From: Rhodophyticola porphyridii
GTDB lineage: Bacteria; Pseudomonadota; Alphaproteobacteria; Rhodobacterales; Rhodobacteraceae
DNA length: 64,000 nt
Direction: 5' to 3'
Assembly: GCF_003688285.1 (NCBI RefSeq)
Contig: NZ_RCNT01000002.1
Coordinates: 248,001-312,000 of the forward strand
Position numbers and translations under genes: made by a program. Shown in pieces: positions 1 through 64,000 of this stretch. The notes under the pieces were generated by a model, which saw only the letters and a list, made by a program, of their open reading frames with translations, was not told the DNA's origin and did not search any database. How positions within the stretch are numbered: position 1 is the first letter of the stretch; every line of letters begins with the position of its first letter.

Positions 1-252
1 CGCCGGTGTCGGCACGGGGCCGAGCAGCAACACGTTCATCCCGGTGGAGGTGAAGCCCGCAGTCAGCGCATTTTCGATCATGTATCCCGAAAGCCGGGTA
101 TCCTTGCCGATCACCACCCGGTGCGCCCGGCCTCCATCAGTGCGGAAATACCGGCCCGCCGCCGCGCCCAGTTTCAGCGCCATTTCGGCGGTCATAGGAA
201 ACTCGTTCGCCCGGCCTCGCACCCCGTCGGTGCCAAACAGCTTGCGCGTCAT
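1..252 (-). CDS. glmM: Phosphoglucosamine mutase, N-terminal part (runs off window)
   Basis: GlmM converts glucosamine-6-phosphate to glucosamine-1-phosphate in the cytoplasm, on the way to UDP-GlcNAc for peptidoglycan and LPS. Only the first 84 codons are inside the window. They begin [19 protein letters not shown] and continue to the [15 protein letters not shown] stretch typical of the family's first domain. The phosphoserine loop would lie just beyond the left edge. The ATG overlaps the folP stop by four bases (ATGA), so the two are probably translationally coupled. The folP-glmM order is common in proteobacteria. Confidence 0.95.
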
Positions 253-1280
253 GTCTGGTCGTCCTTCTCGCTGCCCGTCCCGCTTGCGGCCCCCCACAGC
301 GCGATCATTTGTCGGTGCACTTCTATATCATGAACCCGCAGCATCTGTATCCCCTGCGATATCGCCCATAGGCCAACCGCCGCCGAAGCCGCACCGCGCG
401 CCTCGGGCACCGCGACCCCGCCGATGCGCCCGATCATGCCCTTGCGCGAGACACCCAGCAATACACCGCAGCCCAGACCGTGAAACAGGCTGATCCGGGC
501 GAGGAGCGCAAGGTTGTGCGGGTCGCGCTTGCCGAATCCGATGCCCGGATCGACCATGATCCGCGCGCGCGGGATGCCCGCGGCCTCGGCCCCGGCCACG
601 GCGGCCTCCAGCGCGTCGTAGACATCGAGCAGGACGTGATCGTAACGCGGATCGTCCTGCATGGTTTCGGGCAGTCCCTCGGAATGCATGAGGACGATCG
701 GGGCGCCGGCAGCGGCGGCCACTTCGGCCACCTGCGGATCGAAACGCAGGCCCGAGATGTCGTTGACGATGCCAGCGCCCGCGGCCAGGGCGGCGCGGGC
801 CACGGCGGCCTTGCGGGTGTCGATGCTGATCGGCACGGTCACGCCGCCGCGGCGGAGGGCCGCGATCACCGGGCCGGTGCGGGCGATTTCTTCCTCCGCG
901 GGCACCTCCACCGCGCCGGGCCGGGTCGATTCGCCCCCGATATCCAGAAGATCGGCCCCCTGATCCAGCATCTCATGCACACGCCGCAGTGCCGCATCGG
1001 GCGCGTTGAACCGCCCGCCATCGGAAAAACTGTCGGGCGTCAGGTTCAGTATTGCCATGATCCGAGGGGTGTTCAGCGAAACGCCGCCCAGATCGGCACG
1101 CGGAGCCGTCAGCCGGGTCAGGATGTCGGGGGGAACCGCCTCGATTGGAACGATCCGGGGCGCGGCATTGCGGGACAAAACCTCCACCCGGTCGAAATGG
1201 CACCAGCCGCCAGCCAGCAGTTTCGCGCCCGGAATCGCGGCCGGATCGCGCAACGGAATCGGTCTGAAATAGCGTGTCAT
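249..1280 (-). CDS. folP: Dihydropteroate synthase
   Basis: Condenses 6-hydroxymethyl-dihydropterin diphosphate with p-aminobenzoate to give dihydropteroate (folate synthesis, cytoplasm). The 343-residue product carries the family signatures in order: [16 protein letters not shown] (about 74-89), [10 protein letters not shown] (113-122), VNDISG (162-167), DPGIGFGK (234-241), [12 protein letters not shown] (266-277) and a terminal LRVHD. The open frame extends about 200 codons further upstream, but the ATG at 1280 gives a protein of normal size with a typical start; about 65 residues precede the barrel. It overlaps glmM by four bases and faces away from the acetyltransferase gene at 1395. Confidence 0.95.
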
Positions 1281-1394
1281 GCGTTCGCGTAACTTCGGGC
1301 CGGGGCCATCGCAAGTGGCAAAACCCCGCCCGCCGCAGTGCGGCGCGGGCGCAAACAGCTTGCCGGAACCGCGCGCGCATGGGAAATTCCGCCC

Positions 1395-1922
1395 ATGACG
1401 ATCGCTGTTCGCACCACAGAGCCGGAGCCGATTTTCCGCACCGCGCGGCTGACATGCCGCCCGGTGGAGGCGTCCGATGCCGCGTTTTACGCCGATCTTT
1501 TCGCGCGTCAGGAACTGGTGGAGCATCGCCCCGATCCGACGCCCTTCGACACAGCGCGCAGCGCCACCAGCCTGGGCCGCGATCTGGCCCATTGGCAGCG
1601 CCACGGGTTCGGCCGCTGGGCGCTGCTTCATGCGGGCCGCCCGGTGGGGCTGGGGGGACTGAGCCTCAAGTTCCAGTATCGCGGTCTCAATCTCAGCTAT
1701 CACCTGCTGCCGGATCTCTGGGGGCAGGGGCTGGCCAGTGAGTTCGTGCGCGGGGCGGTCGACTATGCCGGACTGGCGCTGAAGGCCGACGAGGTCTATG
1801 GCCTTGTGCGGCCCTCGAACACCGCGTCCATCCGGGTGCTGGAAAAAGCCGGTTTCGCGCGCGGTGCGGACCACATGGTGGGTGGCGCGCCGATGTCGGA
1901 GCTGCGCCTAAAACTCCGGTAG
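1395..1922 (+). CDS. GNAT-family N-acetyltransferase (RimJ/RimL-like)
   Basis: A 175-residue acetyl-CoA-dependent acetyltransferase of the ribosomal-protein-serine type. It has an N-terminal TARLTCRPVEASD strand-helix, a central HGFGRWALLHAGRPVGLGG strand pair, an acetyl-CoA loop at LLPDLWGQGLASE (the Q/RxxGxG/A region) and a late RPSNTASIRVLEKAGF segment. These are standard for this subgroup, which modifies free amino groups of proteins or small molecules; the substrate cannot be read from sequence. The ATG at 1395 is chosen because family similarity starts at once. Its 3' end overlaps the convergent folB gene by 15 bases. Confidence 0.85.
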   Translation: MTIAVRTTEPEPIFRTARLTCRPVEASDAAFYADLFARQELVEHRPDPTPFDTARSATSLGRDLAHWQRHGFGRWALLHAGRPVGLGGLSLKFQYRGLNLSYHLLPDLWGQGLASEFVRGAVDYAGLALKADEVYGLVRPSNTASIRVLEKAGFARGADHMVGGAPMSELRLKLR

Positions 1923-2831
1923 CGCCGCCGCCGGCCAGACATCCATCGGCAGGCCAGCGCCTTCGGGGGCGGACCCGCCCAGCAGAACCAGCCGTTCCGC
2001 CTCGAAATTTTCGGCCAGCCAAAGCGCCAGATCGATGCCGCCGGTCACCTTTGGGCCGGGGCCCGCCACGGTATCCAGCACCAGCTTCGAGGGCGCCCAG
2101 ACGCTGATCTGCCCGTGCTTCATCGCCCAGTCGAGTTCCGTCCGGCTTTCGACGACAACGCAGCGGTCGTCGCGTGCGGCCAGAACCCAGGCATTCTGTT
2201 CAATGGCCAGAAGCTCGATGCGCCGTTGCGGCATCGCATGCGCGGCCTCGGGCCGGGGCAGGTCGGCGGGCCCCACGCAGAGGATCACCGGCGCGCCGCC
2301 CTGGGCCAGACGGTCCAGCAGGGTGTCAAGATCGGGCCGCTGAATGGCGGCGTTCGACAGATATACGACCAGCGGATGCGGCATTTCCGCGGCCAGTCTC
2401 AGCTTGGGTGTCTCGGGCGCGCTGCGCACGATCTCCACACCCAGCGCGAAAGGCCCGCGGTCAAGCTTTTCAATCCGGACGAAACAGCGCGCGGCCAGCG
2501 GGTGGGACAGGATCCGTTCGGCGATGCGCGCGGCCAGCGTTTCCAGCAGGTTCAGCCGTTCGGCGGCCAGTTCCACGTCGATCGCCTCCATGATCGTGTC
2601 GTAGGACAGGATCCGGTCCACGTCATCGGCATCGGGGTCGGCGACCGCGCGCACCTCCACCACCACGTTGAAGCGCACGCGCTGTGTCGTGCCCCGCTCT
2701 GACTGGAAGGCACCAATTTCCACTTCGCGCTCGTGGTCGGACAGCGATATCCGGTCCAGCGGCCCGGCCGGAGCGGTGGCCTTGGCGCGTTCCGAGGGAT
2801 GGGCGAAGGCGAGGCGGGTTTCGTCACTCAT
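1908..2831 (-). CDS. folB: Dihydroneopterin aldolase fused to an extra C-terminal domain
   Basis: Residues about 28-135 form a FolB domain that cleaves 7,8-dihydroneopterin to 6-hydroxymethyl-dihydropterin. Visible are the substrate-binding Glu (EIGAFQSERGTTQ, E39), LLETLAARIAERIL (95-108) and the catalytic-Lys strand FVRIEKLDRGPFA (K122). Ordinary FolB is about 120 residues; this protein has 307. Residues about 151-307 are a separate domain with IELLAIEQNAWVLAA (205-219), GQISVWAPSKLVL (240-252) and IDLALWLAENFEAERLVLL. I read this as a degenerate amino-acid-kinase fold similar to MfnE-type proteins; that part is inference. A folate gene (folP) lies nearby on the same strand. Confidence 0.85.
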   Translation of the reverse strand: MSDETRLAFAHPSERAKATAPAGPLDRISLSDHEREVEIGAFQSERGTTQRVRFNVVVEVRAVADPDADDVDRILSYDTIMEAIDVELAAERLNLLETLAARIAERILSHPLAARCFVRIEKLDRGPFALGVEIVRSAPETPKLRLAAEMPHPLVVYLSNAAIQRPDLDTLLDRLAQGGAPVILCVGPADLPRPEAAHAMPQRRIELLAIEQNAWVLAARDDRCVVVESRTELDWAMKHGQISVWAPSKLVLDTVAGPGPKVTGGIDLALWLAENFEAERLVLLGGSAPEGAGLPMDVWPAAALPEF

Positions 2832-2934
2832 CGGGGGCCTTTCCCGTGGCTGTCTCGGGTATCAGCTTATCAGCAGAGAGGGCCGCAGGCGCGCGCGAAA
2901 GGCGGCAGCGCCCGGCGACAAAACGACCTGAGGG

Positions 2935-3600
2935 TCAATAGGCCTGACGATAGAAGACGTGGGTGCCGATCCGCGCCGTCCGGGGATAGACCCGCGCCCA
3001 ACGGGGGTTGACGGCGGTGGTGTGGTAATGGGTGGCACCCTGGGTCAGGTCGCGCGGGCCGCCATCCATCATGATGCGCGCGATCTTGCCCAGACGGCGA
3101 TGCATCGCGGTTTCGGTCACCCGCTCGGGCCGGCCGTCGCAGGTATAGGTGAACTGGCAGGCATACCGCTGGCCAGTGCCCTGATTGACCACACCGCAGA
3201 TGGAATTGGGGTAATTCGGGCTGTCGACCCGGTTCAGGATGACCTCGGCCACGGCATACTGGCCGCGCACGCTTTCACCGCGGGCCTCGAAATACAGCGC
3301 CTCGGTCAGGCATTGCCACTGCGCGTTCCCGCGCGCGCGGGGCATCGCATCCAGCGCGGCGGCGTCGTAAATGGCCTGGCCCGTCGCGCCGCGGCCGACG
3401 AAGGGCGCGCCGATCCGGCGCAACCGGTCGGGGCTGACGGCGCCGAGCGAGGCGCGTTCCTCGCCCATCAGGGATGACAACCGGATATTGATCCCCGCGG
3501 TCGGGTCGGTGGAGGTGCTGGCGGTCACCTGCGCCTGCGCCGTCCCGGCCCACATCACCATGGCTGCCGCCAAAGCGGTTGCTGCCAATCGTCCCACCAT
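2935..3600 (-). CDS. Exported cell-wall hydrolase, SleB family
   Basis: A predicted periplasmic peptidoglycan hydrolase. The chosen ATG gives a standard signal peptide, MVGRLAATALAAAMVMWAGTAQA. The SleB/hydrolase_2 domain fills the second half: QCLTEALYFEARGE with the putative catalytic Glu, then AVAEVILNRVDSPNYPNSIC, CQFTYTCDG, GATHYHTTAVNPRWA and GTHVFYR. Four cysteines could form periplasmic disulfides. Alternative starts at 3642, 3666 or 3684 would add a positively charged leader; the 3600 start has a GGGGTGG sequence just upstream. The family is related to spore-cortex hydrolases, but in alphaproteobacteria it serves general wall turnover. Confidence 0.85.
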   Translation of the reverse strand: MVGRLAATALAAAMVMWAGTAQAQVTASTSTDPTAGINIRLSSLMGEERASLGAVSPDRLRRIGAPFVGRGATGQAIYDAAALDAMPRARGNAQWQCLTEALYFEARGESVRGQYAVAEVILNRVDSPNYPNSICGVVNQGTGQRYACQFTYTCDGRPERVTETAMHRRLGKIARIMMDGGPRDLTQGATHYHTTAVNPRWARVYPRTARIGTHVFYRQAY

Positions 3601-3789
3601 CCGATCCACCCCGGGGCCGCTGCCCCTTCTCTGCACAGACATCATCAAAATTGCGATGTGCCTCATAGCGGCAGGGCACAACATCGTAAAGCCGACCCCC
3701 AGTATTGTGATCGGCCGGGCCGCCGCCCCTAGGGATAGCGGTGCTCCGGTCCGGGAATCATGAAGTTCGGCCCGTAACCCACAGGTTAG

Positions 3790-6351
3790 TCAGGGCAATT
3801 CGTCATCCCCGGCCCTGCATTCCGCGGTGGAGGCAGGGGCCCTGTCCTGCACAGCCAGCTGGGCCGCGGCCAACTTGGCCACCGGCACCCGGTAAGGAGA
3901 GCAGGACACATAGTCGAACCCCGCCTTCCGCGAGAAGGCGATCGAGTCTGGGTGCCCGCCATGTTCGCCGCAGATCGACAGGATCAGCCCGGGTCTGGCC
4001 GCGCGGCCACGCTCCGCCCCGAGATGCAGCAATTCGCCCACGCCTTCGGTATCGAGCCGCTGGAACGGGTCTTCGGGAAACACGCCCTGCTGCACATAGG
4101 TGGACATGAAGCGCCCGGCATCGTCGCGGCTGAGCCCGTAGGTCATCTGCGTCAGGTCATTGGTGCCGAAGGACAGGAAGGCGCAGCTTTCGGCGATCTC
4201 TCCGGCGCGGAGGGCTGCGCGCGGCGTTTCGACCATCACGCCGAGCCGGTAATCGAAGGCCTTGCCGCTTTCGGCCCGGACCGCGGAGGCCACGGCATCG
4301 ACCCGGGCCTTGACCAGCTCCACCTCCCGCTTCGCGCTGACCAGCGGGATCATGATCTCGGGCACGACCGGCGCGCCGCCCTCGCTGGCCGCGATCGTCG
4401 CCTCGAAAATCGCGCGGGCTTGCATATCGTAAATCTCGGGCACCGTAATTCCCAGCCTGACGCCGCGCATACCCAGCATCGGGTTGAATTCCTGCAAGCT
4501 TTCGATGCGGGAGGCGACGCGGCTGACCGGCATGTCCATCGCCTCGGCCATGGCGCGGATGCCGTCACGTTCATTGGGCAGGAACTCGTGCAGCGGCGGG
4601 TCGAACAGGCGAATGCAGACAGGCTGCCCCTGCATCAGTTCGAAAAGCTCCGTGAAGTCATCGCGCTGCATGGGCAAAAGCCGGTCAAGCGCGGCGGTCC
4701 GGTCGCCCGGCTCCTCGGCGAAGATCATCTCCCGCATCACGGTCAGGCGGATCGGATCGAAGAACATGTGTTCGGTCCGGCAGAGCCCGATCCCGTCCAC
4801 ACCGAAGCGTTGCGCCATGGTGGCGTCTTCCACGGTGTCGGCATTGGCCCGGATGCCGATATCGCGGGCGGCATCGGCCCAGTCCATCAGCTTGGCGAAG
4901 GCGCCGCCCAAGGCCGGTTCGATCATAGCGGCCACCCCGGCCAGAACCTCGCCCGACGAGCCATCGACGGTGATCACGTCGCCTTCGTGAAACACCTTTC
5001 GGCCCGGAACGGTCAGGGTTTTCTTGCGCGCGTTCAGCTGCAACTGCGTGGCGCCCGACACGCAGGGCAGGCCCAGACCGCGGGCGATCACCGCCGCGTG
5101 GCTGGTCATGCCGCCGCGTTCGGTCAGGATCGCGTGGGCCGCATGCATCCCGCGGATATCCTCGGGGCTGGTTTCGCGGCGCACGAGGATACAGGCCTCG
5201 CCCTGCGACGCGGCGCTTTGCGCGGCCTCCGCGGTAAAGACGATCTTGCCCGAGGCCGCACCCGGTGCGGCCGCGATGCCCCTGGTCAGCACGTCGCGGG
5301 CGGCCCTGGCATCCACCTGCCGGTGCAGCAACTGGTTCAGCGTGAAGGGAGGGATCCGGGTCATGGCCTCTTCCCGGGAGATCACGCCATCCTCGGCCAG
5401 TGCGACGGCAATCGCCACCTCGGCCCGGGCCGACCGGGTGGAGCGCACGGCGTCAAGAATGAACAGCTCGCCATTCATCAGCGTGAACTCGATCTGCATT
5501 TCCTCCCGCAGGCGCGTCCGCATCAGGGCCGCCGCCTTGCGCAGCGCCTCCACCTGCTCGGGACAGATATCCTCCAGCGCCGGGCCGCGGGCATCGCTTT
5601 CGATGAACTGCGCATCCTGTTCGTTCAGGGCCGCGCGCCCCTGACCCTGCGGCAGGAAACGCCCGGTGATCTGCGGCGCGCCCCGGTCGACCGAAACGAA
5701 TTGCACCACGCCCGATCCGCTGGCGCCCTGACCGATGCCAAGCGCCATCTGCTGCACCACGAGACCGAGGCCCGCATCCGCCGGCGCACCCTGCGCCTGC
5801 CGCAGCAGCCGTGCGGTGGTGCCTTCCCAGGCTCGCGCCATGGAGCGCAGAACCTCGGTCAACTGCACGGCGGGATCTTGCGGAAACGGCTCCTCCATCT
5901 CGTCTTCGAAATAGGTCTTGGCCAGCCGCGGGGTGATCGGCCCTTCGAAGACATCCGCGTCGAGACGCAGAACATCGACCGCGTAGGCCTTGATAAAGCT
6001 CAGATAAAGCGCATCTGCCGCATCCGGCCCGTGCAGTTTGGCCAGCCGGCTGGCCACCGCGTCATTCATGCCCACATTCAGGATCGTCCCGGGGCCGCCC
6101 CAATCCGCGGCCTGGCTGGAGGAGCGGACCGAGACCAGCGCGCCCTCGCCGAACACACCCAGAAGTGCGGCCATGTTCGGGATCTTGCCCTTGGCGATCT
6201 GGCGTACCGTGTCGAAGGACAAGGCCACCGAAAGCGGTACCGGCAGATCCAGCCGCGCCAGCCGTTGCAGGCATTTGGCCCGGCTGCCATGGCGCGTGGC
6301 CAGAATATCCGCCGTCGGCGTGATTTCCGTGAAATCGGGGGTCGTCAACAT
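3790..6351 (-). CDS. Pyruvate, phosphate dikinase-like PEP-utilising protein
   Basis: An 853-residue protein with the whole PPDK layout. The swivelling phosphohistidine domain is intact (GGMTSHAAVIARGLGLPC, His418). So is the C-terminal PEP/pyruvate barrel: GLCRTEHMFFDP, IRLFDPPLHEFLPNE, MVETPRAALRAGEIA, FGTNDLTQMTYG, and SICGEHGG with catalytic Cys794. The N-terminal ATP-grasp half is eroded: the GGKGANL loop is replaced by TRHGSRAKCLQRL, and the usual LQTRNGKRT strand reads LDAVRSTRSA. PPDK interconverts PEP with pyruvate using ATP and Pi; whether this copy still uses ATP is doubtful. The start at 6351 was preferred over 6381 because AAGGA lies upstream. It follows glyS by about 145 bases. 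Confidence 0.75.
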   Translation of the reverse strand: MLTTPDFTEITPTADILATRHGSRAKCLQRLARLDLPVPLSVALSFDTVRQIAKGKIPNMAALLGVFGEGALVSVRSSSQAADWGGPGTILNVGMNDAVASRLAKLHGPDAADALYLSFIKAYAVDVLRLDADVFEGPITPRLAKTYFEDEMEEPFPQDPAVQLTEVLRSMARAWEGTTARLLRQAQGAPADAGLGLVVQQMALGIGQGASGSGVVQFVSVDRGAPQITGRFLPQGQGRAALNEQDAQFIESDARGPALEDICPEQVEALRKAAALMRTRLREEMQIEFTLMNGELFILDAVRSTRSARAEVAIAVALAEDGVISREEAMTRIPPFTLNQLLHRQVDARAARDVLTRGIAAAPGAASGKIVFTAEAAQSAASQGEACILVRRETSPEDIRGMHAAHAILTERGGMTSHAAVIARGLGLPCVSGATQLQLNARKKTLTVPGRKVFHEGDVITVDGSSGEVLAGVAAMIEPALGGAFAKLMDWADAARDIGIRANADTVEDATMAQRFGVDGIGLCRTEHMFFDPIRLTVMREMIFAEEPGDRTAALDRLLPMQRDDFTELFELMQGQPVCIRLFDPPLHEFLPNERDGIRAMAEAMDMPVSRVASRIESLQEFNPMLGMRGVRLGITVPEIYDMQARAIFEATIAASEGGAPVVPEIMIPLVSAKREVELVKARVDAVASAVRAESGKAFDYRLGVMVETPRAALRAGEIAESCAFLSFGTNDLTQMTYGLSRDDAGRFMSTYVQQGVFPEDPFQRLDTEGVGELLHLGAERGRAARPGLILSICGEHGGHPDSIAFSRKAGFDYVSCSPYRVPVAKLAAAQLAVQDRAPASTAECRAGDDELP

Positions 6352-6496
6352 GTCTCGGCACGTCCTTTGCAGGTGCAGCATAAGATACTGCCGATGCCTG
6401 AACTGTCCAGCATTTCATCGGAAACGATGCGTTATTAGGCAGAGCCGCGTCCTGCGGCCAACACATTGCCGGCTCATATCGCGCCGCGGGGGCGGT

Positions 6497-8752
6497 TCAG
6501 CCCTCGATCCGGCCCAGATCGGCGATCTGGGTGCAGGTCTCCACGATCCGGTGCAGCAGGTTCAGCCGGTTGCGCCGGACGATCTGGCTGTCGGCATTTA
6601 CCTTCACCGCCTCGAAAAACGCGTCGATGGGCCCGCGCAGATGGGCCATTTCGGTCATCGCAGCGGCAAAATCCTCGGCCTTCAGCGCCGGTCCGATCGC
6701 GCCCTCGGCGCGTTCCAGCGCCGCGAAAAGCGCCCGCTCTTCCTCGGTCTCGGCGAATTTCACGTCGGCGCCGTAGCGATACTCCACCCCGTCGGCAGCT
6801 TCGGCCTGGGCCAGAATGTTCGCCGCGCGCTTGTAGCCCTGCAGCAGGTTTTCACCGTCTTCGGTGACCAGAAAGCCGCCAAGGGCGCGCGCGCGCATCA
6901 CGATGAGCGACAGATCGTCATGGCCGGGCATCGCGAGGCAGGCGTCGATCACGTCATGGCGGAGACCCTCGCCCTTCAGATGCACCTTCAGCCGGTCGTG
7001 GAAAAACGCCAGCAGGTCGGTGGACAGATCCGGCACCAGATCGCCCACGCTGCGCAGAAGGGAGCCTTCGCCGGTCTGTGGCTGGTCCTTGCCGTTTTTG
7101 CGGATCGCCTCCATCACGGTTTCGAAGGCCGCGCCGAAGACGCCATGATCGGCGATTTCCTCCAGCACCTCCTCCAGTGCCGCGATCTCCCCCTCCTTGG
7201 CCTCGGCCCGGTTCAGGGCGATCTTGTGTTTGACAAGCTGGCTGTCGATGAAGCGGTCCAGATTGACCCGGAGCCCGTTGCCGAGCAGGATCCGGATGAC
7301 GCCGAGCGCGGCCCGCCTGAGCGCATAGGGATCCTTGGAGCCGGTGGGCTTTTCGTCGATCGCCCAGAAGCCGGTCAGCGTGTCGAGCTTGTCGGCAAGG
7401 GCGACGGTCACAGACAGGGGCGCATCGGGCACCGCATCGGAAGGGCCGAGGGGCGCGTAATGATCCTGGGCAACGGCGGCAATTTCGGCCGGGAAGCCCG
7501 CGGCTTCGGCGTAGTATCGCCCCATAAGCCCTTGAAGTTCCGGGAATTCATAGACCATCTCCGACGACAGATCGAGCTTTGCGATCCGCGCGGCCCGGTC
7601 CGCGTCATCGGGGTTGGTGCCCAGAACCGGCGCAATTTCGCGGGCCAGCCGGGCGATCCGGTCGATCCGCTCGGCCTGCGTCCCAAGGCGCGCGTGGAAG
7701 GTGACGTTGCGCAGCTGATCGGCCCATGGCTCCATCCCGTCCCGCGCGATGCGCAGGTCGTTCTCCCAGAAGAACCGGGCATCCGACAGCCGCGCGGACA
7801 GCACCTTTTCGTTGCCCGCCAGAATGGTCGCGCCGTGATCCGCCGTTTCCCGGTTCGCGACAGTGATGAACCGCTCGATCCGGCCGGTTTTCGGATTGCG
7901 GACCGAGAAGAATTTCTGATGTTCGCGCATCGAGGTTTGCAGGACCTCCGGCGGAAGGTCCAGAAACGCCGTCCCGATCCTGCCCATCAGCACGACCGGC
8001 CATTCCACGAGGCCCGAAACCTCCGCCAGAAGCCCCTTGTCCGCGACCGGCTCCAGGCCCGCCGCAAAGGCCAGATTGCCCGCATCCTCCCAGATATGCG
8101 CGGCGCGTTCCTCGGCCGAGAGCACGACGAATGCGCGCTTCAGCTTCGTCTCGTAATCCGCGAAGGAAGAAACGGAAAACGGCTCTGGCGCCATGAACCG
8201 GTGGCCTTCGGTGTGGTTGCCCGCAACGATCCCGTCGACATCGAACGGCACGATTTCGGCGCCATCCTCTGCGCTCAGCACACAGACGATCCGGTGAAGC
8301 GGCCGCACCCAGCGGAGCGCGCCCGCGCCCCAGCGCATGGATTTGGGCCAGGGAAAGCTGCGGATCACCTGCGGGATCGCCTCGGCGATGATCTCGGCGG
8401 CGGGACGGCCCTCTTTCACGACCTGCGCGACATAGAACCGGCCCTTCTTCTCCTCGCGCAGCTCCAGCGCGTCCTTGGTGGTGCCGGTGGCGCGCAGGAA
8501 CCCCTCCAGCGCCTTTTCGGGCGCGTCGGCCCGCGGCCCGCGGCGCTCTTCGCGGAACGTGGGCGAGGCCTCGGCCAGCCCTTCAACCGTCAGCACCAGC
8601 CGGCGCGGCGTCGAAAAGGCGCCCGCACTGGCATAGGTCAGCCCGGCCTCGACCAGCTCATCGGTTGCGAGACGCTTAAGGTCATCCGCCGCGCGGGCCT
8701 GCATGCGGGCGGGGATTTCCTCGGAGAACAATTCCAGCAGAAGATCGGGCAT
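6497..8752 (-). CDS. glyS: Glycyl-tRNA synthetase beta subunit
   Basis: The tetrameric bacterial glycyl-tRNA synthetase charges tRNA-Gly; the beta chain supplies tRNA binding. The 751-residue product starts MPDLLLELFSEEIPARMQ, the hallmark N-terminus, and contains FSTPRRL, SMRWGAGALRWVRPLH, LSARLSDARFFWENDL, TFHARLGTQAERIDRI and AEAAGFPAEIAAVAQDHYAP. The anticodon-binding-like tail ends with ADLGRIEG. It belongs to the same leftward group as glyQ at 10034, separated by the FkbM methyltransferase and a small membrane protein, an order typical of this bacterial group except for the methyltransferase. Confidence 0.97.
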   Translation of the reverse strand: MPDLLLELFSEEIPARMQARAADDLKRLATDELVEAGLTYASAGAFSTPRRLVLTVEGLAEASPTFREERRGPRADAPEKALEGFLRATGTTKDALELREEKKGRFYVAQVVKEGRPAAEIIAEAIPQVIRSFPWPKSMRWGAGALRWVRPLHRIVCVLSAEDGAEIVPFDVDGIVAGNHTEGHRFMAPEPFSVSSFADYETKLKRAFVVLSAEERAAHIWEDAGNLAFAAGLEPVADKGLLAEVSGLVEWPVVLMGRIGTAFLDLPPEVLQTSMREHQKFFSVRNPKTGRIERFITVANRETADHGATILAGNEKVLSARLSDARFFWENDLRIARDGMEPWADQLRNVTFHARLGTQAERIDRIARLAREIAPVLGTNPDDADRAARIAKLDLSSEMVYEFPELQGLMGRYYAEAAGFPAEIAAVAQDHYAPLGPSDAVPDAPLSVTVALADKLDTLTGFWAIDEKPTGSKDPYALRRAALGVIRILLGNGLRVNLDRFIDSQLVKHKIALNRAEAKEGEIAALEEVLEEIADHGVFGAAFETVMEAIRKNGKDQPQTGEGSLLRSVGDLVPDLSTDLLAFFHDRLKVHLKGEGLRHDVIDACLAMPGHDDLSLIVMRARALGGFLVTEDGENLLQGYKRAANILAQAEAADGVEYRYGADVKFAETEEERALFAALERAEGAIGPALKAEDFAAAMTEMAHLRGPIDAFFEAVKVNADSQIVRRNRLNLLHRIVETCTQIADLGRIEG

Positions 8753-8845
8753 CGGATCGGTCCTGTGAAGCGTATCGCGCGGAACGCGCGGTGAGTGGCG
8801 TCGTGCGCGGTCTATCGCGCGGTGTGTCGTTTGGGCAAGGCAGGC

Positions 8846-9307
8846 TTATTCGAGCGTACCGTTCAGCTGATGCCAGGCGAAGCCGCGCCCGTCGGGATAG
8901 GCAGCGATGATACGGTCCACCCCGCGGGCGATCTCGTGGCGCGAGAGCACGGCGATCGCCTCGCCCGCCTCAATCGCCTCGCCGATACGCACGGCATTGT
9001 AGCACTCGAACCAGGCCGGCGCGATCAGCGGCGCGGGATCGGTCGGGGGCGCGGCCTCGGCCAGCAGCGCAAGCGCGGCCTCGTCGACGGTGAAACAGGC
9101 CCGGAATCTCAGGGGCGAACTGTCGGCGTCGATACCGTCGAAATCGGTGACATCCAGCGGGATCACCGTGCCATCTGCCAGCGTCACCGGCAGCGCGGAC
9201 AGCGCCACCGGCTCGTAATAGGCGCGGGTCTGGAAGTACCACAGAAAGGCGCCGAAGACCGCTGTGGTGACGATGATGGCAATCGCCAACCATCTGCCGC
9301 TGGTCAT
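8846..9307 (-). CDS. Small membrane-anchored protein between glyQ and glyS
   Basis: A 153-residue protein with one N-terminal hydrophobic helix (LAIAIIVTTAVFGAFLWYF) and a soluble domain probably facing the periplasm. The soluble part has two cysteines (FRACFTVDEAAL and WFECYNAV) and ends GRGFAWHQLNGTLE. I do not recognise an enzymatic family. A protein of this size and look sits beside the glyQS genes in many Rhodobacterales. Only four bases separate it from the FkbM gene upstream and 93 from glyS downstream, so it is probably co-transcribed. No function can be assigned. Confidence 0.75.
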   Translation of the reverse strand: MTSGRWLAIAIIVTTAVFGAFLWYFQTRAYYEPVALSALPVTLADGTVIPLDVTDFDGIDADSSPLRFRACFTVDEAALALLAEAAPPTDPAPLIAPAWFECYNAVRIGEAIEAGEAIAVLSRHEIARGVDRIIAAYPDGRGFAWHQLNGTLE

Positions 9308-9311
9308 TCTC

Positions 9312-10037
9312 CTACCCCCAATATAGATTTACATAGACGTCGGATTGCCGGGCGGCCCAAGCCTGTTGCCGGCGGACTAGCGGCAGCGTGGATGGATCCA
9401 GTCGCTCATGGGTTTCGACGAAGACACAGACCCCGTCAGAGAGTAGCTCGGCGGCTTGTAAAGCGGCGAGCACTCTCCATTCCGCGCCTTCGATATCGAT
9501 CTTGATCAGGCTCGGGCGACGCGGCAGGTCGCGCACGAAACCGGCAATGTCGATGACGCGGGTTTCGGTTTCGACATGGTTCCCGTCACGGTAGCGGTCA
9601 TGCACGATCGAGGCCGCCTTTGACGCGCTGCGCGGCGAGACACGGTACGAGGCGGGCAGCACCAGAGCGGCGGTGCCGTCATAATCGGATACGGCTGCGT
9701 TATGTGGGTGAACATGGGGCTGGTCGGCGAAACGGGCCGACAGAAGGGCAAAGGTCTCGGGTTCGGGCTCGAACGCATGTACGGTGGCGCCGCCCCGTGC
9801 CAGCAGATTGGTGACGTCGCCGACATTGGCCCCGAGATCAAGCGCGATATCGCCTGGGCCGAGTGCCGCCGAGAGCGCCTCTAACCGGGCTTCGGCCAAG
9901 CGCTGCTGGCGGCGTTTGAGCTTGCGATAACCGACAGCGCCGATGCCGCCCGGCAGACGCGCAAGAGCGGAGAACCATGCCTCCACTGTGCCGTTGGGGC
10001 GCAGATCCTCGGCGATCATGGTCGCGATATCGCTCAA
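9312..10037 (-). CDS. FkbM-family SAM-dependent methyltransferase
   Basis: A 241-residue class I methyltransferase. The SAM loop is [12 protein letters not shown] (about 65-76), followed by the acidic [11 protein letters not shown] (89-99), and the FkbM-type core continues with [15 protein letters not shown] and a final VFVETHERL. Members typically O-methylate sugars of polysaccharides or secondary metabolites; the substrate here is unknown. Its ATG overlaps the glyQ stop by four bases, so it is translationally coupled to a tRNA synthetase subunit, an odd place for a sugar methyltransferase. The first 60 residues are basic and helical ([19 protein letters not shown]). Confidence 0.85.
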
Positions 10038-10981
10038 CGTTTGGCCCCGGTTTCCGTCGTCCGCCCGCCGCCCGCTTCGGTCTGCACGAAGGCATCGGCG
10101 CAGCGTTTGGTCAGGGCCCGGACCCGCCCGATATAGGCCTGGCGCTCGGTGACGGAGATCACACCGCGCGCATCGAGCAGATTGAAGACGTGGCTGGCCT
10201 TGATCGCCTGATCATAGGCCGGGTGGGCCATCACGATCCGCTGGCCGGTCTTGGGGTCCACATGCGGCGCATCGAGGATGCGGGCGCATTCGGTCTCCGC
10301 GCGTTCGAAATCGCCCAGCAGCTTTTCGGTATCGGCCAGATCGAAATTCCACCGCGAATACTCCGCCTCCGTCTGGCGGAAAACATCGCCATAGCTCAGC
10401 GCGATGTCCGACTGCGGGTCGTTGAACGGCATGTCCATCACATGGTCCACGCCCAGCACATACATCGCCAGACGTTCCAGACCGTAGGTCAGCTCCCCCG
10501 AAACCGGGTGGCAGTCATGCCCGCCCACCTGCTGGAAATAGGTGAACTGGCTGACCTCCATGCCGTCGCACCAGACCTCCCAGCCGAGACCCCAGGCGCC
10601 CAGCGTCGGGCTTTCCCAGTCGTCTTCGACGAACCGGATGTCATGCAGGGCCATGTCGATGCCGATCGCCTCCAGCGAACCCAGATAGAGCGCCTGCAGA
10701 TCGGGCGGGCTGGGTTTGATCAGCACCTGAAACTGGTAGTAATGCTGCAATCGGTTCGGGTTTTCGCCATAGCGCCCGTCGGTTGGTCGCCGCGACGGCT
10801 GCACATAGGCCGCGGTCCACGGCCGCGTTCCCAGTGACCGCAGCGTCGTGGCGGGGTGGAACGTGCCCGCGCCCACCTCCATGTCGTAGGGTTGCAGGAT
10901 CGCGCAGCCCTGCGCCGCCCAGTAGCTTTGCAGCCGCAGGATGATTTCCTGAAAACTCTTCGGTCGGACAGGTTCGGACAT
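10034..10981 (-). CDS. glyQ: Glycyl-tRNA synthetase alpha subunit
   Basis: The catalytic chain of glycyl-tRNA synthetase, which forms glycyl-adenylate. The 315-residue protein has the canonical run [85 protein letters not shown] and [15 protein letters not shown]. The ATG at 10981 ([10 protein letters not shown]) matches where the family begins; an in-frame ATG nine codons earlier is less likely. It heads the leftward group glyQ, fkbM-like, small membrane protein, glyS, PPDK-like. Confidence 0.97.
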
Positions 10982-11152
10982 CGGGCGTTTCCGGTGGTTC
11001 ATGGGCACGGGCCTCCATACTGGTGCCCCGTGCAGGGGTCAATTGGCGCAGGCGGCATAATTCATCGTGCAAATCCCCTCCGCTTTGCTAAAAAGCGCCG
11101 ATAAGAAGCGGGCATTTGGGCCCTGAAACCAGACGATACGGGGTTTGTCTTG

Positions 11153-12922
11153 ATGAAACGCGGCTTTGCGCAACTGTGTCTTGCAATTGGTATTGGTTTC
11201 CTTGCGGCGGCATTCTCCGCCAATGGCGCACAGGCGCAGGATCGGGTCTGGGTCCAGATCGAGGCGCATCCCGATCTCGCCACGGCGGAATCCCGGGTTC
11301 GCGCCTATTCGCGTCTGATCGACAACGTGAACGGTTACCGGCTGGCCTCCGGCTGGTACGCCCTTGCTCTGGGCCCCTTCACGCGGGCCACGGCAGACCA
11401 ACAGCTTTCCAACCTTCGCGCGCAGGGCCTGATCCCGCGCGACAGTTATATCGAGCTGGGCACGATCTATCGGCAGCAATTCTGGCCCGTCGGGGCCAAC
11501 ACGCTGACCGCCGAGCCCGTTGCGCCGGTTACGCCGGCGCCCGCTGAGCCCGTCATTGCCGCCGATCCGGCCGCCCCGGCAACGCCCCTCATTCAGGCGG
11601 AAGAAACCGCGGCGGAGGCCCGCCAGTCGGAGCGTGCGCTGGACCGGCCCGCGCGCGAGGCGTTGCAGATCGCGCTGCAATGGTTCGGGTTCTACCGCGC
11701 CGGCATCGATGGCGCCTTCGGCCCCGGCACACGGCGCGCCATGTCGGACTGGCAGGCGGCGGAGGGTCTTGAGCCCACCGGCATCCTGACCACCCGCCAG
11801 CGGGCGCAACTGCTGGATGCCTATGCCGGCGAACTGGCCGCGCTGGGCATGGAGCCGGTCCGCGACACCCGCGCGGGCATCGAGATCAACCTGCCGATGG
11901 CGATGGTCGGCTTCGACCGCTACGAATACCCGTTCGCGCATTACAACAGCGTCAACGGGTCCGGCGTGCAGGTTCTGCTGATTTCCCAGCGTGGCGACCG
12001 GGCCACGCTGCATGGCCTTTACGAGATCATGCAGACGCTGGAAATCGTGCCGCTTGACGGCGAGCGGACGCGGGGCAATGACAGTTTCCTTCTGACCGGA
12101 CAGAGCGCCAGCCTGCGGTCGCATACGGTCGCCCGGCTGCAAGACGGGCAGGTCAAGGGCTTCACCCTGATCTGGCCGCCCGAGCGCGATGAGCAGATGG
12201 CCCGTGTCCTGCCGATGATGGAGCAGAGCCTGACTTTCCTTGACGGCGCGCTGGACCCCGGTGCGACCGATCCCGGCTCGGAGCAGGGCATCGACCTGAT
12301 CGCCGGGCTGGAGGTGCGCCGCCCGGATATCAGCCGCTCAGGCTTTTATGTCGACGCGCAGGGCACGGTTCTGACCACAAGCGAGGTGGTGGGCCAGTGC
12401 ACCCGGCTTTTGATCGACGATGTGTATGAGGCGGAACTGGCCTATCGCAACGACGATCTGGGCCTTGCCATTCTCAGCCCGCAATCCCGGCTGGCACCGA
12501 TTTCCTATGCAGCCTTTGCCGCCGCGCCCGCGCGGCTGCGCTCGGATATCGCGGTGGCCGGTTTCCCGTTCGACGGGGCGCTTTCCACCGCGTCGCTGAC
12601 CTTCGGCACATTGGCCGATCTGACCGGGCTGAACGGCGAGCAGACGATCCAGCGGCTGGATATCGCGGCGCAGGACAGCGAGGCGGGGGGGCCGGTTCTG
12701 GACAGCACGGGCGCGGTGCTTGGCATGATGCTGTCGGGCGACGGCACGGGGCGGGCGCTGCCCGATGATGTGAGCTTCGCGCTGCGCGCCGATCAGCTCA
12801 ACATCGTGCTGGCCGAAGCCGGGATCACGCCCGCGATCGCGCCCGGCGGTCAGGCCCTCGGCCGGGAGGCGCTGGCCCGTCTTGGCGCGAACATGACCGT
12901 TCTTGTGAGCTGCTGGAACTAG
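11153..12922 (+). CDS. Exported SPOR-like / peptidoglycan-binding / trypsin-fold protein lacking the catalytic Ser and His
   Basis: A 589-residue secreted protein with a signal peptide ending SANGAQAQ. Residues about 31-100 resemble a SPOR repeat. After a Pro/Ala linker comes a PG_binding_1 domain (about 165-218, FGFYRAGIDGAFGPGTRRAM). The C-terminal part from about 390 is a trypsin-like fold (GFYVDAQGTVLTT, NDDLGLAIL, GGPVLDSTGAVLGMM). The catalytic His position reads Glu411 (TTSEVV in place of TNAHVV) and the GNSGGP serine is Ala511 (SEAGGP); only the Asp near 435 remains. I infer a non-catalytic wall-binding protein. A TTG lies directly before the ATG at 11153. Confidence 0.8.
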   Translation: MKRGFAQLCLAIGIGFLAAAFSANGAQAQDRVWVQIEAHPDLATAESRVRAYSRLIDNVNGYRLASGWYALALGPFTRATADQQLSNLRAQGLIPRDSYIELGTIYRQQFWPVGANTLTAEPVAPVTPAPAEPVIAADPAAPATPLIQAEETAAEARQSERALDRPAREALQIALQWFGFYRAGIDGAFGPGTRRAMSDWQAAEGLEPTGILTTRQRAQLLDAYAGELAALGMEPVRDTRAGIEINLPMAMVGFDRYEYPFAHYNSVNGSGVQVLLISQRGDRATLHGLYEIMQTLEIVPLDGERTRGNDSFLLTGQSASLRSHTVARLQDGQVKGFTLIWPPERDEQMARVLPMMEQSLTFLDGALDPGATDPGSEQGIDLIAGLEVRRPDISRSGFYVDAQGTVLTTSEVVGQCTRLLIDDVYEAELAYRNDDLGLAILSPQSRLAPISYAAFAAAPARLRSDIAVAGFPFDGALSTASLTFGTLADLTGLNGEQTIQRLDIAAQDSEAGGPVLDSTGAVLGMMLSGDGTGRALPDDVSFALRADQLNIVLAEAGITPAIAPGGQALGREALARLGANMTVLVSCWN

Positions 12923-13246
12923 CGCGTCCGGCGGGGACGGGCGCGGGGGGCTGCGACACGCCCGCGCGCCCGGGGCGACAGCGCCCCCATGGGGCCTTGG
13001 GCGACGGCCGGCCCGTTCAGGCGGATCGGGACCATCCCGAAACCCGCGTGAAGGGCCCGGTGCGCAAGGCGCGCCCGCGCGGCTGGCAGGGTAGCGGCGG
13101 GGCCCGTCTTCACCCGGGCGGGAGCGGGCACCCGGATGGTGCGGGCCGCCAAATCCTGTGCTTTGCCGGCCCTTCCCCTTGCAGCGCATCGCAATATGTT
13201 GCATCCCGCGACGACAGTTTTCACCGACAAACCTCCCGAGGACGAT
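12923..13246. other. Gene-free stretch before cobS
   Basis: About 320 very GC-rich bases between the trypsin-fold gene and cobS. I see no gene I would defend. A minus-strand open frame across it (ending at 12919) is Arg/Ala-rich and continues antisense into cobS, so I treat it as a shadow. The last 60 bases are less GC-rich and probably hold the cobS promoter, with GAGGA at 13238-13242 as its ribosome site. No clear terminator with a T run is visible. Confidence 0.5.
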
Positions 13247-14233
13247 ATGGCGGACGGCAACATGAGCAGCGATATCAAACCAACCGAAGAGATTTCCGTT
13301 CGGGAGACCTTCGGCATCGACAGCGACATGAAGGTCAAGGCCTTTGCCGAGGCGACGGACCGCGTACCCGCCGTTGACAGCACCTACAAGTTCGACCCCG
13401 ACACCACGCTCGCCATTCTCGCAGGTTTCAGCCACAACCGCCGGGTGATGATCCAGGGCTATCACGGCACCGGCAAATCGACCCATATCGAGCAGATCGC
13501 CGCGCGCCTGAACTGGCCCGCCGTGCGGGTGAACCTCGACAGCCATATCAGCCGGATCGACCTGATCGGCAAGGATGCGATCAAGCTGCGCGACGGCAAG
13601 CAGGTGACCGAGTTTCACGAGGGCATCCTGCCCTGGGCGCTGCGCAACCCGGTGGCGATCGTCTTCGACGAATACGATGCGGGCCGGGCGGATGTGATGT
13701 TCGTGATTCAGCGGGTGCTGGAGCATGACGGCAAGCTGACGCTCTTGGACCAGAACGAGATCATCACGCCGCATCCGTGTTTCCGGCTTTTCGCCACCGC
13801 CAACACCGTGGGTCTGGGTGATACGACCGGCCTCTATCACGGCGTGCAGCAGATCAACCAGGCGCAGATGGACCGCTGGTCGCTTGTCGCGACCCTGAAC
13901 TACCTGTCCCACGACGCGGAAACCGCCATCGTTCTGGCCAAGAACCCGCATTACAACACCGAGAAGGGCCGCAAGCAGATCGCCCAGATGGTCACGGTCG
14001 CCGATCTGACGCGGACCGCGTTCATGAATGGCGAACTGTCCACGGTTATGTCGCCCCGGACGGTCATCAACTGGGCTGAAAACGCCTCCATCTTCCGCAA
14101 TGTGGGCTATGCGTTCCGCCTGACCTTCCTCAACAAATGCGACGAACTGGAACGCCAGACCGTGGCCGAGTTCTACCAGCGTTGCTTCGACGAGGAACTG
14201 CCGGAAAGTGCCGTGTCGATGAGCATGGGCTGA
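13247..14233 (+). CDS. cobS: Cobaltochelatase subunit CobS
   Basis: The AAA+ ATPase chain of the aerobic cobalt chelatase (CobNST), which inserts Co2+ into hydrogenobyrinate a,c-diamide for vitamin B12. The 328-residue protein has the typical N-terminal [16 protein letters not shown], a Walker A at GYHGTGKST (about 71-79), [14 protein letters not shown], Walker B in [12 protein letters not shown], the sensor-1 region [19 protein letters not shown], and a family-typical C-terminus ([20 protein letters not shown]). The frame is open upstream to 13136, but MADGNMSSD at 13247 has GAGGA ahead of it. Its partner cobT is not adjacent. Confidence 0.93.
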
Positions 14234-14329
14234 TCCGCGGTCGGGCCGGGTTCCGGGCGACCGGAGCGGCGGCACGGCGTTACGGAGCGGGCGCTTGACG
14301 CGGGCTTCCCGCAGGCATCTGCGCGAGGT

Positions 14330-15613
14330 TCAGCCGACCGGCCTTCCCGCGACATAGGTTGCGGCAATGGCGCGGTCGTCGCCCATCATGATGGTCGGGA
14401 AAATCGCCTCCCAGATGTCGTTTGCGCGCGCGTGGCGTTGCGCGATGGCAGGGGTGGAGGCGAGATCGAGGGCGATCAGGTCGGCCTCCATGCCCGGTGC
14501 AAGCGTTCCGATTTTATCGTGCAGGTTCAGAGCTTTCGCGCTGCCCTGCGTGGCAAGCCAAAGAAGTCGGGAGGGGTGCAGGGCCTGACCGCGAAGCTGC
14601 GCGATTTCGTAAGCTGCGGCCATGGTGCGAAGCATAGAGAAGGACGAGCCCCCGCCGGTATCGGTCGCCAGACCCACGCGCAGCTTCGGGGCCAGCGTCA
14701 TGTCGAAAAGCCCCGATCCGATGAAGGTGTTCGAGGTCGGGCAATGGACCAGCGCGGCCCCGGCCTCGGTCAGGCGATCCACCTCGCGGGGGGTCAGATG
14801 GATGGCGTGGCCGAACACCGCATTGGGGCCCAGCAGCCCGTGTGCCTCGTAGGTGTCGAGATAGTCCCGCGCGTCGGGATAGAGAGATCTGACCCACGCG
14901 ATCTCGTCGGTCTGTTCGCTCAGATGGGTCTGCATCAGACAGTCCGGGTGTTCGGCCCAGAGCGCACCGAGGGCAGCAAGCTGTGCGGGCGTGGAGGTGG
15001 GCGAGAACCGCGGCGTGATGACATACTCAAGCCGCCCGCGCCCGTGCCATTTTTCCAGCAGCCGCTTGCTGTCGTCATAGGCGGATTGCGCCGTGTCGCG
15101 CAGACCCTCGGGCGCGGTGTCGCGATCCATGCAGGTCTTGCCCGCCAGCGCGCGGAGGCCCCTTGTCTCCGCCTCGGCGAAAAACGCATCGACGCTTGCG
15201 GGATGAATGGTGCAGTAGCTCGCCACTGTCGTGGTCCCGTGGGCGAGCGTGAGGTCGAGGTATCGCCGCGCGGTGCGGGCGGCATGGTCCGGATCGGCGA
15301 AGCGCATCTCCTCGGGGAAGGTGTAGGTGGTCAGCCAGTCGATCAGGCGCTTGCCCCAGGACGCGATGATGGCGGTCTGCGGGTAATGGGCGTGGGCGTC
15401 GATGAAGCCCGGCAGGATCAGATCGGCCCCGTGATCGACGATCGCGGCCTGTGGATGGGCCGCGCGCAGCCTGTCGGCGGGGCCCAGATCGGCGATCTTT
15501 CCGTCGCGGATGAAAACCGCACCATGCGGATCGTGCCGCGCCGCGCCGGGGCCTTCGACAAAGGGATCGCCGGTGAAGGCGAGGGTCTGGCCCAGCAGCA
15601 ATCTGTCTTCCAT
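14330..15613 (-). CDS. guaD: Guanine deaminase
   Basis: Hydrolyses guanine to xanthine and ammonia in purine salvage/catabolism. It is an amidohydrolase-superfamily enzyme of 427 residues with the zinc motif PGFIDAHAHYPQTAII, then TTTVASYCTIHPAS, MQTHLSEQTDEIAWV, FGHAIHLTPREVDRL, HCPTSNTFIGSGLF (guanine-deaminase type) and LATDTGGGSSFSMLRTM with the catalytic Asp. The start at 15613 (MEDRLLLGQTL) is preferred over 15646 because GAAGG lies eight bases upstream. It is divergent from mgtE; the 98 bases between them probably hold both promoters. Confidence 0.92.
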   Translation of the reverse strand: MEDRLLLGQTLAFTGDPFVEGPGAARHDPHGAVFIRDGKIADLGPADRLRAAHPQAAIVDHGADLILPGFIDAHAHYPQTAIIASWGKRLIDWLTTYTFPEEMRFADPDHAARTARRYLDLTLAHGTTTVASYCTIHPASVDAFFAEAETRGLRALAGKTCMDRDTAPEGLRDTAQSAYDDSKRLLEKWHGRGRLEYVITPRFSPTSTPAQLAALGALWAEHPDCLMQTHLSEQTDEIAWVRSLYPDARDYLDTYEAHGLLGPNAVFGHAIHLTPREVDRLTEAGAALVHCPTSNTFIGSGLFDMTLAPKLRVGLATDTGGGSSFSMLRTMAAAYEIAQLRGQALHPSRLLWLATQGSAKALNLHDKIGTLAPGMEADLIALDLASTPAIAQRHARANDIWEAIFPTIMMGDDRAIAATYVAGRPVG

Positions 15614-15711
15614 CGAACGCGCCTTCAGCAATTTCAGTTTCGCCATTTGCTGTCATAGCGGTGGGCGGCGGGCTATGTTAGGCGAAAAGCGTCAATGGGG
15701 CGAGGTGGATC

Positions 15712-17097
15712 ATGGCAGACGACACCGACGATATCCTGCTGGAAGAGAAAGACAGCTACGCGCTGGATGACAGTCTGCGCGGGCAGGTGCGGCGCGCCGT
15801 TCTGGACGATGACGTGGCCGCGATCGACCGGCTGATGGAACCGTTGCACCCGGCGGATGTGGCGGACCTTCTGGAACAGATCTCGGCCGCGGAGCGCGAG
15901 TCGCTGCTGCAGCTGTGGTCCACGGGGATCGATGGCGAGGTTCTGTCGGAACTGGAAGAGGGCCTGCGCGAGGAGGTGATCGCGTTTCTGCCCTCCCACG
16001 TGCTGGCCGAAGCGGTGCGCGAGCTGGACAGCGACGATGTGGTCGATCTTGTCGAGTATATGGAGGATGCCCAGCAGGCGGCCATTCTGGACGCGCTGGA
16101 CGAGGCGGACAGGGCCGCCGTCGAGGAAGCGCTGAGCTACCCCGAGGACAGTGCCGGCCGCCTGATGCAGCGCGAGGTGGTGCGCGCGCCCGAGCACTGG
16201 ACCGTTGGCGAGATGATCGACCATCTGCGCCATCACAAGGCCGATCTGCCGGAGCAGTTCTACCATATCATCCTGGTCGATCCGCGGATGAAGCCCACTG
16301 GCTATGTCACGCTTGGCCGAATGCTCTCTACCGCGCGCGAGGTGGAGCTGAACCAGATAACCGAGGACAGCTTTCGCCCGATCCCCGCGACCCAGCCCGA
16401 GGAGGAGGTCGCCTATGCGTTCAACCAGTATCACCTGATTTCTGCGCCCGTTGTCGACGATGACGGGCGGCTGGTCGGCGTGATCACCATCGACGACGCG
16501 ATGATCGTGCAGGACGCCGAGGCGGAGGAGGATATCCTGCGTCTGGCCGGTGTCGGCGAGGGCGGGCTGAACGACCGGGTGCTGGAGACGACCAAGCAGC
16601 GCTTCCCCTGGCTTGCGGTCAATCTGGTGACCGCGATCCTGGCGTCGCTGGTGATTGCCCAGTTCGAGGCGGCGATCGCGCAGATCGTGGCGCTGGCCGT
16701 GCTGATGCCGATCGTGGCGTCGATGGGCGGCAATGCGGGCACCCAGAGCCTGACCGTGGCGGTGCGCGCCATCGCGACAAAGGATTTGACCCGCTCGAAC
16801 CTTATGCGGGTGGTGTTGCGAGAGGCGGGTGTCGGCCTGATCAACGGGCTGATCTTCGCCGTAGTGATGGGGCTGGTGGGGCTGGTCTGGTTCGGGTCGC
16901 CCATGCTGGGCGGCGTGATCGCGGCGGCGATGGTGATCAACCTGCTGGTGGCGGGGCTTGCGGGGATATTGGTGCCGGTGGTTCTGGACCGGCTTGGGGT
17001 GGACCCGGCGCTGGCCTCCGGCGCGTTCGTGACCACGGTGACCGATGTGGTGGGGTTCTTCGCGTTCCTGGGCCTTGCTGTGCTGCTGCTGATCTGA
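15712..17097 (+). CDS. mgtE: Magnesium transporter MgtE
   Basis: An inner-membrane Mg2+ channel gated by cytoplasmic Mg2+. The 461-residue protein has the three expected blocks. Residues about 20-130 are the superhelical N domain (LHPADVADLLEQI, DSDDVVDLVEYM). About 135-260 is a CBS pair (EDSAGRLMQREVV, GYVTLGRML, YHLISAPVVDDDGRLVGVI). The C-terminal pore part has about five helices, beginning RFPWLAVNLVTAILASLVIA and including the selectivity segment MPIVASMGGNAGTQSLTV. It appears complete, and no Mg2+-sensing leader could be recognised in the short upstream gap. Confidence 0.95.
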   Translation: MADDTDDILLEEKDSYALDDSLRGQVRRAVLDDDVAAIDRLMEPLHPADVADLLEQISAAERESLLQLWSTGIDGEVLSELEEGLREEVIAFLPSHVLAEAVRELDSDDVVDLVEYMEDAQQAAILDALDEADRAAVEEALSYPEDSAGRLMQREVVRAPEHWTVGEMIDHLRHHKADLPEQFYHIILVDPRMKPTGYVTLGRMLSTAREVELNQITEDSFRPIPATQPEEEVAYAFNQYHLISAPVVDDDGRLVGVITIDDAMIVQDAEAEEDILRLAGVGEGGLNDRVLETTKQRFPWLAVNLVTAILASLVIAQFEAAIAQIVALAVLMPIVASMGGNAGTQSLTVAVRAIATKDLTRSNLMRVVLREAGVGLINGLIFAVVMGLVGLVWFGSPMLGGVIAAAMVINLLVAGLAGILVPVVLDRLGVDPALASGAFVTTVTDVVGFFAFLGLAVLLLI

Positions 17098-17303
17098 CGC
17101 GCCGGGCGGCTGAGGGTCACCGGCCCCGCGCGCCGGACCAGATCGACGCGGGAGCGTCCTCTGAGCCACCGGCGGGTGAGGCTCCGGCCTGACCTGCGGG
17201 CCGCCGTTGAAGGACCTTCTTGCGAAGGGGCGGTCAGGGGCAAGATTGGCCGTCATTGATGCCCTGTCGGAACCGGTCAATACCGCCGATCCATAGCTGC
17301 GGT

Positions 17304-18164
17304 TTAGCCAAGCCTCTTATAGCATTTGAGTATGTTCAGATTGCGCAGAGTTACGATTCCGCGACACTCGGAATGCACACCGTCTGATATGGGCGGCCAG
17401 TTGATTGGCCAACCACCGTCCTGCTGCTGTTGATCGATCATAAACTGCAAATGAGGCCGAATTTCTTCATAGGTGAAGAAAGAGGCTCCCGGACTGTTCG
17501 GACTCGGCGCAAAAACCAATGGTGAGAAAACATATCCTTCTGCATCTGTATCGAAACAAGTCGAGTCTCTTACGAGGTCCCCCAACTCGCTCAAAGCCGC
17601 ATCTGCTCTTTGCTTGTCGGGATGCGTGGAAAGAAATGCCAGCGCATTCTGGATTGAATGAGGACTTGCGACATCAAGCCTGTTCAAGGCCTCCCAGCAA
17701 AACTCTTCAGCACGCCTCATCCACGGGTGACACAAGCCATTTTTCCAAAGAAAAGAAAGTATTATTCCGGTTGGGTTGATCGAGCTGGATTGGGTTTCTT
17801 CGCATCCCCACCAAGGTGCATGCGGCGCCGTTTCGACGGTGGGATGAGAGAATGGCAAGCCACCGTCTTCATTTGCAAGTTCATTCAGCGCATTGCAAAC
17901 AGACAAGAAACCGCTTTTATTTGCACCGATTGCATCCAGGATTTCCATCGCAAACGCCTGATCAACAGGTTGCGGTTCTGAGGCGCGTTTATCCGGCTCC
18001 AGACCGAAGCCGAATAACCCGTTTTGGTGCCGATACGCATTCAAGGCCCGCTCAACAATCTCTGCTGACCCAGCTTCAAAATGAAACGAGAACAGATGGC
18101 GTTCAAGAAGCCTGGCGTTACAGAAGATGAAATTTCTTGCATTTTCGACATCCGGTCGAGGCAT
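17304..18164 (-). CDS. Prenyltransferase/terpenoid-cyclase toroid-like protein of unknown function
   Basis: A 286-residue cytoplasmic protein, no signal peptide. Two features suggest the alpha/alpha-toroid (squalene-hopene/prenyltransferase) fold: NALNELANEDGGLPF and the C-terminal MIDQQQQDGGWPINWPP, both resembling the QDGGW-type repeat. There is no DxDD cyclase motif, so catalysis of that kind is unlikely. Base composition is clearly lower in GC than every neighbour, and codons ending in A or T are frequent, which suggests acquisition by transfer. It is flanked by a 206-base gap after mgtE and a 160-base gap before the HxlR gene. I do not know its role. Confidence 0.7.
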   Translation of the reverse strand: MPRPDVENARNFIFCNARLLERHLFSFHFEAGSAEIVERALNAYRHQNGLFGFGLEPDKRASEPQPVDQAFAMEILDAIGANKSGFLSVCNALNELANEDGGLPFSHPTVETAPHAPWWGCEETQSSSINPTGIILSFLWKNGLCHPWMRRAEEFCWEALNRLDVASPHSIQNALAFLSTHPDKQRADAALSELGDLVRDSTCFDTDAEGYVFSPLVFAPSPNSPGASFFTYEEIRPHLQFMIDQQQQDGGWPINWPPISDGVHSECRGIVTLRNLNILKCYKRLG

Positions 18165-18324
18165 GTGGCTTTTCTCCAGTCTTCAAGCGCAGCAAGGCTT
18201 TGGCACGAGGTGTGTGTAACATGCCCTGCTCCCCCAAGGGATCAACCGCGAAGGCCGTGAATGTTCTGTCGCGGCAATCCGATCCCTGACGGTCGACCGC
18301 TGGATGACTTGCCGCTGACACGCG

Positions 18325-18654
18325 CTAACTGGTGCACCGCGTCGTCGCCTCGAAATGCAAATCGCCCCAATCGGCCATGGATTTCAGAAGCGGCGCCAGT
18401 GTCCTGCCATGCTCGGTGATCGAGTATACGACCCGGGGCGGCACCTGCCGGTGGTCTTCGCGGTGCACGATGCCGTCCTCGACCAGTTCCTTCAACTGAC
18501 GGATCAGCACCCGCTCGGAGATCCACGGCATGTCACGTTTCAGTTCGCCGAAGCGGTAGGAGCGCTCGACCAGGCGGAACAGGATGCCCGGTTTCCATTT
18601 TCCTCCGAAAACCCGGTTTGCGACTTCCATCGGGCAATAGGGAACCTCCGCCAA
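18325..18654 (-). CDS. HxlR-family transcriptional regulator
   Basis: A 109-residue winged-helix regulator. It begins MAEVPYCPMEVANRVFGGKW, with the conserved Cys7 that in some HxlR proteins senses electrophiles or redox state, then RSYRFGELKRDMPWISERVLIRQLKELVEDGIV (helix-turn-helix) and the wing RVVYSITEHGRTLAPLL. It diverges from the epoxide hydrolase gene at 18750, and a perfect inverted repeat lies between them, so it probably controls both genes. HxlR dimers bind such palindromes. A ligand related to epoxide or quinone stress is a reasonable guess only. Confidence 0.9.
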   Translation of the reverse strand: MAEVPYCPMEVANRVFGGKWKPGILFRLVERSYRFGELKRDMPWISERVLIRQLKELVEDGIVHREDHRQVPPRVVYSITEHGRTLAPLLKSMADWGDLHFEATTRCTS

Positions 18655-18665
18655 TGCTCCTCCCT

Positions 18666-18685
18666 TACTGACAAAATTGTCAGTA
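18666..18685. promoter_or_regulatory. Perfect inverted repeat, likely HxlR operator
   Basis: TACTGACAA-AA-TTGTCAGTA: nine-base arms around a two-base spacer, in the 95-base gap between the divergent HxlR gene and the exported epoxide hydrolase. The right arm begins TTGTCA and could double as a -35 element for the rightward gene, so binding would block RNA polymerase. Size and symmetry suit a dimeric winged-helix regulator. Confidence 0.75.
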
Positions 18686-18749
18686 CTTTACTTTCTTTCA
18701 GTATGGATCAAGCTCGGAGGGAACACCAGACACCTCGGAGGATCCGCAT

Positions 18750-19940
18750 ATGAGATGCTGGCAAATCGCACTGACGACTTTCTCCCTGATACTCTCGGCA
18801 CCGGCACCCGCACAGGAGGCTCTCGACGTGATTCCCTTCACCATCGACATCCCGCAGGAAACGCTCGACGATCTTCATGCCCGCCTCGACCGGACCCGCC
18901 TGCCGGACGCGATCGAGGGCGCCGGGTGGGATTACGGCACCGACGCCGACGCGTTGGCCGAGCTCATGTCCTACTGGCGCGCGGAGTTCGATTGGCGGGC
19001 CGTCGAGGCAGAGCTGAACACATTCGACCATTTCACGTCGGAGATCGACGGCATGGTGATGCATTTCGTCTACGCCCGGTCCTCCCGCGACGATGCGACT
19101 CCGCTGCTCATGCTGCACGGCTGGCCATCCTCCTTCGTGCAGATGCTCGACATCATACCGCTTCTGACCGAGCCCGAAAGCGGGCCGGCCTTTCATGTCG
19201 TCGTCCCGTCCCTGCCGGGCTTCGGATTTTCCGAGCGGCCGTCCGAACGCGGCATGAGCCCGGCCGCCATGGCGCCGCTGATGCACCGGTTGATGACGGC
19301 CGCCCTGGGCTATGACCGATACGGGATCCGGTCCAGCGACCTGGGCGCGGGCGTCGCATCGGCCATGGCGCTGGCCTATCCGGAGGCGATCATCGGTTCG
19401 CATACCGGTGGGACCAACCCTTATCTGCAACAGCCGCTGCCCGGCGATCTGACGGAAGAGGAGCAGACCTTCGTGCAGAATGCGCAGATGTGGACCTTCA
19501 CCGAAATGGCCTATGCCTTCCTGCATTCCTCCAAGCCGCAGACGGTTGCATATGCGCTGAACGATTCTCCCGCCGGGCTCGCCTCATGGTTTCTTGAGAA
19601 GTTCCAGCGATGGGTCGACCATGACGGCGACCTTTACGGCGTGATCCCGCGCGACGATCTGCTGGCGAACCTGACGATCTACTGGGCGACGGAAACGATC
19701 AACTCGTCGATGCGGCTTTATTACGAGGCTGCACGCGCCGAGGGCGGCTGGGGCGTGCCGGAGATTCCCGTCGGCTATCTGATGCCGTCCAACGACTTCT
19801 TTCCGACGCCGCGAAGCTGGATCGAACGGCAGGGGCCGGTGGCGCATTGGACCGAAACCGATCAAGGCGGGCATTTCATGGAGTGGGAACAGCCTCAGAT
19901 CGTTGCGGAGGATCTGCGAACCTTTTTCTCCGGCCTTTGA
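18750..19940 (+). CDS. Exported epoxide hydrolase (alpha/beta hydrolase)
   Basis: A 396-residue epoxide hydrolase. The EHN-type N-terminal domain (DVIPFTIDIPQETLDDLHARL) is followed by an alpha/beta-hydrolase core. The oxyanion motif HGWPSSF begins at His123, the nucleophile Asp197 lies in GIRSSDLGAGVASAM, the lid has YWATETINSSMRLYYE, and the general base is His375 in GGHFMEWEQP. Unusually, the protein starts with a signal peptide (MRCWQIALTTFSLILSAPAPAQ), so it should act in the periplasm. GGAGGA at 18737-18742 supports the ATG at 18750. It is divergent from an HxlR gene. The epoxide substrate is unknown; juvenile-hormone-type or xenobiotic epoxides are typical of relatives. Confidence 0.88.
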   Translation: MRCWQIALTTFSLILSAPAPAQEALDVIPFTIDIPQETLDDLHARLDRTRLPDAIEGAGWDYGTDADALAELMSYWRAEFDWRAVEAELNTFDHFTSEIDGMVMHFVYARSSRDDATPLLMLHGWPSSFVQMLDIIPLLTEPESGPAFHVVVPSLPGFGFSERPSERGMSPAAMAPLMHRLMTAALGYDRYGIRSSDLGAGVASAMALAYPEAIIGSHTGGTNPYLQQPLPGDLTEEEQTFVQNAQMWTFTEMAYAFLHSSKPQTVAYALNDSPAGLASWFLEKFQRWVDHDGDLYGVIPRDDLLANLTIYWATETINSSMRLYYEAARAEGGWGVPEIPVGYLMPSNDFFPTPRSWIERQGPVAHWTETDQGGHFMEWEQPQIVAEDLRTFFSGL

Positions 19941-20178
19941 GGTGCCGTCGCCGGAAACCCTGCGCCCCAATCGGCCGCGATGGGCCATTGGCAACGCACG
20001 GATGAAGGATCGGCCGAGTGTTCGAGGTGCATGCCCGCTTTAGATGAAAGCTGCGATACAGAGCTTTAAGGCCAGAGGCGGCAAGGCCCCGGATCGTCAT
20101 CATCCGAGCGGTCTCGAACCCGCCAGCCCTATGGGCGCCTTGCCAAGGCGACCGCCCGGGCGGGGCCGGAGGGCGGAG

Positions 20179-23061
20179 TTAGCCGGGGATTTCCAGCGTG
20201 ATGTTCCGCCCGTTCTTCACATATTGCAGCGTATCCTCGCCGATCGCAGCGACGCGGCCGCCATCGACGCGGTCGCCGACGCTGACGCGGACGAAGCGGC
20301 CCGAGGGCAGGCGCACAAGCGCGCGGCGGTTCGACGGTGTGCCGCTGACGCCGATCAGATTGACGTTGCGCAGATTGATCGCGTTGCTGGTGGTGGCCGC
20401 CCGCGTGACCGTGGCGCTGGACGGGATCGCGGGTTGAACGGGCGCGGGCGCGCTTGCGGTCTGGACCACCGTTGCGGCCCCGCTGTTGCCCTGACCGGTG
20501 GAGCCCTGGGTGGCGCGGGCCACGATCTCGTTGAAATCGCTGGGGCGCAGGCGCGGCATGCGGGAGGAGGCGACGGCCAGCGCGCTGGCTTCGATCACCC
20601 GCACCTCGGGCGTGCGCTCGGCGGTCAGAGCTTCGGCATCGAAGGTCGATCCCGGTGTGCCGGTCTGCGGATCGGGCGTGGTGGCGGCGGTCGCGGCGCG
20701 GACGGCCATGGCCACCTGCTGAACCGAGGGGGGGCGCGCGGTGGGGCGGCGGTTGGCCAGTTCGTTCGCGGTGAAGCCTCCGAGGCGCAGACGTTCCCGG
20801 CGCTCGGCCAGATCGTCGGGGCGTGGCGTGGGCTGGAAACTGGCCAGAATGGCGGTTTCGACGGCACCGCCATCCGGGCCGCTATCGGTTGTTTCCGCAT
20901 CCGGTTCGGGGGCCGCACCGCCGTCGCGGGGAACCGGCAGGATCGGCGGCGTGCCGGCGAAGATCCGGATGCCATCGGCTGTCAGCGCGCCGTCGGGCGC
21001 GGGGACGACCAGACCGTCCGGGCCCAGAATGAAGGTGGTTCCGAAGGGTGGCGGCGAGGCATACCGCCGGGTCACGCCGATCCAGTCTTCCAGATCGGGC
21101 GCGGGAATGGCGAAGGCGTCATGGGTCACCACCACCGGGTCGATGGAGGCCATGTAGATCTCGTCCTGCAGGCTCGGATCGACGAGGCTGGGCTGTTCGG
21201 GCGGGCGTTGCCAGATGCCGCTGGCGGCATAGAGCGCCTCGGTCTCCTCGGGGGAGGGCAGGAGGGTTTCGGGCTCCGCCGGGGCGGGGCCCAGATCCAG
21301 ATCGGCGTCGATATCCGGCAGGGTCATGTCGAGGCCGGCGGTGTCCGACGGCGCGGTTGCGGTCGGCGGTTCGGTCGCCGTTTGGGGCTGGGGCTCGGCG
21401 GTGGCGGGGGGCTCAAGCCGGGCCAGCTCTTCGGCGCGGTCGGGCGCGGCCGGCGCGCTGACCGTGGCCGAGGGTGCCGGGCGCGCGGGTGCGGGCGCGG
21501 TCGCGATTTCCACATCCGGCGCCTCCCGGCCCAGCCATCGGGCGACGCTGCTGTCCGGCAGGAACAGGGCCGACCAGACCGCAACCAGGGCCAGGATCAG
21601 AAGCAGGATGAGCGTGAGCAGCAGGCCGGTCTTCAGGGACGGCCCGGCCCCGGTGGCGGCCCGGCGCGCCAGCAGACCGCCGGTGATCGGGGCATCGGGT
21701 TCGGCGATGTCCGCGCCGGTGGGCGCGGCTGCGTCGCCGGAGGTGGCGGCCAGATCCTTTCGGCGCAGGATGCGCGCGGTGACGCGGCCGATGGCAGCCC
21801 CTTTCTCCGCCAATGGCGCACCTGTCGGGCGGGCCATGGATCTGCCCGTGGACCCGCCAGGCGGTACCGGCACGCCGCCTGCGGGATGATCGCCCAGCCG
21901 CAGATCGCTGTCCGGGGTCAGGCGGCGGCCCGGTACGCTGCTGGCATGGGTGGCGGGCGACCGGGGCGGGGCGGAGACGCCGGTGCCACTGTCGGCGAGG
22001 GGACCGGTGGGCGCGGCCAGCCCGCTGTCTCTCGGCGGGGCGGTCTTGGGGGACGGCGCGCGCGCGCCGGCGTCTGATGTGGCTGGCGCCGTCTCCGGCC
22101 CGGTCTCTGCCGGGTCGGGTGCGGCAGGCTGCGGCGCAAGACCGAAGCGGCTGCTGCGGGTGCTGATCAGGCTGCCGGGCTGATCGCCGGGGGCCGAAAC
22201 CTTGCCGCGCCGTGCGCCGAAGCCGGTGGGCATCTGGAGCACGGGTTTTTCATCGTCGGATGCTCGCCCGGATCTGTCATCGTCGGCGCCGTCAGCCGGC
22301 GTCTCGTCCCGGGCGTCCTGGGCGGAGGGTTTGCCGGCCGGCTGGCGGTTTCGGGGCTGTCGGGATTTGACGACCGGGGCCAGATCGCCGCTGGTCTCTT
22401 CCGGACCCTCGGGGGCGGCGGTCTCCGCTGCCTGGTCCGGGGGCTCGGCCTGAGTTGCGGGACCGGGTTCGGGTTCCGGGGCGGGTGTGACCGGGATCTC
22501 GGCCGCAGGCTCCGGGGGGGCCTCGGGTTCCGGTCTGGTCCATGTGTCGGGGCCGAAAGCCAGCCCGCTATCGGGCAGGTTCAGCCCGCGGGCATCGTCG
22601 GCAAGCTGGAAAAGCGGCACGCCGGGATATTTCTCCACCGGCGGAGAGGCGGCGAAGCCGACGCCGTTGAAGCCGTTGTCGCGGGCGAAACCTTCGGCCT
22701 CCTCCAGCGTGTCGCGGGCCACCACCGCCAGAGCCGCGCGCCCGCCGCCCAGATCGCGCCAGTCATAGGCCAGATCTTCGACCGCGTAGGGGGTCAGACC
22801 TTCCAGACGGCCGGGGATTGCCGCCGATCCGCCCAATCCTTCCAGTTCGGTATAGAGGATCTGATCGTCGGGCAGGATCAAGAGCGTGGGGAAGTTCGGT
22901 CCCCCGCGTTCCTCGCCCATCGCGCGCAGGCTGGCCAGCGCGCCGCCCAGATCGGGCACGTCCAGCGCGGTATCGCCGATCAGCGCCCAATGGTCGGACG
23001 CCTGGCGATGGGCCAGCGCGATGCCTTCCGGCGACAGGAATAACGCAAACTCGACAGTCAC
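20179..23061 (-). CDS. Large bitopic membrane protein with GspL/PilM-like N-terminus and GspC/PilP-like C-terminus
   Basis: A 960-residue protein. Residues about 1-165 form a globular cytoplasmic domain (EFALFLSPEGIALAHR, PTLLILPDDQILYTELEGL, LEGLTPYAVEDLAYDW, AVVARDTLEEAEGFARDNGF) that reads like the actin-like half of GspL/PilM. A Pro/Ala/Glu-rich linker follows, with one transmembrane helix near 478-503. The periplasmic part is another low-complexity stretch ending in a compact domain from about 895 (RALVRLPSGRFVRVSVGDRVDGGRVAAIG, then a short beta tail), reminiscent of PilP/GspC HR domains. Relatives in this bacterial order are often mislabelled translation initiation factor 2. No other secretion or pilus genes are nearby. 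The domain readings are inference. Confidence 0.7.
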   Translation of the reverse strand: MTVEFALFLSPEGIALAHRQASDHWALIGDTALDVPDLGGALASLRAMGEERGGPNFPTLLILPDDQILYTELEGLGGSAAIPGRLEGLTPYAVEDLAYDWRDLGGGRAALAVVARDTLEEAEGFARDNGFNGVGFAASPPVEKYPGVPLFQLADDARGLNLPDSGLAFGPDTWTRPEPEAPPEPAAEIPVTPAPEPEPGPATQAEPPDQAAETAAPEGPEETSGDLAPVVKSRQPRNRQPAGKPSAQDARDETPADGADDDRSGRASDDEKPVLQMPTGFGARRGKVSAPGDQPGSLISTRSSRFGLAPQPAAPDPAETGPETAPATSDAGARAPSPKTAPPRDSGLAAPTGPLADSGTGVSAPPRSPATHASSVPGRRLTPDSDLRLGDHPAGGVPVPPGGSTGRSMARPTGAPLAEKGAAIGRVTARILRRKDLAATSGDAAAPTGADIAEPDAPITGGLLARRAATGAGPSLKTGLLLTLILLLILALVAVWSALFLPDSSVARWLGREAPDVEIATAPAPARPAPSATVSAPAAPDRAEELARLEPPATAEPQPQTATEPPTATAPSDTAGLDMTLPDIDADLDLGPAPAEPETLLPSPEETEALYAASGIWQRPPEQPSLVDPSLQDEIYMASIDPVVVTHDAFAIPAPDLEDWIGVTRRYASPPPFGTTFILGPDGLVVPAPDGALTADGIRIFAGTPPILPVPRDGGAAPEPDAETTDSGPDGGAVETAILASFQPTPRPDDLAERRERLRLGGFTANELANRRPTARPPSVQQVAMAVRAATAATTPDPQTGTPGSTFDAEALTAERTPEVRVIEASALAVASSRMPRLRPSDFNEIVARATQGSTGQGNSGAATVVQTASAPAPVQPAIPSSATVTRAATTSNAINLRNVNLIGVSGTPSNRRALVRLPSGRFVRVSVGDRVDGGRVAAIGEDTLQYVKNGRNITLEIPG

Positions 23062-23222
23062 GGATGACCTCTATCCACGGAGCCACCGGGCAGGCCCCTC
23101 CCACGGCTTGATCCTTATAGCAGGAAATCGCTGGTGAAAACCACGCGACACTCCTGCCCGGTGCGAAGCGGCAAACATCATCCTATGGTGATTTCGACCA
23201 TGACAAAAGGGGCATTCCTATC

Positions 23223-23912
23223 ATGAAACAGCTTATCCTCGCCGCCGCCCTCGCATGCGTTCCCGTGGGCGCCCTCGCCGAAGACATGGCGACGCTCACG
23301 ATCCGCGGCACGGGCCAGATCGACGTGGCGCCGGATATGGCCACGATCCAGCTTGGCGTTCTGTCGCAGGCGGAAACCGCGGGGCAGGCGCTGGCGGACA
23401 ACAGCGCCGATCTTGAGGCGGTGCTGGCGGTTCTGGCGATCGCCGGGATCGAGGGGCGGGATATCCAGACATCGCAGTTTTCGGTGCAGCCGGTCTGGTC
23501 CGACTACAGCGGCCAGAGCGACCGGACGCCTGCGATCACGGGATTCACCGTGACCAACGAGGTGGCGGTCCGGGTGCGCGATCTGGGCAAGCTGGGGGAG
23601 GTTCTGGATGCGGTGACGCAGGACGGCGCCAATCTGATTCGCGGTCTGTCCTTCGGTCTGGCCGATCCCGACCCGGTTGCCGACGAGGCACGGCTGGCCG
23701 CGATGGCAGATGCGCGCGCCCGCGCCGACCTGCTGGCGGACGCCGCCGGGGTGGAGATCACCGGTATTCGCAGCATCACCGAGGGCGGGGACGAGCGGCC
23801 TTTCCCCGCCGCCGGCAGGCTTGAGATGGCGATGCAGCAGGCGGTGCCGATTGCCGAAGGGGAGGTCACCGTGTCGGCCACGGTGACCGTCGTTTACGAA
23901 ATCGACGGCTGA
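23223..23912 (+). CDS. Periplasmic SIMPL-domain (DUF541) protein
   Basis: A 229-residue exported protein with signal peptide MKQLILAAALACVPVGALAE and a mature SIMPL domain: ATLTIRGTGQIDVAPDMATIQLGV, GIEGRDIQTSQFSVQPVW, GFTVTNEVAVRVRDLGKLGEVLDAV and a final GEVTVSATVTVVYEI. SIMPL proteins form periplasmic oligomers, and some (such as BP26 and YggE) are linked to oxidative-stress protection or outer-membrane-associated assemblies. The specific role here cannot be told. It is divergent from the 960-residue protein (161-base gap) and its stop abuts the convergent metY stop with no spacer. Confidence 0.88.
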   Translation: MKQLILAAALACVPVGALAEDMATLTIRGTGQIDVAPDMATIQLGVLSQAETAGQALADNSADLEAVLAVLAIAGIEGRDIQTSQFSVQPVWSDYSGQSDRTPAITGFTVTNEVAVRVRDLGKLGEVLDAVTQDGANLIRGLSFGLADPDPVADEARLAAMADARARADLLADAAGVEITGIRSITEGGDERPFPAAGRLEMAMQQAVPIAEGEVTVSATVTVVYEIDG

Positions 23913-25205
23913 CTAGCCCGCGGCCTTGGCCAGCGCCTGATCCAGATCGGCGATCAGGTCGTCGGCATCCTCGATCCCGATCGACAGCCGGACGACATTG
24001 GGGGCCGCGCCCGCGGCCTCCTGTTGTTCCGGGGTCAGTTGCCGGTGCGTGGTGGAGGCCGAGTGGATGACGAGCGAGCGCGTATCTCCGAGATTGGCCA
24101 CGTGGCTGAAGATCTCCAGACTGTCGACCAGCTTGACGCAGGCCTCGTACCCGCCCTTGACCGCGAAGGTGAAGAGTGCGCCCGCGCCCTTGGGACAGAC
24201 GGTCTTGACCCGGTCGAAATAGGGCGAGCTTTCAAGACCCGCATAGGTGACGAAATCGACCCGGTCATCGGCCTCCAGCCATTTTGCGATCTTCACCGTA
24301 TTTTCCACATGGCGCTCCATCCGGAGCGACAGGGTTTCGATACCCATCAGGGTGTAATGGGCGGCCTGCGGGTTCATCGTCATGCCGAGATCGCGCAACC
24401 CGATGGCGATGCCGTGGAAAGTGTAGGCCAGATTGCCGAAGGTCTCGTGGAACTTCAGCCCGTGATAGGCAGGCTCGGGCGCCGAGAGAGAAGGAAACTT
24501 GTCGGAGGCCGACCAGTCGAATGTGCCGGAATCGATCACGCAGCCGCCGGTGACGGTGCCGTTGCCGGTGAGGTATTTCGTGGTGGAATGGACCACCAGC
24601 GTCGCGCCATGTTCGATAGGCCGGCAAAGATAGGGGGTGGCCGATGTATTGTCGACGATGAGCGGGATACCCGCCCCGTCCGCCACATCGGCGACCGCGC
24701 GCAGATCGGTGATATAGCCGCCCGGATTGGCGATGCTTTCGCAGAAGATCGCGCGGGTGTCGTCATCGATCGCGGCCTTTACCGCATCCAGATCGTCGAA
24801 ATCGACGAATTTCGCGGACCAGCCGAAACGCTTTATCGTCTGGCTGAACTGGGTGACCGTGCCGCCATAGAGCCGGGTCGAGACGACCACGTTCAGGCCC
24901 GGCCCCATCAGCGGGAAAAGCGCCATGATCTGCGCCGCATGGCCGGAGGAGCAGCAGACCGCGCCCACGCCGCCCTCCAGCGTGGCAAGCCGCTCCTGCA
25001 GCACGGCCACGGTCGGGTTGGTCAGGCGGGAATAGATGAAGCCCACCTCCTGCAGGTTGAACAGCGCCGCGGCGTGATCGGCATCGCGGAACACATAAGC
25101 CGTGGTCTGGTAGATCGGCGTCTGCCGCGCGCCCGTGGCGGGGTCGGGGCGGGCGCCTGCATGAATCTGCAGCGTGTCGAAGCCGTAGCTGGGTCCGTCG
25201 GTCAT
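23913..25205 (-). CDS. metY: O-acetylhomoserine aminocarboxypropyltransferase (sulfhydrylase)
   Basis: A PLP enzyme of the Cys/Met-metabolism family that makes homocysteine from O-acetylhomoserine and sulfide. The 430-residue protein begins with GFDTLQIHAGARPDPATGA, then YSRLTNPTVAVLQERLATLE, CCSSGHAAQIMALFPL, the PLP lysine in HSTTKYLTGNGT (Lys210), and the late VRLSIGIEDADDLIADLDQAL. Length and the QIHAGARPDPATGARQ start distinguish this type from MetB/MetC. Its leader can fold into a stem-loop whose loop pairs with the ribosome site (see 25213-25259), suggesting translational control. Confidence 0.93.
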   Translation of the reverse strand: MTDGPSYGFDTLQIHAGARPDPATGARQTPIYQTTAYVFRDADHAAALFNLQEVGFIYSRLTNPTVAVLQERLATLEGGVGAVCCSSGHAAQIMALFPLMGPGLNVVVSTRLYGGTVTQFSQTIKRFGWSAKFVDFDDLDAVKAAIDDDTRAIFCESIANPGGYITDLRAVADVADGAGIPLIVDNTSATPYLCRPIEHGATLVVHSTTKYLTGNGTVTGGCVIDSGTFDWSASDKFPSLSAPEPAYHGLKFHETFGNLAYTFHGIAIGLRDLGMTMNPQAAHYTLMGIETLSLRMERHVENTVKIAKWLEADDRVDFVTYAGLESSPYFDRVKTVCPKGAGALFTFAVKGGYEACVKLVDSLEIFSHVANLGDTRSLVIHSASTTHRQLTPEQQEAAGAAPNVVRLSIGIEDADDLIADLDQALAKAAG

Positions 25206-25532
25206 TGGTGTCTCTCCCTTGGAATGCCGCGTTTGGGAGAAGCTTTAGGGCAAGCGGCACAGGGCGACAATGTGGCGTGACGCAGAAAGAACGGGCGGTG
25301 CAGCGGGGCCGGTTCGCCGGGAACAGGGGTTCGGAAAGCCCGCCGCATCCGCGACCGGCGTTTTCCTGCCGCGGCGACGGCGAAACCCGGGGCCTCTCCG
25401 GGGGCGAGGCGCGTATGATTGCCGGACGGCGCCGCGCCGCCCGCGACACCGCCGCCGACCATTGGCCCTAGACCTTGGCCCGTGCTTGCGGCATTACCTG
25501 TCCAATATGCTTTTGCCTGACCCGGAGGCCCC
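25206..25532. other. Divergent control region between metY and ndufA12
   Basis: A 327-base gap. The part next to metY (25206-25259) holds its ribosome site and a stem-loop/pseudoknot. The rest should contain the metY promoter (leftward) and the ndufA12 promoter (rightward). Short open frames here are Arg/Gly-rich shadows and I see no gene. No terminator or repeat is visible. Confidence 0.55.
25213..25259 (-). promoter_or_regulatory. metY: metY leader: stem-loop with loop complementary to the Shine-Dalgarno (possible SAM-type riboswitch)
   Basis: Read in the metY sense, TGCCGC (25259-25254) pairs with GCGGCA (25230-25225) around a 23-base loop. The loop contains TCTCCC (25240-25235), the exact complement of GGGAGA (25218-25213), the metY ribosome site seven bases before the ATG. 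Together they make an H-type pseudoknot that would hide the Shine-Dalgarno. Small pseudoknots of this kind controlling methionine genes in alphaproteobacteria are known as SAM-II and SAM-V riboswitches. The pairing is visible in the sequence; assignment to one of those classes is inference, as I could not align a consensus. Confidence 0.5.
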
Positions 25533-25910
25533 ATGCTGAGCTTTCTGAAACGTCTCGTGACCTGGTGGAACGGCCAGACCCTCGGCACCCAGCTGATGAC
25601 CTGGCGCAGGGGTGAGCGCGTGGGCGAGGACGAGGCGGGCAACGTCTTCTACCAGACCCGCGACGGCGTGCGCCGCTGGGTGATCTTCAACGGCGAGGCG
25701 GAGGCCAGCCGGGTCAGCCCCGACTGGCATGGGTGGCTGCACCACACCTGGGACGAGCCGCCGAGCGAGCGCCCGCTGCCCCGCAAGGCGTGGGAGAAGC
25801 CGCATTTGCCGAACCTGACAGGCACGGCGCAGGCCTATGCGCCCGCAGGCTCGATCCGGCGGCGCGACCCCGAAGAGCGCCGCGATTACGAGGCCTGGAG
25901 CCCGGAATAG
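25533..25910 (+). CDS. NDUFA12-like subunit/assembly protein of NADH:ubiquinone oxidoreductase
   Basis: A 125-residue homologue of the mitochondrial complex I accessory subunit NDUFA12 (B17.2), found at the base of the peripheral arm in alphaproteobacterial complex I. Recognisable are [64 protein letters not shown] and the [19 protein letters not shown] segment. It lacks a signal peptide and is cytoplasmic. It lies 26 bases upstream of mlaD, with DUF2155 and aat after that, the standard order in Rhodobacterales and away from the nuo operon. Confidence 0.93.
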
Positions 25911-25936
25911 GCCGGGAGTGGCAGGGAGTACTGGCG

Positions 25937-26392
25937 ATGTCCGAGAACACCACTGCCGAGATCGTCGTGGGCGGCGTCGTTCTGGCCGCCGCGGTGGGGT
26001 TTTTCATCTATGCCGCACAGGCCACCGGGTTCGAGCGCGATACAGGCAGTTACGAACTGGTGGCGTCGTTCCGCTCGGTGGAGGGGATCGGGCTGGGCAC
26101 CGATGTGCGCCTCGCCGGTGTACGCGTCGGATCGGTGACCGGTCTGGAGCTGAACCCCACGACCTATCGCGCCGACACGACCATCAGCATCCGCGACGAG
26201 ATCGAGATCCCCGATGACAGCGCGATTGCGGTCGCCTCCGAAGGGTTGCTTGGCGGCTCCTTCGTCGAGATCCTGCCGGGGGGATCGCCGTTCGCGCTGG
26301 AACCCGGCGGGGAGATCATCGACACACAAAGCTCGGTCAGCCTGATCACGCTTCTGTTGCGCTTTGTCACCGGCGACGGGGAAGGCGAATGA
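25937..26392 (+). CDS. mlaD: MlaD-like phospholipid-binding MCE protein
   Basis: The inner-membrane-anchored, periplasmic MCE-domain component of the Mla lipid-transport system. The 151-residue protein has an N-terminal helix (AEIVVGGVVLAAAVGFFIYAA) and one MCE domain: YELVASFRSVEGIGLGTDVRLAG, VRVGSVTGLEL, SEGLLGGSFVEILPGG. A conserved hydrophobic tail (VSLITLLLRFV) lines the pore of the hexamer in E. coli MlaD. The frame is open for 68 codons upstream but family similarity starts at MSENTT. No mlaEFCB genes are adjacent. The stop overlaps the next ATG by four bases. Confidence 0.9.
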   Translation: MSENTTAEIVVGGVVLAAAVGFFIYAAQATGFERDTGSYELVASFRSVEGIGLGTDVRLAGVRVGSVTGLELNPTTYRADTTISIRDEIEIPDDSAIAVASEGLLGGSFVEILPGGSPFALEPGGEIIDTQSSVSLITLLLRFVTGDGEGE

Positions 26393-26880
26393 CGCGCCGC
26401 TCCCTCATGCTCGCGGCGGCGGTTTCGCTTGCCATGACCCCCGGGCTTTCGGTCGCGCAGGATCCGGCGGTGCGCCCCTTCGTGCAAAACAACGATGGCA
26501 GCCTCTTCGTGCAGGATCGCGGCGATGGGGTCCGGTTGGAGGAGCGGCGCAACCCCGGCGCCGTCACATCGGTGAGCGCGCCCGATGTGGCCCCCGCCGC
26601 AGGCGCGGTTCTGCGCGCACTGGACAAAACTCTGGGCCGGCCCACGGATATCGAGATGTCCAACGGGCAGACCGTTGTGTTCGGCAGCATCGCGATCCGC
26701 ATGTTCGAATGCCGCTATCCGATCGACAACCCCGCCTCGGACGGGTTTGCCCATATCCAGGTCATGGATCTGGAGGGGGACGAGGTGTTCAACGGCTGGA
26801 TGGTCGCCTCCAGCCCGGCGCTGGTGGCGATGGAACACCCGCGCTACGATGTCTGGGTTCTGAGGTGCAGGATTTCCTGA
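26389..26880 (+). CDS. Exported DUF2155 protein
   Basis: A 163-residue periplasmic protein with signal peptide MTRRSLMLAAAVSLAMTPGLSVAQ. The C-terminal half is the DUF2155 domain (ATVLRALDK-like start, VVFGSIAIRMFECRYP, FAHIQVMD, FNGWMVASSPALVAMEHPRYDVWVLRC), with two cysteines that could pair. Function is unknown. It overlaps mlaD by four bases (ATGA) and is found next to mlaD in this bacterial group, which hints at a link to envelope lipid transport. Its last 37 bases overlap the convergent aat gene. Confidence 0.88.
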   Translation: MTRRSLMLAAAVSLAMTPGLSVAQDPAVRPFVQNNDGSLFVQDRGDGVRLEERRNPGAVTSVSAPDVAPAAGAVLRALDKTLGRPTDIEMSNGQTVVFGSIAIRMFECRYPIDNPASDGFAHIQVMDLEGDEVFNGWMVASSPALVAMEHPRYDVWVLRCRIS

Positions 26881-27503
26881 GGCGTGACGGGCTGGGGCTG
26901 CGCCAGAAAATCCGCCTCCCAGTCGAGCGCGCGTTCCAGCCGTCGGTGATACTCGGCCCGGGAGATTTCCACCGCGCCAAGCCGGATCAGGTGATCGGTG
27001 ACGAACTGCGTATCGAACAGCTGAAAGCCGCCATAGCGCAGACGGCTGACCAGATAGGCGAGGGCGATTTTCGAGGCATCCGTGCGGCGCGAGAACATGC
27101 TTTCCCCGAAAAACGCCGCGCCAAGCGTGACCCCATAGACGCCGCCCACAAGCATGGGACCGTCCCAGACCTCCATGGAATGGGCGTAGCCTGCGGCGTG
27201 AAGCTGCTGATACAGCTCGAATATCTCGGCATTGATCCAGGTTTCTTCACGGTCGGCGCAACCTGCGACCGTGCCCCTGAAATCCGTATCGACGCGGATG
27301 TCGAATGGCGCGGCCCGGATCCTGCGGGCAAGACTGTGCGAGATATGGAACCCGTTCAGCGGAATGATGCCGCGGCGCTGGGGATCGACCCAGAACAGAT
27401 CGGGATCGTCGCGGCTTTCGGACATCGGAAAGATGCCGGCCGCATAGGCCCGCAGCAGAAGATCCGCGGTCAGGGTCGGGCGCTGGTAGAGATCATGGGC
27501 CAT
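26844..27503 (-). CDS. aat: Leucyl/phenylalanyl-tRNA--protein transferase
   Basis: Adds Leu or Phe from aminoacyl-tRNA to N-terminal Arg/Lys of proteins, marking them for ClpS/ClpAP degradation (N-degron pathway). The 219-residue protein has TADLLLRAYAAGIFPMSES, LFWVDPQRRGIIPL, TWINAEIFELYQQLHAAGYAHS, VEVWD-like strand, GGVYGVTLGAAFFGESMFSR, ASKIALAYL and GFQLFDTQFVTDHLIRLGA. The start at 27503 (MAHDLYQRP) is chosen over 27542 because the family begins there. Its 3' end overlaps the DUF2155 gene by 37 bases on the other strand. Confidence 0.95.
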   Translation of the reverse strand: MAHDLYQRPTLTADLLLRAYAAGIFPMSESRDDPDLFWVDPQRRGIIPLNGFHISHSLARRIRAAPFDIRVDTDFRGTVAGCADREETWINAEIFELYQQLHAAGYAHSMEVWDGPMLVGGVYGVTLGAAFFGESMFSRRTDASKIALAYLVSRLRYGGFQLFDTQFVTDHLIRLGAVEISRAEYHRRLERALDWEADFLAQPQPVTPQEILHLRTQTS

Positions 27504-27673
27504 CGTCCGGCAGCATAACCGCTTGCGGTGAAGAAACTCCATGCGCGTTTTTTGACGGGGGCTTCCGACCGCCCCGGCGGGATCGCCCGAGCGGCGACGG
27601 GGGAACCCGTGCCGGCCGCGCGGCGTTGCCCTCCTGACCGCACCAGCAAACCACCCCCGGAAAGGCAGACCCG

Positions 27674-28312
27674 ATGACCCGTAACATCACCGGCCATCCG
27701 ATAGGGACGGACCGGCCCTATCTGCTTATTCTGCTTGGATTTATCGGCTGTTTCGGGTGCCTGTCGCTGATTGTGGGCACCGCGGTCGCCCCGTTCTTCG
27801 TGCCCGATCACGACTGGGTCGCCGATACGATCAGCGATCTGGCCGCGGGCCGGTCCGAGATTATAATGGATGTTGCCCTTTACGGGTTCGCGGCCGGGCT
27901 TTTTGCCGTCTCCCTGGCGGCGGCGCATATGCATCTGGGCGGGGTCAGATGGTCGATCGGCCTGATCTCTCTGGCGATTCTCGCGGCGCTGGTGGTGATA
28001 GTGGGCGCGCGCAACGAATATGGCGACGGGGACAGCGAGGGGGTCGTTATCCATATCTATCTGGTCTACGGGCTGGGCGTGCTGTTTCTGCTCGCGCCCC
28101 TGTGCCTTGCGCCGGGTCTGCGGCAGGATCACAACCGGGCGCGAAAGGCGCTGATCACGCTCGGGCTTCTCTGGGGTGTCTCCGCGCCGCTTTTCCTGAT
28201 CACGCCCACCGGCGTCGACGGGCTGGTGGAGCGCCTGCTGGGGCTGGTGGCCTGTGCCATCGTGGCGCTTTTTGCGCTTGTGGCGATCCGGCGCGGGCGG
28301 GCGGCGCTGTAG
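27674..28312 (+). CDS. DUF998-type multipass membrane protein
   Basis: A 212-residue inner-membrane protein with about six hydrophobic helices, the first at LLILLGFIGCFGCLSLIVGT and the last at LLGLVACAIVALFALVAI. The segment DHDWVADTISDLAAG after helix 1 is the conserved loop of the DUF998 family. No enzyme activity is established for the family. It stands alone, with a 170-base gap upstream and accC convergent 17 bases downstream. Confidence 0.75.
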   Translation: MTRNITGHPIGTDRPYLLILLGFIGCFGCLSLIVGTAVAPFFVPDHDWVADTISDLAAGRSEIIMDVALYGFAAGLFAVSLAAAHMHLGGVRWSIGLISLAILAALVVIVGARNEYGDGDSEGVVIHIYLVYGLGVLFLLAPLCLAPGLRQDHNRARKALITLGLLWGVSAPLFLITPTGVDGLVERLLGLVACAIVALFALVAIRRGRAAL

Positions 28313-28328
28313 GGCCGCCCGGGGGGGG

Positions 28329-29675
28329 TCAGCCCAGGTTCGTTTCCAGCCACTTTTCAAGCCAGTGGATGTTGTACTCGCCGGTCTGCACCGCCTCTTC
28401 CTCCATCAGCGCGCGGAAAAGCGGGATCGTGGTGTCCACGCCATCGACGATCAGCTCTCCAAGGGCCCGGTGAAGACGCGCGAGCGCCTCGGGCCGGTCG
28501 CGGCCATGCACGATAAGCTTGGCGATCAGGCTGTCGTAATAGGGCGGGATCGAATAGCCGTCGTATAGCGCCGAATCCATCCGGACGCCCAGACCGCCGG
28601 GCGCGTGATACTGGGTGATCTTGCCCGGGCAGGGGGAGAAGTTCGGCAGCTTCTCCGCATTGATCCGGACCTCGATGGAGTGGCCGTTCACGACCAGATC
28701 CTCCTGTCGGAAGGACATCTCCTCGCCCGCCGCGACGCGGATCTGCTCGCGCACCAGATCGACGCCGAAAATCGCCTCGGTCACCGGGTGTTCCACCTGC
28801 AGCCGAGTGTTCATCTCGATGAAAAAGAACTCGTCGTTTTCGTAGAGAAACTCGATCGTGCCGGCGCCTTCATAGCCGATCTCGGCCACTGCCTTGGCGC
28901 AGGTCGCGCCGATCCGGGCCCGGATCTCGGGGCTGATCGCGGGGCCGGGGGCCTCCTCCAGGACTTTCTGGTGCCGCCGCTGAAGCGAGCAGTCGCGCTC
29001 CCCCAGATGGACCGCGTTGCCGCGTCCGTCGCCGAACACCTGCACCTCGATATGGCGGGGCGCACCGAGATATCTCTCGATATACACCTCGTCATTTCCG
29101 AAATTGGATTTGCCCTCGCTGCGCGCGGTGCGGAAGGCGGTTTCCAGCTCCTCGGCGGAGCGGGCCAGCTTCATGCCCTTGCCACCGCCGCCCGCGGTCG
29201 CCTTGATGATCAGCGGGAAGCCGGTTTCCCTTGCCACGGCCTGCGCCGCCTCGAAATCGGGCACGCCGCCATCGGAACCGGGTACGCAGGGCACGCCGAG
29301 CGCCTTCATTGTGTCCTTGGCGGTGATCTTGTCGCCCATCATGCGGATATGTTCGGCCGACGGGCCGATGAACTTGATCCCGTGATCTTCGACGATCTGC
29401 ACGAATTGCGCGTTTTCCGACAGGAAGCCATAGCCCGGATGGATCGCCTCCGCCCCGGTGATCTCGCAGGCGGAAATGATCGCGGGGACGCTCAGATAGC
29501 TGAGCGTGCTTGACGGGGGGCCGATGCAGATCGCCTCGTCCGCCATGCGGACATGCATCGCATCGCTGTCTGCGGTGGAATGGACGGCGACGGTGCCCAC
29601 GCCCATCTCACGCGCCGCGCGGATGACGCGGAGCGCGATTTCGCCGCGATTGGCGACAAGGATCTTGGAGAACAT
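28329..29675 (-). CDS. accC: Acetyl-CoA carboxylase, biotin carboxylase subunit
   Basis: Carboxylates biotin on AccB with ATP and bicarbonate, the first half-reaction of fatty-acid synthesis. The 448-residue ATP-grasp protein is of normal length: [33 protein letters not shown] (glycine-rich loop), [35 protein letters not shown] (catalytic Glu/Asn/Arg/His region), and the [11 protein letters not shown] tail motif. It follows accB with a 12-base gap, the usual accBC operon. Confidence 0.97.
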
Positions 29676-29687
29676 GCGCGCGCCGCC

Positions 29688-30194
29688 CTATTCGATGATC
29701 ATGAGCGGAGCGCCGAATTCGACGGGCGCGCCATCTTCGACAAGAATGCGTTTGACGGTGCCGGATTTGGGTGACGGGATCTGGTTCATCGTTTTCATCG
29801 CTTCGATGATCATCAGGGTCTGGCCCTCGGCGACCTTGTCGCCCACCGCGACGAAGGACGGAGTGCCGGGCTCCGGTTGCAGATAGGCGGTGCCGACCAT
29901 GGGCGATGTGACGGCATTGGGATCCTGCGCGGGATCGACCGACGGGGCCGGGGCGGGCGCGGCGTCGGCCGCGGCCGCGGCCGTGGCTGGGCCGGAGATC
30001 GGCGCTGGCGCGGTCTGCATGGCCGGGGCGGGCGCGGATTGCACCATCTGCATCTGCCGCGAGACGCGGACATTCAGGCTGTCATCGGCGCCGTAATCGC
30101 GCTTGACCTGCAACTCCGTCAGGTCATTCTCTCGCAGCAACTCAGCCAGCGCCCGGATGAACGCCACATCCCCGTCATGCGTTTTGTTTGCCAT
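29688..30194 (-). CDS. accB: Acetyl-CoA carboxylase, biotin carboxyl carrier protein
   Basis: The 168-residue carrier that bears the biotin for acetyl-CoA carboxylase. The N-terminal part ([22 protein letters not shown]) is followed by an Ala/Pro-rich flexible linker and the biotinyl domain [27 protein letters not shown] with biotin on Lys134, and a terminal GAPLMIIE. The ATG at 30194 (MANKTHDGD) is where the family begins; the frame stays open about 50 codons further without similarity. It is co-transcribed with accC. Confidence 0.95.
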
Positions 30195-30511
30195 GGTGTT
30201 TTTGTCCTCGCCGTATGTATTGGCTGTTCTTATACGGGCCAGACTGTGTGCCCGCGCCTGATTTATCGCCCATATACTGCACAAGACGCAGGGATTAAAG
30301 CGCTTGCGCGCGGGAAAAGCCGATCCGGCTTCCCCGGCGGTATGCACCTGGTTTCGGCTGTTTTACAGGCATTCGCGCCGGTTTTTGCCGCATTGCGCGG
30401 CTGAAAAGCGGCAAACGCGGCCCGCTGAATAATTTACCATTTGATAAAATTTTGGACCTGTGCCAGCGTTCCGGGGACGATAGCCATTCGATCAGGGAGG
30501 GACGATACCCC
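30195..30511. other. Divergent promoter region accBC / preT
   Basis: A 317-base gap between the leftward accBC operon and the rightward preT operon. It is noticeably more AT-rich than its flanks from about 30400 on. It contains a RutR-like inverted repeat at 30433-30448 and the preT ribosome site AGGGAGGG near 30494-30501. I see no gene: short frames on either strand lack family resemblance. Confidence 0.6.
30433..30448. promoter_or_regulatory. Imperfect RutR-like box upstream of preT
   Basis: TTTACCA-TT-TGATAAA. Compared with the RutR consensus TTGACCA-N2-TGGTCAA it keeps 11 of 14 defined positions and most of the dyad symmetry. It lies 64 bases before the preT ATG, in a position to overlap the promoter. 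A perfect box is present at 35101 in the same locus, so shared control by the RutR-like repressor at 34330 is likely. Binding strength is uncertain. Confidence 0.5.
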
Positions 30512-31846
30512 ATGACGAACAGCCCCTTCACCCCCGGAATTGTCCCGGGCCGGCTTCAGCCCGAGGCCTATGAGGCGAATTTCGCCGATCTGCACGAGCC
30601 CCTCGACGGGCATGAGGCGCTGGTGGCCGCGGACCGCTGCTACTTCTGCCACGATGCGCCCTGCATCACGGCCTGTCCCACGGAAATCGACATTCCGCTT
30701 TTCATCCGGCAGATCGCGACCGGCACGCCGGAGGCTGCGGCGCGCACGATTTTCCATCAGAACATCCTTGGCGGGATGTGCGCGCGGGTCTGCCCGACGG
30801 AGACGCTTTGCGAAGAGGCCTGCGTGCGCGAGATCGCCGAGGGCAAGCCGGTTCTGATCGGACAATTGCAGCGCTACGCGACGGACACGCTGATGGCGGC
30901 GGGCGTCCATCCCTTCACGCGGGCGGCGCCAACGGGCAAATCCGTGGCCGTCGTGGGGGCAGGGCCCGCCGGACTCGCCTGTGCCCACCGTCTCGCGATG
31001 CATGGCCACGAGGTGACGATCTACGATGCAAGACCGAAAGGCGGCGGCCTGAACGAATACGGGATCGCGGCCTACAAGACCGTGGAGAATTTCGCGGAGG
31101 CCGAACTGGACTGGCTGATGAAGATCGGCGGGATCACCCTTGAGACCGGCAAGGCTCTGGGTGTCGACATGACCCTCGACAGCCTGAAAGCGGAATTCGA
31201 CGCGGTGTTTCTGGGTATGGGGCTGGCCGGTGTGAACGCCCTGCGCGCGGACGGAGAGGACAAGGCGGGCGTGATGGATGCGGTCGGCTTCATTTCCGAT
31301 CTGCGGCAGGCCGGGGATCTGTCGGCTCTGCCGGTGGGCCGCAATGTCGTGGTGATCGGCGGCGGCATGACGGCGATCGATGCGGCGGTCCAATCGAAGC
31401 TTCTGGGCGCTGAAACCGTGACGATCCTTTATCGCCGGGGCCGCGATGCGATGCCCGCCAGCCGGTATGAGCAGGATCTGGCGGCCTCCAAGGGGGTGCG
31501 GATCGTGTTCAACGCGATGCCGGTGGCGGTTCTGGGCAACGGGGCGGTCACGGGCGTGCGGGCGGAATACACCCGCGCGGAGGGCAAGAGCCTGATGGGC
31601 ACGGGCGAGACATTCGATCTGCCCGCCGATCAGGTGCTCAAGGCCATCGGTCAGACGCTGGGGGGCACGCCCGACGGCCTGACGCTGAGCGATGGAAAGA
31701 TCGCAGTGACAGACGCGGGCCGGACTGGCGTTTCGGGTGTCTGGGCGGGTGGCGATTGCGCCAGCGGAGGCGAAGACCTGACCGTGACGGCTGTGGCCGA
31801 GGGGCGCGATGCCGCGGAAGACATCCACAAGGCTCTTGTGGGATGA
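30512..31846 (+). CDS. preT: NAD-dependent dihydropyrimidine dehydrogenase, subunit PreT
   Basis: The NADH-oxidising flavin/iron-sulfur chain of the PreTA enzyme, which reduces uracil and thymine to the 5,6-dihydro forms. The 444-residue protein has GltD-type N-terminal Fe-S ligands (Cys43, 46, 51, 55 in CYFCHDAPCITACP, then GMCARVCPTETLCEEAC), a first dinucleotide fold VAVVGAGPAGLACAHRLA, a second at VVVIGGGMTAIDAAVQS, and the C-terminal GVWAGGDCASGGEDLTVTAV flavin motif. AGGGAGGG supports the ATG at 30512. It overlaps the next small gene by four bases. Confidence 0.92.
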   Translation: MTNSPFTPGIVPGRLQPEAYEANFADLHEPLDGHEALVAADRCYFCHDAPCITACPTEIDIPLFIRQIATGTPEAAARTIFHQNILGGMCARVCPTETLCEEACVREIAEGKPVLIGQLQRYATDTLMAAGVHPFTRAAPTGKSVAVVGAGPAGLACAHRLAMHGHEVTIYDARPKGGGLNEYGIAAYKTVENFAEAELDWLMKIGGITLETGKALGVDMTLDSLKAEFDAVFLGMGLAGVNALRADGEDKAGVMDAVGFISDLRQAGDLSALPVGRNVVVIGGGMTAIDAAVQSKLLGAETVTILYRRGRDAMPASRYEQDLAASKGVRIVFNAMPVAVLGNGAVTGVRAEYTRAEGKSLMGTGETFDLPADQVLKAIGQTLGGTPDGLTLSDGKIAVTDAGRTGVSGVWAGGDCASGGEDLTVTAVAEGRDAAEDIHKALVG

Positions 31847-32217
31847 GCTGGGCCGCGGGAGGTATTGCTGCGGCGATCTTTGCGGGAGCGCCGGTGCTGG
31901 CCAACCCGTTCCAGGGGCAGTGGTGCCACCCGGTAGGAGCGATCATGTTTCTGGAGACCGAAGAACTCGGGTTCAACGATCACACGATCTGTTCCATCGA
32001 AAACACAGGTGCGCCGGAACTGAACACGGACTGGACAAGTCCCATCGCCTGCCGCCACGTCTATATCCGGGAGATCAACCCCGACGGATCGGTCGAGCGG
32101 TTTGAAACCCCGATGCACCGGCCTACCACCATCACGTTGCGCCCGGTCGCGCCCGATCAGATCGCGGTCGATCTGGGCTCGGCGGCGCCCCCGGCGATCT
32201 ATCATCGCTGCGAATAA
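31843..32217 (+). CDS. Small exported protein in the preT-preA operon
   Basis: A 124-residue protein with a short signal peptide (AAGGIAAAIFAGAPVLA) and a mature domain of about 100 residues. The mature part has four cysteines (QWCHPVG, HTICSIEN, PIACRHVYI, YHRCE), suggesting two disulfides in the periplasm. Its ATG overlaps the preT stop (ATGA) and preA follows 21 bases later, so it is made with the dihydropyrimidine dehydrogenase. I recognise no family and no catalytic motif. Placement suggests a role linked to pyrimidine use, but this is only inference. Confidence 0.75.
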   Translation: MSWAAGGIAAAIFAGAPVLANPFQGQWCHPVGAIMFLETEELGFNDHTICSIENTGAPELNTDWTSPIACRHVYIREINPDGSVERFETPMHRPTTITLRPVAPDQIAVDLGSAAPPAIYHRCE

Positions 32218-32238
32218 CGCCTCAAGAAAGGACCAGAC

Positions 32239-33540
32239 ATGGCTGATCTTTCGACGAACTTCCTGGGCATCAAATCCCCCAATCCCTTCTGGCTGGCCTC
32301 GGCGCCCCCGACCGACAAGGAGTACAATGTGGTGCGCGCCTTCAAGGCGGGCTGGGGCGGTGTCGTCTGGAAGACGCTGGGCGAAGACCCCCATGTGGTG
32401 AATGTCAACGGGCCGCGATACGGGGCGATCTACGGCGCGGATCGGCGGCTGCTGGGGCTGAACAACATCGAGCTGATCACCGACCGTCCGCTGGAGGTTA
32501 ACCTGCGCGAGATCAAGGCGGTCAAACGCGCCTGGCCGGATCGGGCGATGATTGTGTCGCTGATGGTCCCGTGCGAGGAAGCCGCCTGGAAGCGCATCCT
32601 GCCGCTGGTGGAAGACACCGGCGCGGACGGGATCGAGCTGAATTTCGGCTGCCCCCACGGGATGAGCGAACGGGGCATGGGCTCTGCCGTGGGGCAGGTG
32701 CCGGAATACATCGAGATGGTGGCGCGCTGGTGCAAGGCCAATACGCGAATGCCGGTGATCGTGAAGCTGACACCCAATATCACCGATATCCGGTATCCCG
32801 CCCGCGCGGCGAAGGCGGGCGGTGCGGATGCGGTTTCGCTGATCAACACGATCAGTTCGATCACCTCGGTGAATCTTGACACCATGAGCCCGGAGCCGTC
32901 GATCGATGGCAAGGGGTCCCATGGCGGATATTGCGGCCCGGCGGTCAAGCCAATTGCGCTGAACATGGTGGCCGAGATCGCGCGCGACCCTGAAACGGCG
33001 GGCCTGCCGATTTCGGGCATCGGCGGGGTGACCACATGGCGCGACGCGGCGGAGTTTCTGGCTCTGGGCTGCGGCACGGTGCAGGTCTGCACCGCCGCGA
33101 TGACCTATGGCTTCAAAGTGGTCGAGGAGATGAAGTCCGGTCTCAGCCAGTGGATGGATGAAAAGGGCCACGGCTCGATAGATGAGATCGTCGGACGGGC
33201 CGTGCCGAACGTGACCGACTGGCAATATCTTAACCTGAACTACGTGACCAAGGCGCGGATCGACCAGGATTCCTGCATCAAATGCGGGCGCTGTTACGCG
33301 GCCTGCGAGGATACCTCGCATCAGGCGATTTCCATGTCCGAGGAGCGTGTGTTCGAGGTGATCGACGAGGAATGCGTGGCCTGCAACCTGTGCGTCAATG
33401 TCTGCCCGGTGGAGAACTGCATCACTATGGAGGAGCTGGAGCCAGGCACGATGGACACGCGGACCGGCAAGGTCGTCGAGCCTGATTACGCCAACTGGAC
33501 AACGCATCCGAACAATCCGGGCGCCTGCGCCGCGGAGTGA
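32239..33540 (+). CDS. preA: NAD-dependent dihydropyrimidine dehydrogenase, subunit PreA
   Basis: The catalytic FMN and 4Fe-4S chain of PreTA; it reduces the pyrimidine ring. The 433-residue protein begins MADLSTNFLGIKSPNPFWLA like dihydroorotate-dehydrogenase-type barrels. It has LMVPCEEAAWKR, GIELNFGCPHGMSERGMGSA with the active-site Cys, LTPNITDIRYPARAAKAGGA and GLPISGIGGVTTWRDAAEFL. The C-terminus is a two-cluster ferredoxin domain (CIKCGRCYAACEDTSH from Cys346; CVACNLCVNVCPVENC around 379). It is last in the preT operon. Confidence 0.94.
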   Translation: MADLSTNFLGIKSPNPFWLASAPPTDKEYNVVRAFKAGWGGVVWKTLGEDPHVVNVNGPRYGAIYGADRRLLGLNNIELITDRPLEVNLREIKAVKRAWPDRAMIVSLMVPCEEAAWKRILPLVEDTGADGIELNFGCPHGMSERGMGSAVGQVPEYIEMVARWCKANTRMPVIVKLTPNITDIRYPARAAKAGGADAVSLINTISSITSVNLDTMSPEPSIDGKGSHGGYCGPAVKPIALNMVAEIARDPETAGLPISGIGGVTTWRDAAEFLALGCGTVQVCTAAMTYGFKVVEEMKSGLSQWMDEKGHGSIDEIVGRAVPNVTDWQYLNLNYVTKARIDQDSCIKCGRCYAACEDTSHQAISMSEERVFEVIDEECVACNLCVNVCPVENCITMEELEPGTMDTRTGKVVEPDYANWTTHPNNPGACAAE

Positions 33541-33561
33541 GGCCGGAGGACCGGCGTTGAT

Positions 33562-33583
33562 CCGGCCCTCGCACGGGGGCCGG
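33562..33583. terminator. GC hairpin between convergent preA and reductase genes
   Basis: CCGGCCC and GGGCCGG can pair around an eight-base loop in the 61-base gap between two converging genes. There is no T run on either side, so this is only a candidate terminator. Confidence 0.3.
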
Positions 33584-33601
33584 AGCGTTCCCCGTGATGG
33601 A

Positions 33602-34273
33602 TCACCAGCCGTCTTCGGTTATGATCTCCGCGCCGTCGACGCCCATCGACTTGAGATGATCGCGGATGTCGTCGACCATGCCGCCCGGCCCACAAATGTA
33701 GAATGGGCCGGATTTCGAGCTCAGATGCCGGTCAAGGAAATCCCTGTCGATGGGCCCGCCGGGCAGGCCGTCCGCATCTTCATCCGTTACGACGAAAGTC
33801 GTCTTCAACCCGTCTGTCCGCTCCCACTCGTCGCGCAGGATGATGTCGGCCTCCGATTTGTTGGAAAAGATCAGATGACACCCGTCCGTCTGCGCCTGTG
33901 CGGCGCGGCGGCGCAGAAGGCAGATGAAGGGCGTGACCCCGGCCCCTCCCGCAATAAAGGTTCCGGCCCCGTGATCGGTGATTGCGCCGAACGGGTCGCC
34001 CGCCTGCACCTTTTCCCCTGGTGTCATGGTGGCGATCTGTTCGGTCACGCCGTCATGGTCGGGGTAGATCTTGATGACGAATTCAAGAAACGGATCCTCG
34101 GGCTGGGAGGTCATGGTGAAGGGGCGGCCCTCGTCACGCCAGCCGTCGCGATCGAGCGCGATCTCGGCGGCCTGGCCGGGTTCGAACGCGAAGCCTTCGG
34201 GGCGGTCGAAGCGCAGGCATCTGGTGTCATGGGTGACGGTCGAAATATCTTGCAGGGTCAGGCTGTAGCTCAT
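33602..34273 (-). CDS. Ferredoxin/flavodoxin reductase-like FAD protein
   Basis: A 223-residue FAD/NAD(P)-binding oxidoreductase without its own Fe-S domain. It shows the FAD-binding RPFTMTSQPEDPFLEFVIKIY, the nucleotide fold GTFIAGGAGVTPFICLLR, CHLIFSNKSEADIILRDE and the terminal FYICGPGGMVDDI. It passes electrons between NAD(P)H and a ferredoxin or flavodoxin. It lies 56 bases downstream of the RutR-like gene on the same strand, so the two are probably co-transcribed, placing it in the pyrimidine regulon although PreTA does not obviously need it. Confidence 0.85.
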   Translation of the reverse strand: MSYSLTLQDISTVTHDTRCLRFDRPEGFAFEPGQAAEIALDRDGWRDEGRPFTMTSQPEDPFLEFVIKIYPDHDGVTEQIATMTPGEKVQAGDPFGAITDHGAGTFIAGGAGVTPFICLLRRRAAQAQTDGCHLIFSNKSEADIILRDEWERTDGLKTTFVVTDEDADGLPGGPIDRDFLDRHLSSKSGPFYICGPGGMVDDIRDHLKSMGVDGAEIITEDGW

Positions 34274-34329
34274 GATGTCTCCTTTTCAGGGAGACAACGC
34301 GGCAGGTCAGGCCAGGTTCCTGCCCCCGC

Positions 34330-34941
34330 TCAGGGCCGGAGAAGTTTGGTGAACAGCGTCCGCAGGAAGGTTTCGGCTTCCGCGAACGGGTCGCGATCCT
34401 CCCCCAGAACCGCGCGCACCTGCACGTCGAAATCCGCGTAATGCTGGGTCAGCGCCCAGATAGAGAAGATCAGGTGATGCGGATCGATATCGGCGATCTT
34501 GCCGGCGGCGGCCCAGCCCCGGATGATCGTGACCTTCTCATCCACCAGCTTTCTCAGATCGGTTGCCAGAACCTCCTGCATACGCGGTGCGCCCTGCAGG
34601 ATCTCGTTGGCGAAAAGGCGGCTTTCGCGCGGGAAATCACGGCTCATCTGCAGCTTCCGGCTGACATAGCCGAGCAACTCCTCGACCGGTTCGCCGTCGG
34701 GGTCCATCTCGCGAAGCGGGTCCAGCCATGTGTCCATCAACTGGCTGAGAAGGGTGACGTGAACCGCCTCTTTGGAGGGAAAATAATATAGAAGATTGGG
34801 CTTGGACAGCCCGGCCGCCGCCGCGATCTGATCCAGCGTCGCGCCCCGGAACCCATGTCGGGAAAAGACCAGAAGGGCTGCCTCAAGAATGGCCTGGGTG
34901 TTCTTGCGCTGAATACGGGTGCGCGGCGGCTGAATGTTCAT
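34330..34941 (-). CDS. rutR: TetR-family repressor, RutR-like
   Basis: A 203-residue TetR regulator. The N-terminal HTH is RIQRKNTQAILEAALLVFSRHGFRGATLDQI... followed by AAAAGLSKPNLLYYFPSKEAVH, which is the RutR/YcdC pattern (KPNLLYYF). The C-terminal domain resembles the RutR uracil pocket region (SRLFANEILQGAP, SIWALTQHYADFD). E. coli RutR binds TTGACCA-N2-TGGTCAA and is released by uracil or thymine. A perfect copy of this box lies 160 bases upstream of its start, in front of the divergent aminotransferase operon. The ATG at 34941 (MNIQPPRTR) is the likely start. Confidence 0.88.
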   Translation of the reverse strand: MNIQPPRTRIQRKNTQAILEAALLVFSRHGFRGATLDQIAAAAGLSKPNLLYYFPSKEAVHVTLLSQLMDTWLDPLREMDPDGEPVEELLGYVSRKLQMSRDFPRESRLFANEILQGAPRMQEVLATDLRKLVDEKVTIIRGWAAAGKIADIDPHHLIFSIWALTQHYADFDVQVRAVLGEDRDPFAEAETFLRTLFTKLLRP

Positions 34942-35100
34942 GTTCCTACTCTGCCACTTGGGGCGGCATTGCGGCAAGGGTCATGCCCTCACCGCCCAAG
35001 CCCCGGGCAGATACGCCCGCTTGACGATCATTTGCCTTGCGATTGGGCATTTTCCGGCGTTCAATTTCTTGACTGACCATGCGCCTCTGCTAGCGTGATC

Positions 35101-35116
35101 TTGACCAGATGGTCAA
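35101..35116. promoter_or_regulatory. Perfect RutR operator
   Basis: TTGACCA-GA-TGGTCAA, identical to the E. coli RutR consensus at all 14 defined bases. It sits between the divergent rutR-like gene and the aminotransferase gene, 57 bases before the latter's ATG, where it may overlap the promoter. It could control both directions. The match of box and regulator type in one locus is strong evidence for uracil-responsive control. Confidence 0.85.
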
Positions 35117-35172
35117 AACAATAATCTCAGCCGACCGGTGGCGCGCCGGTTCTGCCAGATAGGGTGAGCACC

Positions 35173-36498
35173 ATGGCGCTTGACCGCTCCAATCCAAATG
35201 ATCTGTCGGCGTTCTGGATGCCGTTCACCGCGAACCGCCAGTTCAAGCAGAACCCGCGCATGTTCGTGGCCGCCGAGGGGATGTTCTACAAAACCGCGGA
35301 CGGGCGCGATGTGCTGGATGGCACCGCAGGTCTGTGGTGCTGCAATGCCGGGCACAAACGCCCGCGGATCGTCGAGGCGATACAGGCGCAGGCGGCGGAG
35401 CTGGATTACGCGCCCGCCTTCCAGATGGGCCACCCCAAGGCCTTCGAGCTGGCCACGCGGCTGCGCGATCTGGCGCCCGAGCCTTTCGATCACGTGTTCT
35501 TCACAAATTCCGGTTCGGAATCCGTCGAAACCGCGCTGAAGATCGCCATTGCCTATCAGCGCGCCATCGGGCAGGGTACGCGGACCCGGCTGATCGGGCG
35601 CGAACGCGGCTATCACGGGGTCAATTTCGGCGGCGTCTCGGTGGGCGGTATCGTCAACAACCGCAAGTATTTCGGCGCGCTGCTGACCGGTGTGGATCAT
35701 CTGCCCCATACGCATCTGCCGGATCAAAACGCCTTCACCCGGGGCCAGCCCGAGCATGGCGCCTATCTGGCCGAAGATCTGGAACGGATCGTCGCGCTGC
35801 ACGGTCCGGAAACCGTTGCGGCGGTGATCGTGGAGCCGATGGCCGGATCGACCGGGGTGTTGATGCCGCCCAAGGGCTATCTGGAGAAACTGCGCGAGAT
35901 CTGCACGAAACACGGCATCCTGCTGATCTTCGACGAGGTGATAACCGGGTTCGGACGGCTGGGATCCTCCTTCGCGGCGGAGCATTTCGGCGTGATGCCG
36001 GACATGATCACCACCGCCAAGGGCCTGACCAACGGGGTGATCCCGATGGGCGCTGTGCTGGCGACCGGCGCGATCCATGATGCGTTCATGCAGGGCCCCG
36101 AACACATGATCGAGCTGTTCCATGGCTACACCTATTCGGGCAATCCGATCGCCTCGGCGGCCGGTCTTGCCACGCTGGAGACCTACCGCGAGGAGGGGCT
36201 TTTCCAGCGGGCGGCGGACATGGCGGGCTATTGGGAGGACGGGCTGCATTCGCTGGCCGATTGCCCCCATGTCATCGACATCCGCAACATGGGCCTGATC
36301 GGGGCGGTGGAGCTGGAGCCCATCGCGGGCGAGCCGACGAAACGTGCCTTCCAGGCGTTTCTGGATTGCTATGAGAAAGGCGTGCTGATCCGCACCACGG
36401 GCGATATCATCGCGATGAGCCCGCCCTTGATCATCGAGAAAGCGCATATCGATCAGTTGTTCGGCACACTGCGCGACGTGCTGATGCATCTTGATTAA
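35173..36498 (+). CDS. Omega-amino acid--pyruvate aminotransferase (beta-alanine type)
   Basis: A class III PLP aminotransferase of 441 residues. It transfers the amino group of beta-alanine (or 3-aminoisobutyrate from thymine) to pyruvate, giving malonate (or methylmalonate) semialdehyde. Diagnostic parts are the N-terminal DLSAFWMPFTANRQFKQNPR, TNSGSESVETALKIA, GYHGVNFGGVSVGG, LLIFDEVITGFGRLG and the PLP lysine in TTAKGLTNGVIPMG (Lys283), followed by HGYTYSGNPIASAA. An in-frame GTG lies three codons earlier. It heads the operon hydC, lipoprotein, hydA, ABC transporter, behind the RutR box. Confidence 0.92.
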   Translation: MALDRSNPNDLSAFWMPFTANRQFKQNPRMFVAAEGMFYKTADGRDVLDGTAGLWCCNAGHKRPRIVEAIQAQAAELDYAPAFQMGHPKAFELATRLRDLAPEPFDHVFFTNSGSESVETALKIAIAYQRAIGQGTRTRLIGRERGYHGVNFGGVSVGGIVNNRKYFGALLTGVDHLPHTHLPDQNAFTRGQPEHGAYLAEDLERIVALHGPETVAAVIVEPMAGSTGVLMPPKGYLEKLREICTKHGILLIFDEVITGFGRLGSSFAAEHFGVMPDMITTAKGLTNGVIPMGAVLATGAIHDAFMQGPEHMIELFHGYTYSGNPIASAAGLATLETYREEGLFQRAADMAGYWEDGLHSLADCPHVIDIRNMGLIGAVELEPIAGEPTKRAFQAFLDCYEKGVLIRTTGDIIAMSPPLIIEKAHIDQLFGTLRDVLMHLD

Positions 36499-36537
36499 GA
36501 TCGCCACGGAAGAATTTGGACTATCGGGGGAAATCTT

Positions 36538-37788
36538 ATGCCGGCACCCGGCGAGAACATGAAGATCAATGGCGAGCGCTTGTGGGAGTCGCTGATGGAG
36601 ATGGCCCGGATCGGCCCGGGTGTCGCGGGGGGCAACAACCGGCAGACCCTGACCGATGAAGATGCCGAGGGGCGGGCCCTGTTCCAGAGCTGGTGCGAGC
36701 AGGCGGGCTGCGCCATGGGGCTGGACCAGATGGGCAACATGTTCGCCATGCGCCAAGGGACGGACCCCGACGCGCTGCCGGTTTATGTCGGCTCTCATCT
36801 CGATACGCAGCCGACCGGCGGGAAGTATGATGGGGTTCTGGGTGTGCTGGGCGGGCTGGAGATCATCCGGTCGCTCAACGATCTGGGCATCAAGACCAGG
36901 CACCCGATCGTGGTAACGAACTGGACCAACGAGGAAGGTACGCGCTATGCGCCCGCCATGCTCTCTTCGGGCGTGTTCGCAGGTGTGCATACCCAGGACT
37001 GGGCCTATGAGCGCGAGGATGCGAAGGGTCTGAAATTCGGCTCTGAGCTGGAACGGATCGGCTGGAAGGGCGAGGAAGAGGTGGGCGCCCGGAAAATGCA
37101 CGCCTTTTTCGAGCTGCATATCGAACAGGGGCCGATCCTTGAGGCGGAGGGCAAACAAATCGGTGTGGTGACCCACGGGCAGGGTCTCAGCTGGACACAG
37201 GTGACGATCACCGGAAAGGACAGCCATACCGGCTCCACACCGATGCCGATGCGCAAGAACGCGGGCCTCGGCATGGCCCGTGTGCTGGAACTGGTGGACG
37301 AAATCGCCTGGAGCCATGCGCCCCATGCGGTGGGCGCGGCGGGTCATATCGATGTCTATCCCAACTCCCGCAACGTGATCCCCGGCAAGGTCGTGTTCAC
37401 GGTTGATTTCCGATCCCCGGAGCTGGCGGTGATCGAGGACATGGAAAACCGCCTGAAGGCGGGTGGGTCGGAAATATGCAAGGATATGGGCCTTGAGATC
37501 GCGTTCGAGAAGGTTGGAGGGTTCGATCCGGTCAAGTTCGACGAGGATTGCGTGGCCGCCGTGCGGGGCGCGGCGGAGCGGTTGGGCTATTCCCACCGGG
37601 ATCTGATCTCCGGCGCGGGCCATGATGCCTGCTGGATCAACAAGGTGGCGCCCACTGCGATGGTGATGTGCCCCTGCGTTGACGGGCTTAGCCATAACGA
37701 GGCAGAAGAGATCAGCCCGGAATGGGCGGCGGCCGGAGCGAATGTGCTGTTCCATGCCGTTGTCGAAACAGCTCAGATAGTGGAGTGA
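36538..37788 (+). CDS. hydC: N-carbamoyl-beta-alanine amidohydrolase (beta-ureidopropionase type)
   Basis: Hydrolyses N-carbamoyl-beta-alanine to beta-alanine, CO2 and ammonia, the third step of reductive pyrimidine breakdown. The 416-residue M20-like metalloenzyme (AllC/HyuC family) has zinc ligands in VGSHLDTQPTGGKYDGVLG (His87, Asp98), NWTNEEGTRYAPAM (Glu132/133), HIEQGPILE, the dimer-domain GKDSHTGSTPMPMRKNA and SRNVIPGKVVFTVDFRSPE, and the last ligand in GLSHNEAEEISPEWAAAGANVL. It lies between the aminotransferase and hydA, in the order expected for the pathway. Confidence 0.92.
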   Translation: MPAPGENMKINGERLWESLMEMARIGPGVAGGNNRQTLTDEDAEGRALFQSWCEQAGCAMGLDQMGNMFAMRQGTDPDALPVYVGSHLDTQPTGGKYDGVLGVLGGLEIIRSLNDLGIKTRHPIVVTNWTNEEGTRYAPAMLSSGVFAGVHTQDWAYEREDAKGLKFGSELERIGWKGEEEVGARKMHAFFELHIEQGPILEAEGKQIGVVTHGQGLSWTQVTITGKDSHTGSTPMPMRKNAGLGMARVLELVDEIAWSHAPHAVGAAGHIDVYPNSRNVIPGKVVFTVDFRSPELAVIEDMENRLKAGGSEICKDMGLEIAFEKVGGFDPVKFDEDCVAAVRGAAERLGYSHRDLISGAGHDACWINKVAPTAMVMCPCVDGLSHNEAEEISPEWAAAGANVLFHAVVETAQIVE

Positions 37789-37793
37789 AGAGA

Positions 37794-38045
37794 TTGAAGA
37801 AATTGCTTGTCCTTGGCGGGTTTCTTGCGCTGGCCGCCTGCGAACCGGCCCCGCCCGCGGATCCGAACGCCCCGTCCGTCCAGTTTTCCGAACAGACGCT
37901 GGCGTTGCTGCCGCCGGGGCAGGATCTGACCAATGTGATTTTGCAGGACGACAATTGCTATTGGTATCTGCATCGCGGACCGGTGGAGGACACGTATATT
38001 CCCCTGCTGACACGCCAGGGGCGCGGGATCTGCACGCAAGGGTAA
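37794..38045 (+). CDS. Small lipoprotein between hydC and hydA
   Basis: An 83-residue predicted lipoprotein: MKKLLVLGGFLALAACEP with the lipidated Cys16, then about 65 mature residues with DDNCYWYLHRGP and GRGICTQG. The start is inferred to be TTG at 37794, because GGAG lies eight bases upstream and the signal sequence begins right there; a GTG at 37785 overlapping the hydC stop is the alternative. Short spacing on both sides puts it in the pyrimidine operon. No family is recognised. It is the second small exported protein in this locus. Confidence 0.7.
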   Translation: MKKLLVLGGFLALAACEPAPPADPNAPSVQFSEQTLALLPPGQDLTNVILQDDNCYWYLHRGPVEDTYIPLLTRQGRGICTQG

Positions 38046-38069
38046 GGCCGACATGAGGGGAGAGATGAC

Positions 38070-39533
38070 ATGGGCAAGGTGATCAAGGGCGGAACCGTCG
38101 TGACCGCGGACCGCCAGTTCAAGGCGGATGTGCGGATCGAGGGGGAGAAGATCGCCGAGATTGGCGAGAACCTGTCAGCCGATGAGGTGATCGACGCCGA
38201 AGGCGCCTATGTCATTCCTGGCGGCATCGACCCGCATACCCATCTGGAAATGCCCTTCATGGGCACGACCGCGGCGGAGACCTTTGAAAGCGGCACCTTC
38301 GCGGCGGCTGCGGGCGGCACCACGATGCTGGTGGATTTCTGCCTGCCGGGGGAGGATGGCAGCCTGCTGTCGGCGCTGGACGACTGGGACCGGAAATCGA
38401 AGGACCAGATCTGCGTCGACATCTCCTATCACATGGCAATCACCGACTGGAACGAGCGTATTTTCAATGAGATGGAGACCGTTGTTAACGAACGCGGCGT
38501 GAACACGTTCAAGCATTTCATGGCCTATAAGGGCGCATTGATGGTGGAGGATGACGAGATGTATGCCTCCTTCAAACGCTGCGCCGAGTTGGGGGCACTG
38601 CCGCTGGTCCATGCGGAAAACGGCGATATCGTGCAGGAGCTGCAGCAGAAGTATCTGGCCGAAGGGATCACCGGACCGGAGGGCCATGCCTATTCCCGCC
38701 CGCCCGAGGTGGAGGGCGAGGCGGCCAACCGCGCGATCATGATCGCCGACGCGGCCGGCACGCCTCTCTACATCGTCCATGTGTCCTGCGAGCAGGCGCA
38801 TGAAGCGATCCGGCGGGCGCGGCAGAAGGGGATGCGGGTCTATGGCGAGCCGCTGATCCAGCACCTGACCCTCGACGAAAGCGAATACTTCAACAAGGAT
38901 TGGCAATATGCGGCGCGCCGCGTGATGTCGCCTCCCTTCCGCTCGAAAGAGCATCAGGACGGGCTTTGGAACGGGCTGGCGGCGGGCTCGTTGCAGGTGG
39001 TGGCCACCGATCACGCGGCCTTCACCGATGAGCAAAAGCGCATGGGGCTGGACAATTTTACCACCATCCCGAACGGGACCGGCGGGCTGGAAGAGCGGAT
39101 GGCGATGCTCTGGACCAAGGGTGTCGAGACGGGCCGGCTGACGCCTGAGGAGTTCGTGGCGGTGACGTCGTCGAATATCGCCAAGATCCTGAATATCTAT
39201 CCGATGAAGGGCGCGTTGGTGCCCGGCGCGGATGCGGATGTGGTGGTCTGGGATCCGGGCATAAGCAAGGAAATCCATGTCAGCACCCAGAAATCCATTA
39301 TTGATTACAATGTGTTCGAGGGTATGGAGGTGACGGCGCAGCCGCGCTACACGCTCTCCCGCGGCGATGTGGTCTGGGCCTATGGGCAGAACAGCCAGCC
39401 CCAGCCGGGGCGCGGAAGATTCGTGAAGCGCAAGCCCTATGCCAGCGCGTCGAAGGCGCTGTCGAAGTGGAAATCGCTGAACACGCCCCGCAAGATCGAG
39501 CGTAATCCGCTGAACATTCCGAGCGGGGTGTGA
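38070..39533 (+). CDS. hydA: Dihydropyrimidinase
   Basis: Opens dihydrouracil or dihydrothymine to the N-carbamoyl beta-amino acid. The 487-residue amidohydrolase has the di-zinc motif PGGIDPHTHLEMPF (His56, His58), the carboxylated lysine in FKHFMAYKG (Lys154), HAENGD, PLYIVHVSCEQAH, ATDHAAFTDEQKRMG and the fold-closing LVPGADADVVVWDP. Length and motifs are those of dihydropyrimidinase rather than allantoinase. The stop and the ATG of the ABC ATPase share one base, so the importer is coupled to the catabolic genes. Confidence 0.95.
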   Translation: MGKVIKGGTVVTADRQFKADVRIEGEKIAEIGENLSADEVIDAEGAYVIPGGIDPHTHLEMPFMGTTAAETFESGTFAAAAGGTTMLVDFCLPGEDGSLLSALDDWDRKSKDQICVDISYHMAITDWNERIFNEMETVVNERGVNTFKHFMAYKGALMVEDDEMYASFKRCAELGALPLVHAENGDIVQELQQKYLAEGITGPEGHAYSRPPEVEGEAANRAIMIADAAGTPLYIVHVSCEQAHEAIRRARQKGMRVYGEPLIQHLTLDESEYFNKDWQYAARRVMSPPFRSKEHQDGLWNGLAAGSLQVVATDHAAFTDEQKRMGLDNFTTIPNGTGGLEERMAMLWTKGVETGRLTPEEFVAVTSSNIAKILNIYPMKGALVPGADADVVVWDPGISKEIHVSTQKSIIDYNVFEGMEVTAQPRYTLSRGDVVWAYGQNSQPQPGRGRFVKRKPYASASKALSKWKSLNTPRKIERNPLNIPSGV

Positions 39534-40354
39534 TGGCGGGAGATCCGGAATATCGGATGGCAGATCCCGCCACCCAACCTCCTGTCATCGAAGCGAAAAA
39601 CCTCGATTTGACGTTTCAGACGAACGATGGGCCTGTCCATGCGCTGAAAGACGTCAGTCTTCAGATCGACAAGGGCGATTTCGTCAGCTTCATCGGTCCC
39701 TCCGGCTGTGGCAAAACCACCTTTCTGCGGGTCATCGCGGCGCTGGAGCATCCCACGGGCGGCGCGATCACCGTCAATGGCATGACGCCGGACGAGGCGC
39801 GGCGAAACAGGGCCTATGGCTATGTGTTCCAGGCCGCCGGCCTCTACCCGTGGCGGACCATCGAGAAGAATGTAAAGCTGCCGTTGGAAATCATGGGGTT
39901 CAGCCGCGCAGAGCAGGAAGAGCGGGTCAGGAACGTCCTGCAACTGGTTGATCTGGAAGGATTTGGGAAGAAGTACCCGTGGCAGTTGTCGGGCGGTATG
40001 CAGCAGCGGGCCTCCATCGCGCGGGCGCTGGCCTTCGATGCCGACCTGCTGCTGATGGACGAACCCTTCGGGGCGCTGGACGAGATCGTGCGCGACCATT
40101 TGAACGAGCAATTGCTGAAGCTTTGGGCGCGGACGGAGAAGACCATCGGTTTCGTCACCCATTCGATCCCGGAGGCGGTCTATCTCTCCACCAGAATCGT
40201 CGTGATGTCGCCGCGCCCGGGCCGGATCACCGACGTGATCGAAAACGATCTGCCGAAGGAGCGCCCGCTCGACATCCGCGATACGCCGGAGTTTCTGGAG
40301 ATCGCGCACCGGGTGCGTGAGGGGCTGCGCGCGGGGCATGCCTATGATGACTGA
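39533..40354 (+). CDS. ABC transporter ATPase (SsuB/TauB/ThiZ type)
   Basis: The 273-residue ATPase of an NMT1/THI5-type importer. Walker A is FIGPSGCGKTTFLRVIA, the Q-loop YGYVFQAAGLYPWRT, the signature LSGGMQQRASIARAL, Walker B LLLMDEPFGALDEIVR and the switch GFVTHSIPEAVYLS, the pattern of nitrate/sulfonate/pyrimidine-precursor systems. The start shares a base with the hydA stop; an internal ATG eight codons later is possible. Its last codons overlap the acetyltransferase gene. The genetic coupling suggests that the substrate is a pyrimidine or a degradation intermediate. Confidence 0.92.
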   Translation: MAGDPEYRMADPATQPPVIEAKNLDLTFQTNDGPVHALKDVSLQIDKGDFVSFIGPSGCGKTTFLRVIAALEHPTGGAITVNGMTPDEARRNRAYGYVFQAAGLYPWRTIEKNVKLPLEIMGFSRAEQEERVRNVLQLVDLEGFGKKYPWQLSGGMQQRASIARALAFDADLLLMDEPFGALDEIVRDHLNEQLLKLWARTEKTIGFVTHSIPEAVYLSTRIVVMSPRPGRITDVIENDLPKERPLDIRDTPEFLEIAHRVREGLRAGHAYDD

Positions 40355-40802
40355 CACGGCGATCAGGCAGGATGTTCGGCCTGGCCGACGCGAGGATGCG
40401 GTGGCCTGCGCCGATATCCTGAATGGCTGGATCGACGACCGGGATTGGATGCCCCGGGTGCATACGGCCGATGAGGTGCGCGATTTCTATCGCGACTTCG
40501 TCTTTGAGCAGCGGAGGGTCTGGGTAACCGGCGACCCGATCCACGGGTTTCTGGCGATGGACGAGGACGACGATCTTGTGACCGCACTCTATGTCGCCAA
40601 GCCGGGGCTGGGTATCGGCCGGGGGCTGCTGAACGTCGCGAAGGACGGGCGCGACAGGCTGAAGTTGTGGACCTTCGTCGCCAATCGCGGCGCGCGGAAT
40701 TTCTACACCCGGGAGGGATTTCGCGAGATCCGCCAGACCGACGGCGATAATGAAGAGGGTCTTCCGGACGTTCTGCTCAGATGGGAAAGGGCCGGCCGAT
40801 GA
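40347..40802 (+). CDS. GNAT-like acetyltransferase embedded in the ABC operon
   Basis: A 151-residue GNAT-fold protein: RQDVRPGRREDAVACADILNGW, RRVWVTGDPIHGFLAMDEDD, TALYVAKPGLGIGRGLLNVAKD (acetyl-CoA loop, shortened) and WTFVANRGARNFYTREGFRE. Its ATG lies inside the end of the ATPase gene and its stop overlaps the permease ATG (ATGA), so all three are translated together. An acetyltransferase between an ABC ATPase and its permease is unusual. The substrate is unknown; acetylation of an imported compound or of a toxic amine intermediate is only a guess. Confidence 0.82.
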   Translation: MTDTAIRQDVRPGRREDAVACADILNGWIDDRDWMPRVHTADEVRDFYRDFVFEQRRVWVTGDPIHGFLAMDEDDDLVTALYVAKPGLGIGRGLLNVAKDGRDRLKLWTFVANRGARNFYTREGFREIRQTDGDNEEGLPDVLLRWERAGR

Positions 40803-41764
40803 CCGACATGTCCCGGACCGGCGCGATGCGCGCAGGCCTGGGCGGGGGCCTGATGCGGGGTATGGCCGGGACGGTTCATCACGTGATGCCGATCCTTGCG
40901 GTTCTCGGGGTGATCGTGGCGCTCTGGTACGCGGCGAGCGTGGGGATGAACCGGGCCTGGACGCTGGATCAGGCAGAGCGCGCAGGCGAGGAACTGAGTG
41001 CAGGCGAGGTGATCGCCGACGCGATGAACCAGGAGCGGCCCGTGCTGCCGACGCCGCATCAGGTCTTCGCCGAATTGTGGGAGACGACGGCGGGGGAGCC
41101 GGTGATGCGCGAGCGCCGTGGCGAGCTGCGCGGCAACCCGCGGTCGTTGTTTTTCCACGCCTATCAGACGCTGGCGCCGACCCTGCTTGGCTTCCTGTTC
41201 GGCACGACACTGGGCATTCTGCTGGCGATCGGGATCGTTCACAACCGGGCGATGGATATGAGCGTGATGCCCTGGGCTATCGCCTCCCAGACCATCCCGA
41301 TCCTTGCGATCGCGCCGATGGTGATCGTGGTCCTGAACTCGATCGGGATCGAGGGGCTGCTGCCGAAATCGCTGATCTCGGCCTACCTGAGTTTCTTCCC
41401 CGTGGTGGTGGGCATGGTCAAAGGGCTGCGCAGCCCCGGCGCGATGGACATGGATCTGCTAAAAACCTATTCGGCGGGCACCTTGGCCACATTGCTGAAA
41501 CTGCGGCTGCCGGCCTCGGTGCCCTATCTCTTCACCTCGTTGAAGGTTGCCATTGCCGCGGCGCTTGTGGGCGCGATTGTCGCCGAATTGCCGACGGGCG
41601 CGCGGTTCGGGCTGGGCGCAAGGCTGCTCACGGGAAGCTATTACGGGCAGACCATCCAGATCTGGTCGGCCCTGTTCATGGCGGCGATCTGCGCGGCGGC
41701 GCTGGTGGCGCTGATTGGCCTTGCGGAACGTGTGACGCTGAAACGCATGGGATTGGCACGATGA
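40799..41764 (+). CDS. ABC transporter permease 1
   Basis: A 321-residue inner-membrane permease of the BPD type with about six or seven helices. The first is at HVMPILAVLGVIVALWYAASV. A long periplasmic segment follows (QAERAGEELSAGEVIADAM), then TLAPTLLGFLFGTTLGILLA. The cytoplasmic EAA loop that docks the ATPase is MDMDLLKTYSAGTLATLLKLRLP. The ATG overlaps the acetyltransferase stop and the gene's own stop overlaps the second permease ATG, both by four bases. Confidence 0.9.
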   Translation: MTDMSRTGAMRAGLGGGLMRGMAGTVHHVMPILAVLGVIVALWYAASVGMNRAWTLDQAERAGEELSAGEVIADAMNQERPVLPTPHQVFAELWETTAGEPVMRERRGELRGNPRSLFFHAYQTLAPTLLGFLFGTTLGILLAIGIVHNRAMDMSVMPWAIASQTIPILAIAPMVIVVLNSIGIEGLLPKSLISAYLSFFPVVVGMVKGLRSPGAMDMDLLKTYSAGTLATLLKLRLPASVPYLFTSLKVAIAAALVGAIVAELPTGARFGLGARLLTGSYYGQTIQIWSALFMAAICAAALVALIGLAERVTLKRMGLAR

Positions 41765-42669
41765 CCGCGTTCTGGCGCAGCCCATGGCTCGGCCCCTCCG
41801 TCGCGCTTCTGGTCGTTCTGGCGGGTTTTGCCGCCGATCAGGGCCTTGGCCTGATCCTCGCGGTCTGGCTGGCGGCATGGGGGATCAACATCTGGCTGTC
41901 CAACTCGGGCCGCGCGATTGGCGGCTTTGTGGTACCGATCCTCTTCGGCGCGACATTGCTGGTACTCTGGGAACTGGCCGTCCGGCTTTACGAGGTTTCG
42001 CCCGTCATCCTGCCTGCGCCATCGGCGATCTGGGCGCGGCTGATCACCTCCACCGACACGCTTTGGGCGGATTTCGTGCAGACCATCGTGAAGGGCGCGA
42101 TGTCGGGATATGTGATGGGCTGCGCAGCGGCCTTCGCGGTGGCGCTGGCGGTGGATCGTTCGCCCTTTCTGCAACGGGGCCTGCTGCCGGTGGGCAATTT
42201 CATCGCCGCCCTGCCGATTGTGGGGACCGCGCCGATCCTGGTCATGTGGTACGGCTTCGGCTGGCAATCGAAGGCCGCCGTGGTGGTGGTGATGGTGTTC
42301 TTTCCGATGCTGGTCAACACGGTGCAGGGCTTGAAGGCGTCCGAGGTGATGCAGCGCGATCTGATGCGGACCTATGCGGCCAGTTATTGGCAGACCCTGT
42401 TCAAACTGCGCCTGCCCGCCGCTTTGCCGTTCATCTTCAACGGGTTGAAAATCTGCACAACCCTTGCGCTGATCGGGGCGATTGTGGCGGAATTTTTCGG
42501 CTCCCCGACGGTCGGGATGGGCTTTCGGATAAAGATTGAGGTGGGCCGGCTGGCCATGGATATGGTCTGGTCATCGATCGTGGTTGCGGCCCTGGCCGGC
42601 ACCGGGCTTTACGGGTTGATGGCCATGCTGGAGAGAAAGCTGACATTCTGGCATCCGTCGCAGCGGTAA
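41761..42669 (+). CDS. ABC transporter permease 2
   Basis: A 302-residue second permease. It has two extra N-terminal helices (GPSVALLVVLAGFAAD, GLILAVWLAAWGINIWL) before the standard core, whose EAA loop reads MQRDLMRTYAASYWQTLFKLRLP. The next segment, LIGAIVAEFFGSPTVGMGF, is typical of SsuC/ThiX permeases. Together with the first permease it would make a heterodimeric channel. It overlaps its upstream partner by four bases, and 35 bases separate it from the substrate-binding protein gene. Confidence 0.9.
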   Translation: MTAFWRSPWLGPSVALLVVLAGFAADQGLGLILAVWLAAWGINIWLSNSGRAIGGFVVPILFGATLLVLWELAVRLYEVSPVILPAPSAIWARLITSTDTLWADFVQTIVKGAMSGYVMGCAAAFAVALAVDRSPFLQRGLLPVGNFIAALPIVGTAPILVMWYGFGWQSKAAVVVVMVFFPMLVNTVQGLKASEVMQRDLMRTYAASYWQTLFKLRLPAALPFIFNGLKICTTLALIGAIVAEFFGSPTVGMGFRIKIEVGRLAMDMVWSSIVVAALAGTGLYGLMAMLERKLTFWHPSQR

Positions 42670-42704
42670 CGAAACAACAAACGAACCAACTTGGAGGGAA
42701 GAAA

Positions 42705-43688
42705 ATGAAACATCTGATGACATCCGCGCTTGCGCTGGGGCTGGCGACCGGCGCAGCCGTCGCCGATGAGGTGACGTTGCAGTTGCAGTGGGTCACCCAG
42801 GCGCAGTTCGCGGGCTATTACGTGGCGCTTGAGAACGGCTATTACGAGGCCGAGGGCCTGGACGTGACGATCCAGCCCGGTGGTCCCGATATCGCGCCGC
42901 CGCAGGTTCTGGCCGGCGGCGGGGCCGATGTGATGCTGAACTGGATGCCATCGGCGCTGGCCGCGCGGGAGCGGGGCCTGCCGGTGGTGAACATCGCGCA
43001 GCCTTTCGCCTCCTCCGGCCTGATGCTGACCTGCTGGGCCGATACCGGCATCACCGAACCCGCGGATCTGGCCGGGCGGACCATTGGCGTCTGGTTCTTC
43101 GGCAACGAATATCCGTTTCTCAGCTGGATGAGCCAGCTGGGCATCCCGACCGATGGCGGCGAGAACGGTGTGACGGTGCTGCAGCAGGGGTTCAACGTCG
43201 ACCCGCTGTTGCAGCGGCAGGCCGATTGCATCTCCACGATGACCTATAACGAATACTGGCAGGTGATCGACGCGGGCGTGTCACCGGACGATCTGATCAC
43301 GTTCAAATACGAGGATCAGGGTGTCGCGACGCTGGAAGACGGGATGTGGGTTCTGGAAGAGAACCTTGAGGACCCGGAGTTCGTCGACCGGATGGTGCGT
43401 TTCGTGCGCGCCTCCATGGAGGGGTGGAAATGGGCCGAGGAAAACCCCGATGAGGCGGCGCTGATCGTGTTGGACTACGACGAGACTGGCGCCCAGACCG
43501 AGGAGCACCAGACCCGGATGATGGGGGAGGTGGCGTTGCTGACCGCGGGCTCCAACGGCGCGCTGGACGTGGCCGCCTATGAGCGGACGGTGGCGACCCT
43601 GCTTGCCGGCGGATCCGACCCGGTCATCACGGCCGAGCCCGAGGGCGCATGGACCCACATGATCACCGATCAGGCATTGAGCGAGTAG
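42705..43688 (+). CDS. ABC transporter substrate-binding protein (NMT1/THI5-like)
   Basis: A 327-residue periplasmic binding protein with signal peptide MKHLMTSALALGLATGAAVA. The mature start VTLQLQWVTQAQFAGYYVALE and the run GYYEAEGLDVTIQPGGPDI are the hallmark of the THI5/NMT1 group that binds pyrimidine-like and related ligands. Later come AGRTIGVWFFGNEYPFLSWM and QADCISTMTYNEYWQVIDAG. Given the operon, uracil, thymine or a dihydropyrimidine is a more likely ligand than the thiamin precursor HMP, but that is inference. A strong terminator follows. Confidence 0.92.
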   Translation: MKHLMTSALALGLATGAAVADEVTLQLQWVTQAQFAGYYVALENGYYEAEGLDVTIQPGGPDIAPPQVLAGGGADVMLNWMPSALAARERGLPVVNIAQPFASSGLMLTCWADTGITEPADLAGRTIGVWFFGNEYPFLSWMSQLGIPTDGGENGVTVLQQGFNVDPLLQRQADCISTMTYNEYWQVIDAGVSPDDLITFKYEDQGVATLEDGMWVLEENLEDPEFVDRMVRFVRASMEGWKWAEENPDEAALIVLDYDETGAQTEEHQTRMMGEVALLTAGSNGALDVAAYERTVATLLAGGSDPVITAEPEGAWTHMITDQALSE

Positions 43689-43709
43689 ATCTTTCGCAGG
43701 GTGACACGC

Positions 43710-43738
43710 GGGCGCGGCCTTCGGGCCGCGCCCTTTTT
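43710..43738 (+). terminator. Intrinsic terminator with UUCG loop after the pyrimidine/ABC operon
   Basis: A ten-base-pair perfect GC stem (GGGCGCGGCC / GGCCGCGCCC) closed by a TTCG tetraloop and followed by TTTTT. It lies 22 bases after the substrate-binding protein stop and ends the nine-gene transcript. Confidence 0.93.
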
Positions 43739-43827
43739 CATACAAATTCGCCGATTTGATGCGCCTGCGATGAACCGGTTCGGCACCGGCGGCCACCTTA
43801 GTCCTGACAGAGCGAGAAAGACGGCGG

Positions 43828-44385
43828 ATGCGACAGGCAGGTCGGATATTGGAGGAGATGCTGGTTGCCCGCGCGCAGCAGGGTGACCGGGCGGCCCTTT
43901 CGCAGATCGCCGATCTGCGCGGCCCGCGCCTGTTGGCCCATGCGGTGCGGTTGCTGGGCGACCGGGAGATGGCGCGCGATGTGGTGCAGGAGGCCTGGGT
44001 GGAGATCCTGCGCGGCCTGCCGCGACTGCGCGACCCGGTGGCTTTTCCGGCCTGGGCCACGCGGATCGTGACGCGCAGGGTGGCCCGGCAGATCAGGCGC
44101 CAGATCGCCTCCCGCGAGACATTGCGCGCTGCCGCGGCCGAACTGCCGGTGGCAACGCCCGAGGCCGGCCCCGATGCGTCGGATGCCAGGGCGGTGCGCG
44201 GGGCGGTTGCCGCCCTGCCGCCGGATCATGCCGCCACGGTTGCGCTGTTCTATTTGGAAGACATGAGCGTGGCCGAGGTCGCCGTGGCGCTGGATATCCC
44301 GCATGGCACCGTCAAATCCCGGCTTATGCATGCGCGCTTGAAACTGAGAGAGGCGTTGAAAGGAGACTGCGATGAGCAAGCTTGA
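43828..44385 (+). CDS. ECF-type RNA polymerase sigma factor
   Basis: A 185-residue sigma-70-family protein with regions 2 and 4 only. Region 2 is LLAHAVRLLGDREMARDVVQEAWVEI with the core-binding DVVQEAW, and region 4 has ALPPDHAATVALFYLEDMSVAEVAVALDIPHGTVKSRLMHARLKLRE (helix-turn-helix). An alternative ATG at 43858 would trim ten residues. Its 3' end overlaps the next gene by 14 bases, so the small membrane protein there is its likely partner. The regulon cannot be read from the window. Confidence 0.9.
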   Translation: MRQAGRILEEMLVARAQQGDRAALSQIADLRGPRLLAHAVRLLGDREMARDVVQEAWVEILRGLPRLRDPVAFPAWATRIVTRRVARQIRRQIASRETLRAAAAELPVATPEAGPDASDARAVRGAVAALPPDHAATVALFYLEDMSVAEVAVALDIPHGTVKSRLMHARLKLREALKGDCDEQA

Positions 44386-44734
44386 CCAACTGATCGAAGA
44401 GGCTCTGAGAGCCGAGGATCGCGCGATCCTCGACGCCACCGAAGAGCAGGGCTGGTTCCAGCTTGGGCTGGCGCAGTTCCGGGGCAAACTGGGCTGGGTC
44501 ACTTGGGTGGTCATGGTGATCCAGATCATCCTGTTCGCCCTGGGCACCTATTGCGCGATCCGGTTCTTCGGGGCCGCCGATGCACTTGGCGCTCTGAGAT
44601 GGGGCCTGCCGGGTGCCGTATTACTGCTGATGGCGTTGCAGATGAAGCTGAGCCTGATGCCGCAGATTCAGGCGGACCGGATCCTGCGCGAGTTGAAACG
44701 GACACAGCTGATGCTGGCAGAACGGCACCGTTGA
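44372..44734 (+). CDS. Small membrane protein coupled to the ECF sigma factor
   Basis: A 120-residue protein with a soluble N-terminus (MSKLDQLIEEALRAEDRAIL), two hydrophobic helices (VTWVVMVIQIILFALGTYCAI; LRWGLPGAVLLLMALQMKL) and a basic C-terminal helix. It lacks the HxxxCxxC zinc motif of classical anti-sigma factors. The 14-base overlap with the sigma gene suggests translational coupling and perhaps a non-classical anti-sigma role. The family is not recognised with confidence. Confidence 0.75.
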   Translation: MSKLDQLIEEALRAEDRAILDATEEQGWFQLGLAQFRGKLGWVTWVVMVIQIILFALGTYCAIRFFGAADALGALRWGLPGAVLLLMALQMKLSLMPQIQADRILRELKRTQLMLAERHR

Positions 44735-44759
44735 TCCGCGGTTGGCGTGCAGCACAGGC

Positions 44760-44787
44760 ACACCCCGCCCGGCAGGGCCGGGGGTGT
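44760..44787. terminator. GC hairpin between convergent genes
   Basis: ACACCCC pairs with GGGGTGT around an inner GCCC/GGGC stem with a two-base bulge. It lies between the ends of the sigma-linked membrane protein and the convergent Pro-rich gene. No T run follows, so function as a terminator is uncertain. Confidence 0.35.
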
Positions 44788-44825
44788 CTGCAGATGCGAT
44801 GCGGCAAGTGGCTGCGCGCGCAGGA

Positions 44826-45188
44826 TCAGCGGCGCAGATCCACCTGTCGTGCGGTTGGCGTCATCTCGGCCAGCCTTGTCGGAATGTCGGATCCCGGGGG
44901 CGGCGGGGGATTGGGGATCTTGTCCTGATCGCCCACCAGCCGGGTGTCCAGCGGTTCCACGTTCAACCCTTTCAGAACCGGCGGATTCTTCGGCGGATCC
45001 TGAGGGGTCGAGTTGGTTGACCTGTCGGACCGGTTGCTGTCGCGCGTGGGCGTGACCGCTTCGCGCCCGAGGGCGGGAATGCCGCCTGCGGGAGGAGAGG
45101 CCCGTTCCGAGCTTGAACTGACAGGGGCCTGACTTTGGGCCATGGGTGCCGGAACCGGAGGACCGGACACCGGAGAGAATGTGGTCAT
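44826..45188 (-). CDS. Pro/Ser-rich hypothetical protein
   Basis: A 120-residue low-complexity protein (many Pro, Ser, Thr; PVPAPMAQSQAPVSSSSERA; IPNPPPPPGSD) ending TARQVDLRR. There is no signal peptide or membrane segment. The more ordered C-terminal piece (NPPVLKGLNVEPLDTRLVGD) may be the functional part. The open frame and coding-like codon use make it plausible, but no family is recognised. It is convergent to the sigma-factor pair and divergent from the ScfR-like regulator. Confidence 0.5.
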   Translation of the reverse strand: MTTFSPVSGPPVPAPMAQSQAPVSSSSERASPPAGGIPALGREAVTPTRDSNRSDRSTNSTPQDPPKNPPVLKGLNVEPLDTRLVGDQDKIPNPPPPPGSDIPTRLAEMTPTARQVDLRR

Positions 45189-45377
45189 GGGATGTACTCC
45201 ACACCATTATCGCCCCCACCGGACAACATACACCTTATACATGCGCGGCGAAACAGACGGGTCAAATTCTAGGTATTTTCCGGCGGGACGGGCTTTTCCA
45301 CCCTGCGACGCCATGTGTGTTGAGACGCGGCACCGTTTCTATACAACTTTTGACAACGCCCAGTTCCGAGGCACGTC

Positions 45378-46700
45378 ATGACCCAACGCTCCGCGCCCCA
45401 GCGCCGCCACGCGCTTACCGGAAGCCGCATCCGGGAACGGCGTACGGTGATGGGGATCAGACAAAGCGATCTGGCCCGTGCGGTGGGCATCTCGGCCAGC
45501 TACCTGAACCTGATCGAGCATAACCGCCGCCGGATCGGCGGCAAGCTTCTGGTCGATCTGGCCCGGGAACTGGAGGTGGAGCCGACCGCGCTGAGCGAGG
45601 GGGCGGATGCCTCGCTGTTCGATGCGTTGCAGGGGGCGGCGGGGGAAAGCCCGCCCGCCTTCGGCCCGGCGCCCGAGACCGGCCGGATCGATGAACTGGC
45701 GGGTCGCTTCCCGGGATGGGCCGGGCTGATCGCGTCACAGCACAAACGCATCGCGGGCCTTGAGGGGCTGGTCGACGGGCTGCATGACCGGCTGGCCCAT
45801 GATCCGGTTCTGGCTGAGGCAATGCACGAACTTTTGTCGACCGTCGCGGCGATCCGCTCGACCGCGGATATTCTGGTGCGCGAGCCGGATATAGAGCCGC
45901 AATGGCGCGGGCGTTTTCACCGCAACCTGCATGAAGAGGCGGAAAGACTGTCGGCGCGGGCCACGGCGATGCTGTCGCATTTCGAAAGTCAGGGCGGGCG
46001 GCAGGGTGCGCCATCCACGCCGCAGGAAACGGTGGAGGCGTTTTTCGACGCGATGGACCATCACTTCCCGATGATCGAGGAGGCCGGCCCCGGGACGATC
46101 GGCGCGATCCTTGTCGGCGTGGCGGGAATGGAGGATCCCGCGACGCGGACGCTGGCCGAACGCCTGCTGCGCAATTACGCCGAGGATGCCGCGCGCCTGC
46201 CGCTGAAACCGTTTCTTGCCGCAGCACTGGACAGCGGTTTCGAGCCCGAGCCGCTTTTGCCGATGGCCGGCGGTGACGTGGCGCTGGTTCTGCGGCGTCT
46301 GGCAAGCCTGCCGCGGTCCAAGGGTGCGCCGCCGTTCGGGCTGGCGGTCTGCGACGCGGCGGGCGCGCTGATCTTCCGCCGCCGGATCGGGGCTTTTTCG
46401 ATTCCGCGTTTTGGGGCCGGATGCCCGCTCTGGCCGCTCTACCGGGCGTTGAGCAAACCGATGGTGCCCGAGGCAAGCCTGCTGGATCTGCCGAACGGCA
46501 CCACCTTCAGCGCCTGGTCCATTTGCCAGCCGGCCCACGCGGCGGGGTTCGGGGCGGAGCCCGTGATGCGGGCGACGATGCTGCTGCGCCCGGTGGAGGA
46601 AAAGCGGGCCGGGTCTGGTGGGCAGCCCGTCGGACCGGGCTGCGCCGTTTGCCCGCGAGAGGATTGCACGGCCCGGCGCATGGACAGTCTTGTCGGATGA
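45378..46700 (+). CDS. ScfR/RamB-like short-chain acyl-CoA regulator (XRE HTH)
   Basis: A 440-residue regulator. Residues about 16-70 are an XRE-type HTH (GSRIRERRTVMGIRQSDLARAVGISASYLNLIEHNRRRIGG...). A long helical middle follows, and the C-terminal domain ends with a cysteine cluster (GCAVCPREDCTARR) typical of the short-chain fatty acyl-CoA regulator family. Relatives such as RamB and PccR control acetate or propionate assimilation genes. It is directly upstream of a receiver protein and a symporter-histidine kinase, so the locus probably senses a small carboxylate. The ligand is not known from sequence. Confidence 0.82.
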   Translation: MTQRSAPQRRHALTGSRIRERRTVMGIRQSDLARAVGISASYLNLIEHNRRRIGGKLLVDLARELEVEPTALSEGADASLFDALQGAAGESPPAFGPAPETGRIDELAGRFPGWAGLIASQHKRIAGLEGLVDGLHDRLAHDPVLAEAMHELLSTVAAIRSTADILVREPDIEPQWRGRFHRNLHEEAERLSARATAMLSHFESQGGRQGAPSTPQETVEAFFDAMDHHFPMIEEAGPGTIGAILVGVAGMEDPATRTLAERLLRNYAEDAARLPLKPFLAAALDSGFEPEPLLPMAGGDVALVLRRLASLPRSKGAPPFGLAVCDAAGALIFRRRIGAFSIPRFGAGCPLWPLYRALSKPMVPEASLLDLPNGTTFSAWSICQPAHAAGFGAEPVMRATMLLRPVEEKRAGSGGQPVGPGCAVCPREDCTARRMDSLVG

Positions 46701-46781
46701 GCTGGCCCAACAGGCGTTTGACTTCGCACAGAAAACGGGCAGTGTTGACTCCATGACGCCTGACCATCGGAGGAGAACGGT

Positions 46782-47189
46782 TTGGGCACGCGGGTTTTGC
46801 TGGTCGAGGATGAGGCCAATATTCTGGAAGCCATAAGCTTTATCCTGTCCCGCGACGGGTGGGAGGTGCATGGTCATGGCAATGGCGCAACAGCGTTGGA
46901 CGCGGTGGCGCGCCTGACGCCGGACGTAGTGGTGCTGGATGTGATGTTGCCCGGCCGCTCCGGTCTCGACATCCTGCGTGATCTGCGGAACGCCTCGGAG
47001 ACGCGGACCCTTCCAGTCCTGATGCTGACCGCCAAGGGGCAGGCGAAGGATCGCGATCTGGCTCTGTCGCTCGGCGCGAATGCCTATCTGACCAAGCCCT
47101 TTTCGAACGCGGAGATGGTGGAGACCTTGCGCGATGTCGCCCGTGGCGTCAGTCTGAACGGCGCCGGGTTGCCCGAACAAGGGTCATGA
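46782..47189 (+). CDS. Single-domain CheY-like response regulator
   Basis: A 135-residue receiver domain with no output domain: VLLVEDEANILEAI, phospho-acceptor Asp53 in VVVLDVMLPGRSG, MLTAKGQ and the conserved Lys in YLTKPFSNAEMV. The start codon is TTG, supported by GGAGGAG six bases upstream. The stop overlaps the next ATG by four bases. It is most likely the phosphorylation partner of the kinase at 47499. Lacking a DNA-binding domain, it must act by protein contact. Confidence 0.9.
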   Translation: MGTRVLLVEDEANILEAISFILSRDGWEVHGHGNGATALDAVARLTPDVVVLDVMLPGRSGLDILRDLRNASETRTLPVLMLTAKGQAKDRDLALSLGANAYLTKPFSNAEMVETLRDVARGVSLNGAGLPEQGS

Positions 47190-47497
47190 ACCGCCATGGC
47201 AAATCCACCCCGAGAGGGACCCGCGACACGATGGCCAAACGTGTGTTTCTTGAGCGCCGGACCTATCGGCGGAACCGGTTGCAGGACGCGGCCAAGCTCT
47301 TGCCCGTGCTGGGGGCGTTCCTGTTCTTCGGGCCGGTGTTCATTCTGACGACCGATGCCGGTGTCGGGGGTGCGACGGCGGGGTGGCTGGTGTACTTCCT
47401 GGGTGTCTGGCTGGCCCTGATCGTGGTGGCCGCGGCGCTGGCCCGGGCGCTTGACCGGATCACGCCGAGCGACCCGGATCAGCCGGGCGAGCGCTAG
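47186..47497 (+). CDS. Two-helix membrane protein preceding the symporter-kinase
   Basis: A 103-residue protein with a basic N-terminus (KRVFLERRTYRRNRLQDAA) and two hydrophobic helices (LLPVLGAFLFFGPVFILTT; GGATAGWLVYFLGVWLALIVV). Its size and topology resemble the DUF485/DUF4212 small subunits that accompany sodium/solute symporters such as ActP, here next to a symporter fused to a kinase. The start overlaps the receiver stop, and the kinase ATG begins one base after this stop. Assignment as a symporter accessory subunit is inference. Confidence 0.75.
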   Translation: MNRHGKSTPRGTRDTMAKRVFLERRTYRRNRLQDAAKLLPVLGAFLFFGPVFILTTDAGVGGATAGWLVYFLGVWLALIVVAAALARALDRITPSDPDQPGER

Positions 47498-47498
47498 G

Positions 47499-50180
47499 AT
47501 GCTGTCCTTCGACGGGTTGGTCGCGGTCTGCGTCCTCTATGTCGCGGGCCTTTTCTGGGTGGCGTTTCTGGCCGAAAAACGTGCCGCCGAGGGCAAGGCC
47601 CGCTGGCTCAGCTCCCCACTTGTCTACACGCTCAGCCTGTCGATCTACACCACCGCATGGACATTTTACGGCGCCGTCGGCTCGGCGGCGCGGTCGGGTC
47701 TGGAATTCATGACGATCTATCTCGGTCCGACACTGGTGTTCATTGGCTGGTTCTGGCTGCTGCGGAAAATGGTGCGCATCGGCCGCGCGCAGCGGATCAC
47801 CTCGATCGCGGACATGATTTCCAGCCGTTACGGAAAATCCGGCGGTCTGGCGGCGATGGTGACGATCCTGGCCGTGATCGGGACGACGCCCTACATCGCG
47901 CTGCAACTGCAATCGGTCACGCTGTCCTTTTCGGTCTTTGCGCGCCCCGGCGCGCTTGGCGCGCCGGATACGGAAAGCACGGCCGTCTGGGTTGCGGGGG
48001 GGCTGGCGCTTTTCACCATCGTCTTCGGCACCCGGTCGCTGGATGTGAACGAGCGCCACCCCGGTCTGGTCTCGGCCATCGCGCTGGAATCGATCGTAAA
48101 GTTGTTCGCGTTGCTGGCGGTTGGCGGCTTTGTCGTCTGGGGGCTGGCGGACGGACCGCGTGACGTTCTGCTGCGGATCGAGGAGAGCCCGATCGCCACC
48201 TGGACATCGAACGGCGCGCGGTGGGTCGGGCTGACGGTGCTGAGCGGCGCGGCGATCCTGTGCCTGCCGCGGATGTTTCAGGTGATGGTCGTCGAAAACG
48301 CCGATGAACGGCACCTGGCCACCGCCAGTTGGGCCTTTCCGCTTTATCTGCTGCTGATGAGCGTCTTCGTGATCCCGATCGCGGTGGTCGGTCTGCACAT
48401 GATGCCCGAGGGTGCGAACCCAGATCTTTTCATGCTGACCTTGCCCTTGGCCGCGGGGCAGGACGGGCTTGCGCTGTTTGCGTTTCTGGGCGGCTTCTCC
48501 GCCGCGACATCGATGGTGATCATTGCCGCGCTGGCACTTAGCACGATGGTGTCGAACCATATCATCGTGCCGCTCTGGATGCGCGCCACGAAGGGTGAAA
48601 ACCCCATGACGGGCGACATGCGCCGCGTGGCGCTGATGGCCCGCCGTCTGAGCATTGCCGGTGTTCTGACGCTGGGGCTCGTCTATTACCGCATGTCCGG
48701 CGGGACGGAGGCGCTCGCCTCGATCGGGTTGATCGCCTTTCTGGGGGTAGCGCAGGTACTGCCGGCCCTCTTGGGCGGTATTTTCTGGCGCGGGGCGACA
48801 CGGGCCGGGGCGGCGGCCGGGATCGCGCTAGGCTTCCTGATATGGGGCTGGGTGTTGCTGGTTCCGAATGCGGCGACCGCGGGTCTGATGCAGGGTGTTC
48901 TGGAAAACGGGCCCTTCGGTCTGACATGGCTCAGACCGGCCACGCCCTTGGGGCTGGACGGGGCAGACCCGCTTCTGACCGCGATGGTCTTGTCGCTCGG
49001 GGTGAACAGTTTTGCCTTCGTGCTGGTGTCGCTGTTCACGTTCCCCAGCCCGATGGAACGTCTGATGGGCGCGCAATTCGTGAATGTCTACGAGCATTCG
49101 CGCACGCCGCTGGCATGGAAGGGCAGCGCCGGGACGGCGGATGACCTGTTGATCATGGCGCAGCGGATTCTGGGTGCAGGCCGCGCCGCGCGCCTGTTCC
49201 GCGACGCCGCCGCCGCGCAGGGCCGCGAGGCGCGCCTGCCCGAACCGACACCCGATTTTCTTGAAAAGCTGGAGCGCGAACTCGCAGGCTCCGTCGGCGC
49301 GGCGACGGCCAATGCGATGGTGGGCCAGATCACCGGCGGCGCCAGCGTGTCGGTGCGCGATCTGCTCGCGGTGGCCGATGAAACCGCGCAGATGATGGAG
49401 TATTCCAGCCAGTTGGAGGCGAAATCGGCGGAGCTGGCCCAGACCGCCGCGCGCCTGAGGGAGGCGAACCAGAAACTGACCGAACTGTCGGTGCAGAAAG
49501 ACGCCTTTCTCAGCCAGATCAGCCATGAGTTGCGCACGCCCATGACCTCGATCAGGGCATTTTCCGAGATCCTGATGAAAAGCGAGGATCTGGATGCGGA
49601 GGGGCGGACCCGCTTCAGCCGGATCATCCATGACGAAAGCCTGCGGCTGACGCGGTTGTTGGACGATCTGCTGGATCTGGCCGTGCTGGAAGACGGCCGG
49701 GTGACGCTGAACGAAGGCAACACGATGCTTGGCGATGTGCTGGACCGGGCCGTGAATGCCACCAGCGCGCTGGTGGGCGGCACGCGGCTCAGCATTCTGC
49801 GCACCCGCGCCGATGAGGAGGTGCCGCTCTGGACCGATGCGGACCGTCTGGCGCAGGTGTTCATCAATCTGATCTCGAACGCGCAGAAGTACTGCGACGC
49901 GGCGCAACCGGAATTGCGGATCGAGGTTCTCCGGCTGCCCGGCCGGGTCGAGGTCGAGTTCGCCGATAACGGCGCCGGCGTGGCACCCCGCCAGCAATCG
50001 CTGATCTTCGAGAAATTCGCCCGGGGCGATACGGCGGGCGAGGCCCCCGGGGCGGGTCTCGGCCTTGCGATCAGCCGGGAGATCATGGGCCGTCTGGGCG
50101 GCGGGCTGACCTATGTGCCGGGGCAGGGGGGCGCGCGGTTCCGGGTTCGGCTGCCGGGCCGTGCCCTGCGCGCGGCCTAA
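47499..50180 (+). CDS. Sodium/solute symporter-type sensor histidine kinase
   Basis: An 893-residue membrane kinase. The N-terminal 500 or so residues form a full SSS fold with about 13 helices (SSPLVYTLSLSIYTTAWTFY, RAQRITSIADMISSRYGKSG, ATSMVIIAALALSTMVSNHI). After a linker comes a coiled coil (SQLEAKSAELAQTAARL), the H-box SHELRTPMTSIRAFSEIL with His676, and an HATPase domain (INLISNAQKY, DNGAGVAPRQQSLIFEKF, GAGLGLAISREIMGRLGG). There is no PAS or fused receiver. CrbS and CbrA are known kinases of this architecture that respond to acetate or amino-acid/carbon status. The coupled receiver is at 46782. Confidence 0.92.
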   Translation: MLSFDGLVAVCVLYVAGLFWVAFLAEKRAAEGKARWLSSPLVYTLSLSIYTTAWTFYGAVGSAARSGLEFMTIYLGPTLVFIGWFWLLRKMVRIGRAQRITSIADMISSRYGKSGGLAAMVTILAVIGTTPYIALQLQSVTLSFSVFARPGALGAPDTESTAVWVAGGLALFTIVFGTRSLDVNERHPGLVSAIALESIVKLFALLAVGGFVVWGLADGPRDVLLRIEESPIATWTSNGARWVGLTVLSGAAILCLPRMFQVMVVENADERHLATASWAFPLYLLLMSVFVIPIAVVGLHMMPEGANPDLFMLTLPLAAGQDGLALFAFLGGFSAATSMVIIAALALSTMVSNHIIVPLWMRATKGENPMTGDMRRVALMARRLSIAGVLTLGLVYYRMSGGTEALASIGLIAFLGVAQVLPALLGGIFWRGATRAGAAAGIALGFLIWGWVLLVPNAATAGLMQGVLENGPFGLTWLRPATPLGLDGADPLLTAMVLSLGVNSFAFVLVSLFTFPSPMERLMGAQFVNVYEHSRTPLAWKGSAGTADDLLIMAQRILGAGRAARLFRDAAAAQGREARLPEPTPDFLEKLERELAGSVGAATANAMVGQITGGASVSVRDLLAVADETAQMMEYSSQLEAKSAELAQTAARLREANQKLTELSVQKDAFLSQISHELRTPMTSIRAFSEILMKSEDLDAEGRTRFSRIIHDESLRLTRLLDDLLDLAVLEDGRVTLNEGNTMLGDVLDRAVNATSALVGGTRLSILRTRADEEVPLWTDADRLAQVFINLISNAQKYCDAAQPELRIEVLRLPGRVEVEFADNGAGVAPRQQSLIFEKFARGDTAGEAPGAGLGLAISREIMGRLGGGLTYVPGQGGARFRVRLPGRALRAA

Positions 50181-50245
50181 GGGTTTCTTAACCCTGCATG
50201 GGGCATAAAGCCCGCGGGATTTTCCAGATTGAAGGGCCGGCATTC

Positions 50246-51286
50246 ATGGCGGATACCGCCAGCTTATCCGTTCTGCAGCGCATGACCAAACGGGCGCGCG
50301 CCACCCCGGCTGCGGACCGGGGGGCAGGCGCGCGGCGCGCCTTTCAGCGGGCCCTTCGCCGGGCGGGCGCGCCCTTTGCCGGCCTTGTGCCCGAACCGGG
50401 CAGGGACGATGTAAGCTGGTCGCTTCTGATCGGCGATCTTCTGACCGGGTTGCCCGATGGCGGCTTGCTGACCGGTCTGGATGCGCCCCACGGCGCGCGC
50501 GGCCTGTGCCTGTTGCAGCAGCCGGTCGTCGATGCGCTGATCGAGGTGCAGACGACGGGGCGGGTCGATCCGGTGCAGGGCCCCGACCGGCCGTTCACCA
50601 AGATCGACATCGCCCTGACCAAGGATTTCATCGAATTGCTGCTTTCGGCCTTTGCGGCGGAGCTGGACGGGGTTCAGGGCGTCGACTGGCCCCGCCGGAT
50701 GAGCTTTGGCGGTCCGCTGGCCGACCGGCGGCAATTGCCGCTTCTGATGCCCGATGCCGCATATCACCAGTTCGAGGTGGAGCTGAGCCTGGGCGAGGGT
50801 GCGAAAACCGGCAAGGTCTTGCTGATCGTCCCCGCCGGGTCGGGGTCGGCGGCGGCGCAGCAGGCGGCGCGCTCCGCGCTGGACCCGGCGTGGCAGACCG
50901 CCTTTCGTCAGACGATCGTCGGAGCGGAGGTGGATCTTGACGTGATCCTGATGCGCCGGGTGCGCAGCCTGGCCGAGCTGGAGCGTCTCGCGCCCGGAGA
51001 TCTGATCCCGTTCGAGGCCGCCGATCTGGCCAACATCTCTCTTGAAGACCGCAATGGCCGGATCGTCTTGCGGGGCCGTCTGGGCCAGCAAGGCGGCCGG
51101 CGCGCGGTGCGCCTGACAACCGAGCCGGCCACCCGGTCTCCCGGGTCATCCGCCGAGGCCGCGCCACCGCCGGACCCTGCGCCCGCCCCACCCGGTGACG
51201 GGCAGGATCCGGGCATGCCCGAAGCTGCGGGCCGGCAAATCCCCGGCCCTGACGGCTCCGACCCGGCAGCACGCCCCATCGCCTGA
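50246..51286 (+). CDS. FliM/FliN-like (SpoA-domain) protein without flagellar neighbours
   Basis: A 346-residue cytoplasmic protein. The middle resembles FliM (VVDALIEVQTTGRV followed by RPFTKIDIALTKDFIELLLSAFA). Residues about 235-300 form a SpoA domain (VGAEVDLDVILMRRVRSLAELERLAPGDLIPF, LANISLEDRNGRIVLRGRLG). The tail is Pro/Ala-rich and disordered. The N-terminal CheY-binding acidic motif of FliM is not evident. It lies 65 bases after the symporter-kinase gene, with a small AGGGTT/AACCCT hairpin between. Placement beside a CheY-like receiver is suggestive. The exact role is unknown. Confidence 0.75.
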   Translation: MADTASLSVLQRMTKRARATPAADRGAGARRAFQRALRRAGAPFAGLVPEPGRDDVSWSLLIGDLLTGLPDGGLLTGLDAPHGARGLCLLQQPVVDALIEVQTTGRVDPVQGPDRPFTKIDIALTKDFIELLLSAFAAELDGVQGVDWPRRMSFGGPLADRRQLPLLMPDAAYHQFEVELSLGEGAKTGKVLLIVPAGSGSAAAQQAARSALDPAWQTAFRQTIVGAEVDLDVILMRRVRSLAELERLAPGDLIPFEAADLANISLEDRNGRIVLRGRLGQQGGRRAVRLTTEPATRSPGSSAEAAPPPDPAPAPPGDGQDPGMPEAAGRQIPGPDGSDPAARPIA

Positions 51287-51371
51287 CACCGGCCCGGCCA
51301 TGGGCAATTGCATTCCCCCGGCGATCCCGGCAGGGTCTCGGCAGAATTACCCGTTGGGGGGAGGCAGGCGC

Positions 51372-52145
51372 GTGGCACCGGCATCGTTCAAATCAAGGCT
51401 CGTCTCGGGGGAAGTCCTGGCCGGGACATTTATGAAGACACCCGCCGTCGACGTGATGGAGGTGCTGATGCTCTCCGGTCTCGATTTCGTATGCATCGAT
51501 CAGGAACACGCGCCCTTCGATCGCTGCAGTCTGGGGAATTGTCTGGCAGTGGCGCGCGCGGGCGGCTTTCCGGTTCTGGTTCGGGTGGCCTCATCCGCGC
51601 CGGAGCATATTCTGCAGGCGCTCGATGCGGGCGCCGTGGGTGTCGTGGTGCCGCATGTGATGACCGGGACGGGCGCTGCGAAGATTGCCAAGGCCGCCCG
51701 CTTCGGCCATGGCGGGCGGGGCTATGCGGGCTCCAGCAGATGGGCGGGCTATGGCACCGGCAGCATGGCCAAGCTTTTGTCCCGAAGCGCCGCCGAGACG
51801 GTTGTGATCGCCCAGATCGAAGACCCGGAAGCGGTTGACTGCGCGGATGACATCGCCGCGACCGAGGGGATCGATGCGGTCTTCCTGGGGCCCGCCGATC
51901 TGAGCGTCGCTTACGGAAAAACCAGTCAGGACAGCGCCGAGTTGCGGGCCGCATTCGAAACGGTGGGCCGGGCGGCGCGGACTGCGGGCAAGGGATACAT
52001 GACATTCGTGGCGGATGCGGCGCAGGCCGCGCGCGTAAGCGCCCACGGGGTCAGCGCGTTTTTCATCGCCTCGGAACACGCCTGGATTCTGGCGGGTGCA
52101 CGGGCCGCGGTGACGGGACTCAAGGACATGCAGGAAGGGGAGTGA
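51372..52145 (+). CDS. HpcH/HpaI-type class II aldolase
   Basis: A 257-residue metal-dependent pyruvate aldolase of the 2,4-dihydroxyhept-2-ene-1,7-dioate family. It has [33 protein letters not shown] (with the catalytic His/Glu region), [35 protein letters not shown] with a metal-ligand Glu, and [14 protein letters not shown]. The start is GTG at 51372, with GGAGG seven bases upstream. It lies four bases ahead of the FAH-family gene, so the two are co-transcribed and may act in sequence on an aromatic or sugar-acid breakdown product. The substrate is not determinable. Confidence 0.88.
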
Positions 52146-52149
52146 GTTT

Positions 52150-52974
52150 ATGAAATTCGTGCGCTATGGCGAGGCGGGAGCGGAAAAACCGGGCGTTCTG
52201 GATGCCGAGGGACGGATCCGCGATTTGTCCGGCCAGGTGGCGGATCTGGGCGGCGACGTGTTGACCCGGCTGGACCGGCTCGCTGCCGATGGTCCGGTGG
52301 TCGACGGCATGCCCCGGCTCGGCCCGCCCGTGGCCGGGACCGGCAAGATCGTCTGTATCGGTCTGAACTATGCCGACCATGCCGCGGAAACCGGCGCGAC
52401 CCCACCCCCCGAGCCGCTGATCTTCATGAAGGCGACGTCGGCCATAACGGGTCCGACCGATACGATCTACATTCCCCGCGGATCCGCCAAGACCGATTGG
52501 GAAGTCGAGTTGGGCGTGGTCATCGGCCGGCCCGCCAAACATGTGGACGAGGCCGATGCACTGGCCCATGTCGCGGGCTATGTGGCCGTCAACGATGTGT
52601 CCGAGCGGGACTATCAGAAACACCGGGCAGGCCAGTGGACCAAGGGCAAAAGCTGCGACAGCTTCGCCCCGATCGGCCCATGGCTGGTGACCCCCGACGA
52701 GATCGGCGACCCGCAGACGCTTGGATTGCGCCTGTCGGTAAACGGCGAGTTACGGCAGGACGGCTCGACCCGGCACATGATTTTCGGGGTGGCAAGACTG
52801 ATCTCCTATCTCAGCGGGTTCTTCACGCTCCATCCCGGTGACATCATCGCCACCGGCACGCCGCCGGGTGTTGGCGCGGGCATGTCTCCGCCGCGGTTTC
52901 TGGCTCCCGGCGACGAGGTGGTTCTGGAGATCGACCGCCTTGGCCAGCAGCGGATGCAGGTCGCGCAGGGCTGA
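52150..52974 (+). CDS. Fumarylacetoacetate hydrolase-family protein
   Basis: A 274-residue enzyme of the FAH/HpcE group, which hydrolyses or isomerises beta-dicarbonyl and dienoate acids. The N-terminal domain ([21 protein letters not shown]) precedes the FAH core: [27 protein letters not shown], metal-binding Glu118, Glu120 and Asp149 in [11 protein letters not shown] and [12 protein letters not shown], then [14 protein letters not shown] and [14 protein letters not shown]. Related proteins include acylpyruvases and 2,4-diketo-3-deoxy-sugar-acid hydrolases. The partner aldolase is four bases upstream. A strong terminator lies 95 bases downstream. Confidence 0.9.
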
Positions 52975-53068
52975 CCTGCGGCAGTCTTTGCCGTTGTGTC
53001 AGCCACGGCGCGGGCGGGTCGTTTCACCGGCATTGCGCCGTATTTGAGACAAGATTTAATCACCAAAA

Positions 53069-53093
53069 GACCCCGGCAGCGCGCCGGGGTTTT
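53069..53093 (+). terminator. Intrinsic terminator after the aldolase/FAH operon
   Basis: A CCCCGGC / GCCGGGG stem with a five-base loop, preceded by an A-rich stretch and followed by TTTT. It lies between the FAH gene and the downstream lipoprotein gene. Confidence 0.88.
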
Positions 53094-53173
53094 CGCATTG
53101 CGGCCTCTTTTGAGCGGCAGCCTTGCCCGAATAATATCTGAGTTGCCCGTCTTTCGGGGGCAGGAGGAAAAGA

Positions 53174-53803
53174 ATGAAACGTCTGATCTCACTTGCGATC
53201 CTGGGTACGGTATTGGCGGTTTCGGCCTGTTCCGCACCCGGTACGGTTACCCGCAACGCGCCGCTGGAGTTCGGCTCCGCTCAATCCGCGCCGTCGTCCG
53301 TGGCCTCTCTGGCGCAGGACTGGCGGGTGGAGGGGCTGGTCGTCGATGTCCCGACCTCGCTCACCGTGTCCGAGGCCAATACGATCAAGCCGCGCGCCGA
53401 TATCGTCTGGCGCGAAGACCCGATTGGCAATCGGCACCAGCAAGTGGCCGATGTGATGACGCCGCCCCTGCGGCAGGCCCTTGCCCGGCTGGACGGCGAT
53501 GTGCCGGTGCAGGTCCGCCTCGTGATGACCCGGTTTCACGCGCTGACCGACCGCACCCGCTACAGCAATCTCCGCGGCGAACATGAAATCGAGTTCGATC
53601 TGGTGGTCCGCCATGCCGAAACCGGTGCCGTTCTTTACGGGCCGACCCATGTGGACGTGACCTTCCCGGCCCTTGTCGGCCCCGATGCGGTGGCTGCCGA
53701 GCGCGACGGCATTTTTCAGCGCGACCGCATCCAGGCGCGCCTGCGTTCCTGGGCGGGCGAGGCGTTTGGCGGCGACCCGATGCTTGTGGCCGGGCTCAAC
53801 TGA
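53174..53803 (+). CDS. Predicted lipoprotein of unknown function
   Basis: A 209-residue lipoprotein with signal MKRLISLAILGTVLAVSAC and the lipidated cysteine in VSACSAPG. The mature domain includes DWRVEGLVVDVPTSLTVSEAN, PLRQALARLDGDVPVQVRLVMTRFH-type strands, HEIEFDLVVRHAETGAVLYGP and a helical C-terminus. GGAGG near 53161-53165 supports the start. It resembles small outer-membrane lipoproteins common in this group, but I assign no function. A hairpin follows 31 bases after the stop. Confidence 0.85.
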   Translation: MKRLISLAILGTVLAVSACSAPGTVTRNAPLEFGSAQSAPSSVASLAQDWRVEGLVVDVPTSLTVSEANTIKPRADIVWREDPIGNRHQQVADVMTPPLRQALARLDGDVPVQVRLVMTRFHALTDRTRYSNLRGEHEIEFDLVVRHAETGAVLYGPTHVDVTFPALVGPDAVAAERDGIFQRDRIQARLRSWAGEAFGGDPMLVAGLN

Positions 53804-53834
53804 TCCCTTTCGGACCGGATCGATCCAAGATAGA

Positions 53835-53856
53835 GGGGGCGCATGATTGCGCCCCC
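53835..53856 (+). promoter_or_regulatory. Hairpin enclosing the rlmI-like start codon; also a possible terminator
   Basis: GGGGGCGC and GCGCCCCC form a perfect eight-pair stem around the loop ATGATT, followed by a T-rich tract (TTCTTCTTT). It may terminate the lipoprotein transcript. The loop's ATG is the first start codon of the next gene, and the G-rich left arm would be its ribosome site, so the fold would hide the translation signal. Confidence 0.6.
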
Positions 53857-55051
53857 TTCTTCTTTGCCCGCCCTGCGTCTGAAACCCAAGGCCGATGCCC
53901 GCAGACTGCGCCACGGCGCGCCCTGGGTCTGGGCCGATGAACTGGTGCTGGACCGCCGATCCCGCGGCATTCCCGCCGGCGCGCTGGCGATCCTCGAAGA
54001 TGCGGATCGCCGGCCTGTCGGGGTGGGGGTCGCCACGGTCGAGGCGAAAATCGCCTTTCGGATGCTGGATCGCGACGCCACCGCCGTGATCGACGCGGAC
54101 TGGCTCCGCGCGCGGATCGCGGCCGCCCTCGATCTGCGGCAGAAGGTGTTCGACGCGCCCTATTATCGGTTGATCCATGCCGAGGGCGACGCTCTGCCCG
54201 GCCTGATCGTGGACCGCTTCGGCGAGACACTGGTGATCCAGCCCAATGCGATCTGGCTGGAGGAGCGGTTGGACATGTTGAGCGAAATCCTCGCCGATCT
54301 GACCGGGTGCACGGCCCTCATCAAGAACGGCAGCGGGCGCGCGCGCGCCGCCGAAGGGCTTGCCGAGGAAACTGTGGTTTTGCGGGGTGCCGCGCCCGAG
54401 GGGCCGATGCCGGTTCCGATGAACGGGGCGATCTACATGGCCGATGTTATGGCGGGCCAGAAAACCGGGCTGTTCTACGATCAGCGGTTCAATCACGGGG
54501 TCGCGGCGGGACTGGCGCGGGAGGCCCGCGTGCTGGATGTCTTTTCCCATGTCGGCGGTTTCGCACTGGCCTGTCTGGCGGGCGGCGCGACGGGCGCAAT
54601 GGCCGTCGACGCCTCGGAACCCGCGCTGGATCTGGCCCTTGCCGGGGCCCGCGCCATGGGGCGGGCAGCCGATCTCACCACGCGCAGGGGCGACGCATTC
54701 GCGGTCATGGAGGCGCTGGAGCAGGAGGGCGAGAGCTTCGATCTCGTGATCGCCGACCCGCCTGCCTTCGCGCCGTCGAAACCTGCGCTGGAAAAGGGCC
54801 TGCGCGCCTATGAACGTGTCGCCCGGCTGGCCGCGCCGCTGGTCGCACCGGGGGGCGTGCTGATCCTGTGTTCCTGCTCCCATGCCGCTGATCTTGGCAA
54901 GTTCCGCGCGGCGTGCCTGCGCGGGATCGGGCGGGCCGGGCGGGTGCCGAGGCTGATCCACACCGGATTTGCCGGGCCCGATCACCCGCAACATCCCGAT
55001 CTGACCGAAACCGGTTATCTGAAGGTACTGGCGTTCCGGCTGCTGCCATGA
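53843..55051 (+). CDS. Class I rRNA methyltransferase, RlmI-like (PUA + SAM domain)
   Basis: A 402-residue cytoplasmic 23S-rRNA-type cytosine-5 methyltransferase. The N-terminal PUA domain is LRLKPKADARRLRHGAPWVWADE. It is followed by DAPYYRLIHAEGDALPGLIVDRFG, GQKTGLFYDQRFNH and the SAM-binding VLDVFSHVGGFALACLAGG. The target motif VIADPPAFAPSKPALEKGL and the CSCSH cysteines after LVAPGGVLIL complete it. The ATG at 53843 lies in a hairpin loop; a TTG seven codons later is the only other close start. It overlaps the PIN gene by four bases. Confidence 0.9.
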   Translation: MIAPPSSLPALRLKPKADARRLRHGAPWVWADELVLDRRSRGIPAGALAILEDADRRPVGVGVATVEAKIAFRMLDRDATAVIDADWLRARIAAALDLRQKVFDAPYYRLIHAEGDALPGLIVDRFGETLVIQPNAIWLEERLDMLSEILADLTGCTALIKNGSGRARAAEGLAEETVVLRGAAPEGPMPVPMNGAIYMADVMAGQKTGLFYDQRFNHGVAAGLAREARVLDVFSHVGGFALACLAGGATGAMAVDASEPALDLALAGARAMGRAADLTTRRGDAFAVMEALEQEGESFDLVIADPPAFAPSKPALEKGLRAYERVARLAAPLVAPGGVLILCSCSHAADLGKFRAACLRGIGRAGRVPRLIHTGFAGPDHPQHPDLTETGYLKVLAFRLLP

Positions 55052-55590
55052 GGACCTGCCTGGATGCCTGCGTGCTCTACCCCACGGTTCTGCGGGAGAT
55101 CCTGATGGGCGTTGCAGGGACCGGGATGATCACACCGGTCTGGTCGGCGCGCATTCTTGAGGAATGGGCTCGCGCCGCGGCCCGCCGCGACCCGGCGGAC
55201 GAGGTGATTGCGCGGGGCGAAATTGCCCGTCTGCGCGCCCTCTGGCCCGACGCCGAAATCGCCCCCGATCCGGCGCTGGAGGCGCGCCTTTGGCTTCCCG
55301 ATGCCGCCGATGTGCATGTGCTGGCCACCGCGCTTTCGGGTCGGGCGGAGGCCATCGTCACGCTGAATCTGAAGGATTTCCCGGCCCGTGAACTGGAGGG
55401 GCCGGGGCTCAGCGTCCTGCATCCCGATGCGCTCCTGCGCGGGCTTTGGGCCGAGGCGCCCGAGGTGATCGAAGAGGTGGTGCGTCGGGTGTATCGGCAG
55501 GCCGAAACCTTGTCGGGTGAAGACCTTGATCTGCGCAAGCTGATGAAGCGCGCGCGCCTTCCCCGGCTGGGAAAGGCCCTTACCGTCTAG
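55048..55590 (+). CDS. PIN-domain protein
   Basis: A 180-residue protein with a PIN ribonuclease fold: RTCLDACVLYP with the first acidic ligand Asp6, EEWARAAARR, the central DAADVHVLATALSG and AIVTLNLKDFPARELEG. A C-terminal helical extension follows (EVIEEVVRRVYRQAE, DLRKLMKRARLPRLGKAL). Classical PIN toxins are near 130 residues and paired with an antitoxin; this one is longer and no antitoxin is adjacent. Instead the ATG overlaps the rRNA methyltransferase stop (ATGA), pointing to a housekeeping RNA role. Target RNA is unknown. Confidence 0.85.
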   Translation: MRTCLDACVLYPTVLREILMGVAGTGMITPVWSARILEEWARAAARRDPADEVIARGEIARLRALWPDAEIAPDPALEARLWLPDAADVHVLATALSGRAEAIVTLNLKDFPARELEGPGLSVLHPDALLRGLWAEAPEVIEEVVRRVYRQAETLSGEDLDLRKLMKRARLPRLGKALTV

Positions 55591-55606
55591 CGGCGCAGAC
55601 CGCCGC

Positions 55607-56305
55607 CTATTCCTGTGGCAACTCGCGGGCCCAGCGGGCCTCCAACGCCTCGATCGCGGCAATCCGGTCGTGGGTTTTCGGGTGACTCATCAACCAGGCG
55701 GGAATGCCGCGCCCGCCCATCCCGGTCAGCCCCTCAAGCTTGGTGAACAGGCTTTTCTGCGGTTCGGTTCCGATCCCGGATTTGACCAGCAGCGCCGAGG
55801 CATAGGCGTCCGCCTCGTATTCGTCCTGACGGCTCAGCCGCGCCATCAGAAGCGAGGCGAGCATATTCGCGATCCAGACACCGACGCCCGGGATGATCCG
55901 CCCCAGCACCGTGGCCAGTGCCACGCGCACCGCATTCTGTCCGGAAAAATCGATCATCCGGCGGCGCGCATGGCCAAGGGCGACGTGACCCAGTTCATGA
56001 GCGATGACGCTGGCCATCTCCTCGGCGCTGACCTCGCCCAGACGGTATTTGTTGAAAAATCCACGGGTCAGGAAAATGCGCCCGTCCGGCGCCGCCAGCC
56101 CGTTGACCGGATCGATCTCGTAGAGATTCACCTTGATCCGCTCCACGCCAAGCGCCTCGGCCATCCGGTCGGTCAACGCCTTCAGGCGCGGATCGGCCAG
56201 TTCGGTGGAGCGCTGATCCAGCTCCCGCCGGGTGCGCCAGGCGGAAAACTGATACATCACAAGGGCATAGATGATAGCCAGCAAGATGGGCGTAAACTTG
56301 AGCAT
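55607..56305 (-). CDS. M48-family membrane metalloprotease
   Basis: A 232-residue zinc protease related to HtpX/Oma1. One N-terminal helix (FTPILLAIIYALVMYQFSAW) anchors it. The active site is VIAHELGHVALGH (His103, Glu104, His107), and the third ligand Glu is in DEYEADAYAS. A second hydrophobic stretch (ALATVLGRIIPGVGVWIANMLASLLM) lies between. The C-terminus has SHPKTHDRIAAIEALEARW. The start at 56305 (MLKFTPILLA) is chosen by family length; upstream ATGs at 56353 and 56365 are alternatives. It is convergent with the PIN gene and divergent from the membrane protein/TetR pair. Confidence 0.88.
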   Translation of the reverse strand: MLKFTPILLAIIYALVMYQFSAWRTRRELDQRSTELADPRLKALTDRMAEALGVERIKVNLYEIDPVNGLAAPDGRIFLTRGFFNKYRLGEVSAEEMASVIAHELGHVALGHARRRMIDFSGQNAVRVALATVLGRIIPGVGVWIANMLASLLMARLSRQDEYEADAYASALLVKSGIGTEPQKSLFTKLEGLTGMGGRGIPAWLMSHPKTHDRIAAIEALEARWARELPQE

Positions 56306-56357
56306 AGGCAGGATATGGGGCACTGGCAGGCGGGCGGCAATAGGGACTTGCATGAAC

Positions 56358-56373
56358 CATACCATCTGGTATG
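56358..56373. promoter_or_regulatory. Perfect palindrome, likely TetR operator
   Basis: CATACCA-TC-TGGTATG: seven-base arms, two-base spacer, 29 bases upstream of the membrane protein gene at 56402 that is coupled to the TetR gene at 56776. The form is typical of TetR-family operators. It also lies 53 bases from the divergent M48 protease start, so the protease could be co-regulated. Confidence 0.7.
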
Positions 56374-56401
56374 TAAATTTGAACAACATTGAGTCGGTCC
56401 G

Positions 56402-56779
56402 ATGATCTCCACACCTTTTCTTGCCGCTTCCGCGCTCTCGGGTCTTTGGGCCGGCATTCATCTGTTCGTCGGCGGCAGCCAGGTGGCGGCACCGCTCAGG
56501 GCAAGCCGGGATCTGCCCGATCTGGCGCGCGACACGGCCTATCTGTGCTGGCATCTGGTTTCGGTCACGCTGTTGGCGATGGCGGGGCTGTTTCTGGCCG
56601 CGGGTCTTGGCGCGGGCGGCGCGACCGGGCTTGCCATGGCGGGCGTTGCCCTTGCGGTGGGGTTCGCGGCGCTTGGTCTGATCCTGCCGCTTGTGATCGG
56701 GGCGGGCTATGGGCAATTGCCCCAGGGCTGGCTCTTTCTGCCGGTGATCGGCCTTGGTCTCTGGGGGCTGGCCGCATGA
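56402..56779 (+). CDS. Four-helix membrane protein coupled to a TetR regulator
   Basis: A 125-residue inner-membrane protein with about four helices (FLAASALSGLWAGIHLFVGG; YLCWHLVSVTLLAMAGLFLA; GLAMAGVALAVGFAALGLI; GWLFLPVIGLGLWGLAA). The conserved-looking HLFVGG and CWHLVSVTL positions His residues in the membrane. No transporter family is recognised. The stop overlaps the TetR ATG by four bases, so it is the probable regulated target, with the palindrome at 56358 as operator. Confidence 0.8.
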   Translation: MISTPFLAASALSGLWAGIHLFVGGSQVAAPLRASRDLPDLARDTAYLCWHLVSVTLLAMAGLFLAAGLGAGGATGLAMAGVALAVGFAALGLILPLVIGAGYGQLPQGWLFLPVIGLGLWGLAA

Positions 56780-57378
56780 CCGCCCCGCGCAAGAGATTTG
56801 ATCGCGATGATTGGTTGACCCTTGGCCTTGATCTGTTGAGCGCCGAAGGGCCCGATGCGCTGCGTATCGACAAGGTCTGTGCCGAGGCCGGACTGACCAA
56901 GGGATCGTTCTACCATCATTTCGCCGATCAGGCGACGTTTCTGGAGGCGCTGGTGGATCACTGGCGCGCGGTCCAGACGGACAACCCGATTGCCGATTTC
57001 GATCTGGAGCAGTTCGATGCGGAGGCGTTCGAGCGGATCGTGCAGGAGATGATCGCGCTTGACATGCACCTGGAACTTAACATCCGGAAGCTTGCCGCCC
57101 GGGACCCGGCCCTGGCCGCAAAGGTGGCGGCGACGGATGCGGCTCGGCTGAGCTTCACTGCGCGGATATACGAGATGCGCTTTGGTGTCGATCCGGCGAT
57201 GGCGCAGGATATCGCGCTGCTCGATTACGGGGCCTTCAGCGGGATCGTGATGCTGAGGCCTGATATCTCGCTGGAAGACCGCATCCGGCTTTACACCATT
57301 TTTGATGACATGCTTAAGGCCCGGTTTGCCGAGCCCGAATTTCGACGGAAAATTGCTCCCCGCCCGTGTAGCCCGTGA
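56776..57378 (+). CDS. TetR-family transcriptional regulator
   Basis: A 200-residue TetR repressor. The N-terminal HTH is WLTLGLDLLSAEGPDALRIDKVCAEAGLTKGSFYHHFADQ..., with the usual KGSFYHHF recognition-helix end. The C-terminal ligand domain is helical and unassignable. It is co-translated with the preceding membrane protein (ATGA overlap). Autoregulation through the perfect palindrome at 56358-56373 is likely. Confidence 0.9.
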   Translation: MTAPRKRFDRDDWLTLGLDLLSAEGPDALRIDKVCAEAGLTKGSFYHHFADQATFLEALVDHWRAVQTDNPIADFDLEQFDAEAFERIVQEMIALDMHLELNIRKLAARDPALAAKVAATDAARLSFTARIYEMRFGVDPAMAQDIALLDYGAFSGIVMLRPDISLEDRIRLYTIFDDMLKARFAEPEFRRKIAPRPCSP

Positions 57379-57430
57379 AGACCTTTCGCGTGCTGATGGC
57401 AATGGATTGAGATGCGAAGAGGAGACCGAG

Positions 57431-58096
57431 ATGACCAACGCGATCATCACCCTTTGGCGGCGCGGGTTCCTGCGGGCGCTGAACCGTGGCGGAGACGTGC
57501 AGATCGACGATCAGGCGCTCAGGATCCGCGCGGCGCAGCTTGCCGCGCGCCGCGGTTTCTCCGGCGGTGGCGCCCAGACCGCCTTCAACGAGGCGCTGGC
57601 CACCGGGCTTCATGCCGCGGCGGAGTTGCTGGAGGAAGCCGGGCTGGACCGGCGGGCCGCCCGCGACCGGGCCGGGGCCGCCTTTCTGCAAAGCGGGAAG
57701 GGGCTGGCGCACTGGCTGACACGGGCCTGGCTCTGGACCGCGTCTGACCCCGTGGGCCAGGCGCAGGACGGTGACAGGCTGAGCGCGCGCGCAAGGCTGA
57801 TCTGGGGCGCAGGCATGCGGTTTCACCAGGAAAACGGGCCTGATCACGCCACGCTCAAGGTCACGGAATGCGCCTTTGCGGATTACTTCTGGGATGCCGG
57901 GCGCAGCGATCTGACCCCGATCTTGTGCGCCTGGGATGCGCAATGGATAGAGATCGTGAACGCCTCCGACCGCCCGGTCTCAGTCAGCCGCTCGGGCACC
58001 CTGGCCCAGGGCTGCGACGTCTGCGATTTCTGCCTGCGCCGGGTCCCGGCGGAGCAGATGGCGCTGCCCGCCTGGCATCCTCATTCCGCGCGCTAG
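57431..58096 (+). CDS. L-2-amino-thiazoline-4-carboxylate hydrolase-like protein
   Basis: A 221-residue protein resembling the ATC-hydrolase family. That activity opens L-2-amino-delta2-thiazoline-4-carboxylate to N-carbamoyl-cysteine in Pseudomonas cysteine synthesis. The relevant segment is HATLKVTECAFADYFWDAGRSDLTPILCAWDAQWI, with two cysteines and an acidic residue in the family pattern. The C-terminus has CDVCDFCLRR. The N-terminal helical half has no obvious motif. GAAGAGGAG upstream supports the ATG at 57431. Many family members have no tested substrate, so the activity is uncertain. Confidence 0.7.
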   Translation: MTNAIITLWRRGFLRALNRGGDVQIDDQALRIRAAQLAARRGFSGGGAQTAFNEALATGLHAAAELLEEAGLDRRAARDRAGAAFLQSGKGLAHWLTRAWLWTASDPVGQAQDGDRLSARARLIWGAGMRFHQENGPDHATLKVTECAFADYFWDAGRSDLTPILCAWDAQWIEIVNASDRPVSVSRSGTLAQGCDVCDFCLRRVPAEQMALPAWHPHSAR

Positions 58097-58196
58097 GCAT
58101 TTCGGGGCCGTCGGGCGCGGCTTGCAACGCCTGCGGACCGCGCGCGGCACAGGCCCATCCGGACGTGCCCGATGGCGGGCCGGGCGCCACGCGGTC

Positions 58197-59381
58197 CTAG
58201 CGGCTGAGTTCCCGCATGCCCCGGTCCAGCCCTTCCAGTGTCATCGGCACCATGCGACCCTGAAAGATCTCCGCGATCATCTGCGTCGACTGGGTGTAGC
58301 GCCAGTGCCGCTCCGGCGTGGGATTGATCCACAGGAAATCGGGCCACTGGGCGCAGGCGCGTTCCAGCCAGACCTGACCGGCCTCTGCATTCCAATGCTC
58401 ATTCGCGCCGCCCGCAAAGGCGATCTCATAGGGGCTCATCGCGGCATCGCCGACGAAAATGCATTTGTAATCGGACCCGTAGGTGTTGAGCACGTCCCAG
58501 GTTGGCGTCTGATCGGTCCACCGCCTGCGATTGTCGCGCCAGACGCCCTCGTACAGGCAATTGTGAAAGTAATAGTGTTCCAGATGCTTGAATTCCGATT
58601 TCGCGGCGGAAAACAGCTCTTCGACAACCTGCACATGGTCATCCATCGATCCGCCGATATCGAGAAACAGCAGCACCTTCACCGCATTGCGGCGTTCGGG
58701 CCGGGTTTTGACGTCCAGATAGCCATGCTCGGCGGTGGCGCGGATCGTCCCGTCGAGATCAAGCTCCTCCGCCGCGCCGGTGCGGGCCCATTGGCGCAGC
58801 CGCTTGAGGGCGACCTTGATGTTGCGCGTGCCCAGTTCCACATCGCCATCGAGGTTTCTGAACTCGCGCTTGTCCCAGACCTTGACCGCGCGGCGGTGGC
58901 GGGAGCGGTCCTGCCCGATCCGCACCCCCTCGGGGTTGTAGCCATAGGCCCCGAAAGGGGAGGTGCCCGCGGTTCCGATCCATTTGTTGCCGCCCTGATG
59001 GCGGCCCTGCTGTTCCTTCAGCCGCTCGCGGAGCGTTTCCATGAGCTTGTCGAACCCGCCAAGCGCCTCGATCTCGGCGCGCTCCTGCTCGCTCAGGTGC
59101 TTCTCCGCCAGCTTCTCCAGCCATTCGGGCGGGATCTCGGCGGCCTCCAGTACCTGCTCCGGGGTGATTTGCTCCAACCCGCCAAACGCATGGGCAAACG
59201 CGCGGTCGAACCGGTCCAGATGGCGTTCATCCTTCACCATCGCGGTGCGAGCAAGGTAGTAGAACCCATCCACGTCATAGGTCACCAGACCGGCGGAAAC
59301 CCCTTCGAGAAAGCCGAGATATTCCCGCAATGACACAGGTATGCGGGCCATGCGCAGGGTTTCGAAGAACGGCAGGAACAT
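58197..59381 (-). CDS. VWA-domain protein (CoxE-like)
   Basis: A 394-residue protein of the CoxE/VWA group that partners with MoxR AAA+ ATPases. The N-terminal half is helical and basic (FFETLRMARIPVSLREYLGFLEG, GTAGTSPFGAYGYNPEGVRIG). The C-terminal von Willebrand A domain has the MIDAS motif VLLFLDIGGSMDDH, CIFVGDAAMSPYEIAFAGG and WINPTPERHWRYTQSTQMIAEI. A MoxR gene lies at 61663 on the same strand, three genes upstream, so the pair probably works as a metal-centre or complex-assembly chaperone. Confidence 0.88.
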   Translation of the reverse strand: MFLPFFETLRMARIPVSLREYLGFLEGVSAGLVTYDVDGFYYLARTAMVKDERHLDRFDRAFAHAFGGLEQITPEQVLEAAEIPPEWLEKLAEKHLSEQERAEIEALGGFDKLMETLRERLKEQQGRHQGGNKWIGTAGTSPFGAYGYNPEGVRIGQDRSRHRRAVKVWDKREFRNLDGDVELGTRNIKVALKRLRQWARTGAAEELDLDGTIRATAEHGYLDVKTRPERRNAVKVLLFLDIGGSMDDHVQVVEELFSAAKSEFKHLEHYYFHNCLYEGVWRDNRRRWTDQTPTWDVLNTYGSDYKCIFVGDAAMSPYEIAFAGGANEHWNAEAGQVWLERACAQWPDFLWINPTPERHWRYTQSTQMIAEIFQGRMVPMTLEGLDRGMRELSR

Positions 59382-59394
59382 GAGGCGCAGCCTC

Positions 59395-59559
59395 TCATGC
59401 CGGTGCGGGGATCACAAGCATGGCGAAGGCGCCGACGACAAAGCCGATCAGCCCGAAAATCGTGGCGTAGTGCAACAGATCGAGCGCGCTGCCGCCACGT
59501 TTATAGGCGGTCCAGAGCCCCAGAAGAATGCCCAGACCAAACCCGACCAGATTCAGCAT
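59395..59559 (-). CDS. Short two-helix membrane protein
   Basis: A 54-residue protein starting MLNLVGFGLGILLGLWTAYK, with a second helix FGLIGFVVGAFAMLVIPAP. AGGGGG lies just before the ATG at 59559. It sits between the DUF2927 lipoprotein and VWA genes on the same strand, 23 and 13 bases from them, so it is likely part of the same transcript. No function is known. Confidence 0.65.
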   Translation of the reverse strand: MLNLVGFGLGILLGLWTAYKRGGSALDLLHYATIFGLIGFVVGAFAMLVIPAPA

Positions 59560-59582
59560 TTTGCCCCCTATCGCAATGTCGT

Positions 59583-60953
59583 TCAGGTCCGGGGCACCAG
59601 CCCCGCGATCTCGTTCAACCGGGCCTCCACGGCATCGGTCCGGCCGAAGCCATAGCGGCCCCATCCGAGACTGTCGAGCCTGACCGCGCGCGCCTCTGAC
59701 GGGCGACCTGTCAGATCCAGCGCCTCTGCCCGGATCATCAGAAGCGTCGCCAGAAGGCTGGCGTTTTCGGCCTGCGTGGCGGCGGGCAGGGCCGCGCCGG
59801 TCAGTTCAAGCGCCCGCTCCGCCTGCCCCGAGGACAGCGCGAAGGCGGCCAACTGCATGTTCACATGGGCCATGTGAATGCCGCCCGGCGCGATCTGCCG
59901 GTAGATCTGCCCGGCGGCCAGAAAGGACGCAAGCGACAGATCCTGATCCCGCGTGAGGCTCAACCGGCCAAGCGCGAAATAGGAGAAGGCAAGCCGGTTG
60001 TCCTGCCACCCCTGCGACCGGGCGATCGCCACTGCCTGCCGGGCGGCGGCGATGCGGCGCGGGTCGTTGGTGCTGCCGCGCCCAAGCGCGGTTTCGATGG
60101 CGTCGATCCAGGCCCGTGGGCTGGCCCCCGACGGGCCGAGGCCACCGCCATTGCCCTGAGGGTTCAGCCGGGCAAGGATGCCGGGCAGGGCCGCGGCCGC
60201 CTCGGCCCTTGTCATGCCCGATCTCAGGGCGGGGTCGTTGTAGGCCCGCAGGACAAGCATATCGAACCCGGTCAGCACGGCGTTGAAATTGTCGTCGTTG
60301 AAGACGCTGTCGGACAGGCGATAGAGATCGTTGAGCGGCCCGATGGCCTGACTCACCTCCTCGTGCAGGCAGTCGCGGATCTCCTGGGGCGGTACGTCGG
60401 ACGGGATGAACACCGCGATCTGCTGTCGGGTTTCCAGCGTGGTCCAGTCCAGATCACGGCCATTGCGCATGCGCCGGAAGTCGTTCCAGCTTGATACGCG
60501 GGGCACGACGAAGCAGGCGGCTTGCGGCACCACGCGCTGCATCCGGCTGCGCGGCAGGGTTTCGATGACGATCGAGGCCGGGCCGCTGTCACGCGATACC
60601 CGCGAGATGTCGATCCGCGCCTCGCGGCGGAGCCGGGCCAGCAGCCGGTCCAGATCCGCGGAGAGAGAGGCCGGCGCGCCCGGGACCACGGCCACCGTGA
60701 TCGGCCCCTCGAACCGGCTGAGCCGGGTGATTTCGCGCCCGCTTTCCATCTGAAAGCTGAGATCGAGGATGTCGCGTGCAATCGCCGCGTTGGACCGCTC
60801 CGGCGCGGGGGCGCTACGCAGGGCAAACTGCGCCATCGGCGGCAATGTGGCGGGCAGCGCGGCATCGCGACGTTCGGGAATTTCCATCCGCGGTAGGGCG
60901 GTGCAGGCGGACAGGGCCATGAGGCCGGCAAGCAACGTAAGGCGCAGCACCAT
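59583..60953 (-). CDS. DUF2927 lipoprotein
   Basis: A 456-residue predicted lipoprotein (LTLLAGLMALSACTALPR; lipidated Cys near residue 17). The DUF2927 part includes CFVVPRVSSWNDFRRMRNG, DCLHEEVSQAIGPLNDLYRL, SDSVFNDDNFNAVLTGFDML and MTRAEAAAALPGILARLNP. The C-terminal third is helical and TPR-like (AFSYFALGRLSLTRDQDLSLASF, AERALELTGAALPAA). The HEEVSQ segment recalls metalloprotease-like motifs, but no full HExxH is present. The ATG overlaps the stop of the upstream acetyltransferase. Confidence 0.85.
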   Translation of the reverse strand: MVLRLTLLAGLMALSACTALPRMEIPERRDAALPATLPPMAQFALRSAPAPERSNAAIARDILDLSFQMESGREITRLSRFEGPITVAVVPGAPASLSADLDRLLARLRREARIDISRVSRDSGPASIVIETLPRSRMQRVVPQAACFVVPRVSSWNDFRRMRNGRDLDWTTLETRQQIAVFIPSDVPPQEIRDCLHEEVSQAIGPLNDLYRLSDSVFNDDNFNAVLTGFDMLVLRAYNDPALRSGMTRAEAAAALPGILARLNPQGNGGGLGPSGASPRAWIDAIETALGRGSTNDPRRIAAARQAVAIARSQGWQDNRLAFSYFALGRLSLTRDQDLSLASFLAAGQIYRQIAPGGIHMAHVNMQLAAFALSSGQAERALELTGAALPAATQAENASLLATLLMIRAEALDLTGRPSEARAVRLDSLGWGRYGFGRTDAVEARLNEIAGLVPRT

Positions 60954-61402
60954 CAACTCCGGCTATACTTCATGAAATCGGTGGCTATGGCGACGCGGTC
61001 ATAAAGGGCGCGCGCCGCGGTATTGTCGGTTTGGGTCAGCCAGTAGACCGCGCCCCGCCCGGCGACATCGGCGTCGGCGTAGACCGTTTCGATCAGGGCG
61101 CGCGCTACGCCCTTGCCCCGGGCGGCGGGCGTCGTGAAAAGATCCTGCAGATAGGTCACCGGCGCCACCTTCCAGCCATGGGCGTGAACGATCACATGGA
61201 CAAGGCCGACCGCGTCACCGCCCTGCCATGCAATCCAGCCAAGCATATCGTTCCGGGCCGGATCGGTATAGCGCGCAAATGTCAGCTCGTAGATCTCGTC
61301 GGGCAGGTCGGTTTCATAGAAGGCGAGGTAGTCGCGCCAGAGCGAGCGCCAGGCGGACCTGTCGCCGGGTGCGAGCGGGCGGATGGAAATCTCAGATGTC
61401 AC
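60953..61402 (-). CDS. GNAT-family N-acetyltransferase
   Basis: A 149-residue acetyltransferase: ISIRPLAPGDRSAWRSLWRDYLAFYE, GWIAWQGGDAVGLVHVIVH, TYLQDLFTTPAARGKGVARALIETV (acetyl-CoA loop RGKGVA) and YWLTQTDNTAARALYDRVA. The start is GTG at 61402, supported by AGGAG six bases upstream; the frame stays open to 61465. It overlaps the DUF2927 start. The substrate is unknown. Confidence 0.88.
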   Translation of the reverse strand: MTSEISIRPLAPGDRSAWRSLWRDYLAFYETDLPDEIYELTFARYTDPARNDMLGWIAWQGGDAVGLVHVIVHAHGWKVAPVTYLQDLFTTPAARGKGVARALIETVYADADVAGRGAVYWLTQTDNTAARALYDRVAIATDFMKYSRS

Positions 61403-61662
61403 TGGAACTCCTGCCTTGTCCAGTCCGGTATTGGCACTCGTCGCTAGGGAGAAAATGTGGCACAAATTTGATCCTTTGCCAAAAACCAGTTTGTTTTCAG
61501 GCGGTCAGTATCTTTTCTGGCGCGGTCGACGGAGGGGTAGAGATCGACGTCGCATCGGCTGTTGACATCGCACACGTCGTATAGCGTGGCGATCATGACT
61601 GGCATGATGCCTGTCGCCCACGCCGTGCCCGGTCGGGATCGGGTCGGCCAGGGTCTGCAGCA

Positions 61663-62502
61663 CTATCGCTGTCCGCGCGCCATGAAGGCCAGCCGCTCGA
61701 ACAGCGCCACATCCTGTTCGTTCTTCAACAGCGCGCCGTGCAGTTTCGGCAGCGCGCTGGCCCCGTCCCGGCGCAGATCCTCCGGCGAGAGGTCTTCGGC
61801 CAGAAGCAGCTTCAGCCAATCCAGAACCTCGGAAGTGGAGGGTTTCTTCTTCAGCCCCTGCTGATCGCGGATCTCGTAGAATTGGGTCAGCGCGGTGGTC
61901 AGAAGCGCCTGTTTGATGCCGGGATGGTGCACCTCGACGATCCGTTTCATCACCTCCATCTCCGGAAAGCGGATGTAGTGGAAGAAACAGCGGCGCAGAA
62001 ACGCATCCGGCAGTTCCTTTTCGTTGTTCGACGTGATGATCACGATGGGCCGGTGGCGGGCCTCGATCGTTTCGCCGGTCTCGTAGACGAAGAATTCCAT
62101 CCGGTCGAGTTCCTGCAACAGGTCATTGGGAAACTCGATATCGGCCTTGTCGATCTCATCGATCAGCAGCACAACCCGCTCCTCTGCCTCGAAGGCCTGC
62201 CAGAGCTTGCCGCGTTTGATGTAATTGGCCACATCGTTCACGCGCTCGTCGCCCAACTGGCTGTCGCGCAGTCGGCTGACCGCGTCGTATTCATAAAGGC
62301 CCTGCTGCGCGCGGGTGGTCGATTTGATGTGCCATTCGATGATCGGCAGACCAAGCGCGCCGGCCACCTGACGGGCCAGTTCGGTCTTGCCCGTGCCGGG
62401 TTCGCCCTTGACCAGAAGGGGCCGTTCCAATGTCACGGCGGCGTTGACGGCGACCGTCAGATCCTCGGTTGCCACATAATCGTCCGTGCCGCTGAATCTC
62501 AT
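61663..62502 (-). CDS. MoxR-family AAA+ ATPase
   Basis: A 279-residue AAA+ ATPase of the MoxR type. Walker A is VKGEPGTGKTELARQ (about 31-45), Walker B VVLLIDEIDKADIEFPNDLLQELDRM, sensor 1 PIVIITSNNEKELPDAFLRRC, and a C-terminal lid. AAGGGGG supports the ATG at 62502. MoxR proteins work with VWA partners such as the CoxE-like protein at 58197. About 260 bases without a recognisable gene separate it from the acetyltransferase downstream. Confidence 0.9.
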   Translation of the reverse strand: MRFSGTDDYVATEDLTVAVNAAVTLERPLLVKGEPGTGKTELARQVAGALGLPIIEWHIKSTTRAQQGLYEYDAVSRLRDSQLGDERVNDVANYIKRGKLWQAFEAEERVVLLIDEIDKADIEFPNDLLQELDRMEFFVYETGETIEARHRPIVIITSNNEKELPDAFLRRCFFHYIRFPEMEVMKRIVEVHHPGIKQALLTTALTQFYEIRDQQGLKKKPSTSEVLDWLKLLLAEDLSPEDLRRDGASALPKLHGALLKNEQDVALFERLAFMARGQR

Positions 62503-62684
62503 GCTACCCCCTTGGGAAAATGGCGCTTCACGGCAATCTGAGCGGCTGCCGCCTTGCTTTGGCCATAGCGGCACATTAGGGACGTGACAAGCAAGTGGCA
62601 TTCAGATAATCGAAGCGCGGGAGTGGCCGGATGGGCGCAAAACCAGACATGGAAAACCGTTCCGGCCCCGATAAGGGGAGTGAC

Positions 62685-63107
62685 ATGAAAGTCGAAGTCT
62701 TTCTGCCTGAAGACTATCGTCCTGCGGAGGACGAGCCGTTTATGAACGAACGTCAGGTCGAGTATTTCCGCCGCAAGCTGATTTCCTGGAAAGAAGACCT
62801 TCTGGCTGGCAGCCGGGACACCGTTGCCGGCCTGCAGGATGGAACGCGGAACATTCCCGATGTTGCGGATCGGGCCTCCGAAGAGACCGATCGCGCGCTG
62901 GAATTGCGGACCCGTGACCGGCAGCGCAAGCTGATTGCCAAGATCGATGCGGCGCTGCGCCGGATCGAAGAGGGTGAATACGGATATTGCGAAGATACCG
63001 GCGAGCCGATCTCGCTGAAACGTCTCGACGCGCGGCCGATCGCAACGCTGAGCCTTGAGGCGCAGGAACGTCACGAGCGGCGCGAAAAGGTCCACCGCGA
63101 CGATTGA
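62685..63107 (+). CDS. dksA: DksA-type RNA polymerase regulator lacking the four-Cys zinc site
   Basis: A 140-residue homologue of DksA, which enters the RNA polymerase secondary channel and works with ppGpp. The coiled-coil tip is intact (DVADRASEETDRALELRTRDRQRKL, with the Asp-Arg-Ala tip). The globular part reads YCEDTGEPISLKRLDARPIATLSLEAQERH: only the first of the four zinc cysteines remains, the others being Thr, Ser-region and Ala. Rhodobacter DksA proteins with reduced cysteine sets are known to work. GGGGAG supports the start at 62685. A terminator follows the stop. Confidence 0.92.
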   Translation: MKVEVFLPEDYRPAEDEPFMNERQVEYFRRKLISWKEDLLAGSRDTVAGLQDGTRNIPDVADRASEETDRALELRTRDRQRKLIAKIDAALRRIEEGEYGYCEDTGEPISLKRLDARPIATLSLEAQERHERREKVHRDD

Positions 63108-63141
63108 TCCAAGCCCCTGGGGCGACAGAACCGATTAGGAA

Positions 63142-63169
63142 GGGGCATCCATGACGGGTGCCCTTTCTT
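63142..63169 (+). terminator. Intrinsic terminator after dksA
   Basis: GGGCATCC pairs with GGGTGCCC (one G-T pair) around a five-base loop, followed by TTTCTT. It lies 35 bases after the dksA stop. Confidence 0.85.
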
Positions 63170-63200
63170 CATTGAGCGGTGCGACCAGATAGGGAGTAAG

Positions 63201-64000
63201 ATGCTGATCGGACGCGAGATTACGGTACTGGGTGGCGGCATCGCGGGGCTGGCTGCGGCCACGGCCCTTGCGCAGCGGGGCGCGCGGGTGCGTGTGCTGG
63301 AACAAAGCGACCGGATTGCCGAACTGGGGGCCGGTCTGCAGATCAGCCCCAATGGCGCGGTGGTTCTGCGCGCCCTTGGTCTGGGCGCGGCGCTGGCCGA
63401 GGCGGCGCCCCTGGCGCGCGCCGTGCGGCTGTGCGATTTCCGGCGCGGCGCGGAGGTTTTCCGGCTGCCCCTCAGCCGTGGCGACCGGCCCTATCACCTG
63501 ATGCACCGTGCCGATCTGATCGGGATATTGCGGCGCGGCGCGGTCGAGGCTGGCGTGACCGTCGAGCTTGGCCGTGCGGTCCGCGAGCTGCGCGACGGGG
63601 CAGGGGGCATCGCACTTCATTTTGCAACCGGGGAGACCGAAACCGTCGCCTGTCTGGTCGCCGCCGACGGTCTGCATTCGCCGACGCGCGCCGCGCTCAA
63701 CCCCAGCACCCGTCCGTTTTTCACCGGGCAGGTCGCCTGGCGCTGCACGATCCCGCTGGAAGATGCCGCCGCTCCGGCGGAGGCGCAGGTTTTCATGGGG
63801 CCGGGCCGGCATTTGGTGCGTTATCCGCTGCGCCACGGGGCCCTCATGAATGTTGTCGCGGTCGAGGAACGCGATGGCTGGGCCGCCGAAGGCTGGAACC
63901 ACCGGGACGATCCGCAAAATCTTCGCCGGGCCTTCCGCGATTTCGCCCCCGGCATCCGGCAGATGCTGGACGGGGCGGAGGAGGTGTTCCTGTGGGGACT
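63201..64000 (+). CDS. FAD-dependent monooxygenase, salicylate-hydroxylase-like (runs off window)
   Basis: The N-terminal 266 residues of a class A flavoprotein monooxygenase. The FAD dinucleotide fold is ITVLGGGIAGLAAATALAQRG, followed by LGAGLQISPNGAVVLRALGL, MHRADLIGILRRGAVEAGV and the DG-type motif CLVAADGLHSPTRAAL, then GQVAWRCTIPLE and HLVRYPLRHG. It hydroxylates an aromatic or related ring using NAD(P)H; the substrate is unknown. AGGGAG supports the ATG at 63201. The frame is open at the right edge. Confidence 0.9.
   Translation, partial: MLIGREITVLGGGIAGLAAATALAQRGARVRVLEQSDRIAELGAGLQISPNGAVVLRALGLGAALAEAAPLARAVRLCDFRRGAEVFRLPLSRGDRPYHLMHRADLIGILRRGAVEAGVTVELGRAVRELRDGAGGIALHFATGETETVACLVAADGLHSPTRAALNPSTRPFFTGQVAWRCTIPLEDAAAPAEAQVFMGPGRHLVRYPLRHGALMNVVAVEERDGWAAEGWNHRDDPQNLRRAFRDFAPGIRQMLDGAEEVFLWG

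Follow-up and report, generated by a model that had tools for sequence, protein, structure and literature searches.

In the genome of Rhodophyticola porphyridii, a gene for a FliM/FliN-like protein stands directly behind a symporter-type sensor histidine kinase and a stand-alone receiver. What is this protein, and is it the output of the sensor beside it? A sequence-only reading of the 64,000-nucleotide stretch analyzed here (the window) had seen no flagellar gene in sight, and had proposed a nutrient-sensing circuit whose output is a FliM-like protein outside the flagellum. We examined the gene row, the flagellar genes of the same genome, and 198 genomes of the family.

The gene row and its domains

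The receiver, small membrane ORF, kinase and FliM-like gene lie in a row, with the coordinates and domains that had been claimed for them (Table 1). The receiver matches PF00072 at 93.6 bits and carries this domain alone, confirming that it lacks an output domain. The small protein has two hydrophobic stretches (by inspection), and none of the Pfam and NCBIfam models matches it above cut-off. In the kinase, HisKA and HATPase_c both exceed the Pfam cut-off. Its membrane half gives no Pfam match at E ≤ 1, symporter families included, but over this half a profile built from 12 relatives hits a solved structure, chain 10ed_A ('histidine kinase'), at 1e-87 (profile positions 4–614). Together, these matches describe a histidine kinase joined to a symporter-like membrane half; the general Pfam search lists a STAC linker nowhere in this protein. 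The gene directly after the kinase (ORF 50198–51286) is SpoA/FliM-like, as had been read from the letters: PF01052, the FliM/FliN C-terminal domain, scores 36.9 bits against a cut-off of 23.8. An alignment of relatives suggests that its true start is at 50246, not 50198. The block as first drawn holds for its four genes but stops one short, because the HTH/ScfR gene preceding the receiver is a member of the conserved block.

Table 1. Kinase–fliM region of the window (position 1 is the first nucleotide of the window).
Feature	Position	Strand	Basis
HTH regulator with short-chain fatty acyl-CoA regulator (ScfRs) C-terminal domain	45378..46700	+	PF01381 and PF09856 above cut-off
Stand-alone receiver; acidic pair, D53, T83, K105	46782..47189	+	PF00072
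Small membrane protein; overlaps the receiver stop, ends beside the kinase start	47186..47497	+	ORF
Symporter-type (SLC5-like) sensor histidine kinase	47499..50180	+	HisKA and HATPase_c; start inferred
Conserved fliM upstream element TNAA-N7-(G/T)TAACC; overlaps the kinase stop	50176..50195	+	Profile match
Divergent FliM, the genome's sole FliM candidate	50246..51286	+	PF01052; fold; genome searches; family survey

Upstream of the block, an ECF-type sigma factor is followed by a small membrane protein (43828–44734, by inspection). After fliM, an HpcH/HpaI-type aldolase and then a fumarylacetoacetase-like ORF, the latter named by inspection, occupy 51393–52974. This pair follows fliM at four of five same-genus loci, and the fifth (L005) has only the second ORF; at none of the more distant loci compared does the pair follow fliM.

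Identity of the FliM-like protein

We modelled the FliM-like protein with AF2 on an alignment of 23 relatives (mean pLDDT 77, pTM 0.55); the top Foldseek matches of the model are FliM chains from structures of the flagellar C-ring (E 1.5e-11). The middle domain of this predicted model matches those of solved FliM proteins with TM scores of 0.65–0.75 by target length, reaching 0.75 for the H. pylori FliM of the FliG–FliM complex 4fq0, indicating that a CheC-like middle domain is present. A sequence profile also finds solved FliM chains, at 2e-10 and 4.7e-7. The modelled protein thus matches both FliM domains, the CheC-like middle and the C-terminal SpoA domain, and in this it resembles the FliM of the C-ring. 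It differs in falling under the curated models: the NCBIfam FliM model TIGR01397 gives 27.5 bits, far under its cut-off of 219.6, and the Pfam FliM model PF02154 does not recognize it. The name divergent FliM that we give it therefore rests on fold and genomic role, not on model membership, and its divergence is most likely why the Pfam model misses it. A further difference lies at the N-terminus, where FliM carries a CheY-binding peptide of the EIDALL-like type. The conserved N-terminal segment of the window protein and its relatives is VLxRK-like instead. One of the alignments used omitted L031, L008 and L004 and the fragmentary or odd loci L023, L024, L030 and L032.

The claim that no flagellar gene is in sight does not survive a genome-wide search. 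Searched across the genome, PF01052, PF00771, PF02154 and PF01706 find nothing within the window except fliM itself, but a short FliN lies on contig 1, adjoining ORFs that look by inspection like FliH-like and FliP, with FlhA ~8 kb from FliN on the same contig, other than the window's. FliG is on the window's contig, ~56 kb from the window fliM and past the window end. By this gene content the Rhodophyticola genome appears to be flagellate. PF01052 matches at two places only, this FliN and the window gene, and PF02154 has no match in the genome; the window gene is therefore its only FliM candidate. With a flagellar cluster present and a second FliM absent, a FliM-like protein working outside the flagellum is not what this genome points to. 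The window fliM does depart from a typical C-ring gene in being unlinked from the flagellar cluster and placed behind a sensor-kinase block.

To place this gene in the family, we surveyed the 198 genomes with the divergent FliM profile and the flagellar models. FlhA scores above cut-off (FlhA-positive) in 153 genomes and FliG_C in 169; PF02154 matches 35, of which 34 are above cut-off. The divergent FliM profile matches 172 genomes at E ≤ 0.001, and the best 147 of these, down to 8.7e-35, were taken as strong; the other 25, including G104 (3.5e-33, PF02154-positive), were counted as lacking it. With this division, 127 genomes have strong FliM and FlhA, 20 FliM alone, 26 FlhA alone, and 25 neither. 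Strong divergent FliM is thus present in 127 of the 153 FlhA-positive genomes, and a PF02154-type FliM occurs in 20 of the remaining 26, one of them scoring under the PF02154 cut-off. The two classes nearly partition the FlhA-positive genomes: 115 have the divergent FliM only, 20 the PF02154 type only, 12 both and 6 neither (Fisher 5e-12), which is what one would expect if each class served its own flagellum as FliM. Among the six with neither class, G083 and G084 have no divergent-FliM match whatever, and G067, G088, G123 and G223 have only weak ones. Fourteen genomes combine a PF02154 FliM with a single high-scoring FlhA. Five of them keep a strong divergent FliM, and these five have two FliG matches; the other nine have one or none.

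Because the gene is the sole candidate, has a FliM fold, and belongs to a class that complements the PF02154-type FliM across the survey, we regard it as very probably the flagellar FliM of this organism, strongly diverged and encoded outside the flagellar cluster. Such a FliM would join FliG and FliN in the C-ring, and CheY-type receivers may act on it there. The failure of TIGR01397 and PF02154 to recognize the gene, and its retention in 20 genomes that lack FlhA, tell against this assignment and would also suit a SpoA-domain protein that has nothing to do with the flagellum, in which case another FliM in the genome would still be unrecognized. We judge such an unrelated protein highly improbable: the genome holds no other PF01052 or PF02154 candidate, the structure matches cover both FliM domains, the two FliM classes nearly partition across the family, and in G021 a PF02154-type FliM ~14 kb from FlhA matches the same divergent profile. 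Also counting against a flagellar FliM are the N-terminus, which appears to lack the usual CheY-binding motif, and two published observations. In the available text on Sulfitobacter D7, FliM was not differentially expressed while most flagellar genes were (PMC9873259). In a transposon screen for motility in P. inhibens, 30 of 36 cluster genes were hit and fliM is unlisted in the part of the report that could be consulted (PMC12363192), a result that bears on the question only if P. inhibens carries the gene.

That fliM and fliG can be flagellar genes lying apart from the cluster is already known. In Dinoroseobacter shibae, FliM and FliG are encoded at separate sites, count among the named flagellar genes and are induced with the others (PMC6473078), and in Roseibacterium elongatum neither fliM nor fliG is linked to the flagellar cluster (PMC4149021); from these partial descriptions, the window genome shares the feature. 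The accessible passages of both papers mention no kinase beside fliM, whereas the window fliM has one (PMC6473078, PMC4149021). In a 2025 study devoted to the commonest flagellum of Rhodobacterales, fliG is located outside the cluster, and three orphan flagellar genes are silenced in mutants of the CtrA pathway; in the accessible text of this study, FliM appears only in the reference list (PMC12363192). Our search of the literature, with few subscription papers in reach, found the kinase–fliM neighborhood unreported. FliM2 of Rhodobacter sphaeroides, the subject of a 2007 paper by del Campo, is the FliM that goes with the fla1-type flagellum, as the 2025 study names it, and is a possible orthologue of the window FliM.

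The kinase block and the control of fliM

The neighborhood of kinase and fliM, whose conservation in relatives had been proposed as a check, is real across the family. The kinase family matches 174 of the 198 genomes at E ≤ 1e-150, and fliM lies directly downstream on the same strand in 125 of the 131 genomes where both could be placed, with a median spacing of 106 bases between the two matches; kinase positions cover the best matches, and 17 genomes with FliM but no kinase position stand outside the 131. At named kinase loci, FliM is the neighbor in 74 of 80. We then inspected 40 FliM loci, 20 FlhA-positive and 20 FlhA-less, picked for kinase and FliM being neighbors or nearly so. Upstream, these contain the receiver in 38 (both misses at contig ends), the HTH/ScfR regulator in 37 (two of the three misses at contig ends), and a similar small-protein ORF in 32.

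Does this constant arrangement mean that the symporter kinase phosphorylates the receiver, which then acts on the neighboring FliM? The adjacency in 125 of 131 genomes and the intact phosphorylation residues of the receiver (E9, D10, D53 and K105 identical in 57 of 57 loci) are what such a circuit would show. But the block does not depend on FliM. Among 18 loci from genomes without strong FliM, 16 have no FliM-like gene behind the kinase, and receiver and kinase persist together in all 16. The phosphorylation residues of the receiver are equally conserved at the 39 loci with FliM and the 18 without, the latter including two with a weak FliM-like ORF, and a single position differs between the two sets. 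Conversely, 6 of the 131 genomes have fliM at a place away from the kinase, at least 7 fliM-bearing genomes give no kinase match at 1e-150, and fliM owns a separate upstream element, described below. Since the regulator–receiver–membrane protein–kinase block also stands without FliM, the receiver-to-FliM circuit is unproven, and we consider it unlikely. These observations speak against a dedicated wire, not against co-expression; shared expression or a stable neighborhood is enough to account for the adjacency, and the position of the kinase beside fliM would reflect co-location or co-expression of this kind.

Several individual loci merit description. Weak FliM-like ORFs follow the kinase at L089 (5784–6734, G205) and L084 (5720–6865, G088) and may be stages of decay. 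At L005 (G004, of the window's genus), a transposase-like ORF lies just upstream of fliM and the kinase is absent within 1.5 kb upstream; the FlhA match of this genome is in two pieces, and its FliM frame is open (349 aa). L172, a record titled Enemella evansiae, carries a Rhodobacteraceae kinase and has a contig exactly as long (26343 bases) as contig C37 of the Rhodobacteraceae genome G008, and either the record name looks wrong or the assembly mixed.

By analogy, the block around the kinase resembles the CbrA/CrbS sensors of carbon sources, its small ORF being CbrX-like, and may be a sensor system separate from fliM. As in CbrA, CrbS and RpuS, the symporter-like half is fused to HisKA and HATPase_c, and the small membrane ORF just upstream of the kinase is comparable to CbrX in position and size, as far as the accessible text describes it (PMC6591292). 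The block is unlike these systems in that the kinase has beside it a receiver alone in place of a DNA-binding regulator, though a partner elsewhere is possible, and in that a ScfR-type regulator precedes it.

The gap between kinase and fliM holds a conserved layout, TNAA-N7-(G/T)TAACC. Within the 160 bases that follow the kinase, 66 of 115 loci with FliM contain the core (G/T)TAACC, as do 2 of 22 without (Fisher 3e-5), and the full layout is found in 35 of 115 (0.09 expected from shuffles) and 1 of 22; the 22 FliM-less kinases count one locus twice (L087 and L100, same contig) and exclude L084 and L089, with their weak FliM-like ORFs. At loci with FliM, none of 111 regulator genes is followed by the core, and 3 of 113 receiver genes are. 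Thus fliM has its own conserved upstream element, tied to the presence of FliM. The window site is the best profile match in the window, at 19.3 bits against 11.2 for the runner-up, and was itself among the sites used to build the profile. In 38-kb stretches surrounding FlhA in eight genomes, matches to the profile do not consistently outnumber those in shuffles, and around fliG in 20 loci its best score is 15.4, none being near the fliM scores.

In layout the element resembles the full CtrA site TTAA-N7-TTAA, as given in the accessible part of the source (PMC6180460), although the strict form is not conserved. The window's one match to the strict site (at most one mismatch) lies exactly in the gap; ~1 match per window is expected by chance, and the strict site was rejected as a conserved feature at 3 of 21 flagellate and 3 of 20 FlhA-less loci. 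Because of this, control of fliM by CtrA is something we infer; the element may be a CtrA-type promoter site tying fliM to flagellar expression.

FliG and FliM in genomes without FlhA

Although a non-flagellar FliM-like protein is not indicated in the window genome, 20 of the 45 FlhA-less relatives keep a strong divergent FliM, 18 of them with FliG. FliM and FliG are present together in 18 of these 45 genomes, both absent in 22, and found singly in five (FliM only 2, FliG only 3; Fisher 1.2e-7). The three FliG-only genomes are G104, which has a PF02154-type FliM, G225, which is 64% complete, and G185, which has a weak FlhA match. The PF01052 search covered 43 of the 45 genomes; each of the 20 with FliM has exactly one match, fliM itself, so FliN was not found in them. 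The FliG ORFs are open and full-length in 11 of 11 fetched FlhA-less genomes, and 37–56% identical to the FliG of the window genome. FlhA status was determined for 50 of the 80 named loci, and seven of these genomes lack FlhA: Marivivens sp., Shimia abyssi, Brevirhabdus sp., Aliiroseovarius subalbicans, Roseovarius pacificus, R. litorisediminis and R. nubinhibens. In all seven, the FliM frame is open beside the kinase. The core of the upstream element is found at similar frequency in FlhA-less (13/20) and FlhA-positive (11/21) loci.

We compared substitution rates in fliM between genome pairs. Between G159 and the genome carrying L156, both Marivivens and both without FlhA, dN is 0.050 and dS 0.303, a ratio of 0.16; this is the one close pair lacking FlhA on both sides, and both genomes are small (a 2.8 Mb MAG, 95% complete, and a 2.5 Mb MAG). 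Across 12 computable pairs dN/dS ranges from 0.05 to 0.39, with dS mostly above 1 in the wide pairs and three or more pairs not computable. A Paradonghicola pair was ruled out as FlhA-less, the second genome having FlhA. The log-identity ratio of FliM to kinase is 3.31 in FlhA-less and 3.01 in FlhA-positive genomes, a small difference in the direction of relaxation, from pairs that are not independent. In G174 (L047) the FliM frame is interrupted by a stop, possibly a stage of decay, and in G028 and G167 the divergent FliM match is split. In FlhA-less genomes fliM and fliG are mostly intact, and fliM is under purifying selection in one tested lineage. At L174 (G000; 4338–5417 and 7702–9000), fliG lies near a well-conserved adenylosuccinate lyase-like gene, named by inspection, a homologue of which is near fliG in 18 of 19 other loci.

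Two explanations can be given for this retention: fliG and fliM are unlinked remnants that are slowly decaying, or FliG and FliM truly have a second role. In the latter case the pair would serve as the flagellar switch and also as a flagellum-independent module, for example a receiver-regulated scaffold, and both would be kept after loss of the flagellum. The both-or-neither pattern, the mostly open frames and the one low dN/dS favor a second role, as far as sequences can tell; the single PF01052 gene of the 20 genomes, the full-length FliG ORFs, the intact FliM ORFs of the seven named genomes, and the upstream core in 13 of 20 FlhA-less loci point the same way. But fliM and fliG both lie outside the main cluster, so that one cluster deletion would spare both, and a shared age since that loss would also yield the both-or-neither pattern. 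The selection estimate comes from a single close pair of small genomes, G174 has an interrupted frame, many genomes are drafts, and the flagellar markers behind the pattern are FlhA, joined in the first survey by the FliM/FliN domain. A dual use of the FliM–FliG pair is, on balance, a tentative reading, and it is doubtful, if possible, that the Rhodobacteraceae maintain this pair for a flagellum-independent function where FlhA and FliN have been lost. Retention of FliG and FliM without a flagellum was unreported in the literature searched, again with few subscription papers in reach; a second role would be a novel reading, and one we hold to be the less probable.

The divergent FliM family probably supplies the FliM of many genera, and its upstream element and metabolic-sensor neighborhood are leads on how fliM is controlled. 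If the second role is real, a piece of the rotary switch would function as an independent module. The FliG–FliM pair of FlhA-less genomes makes it testable whether a partial flagellar switch can work without a flagellum.
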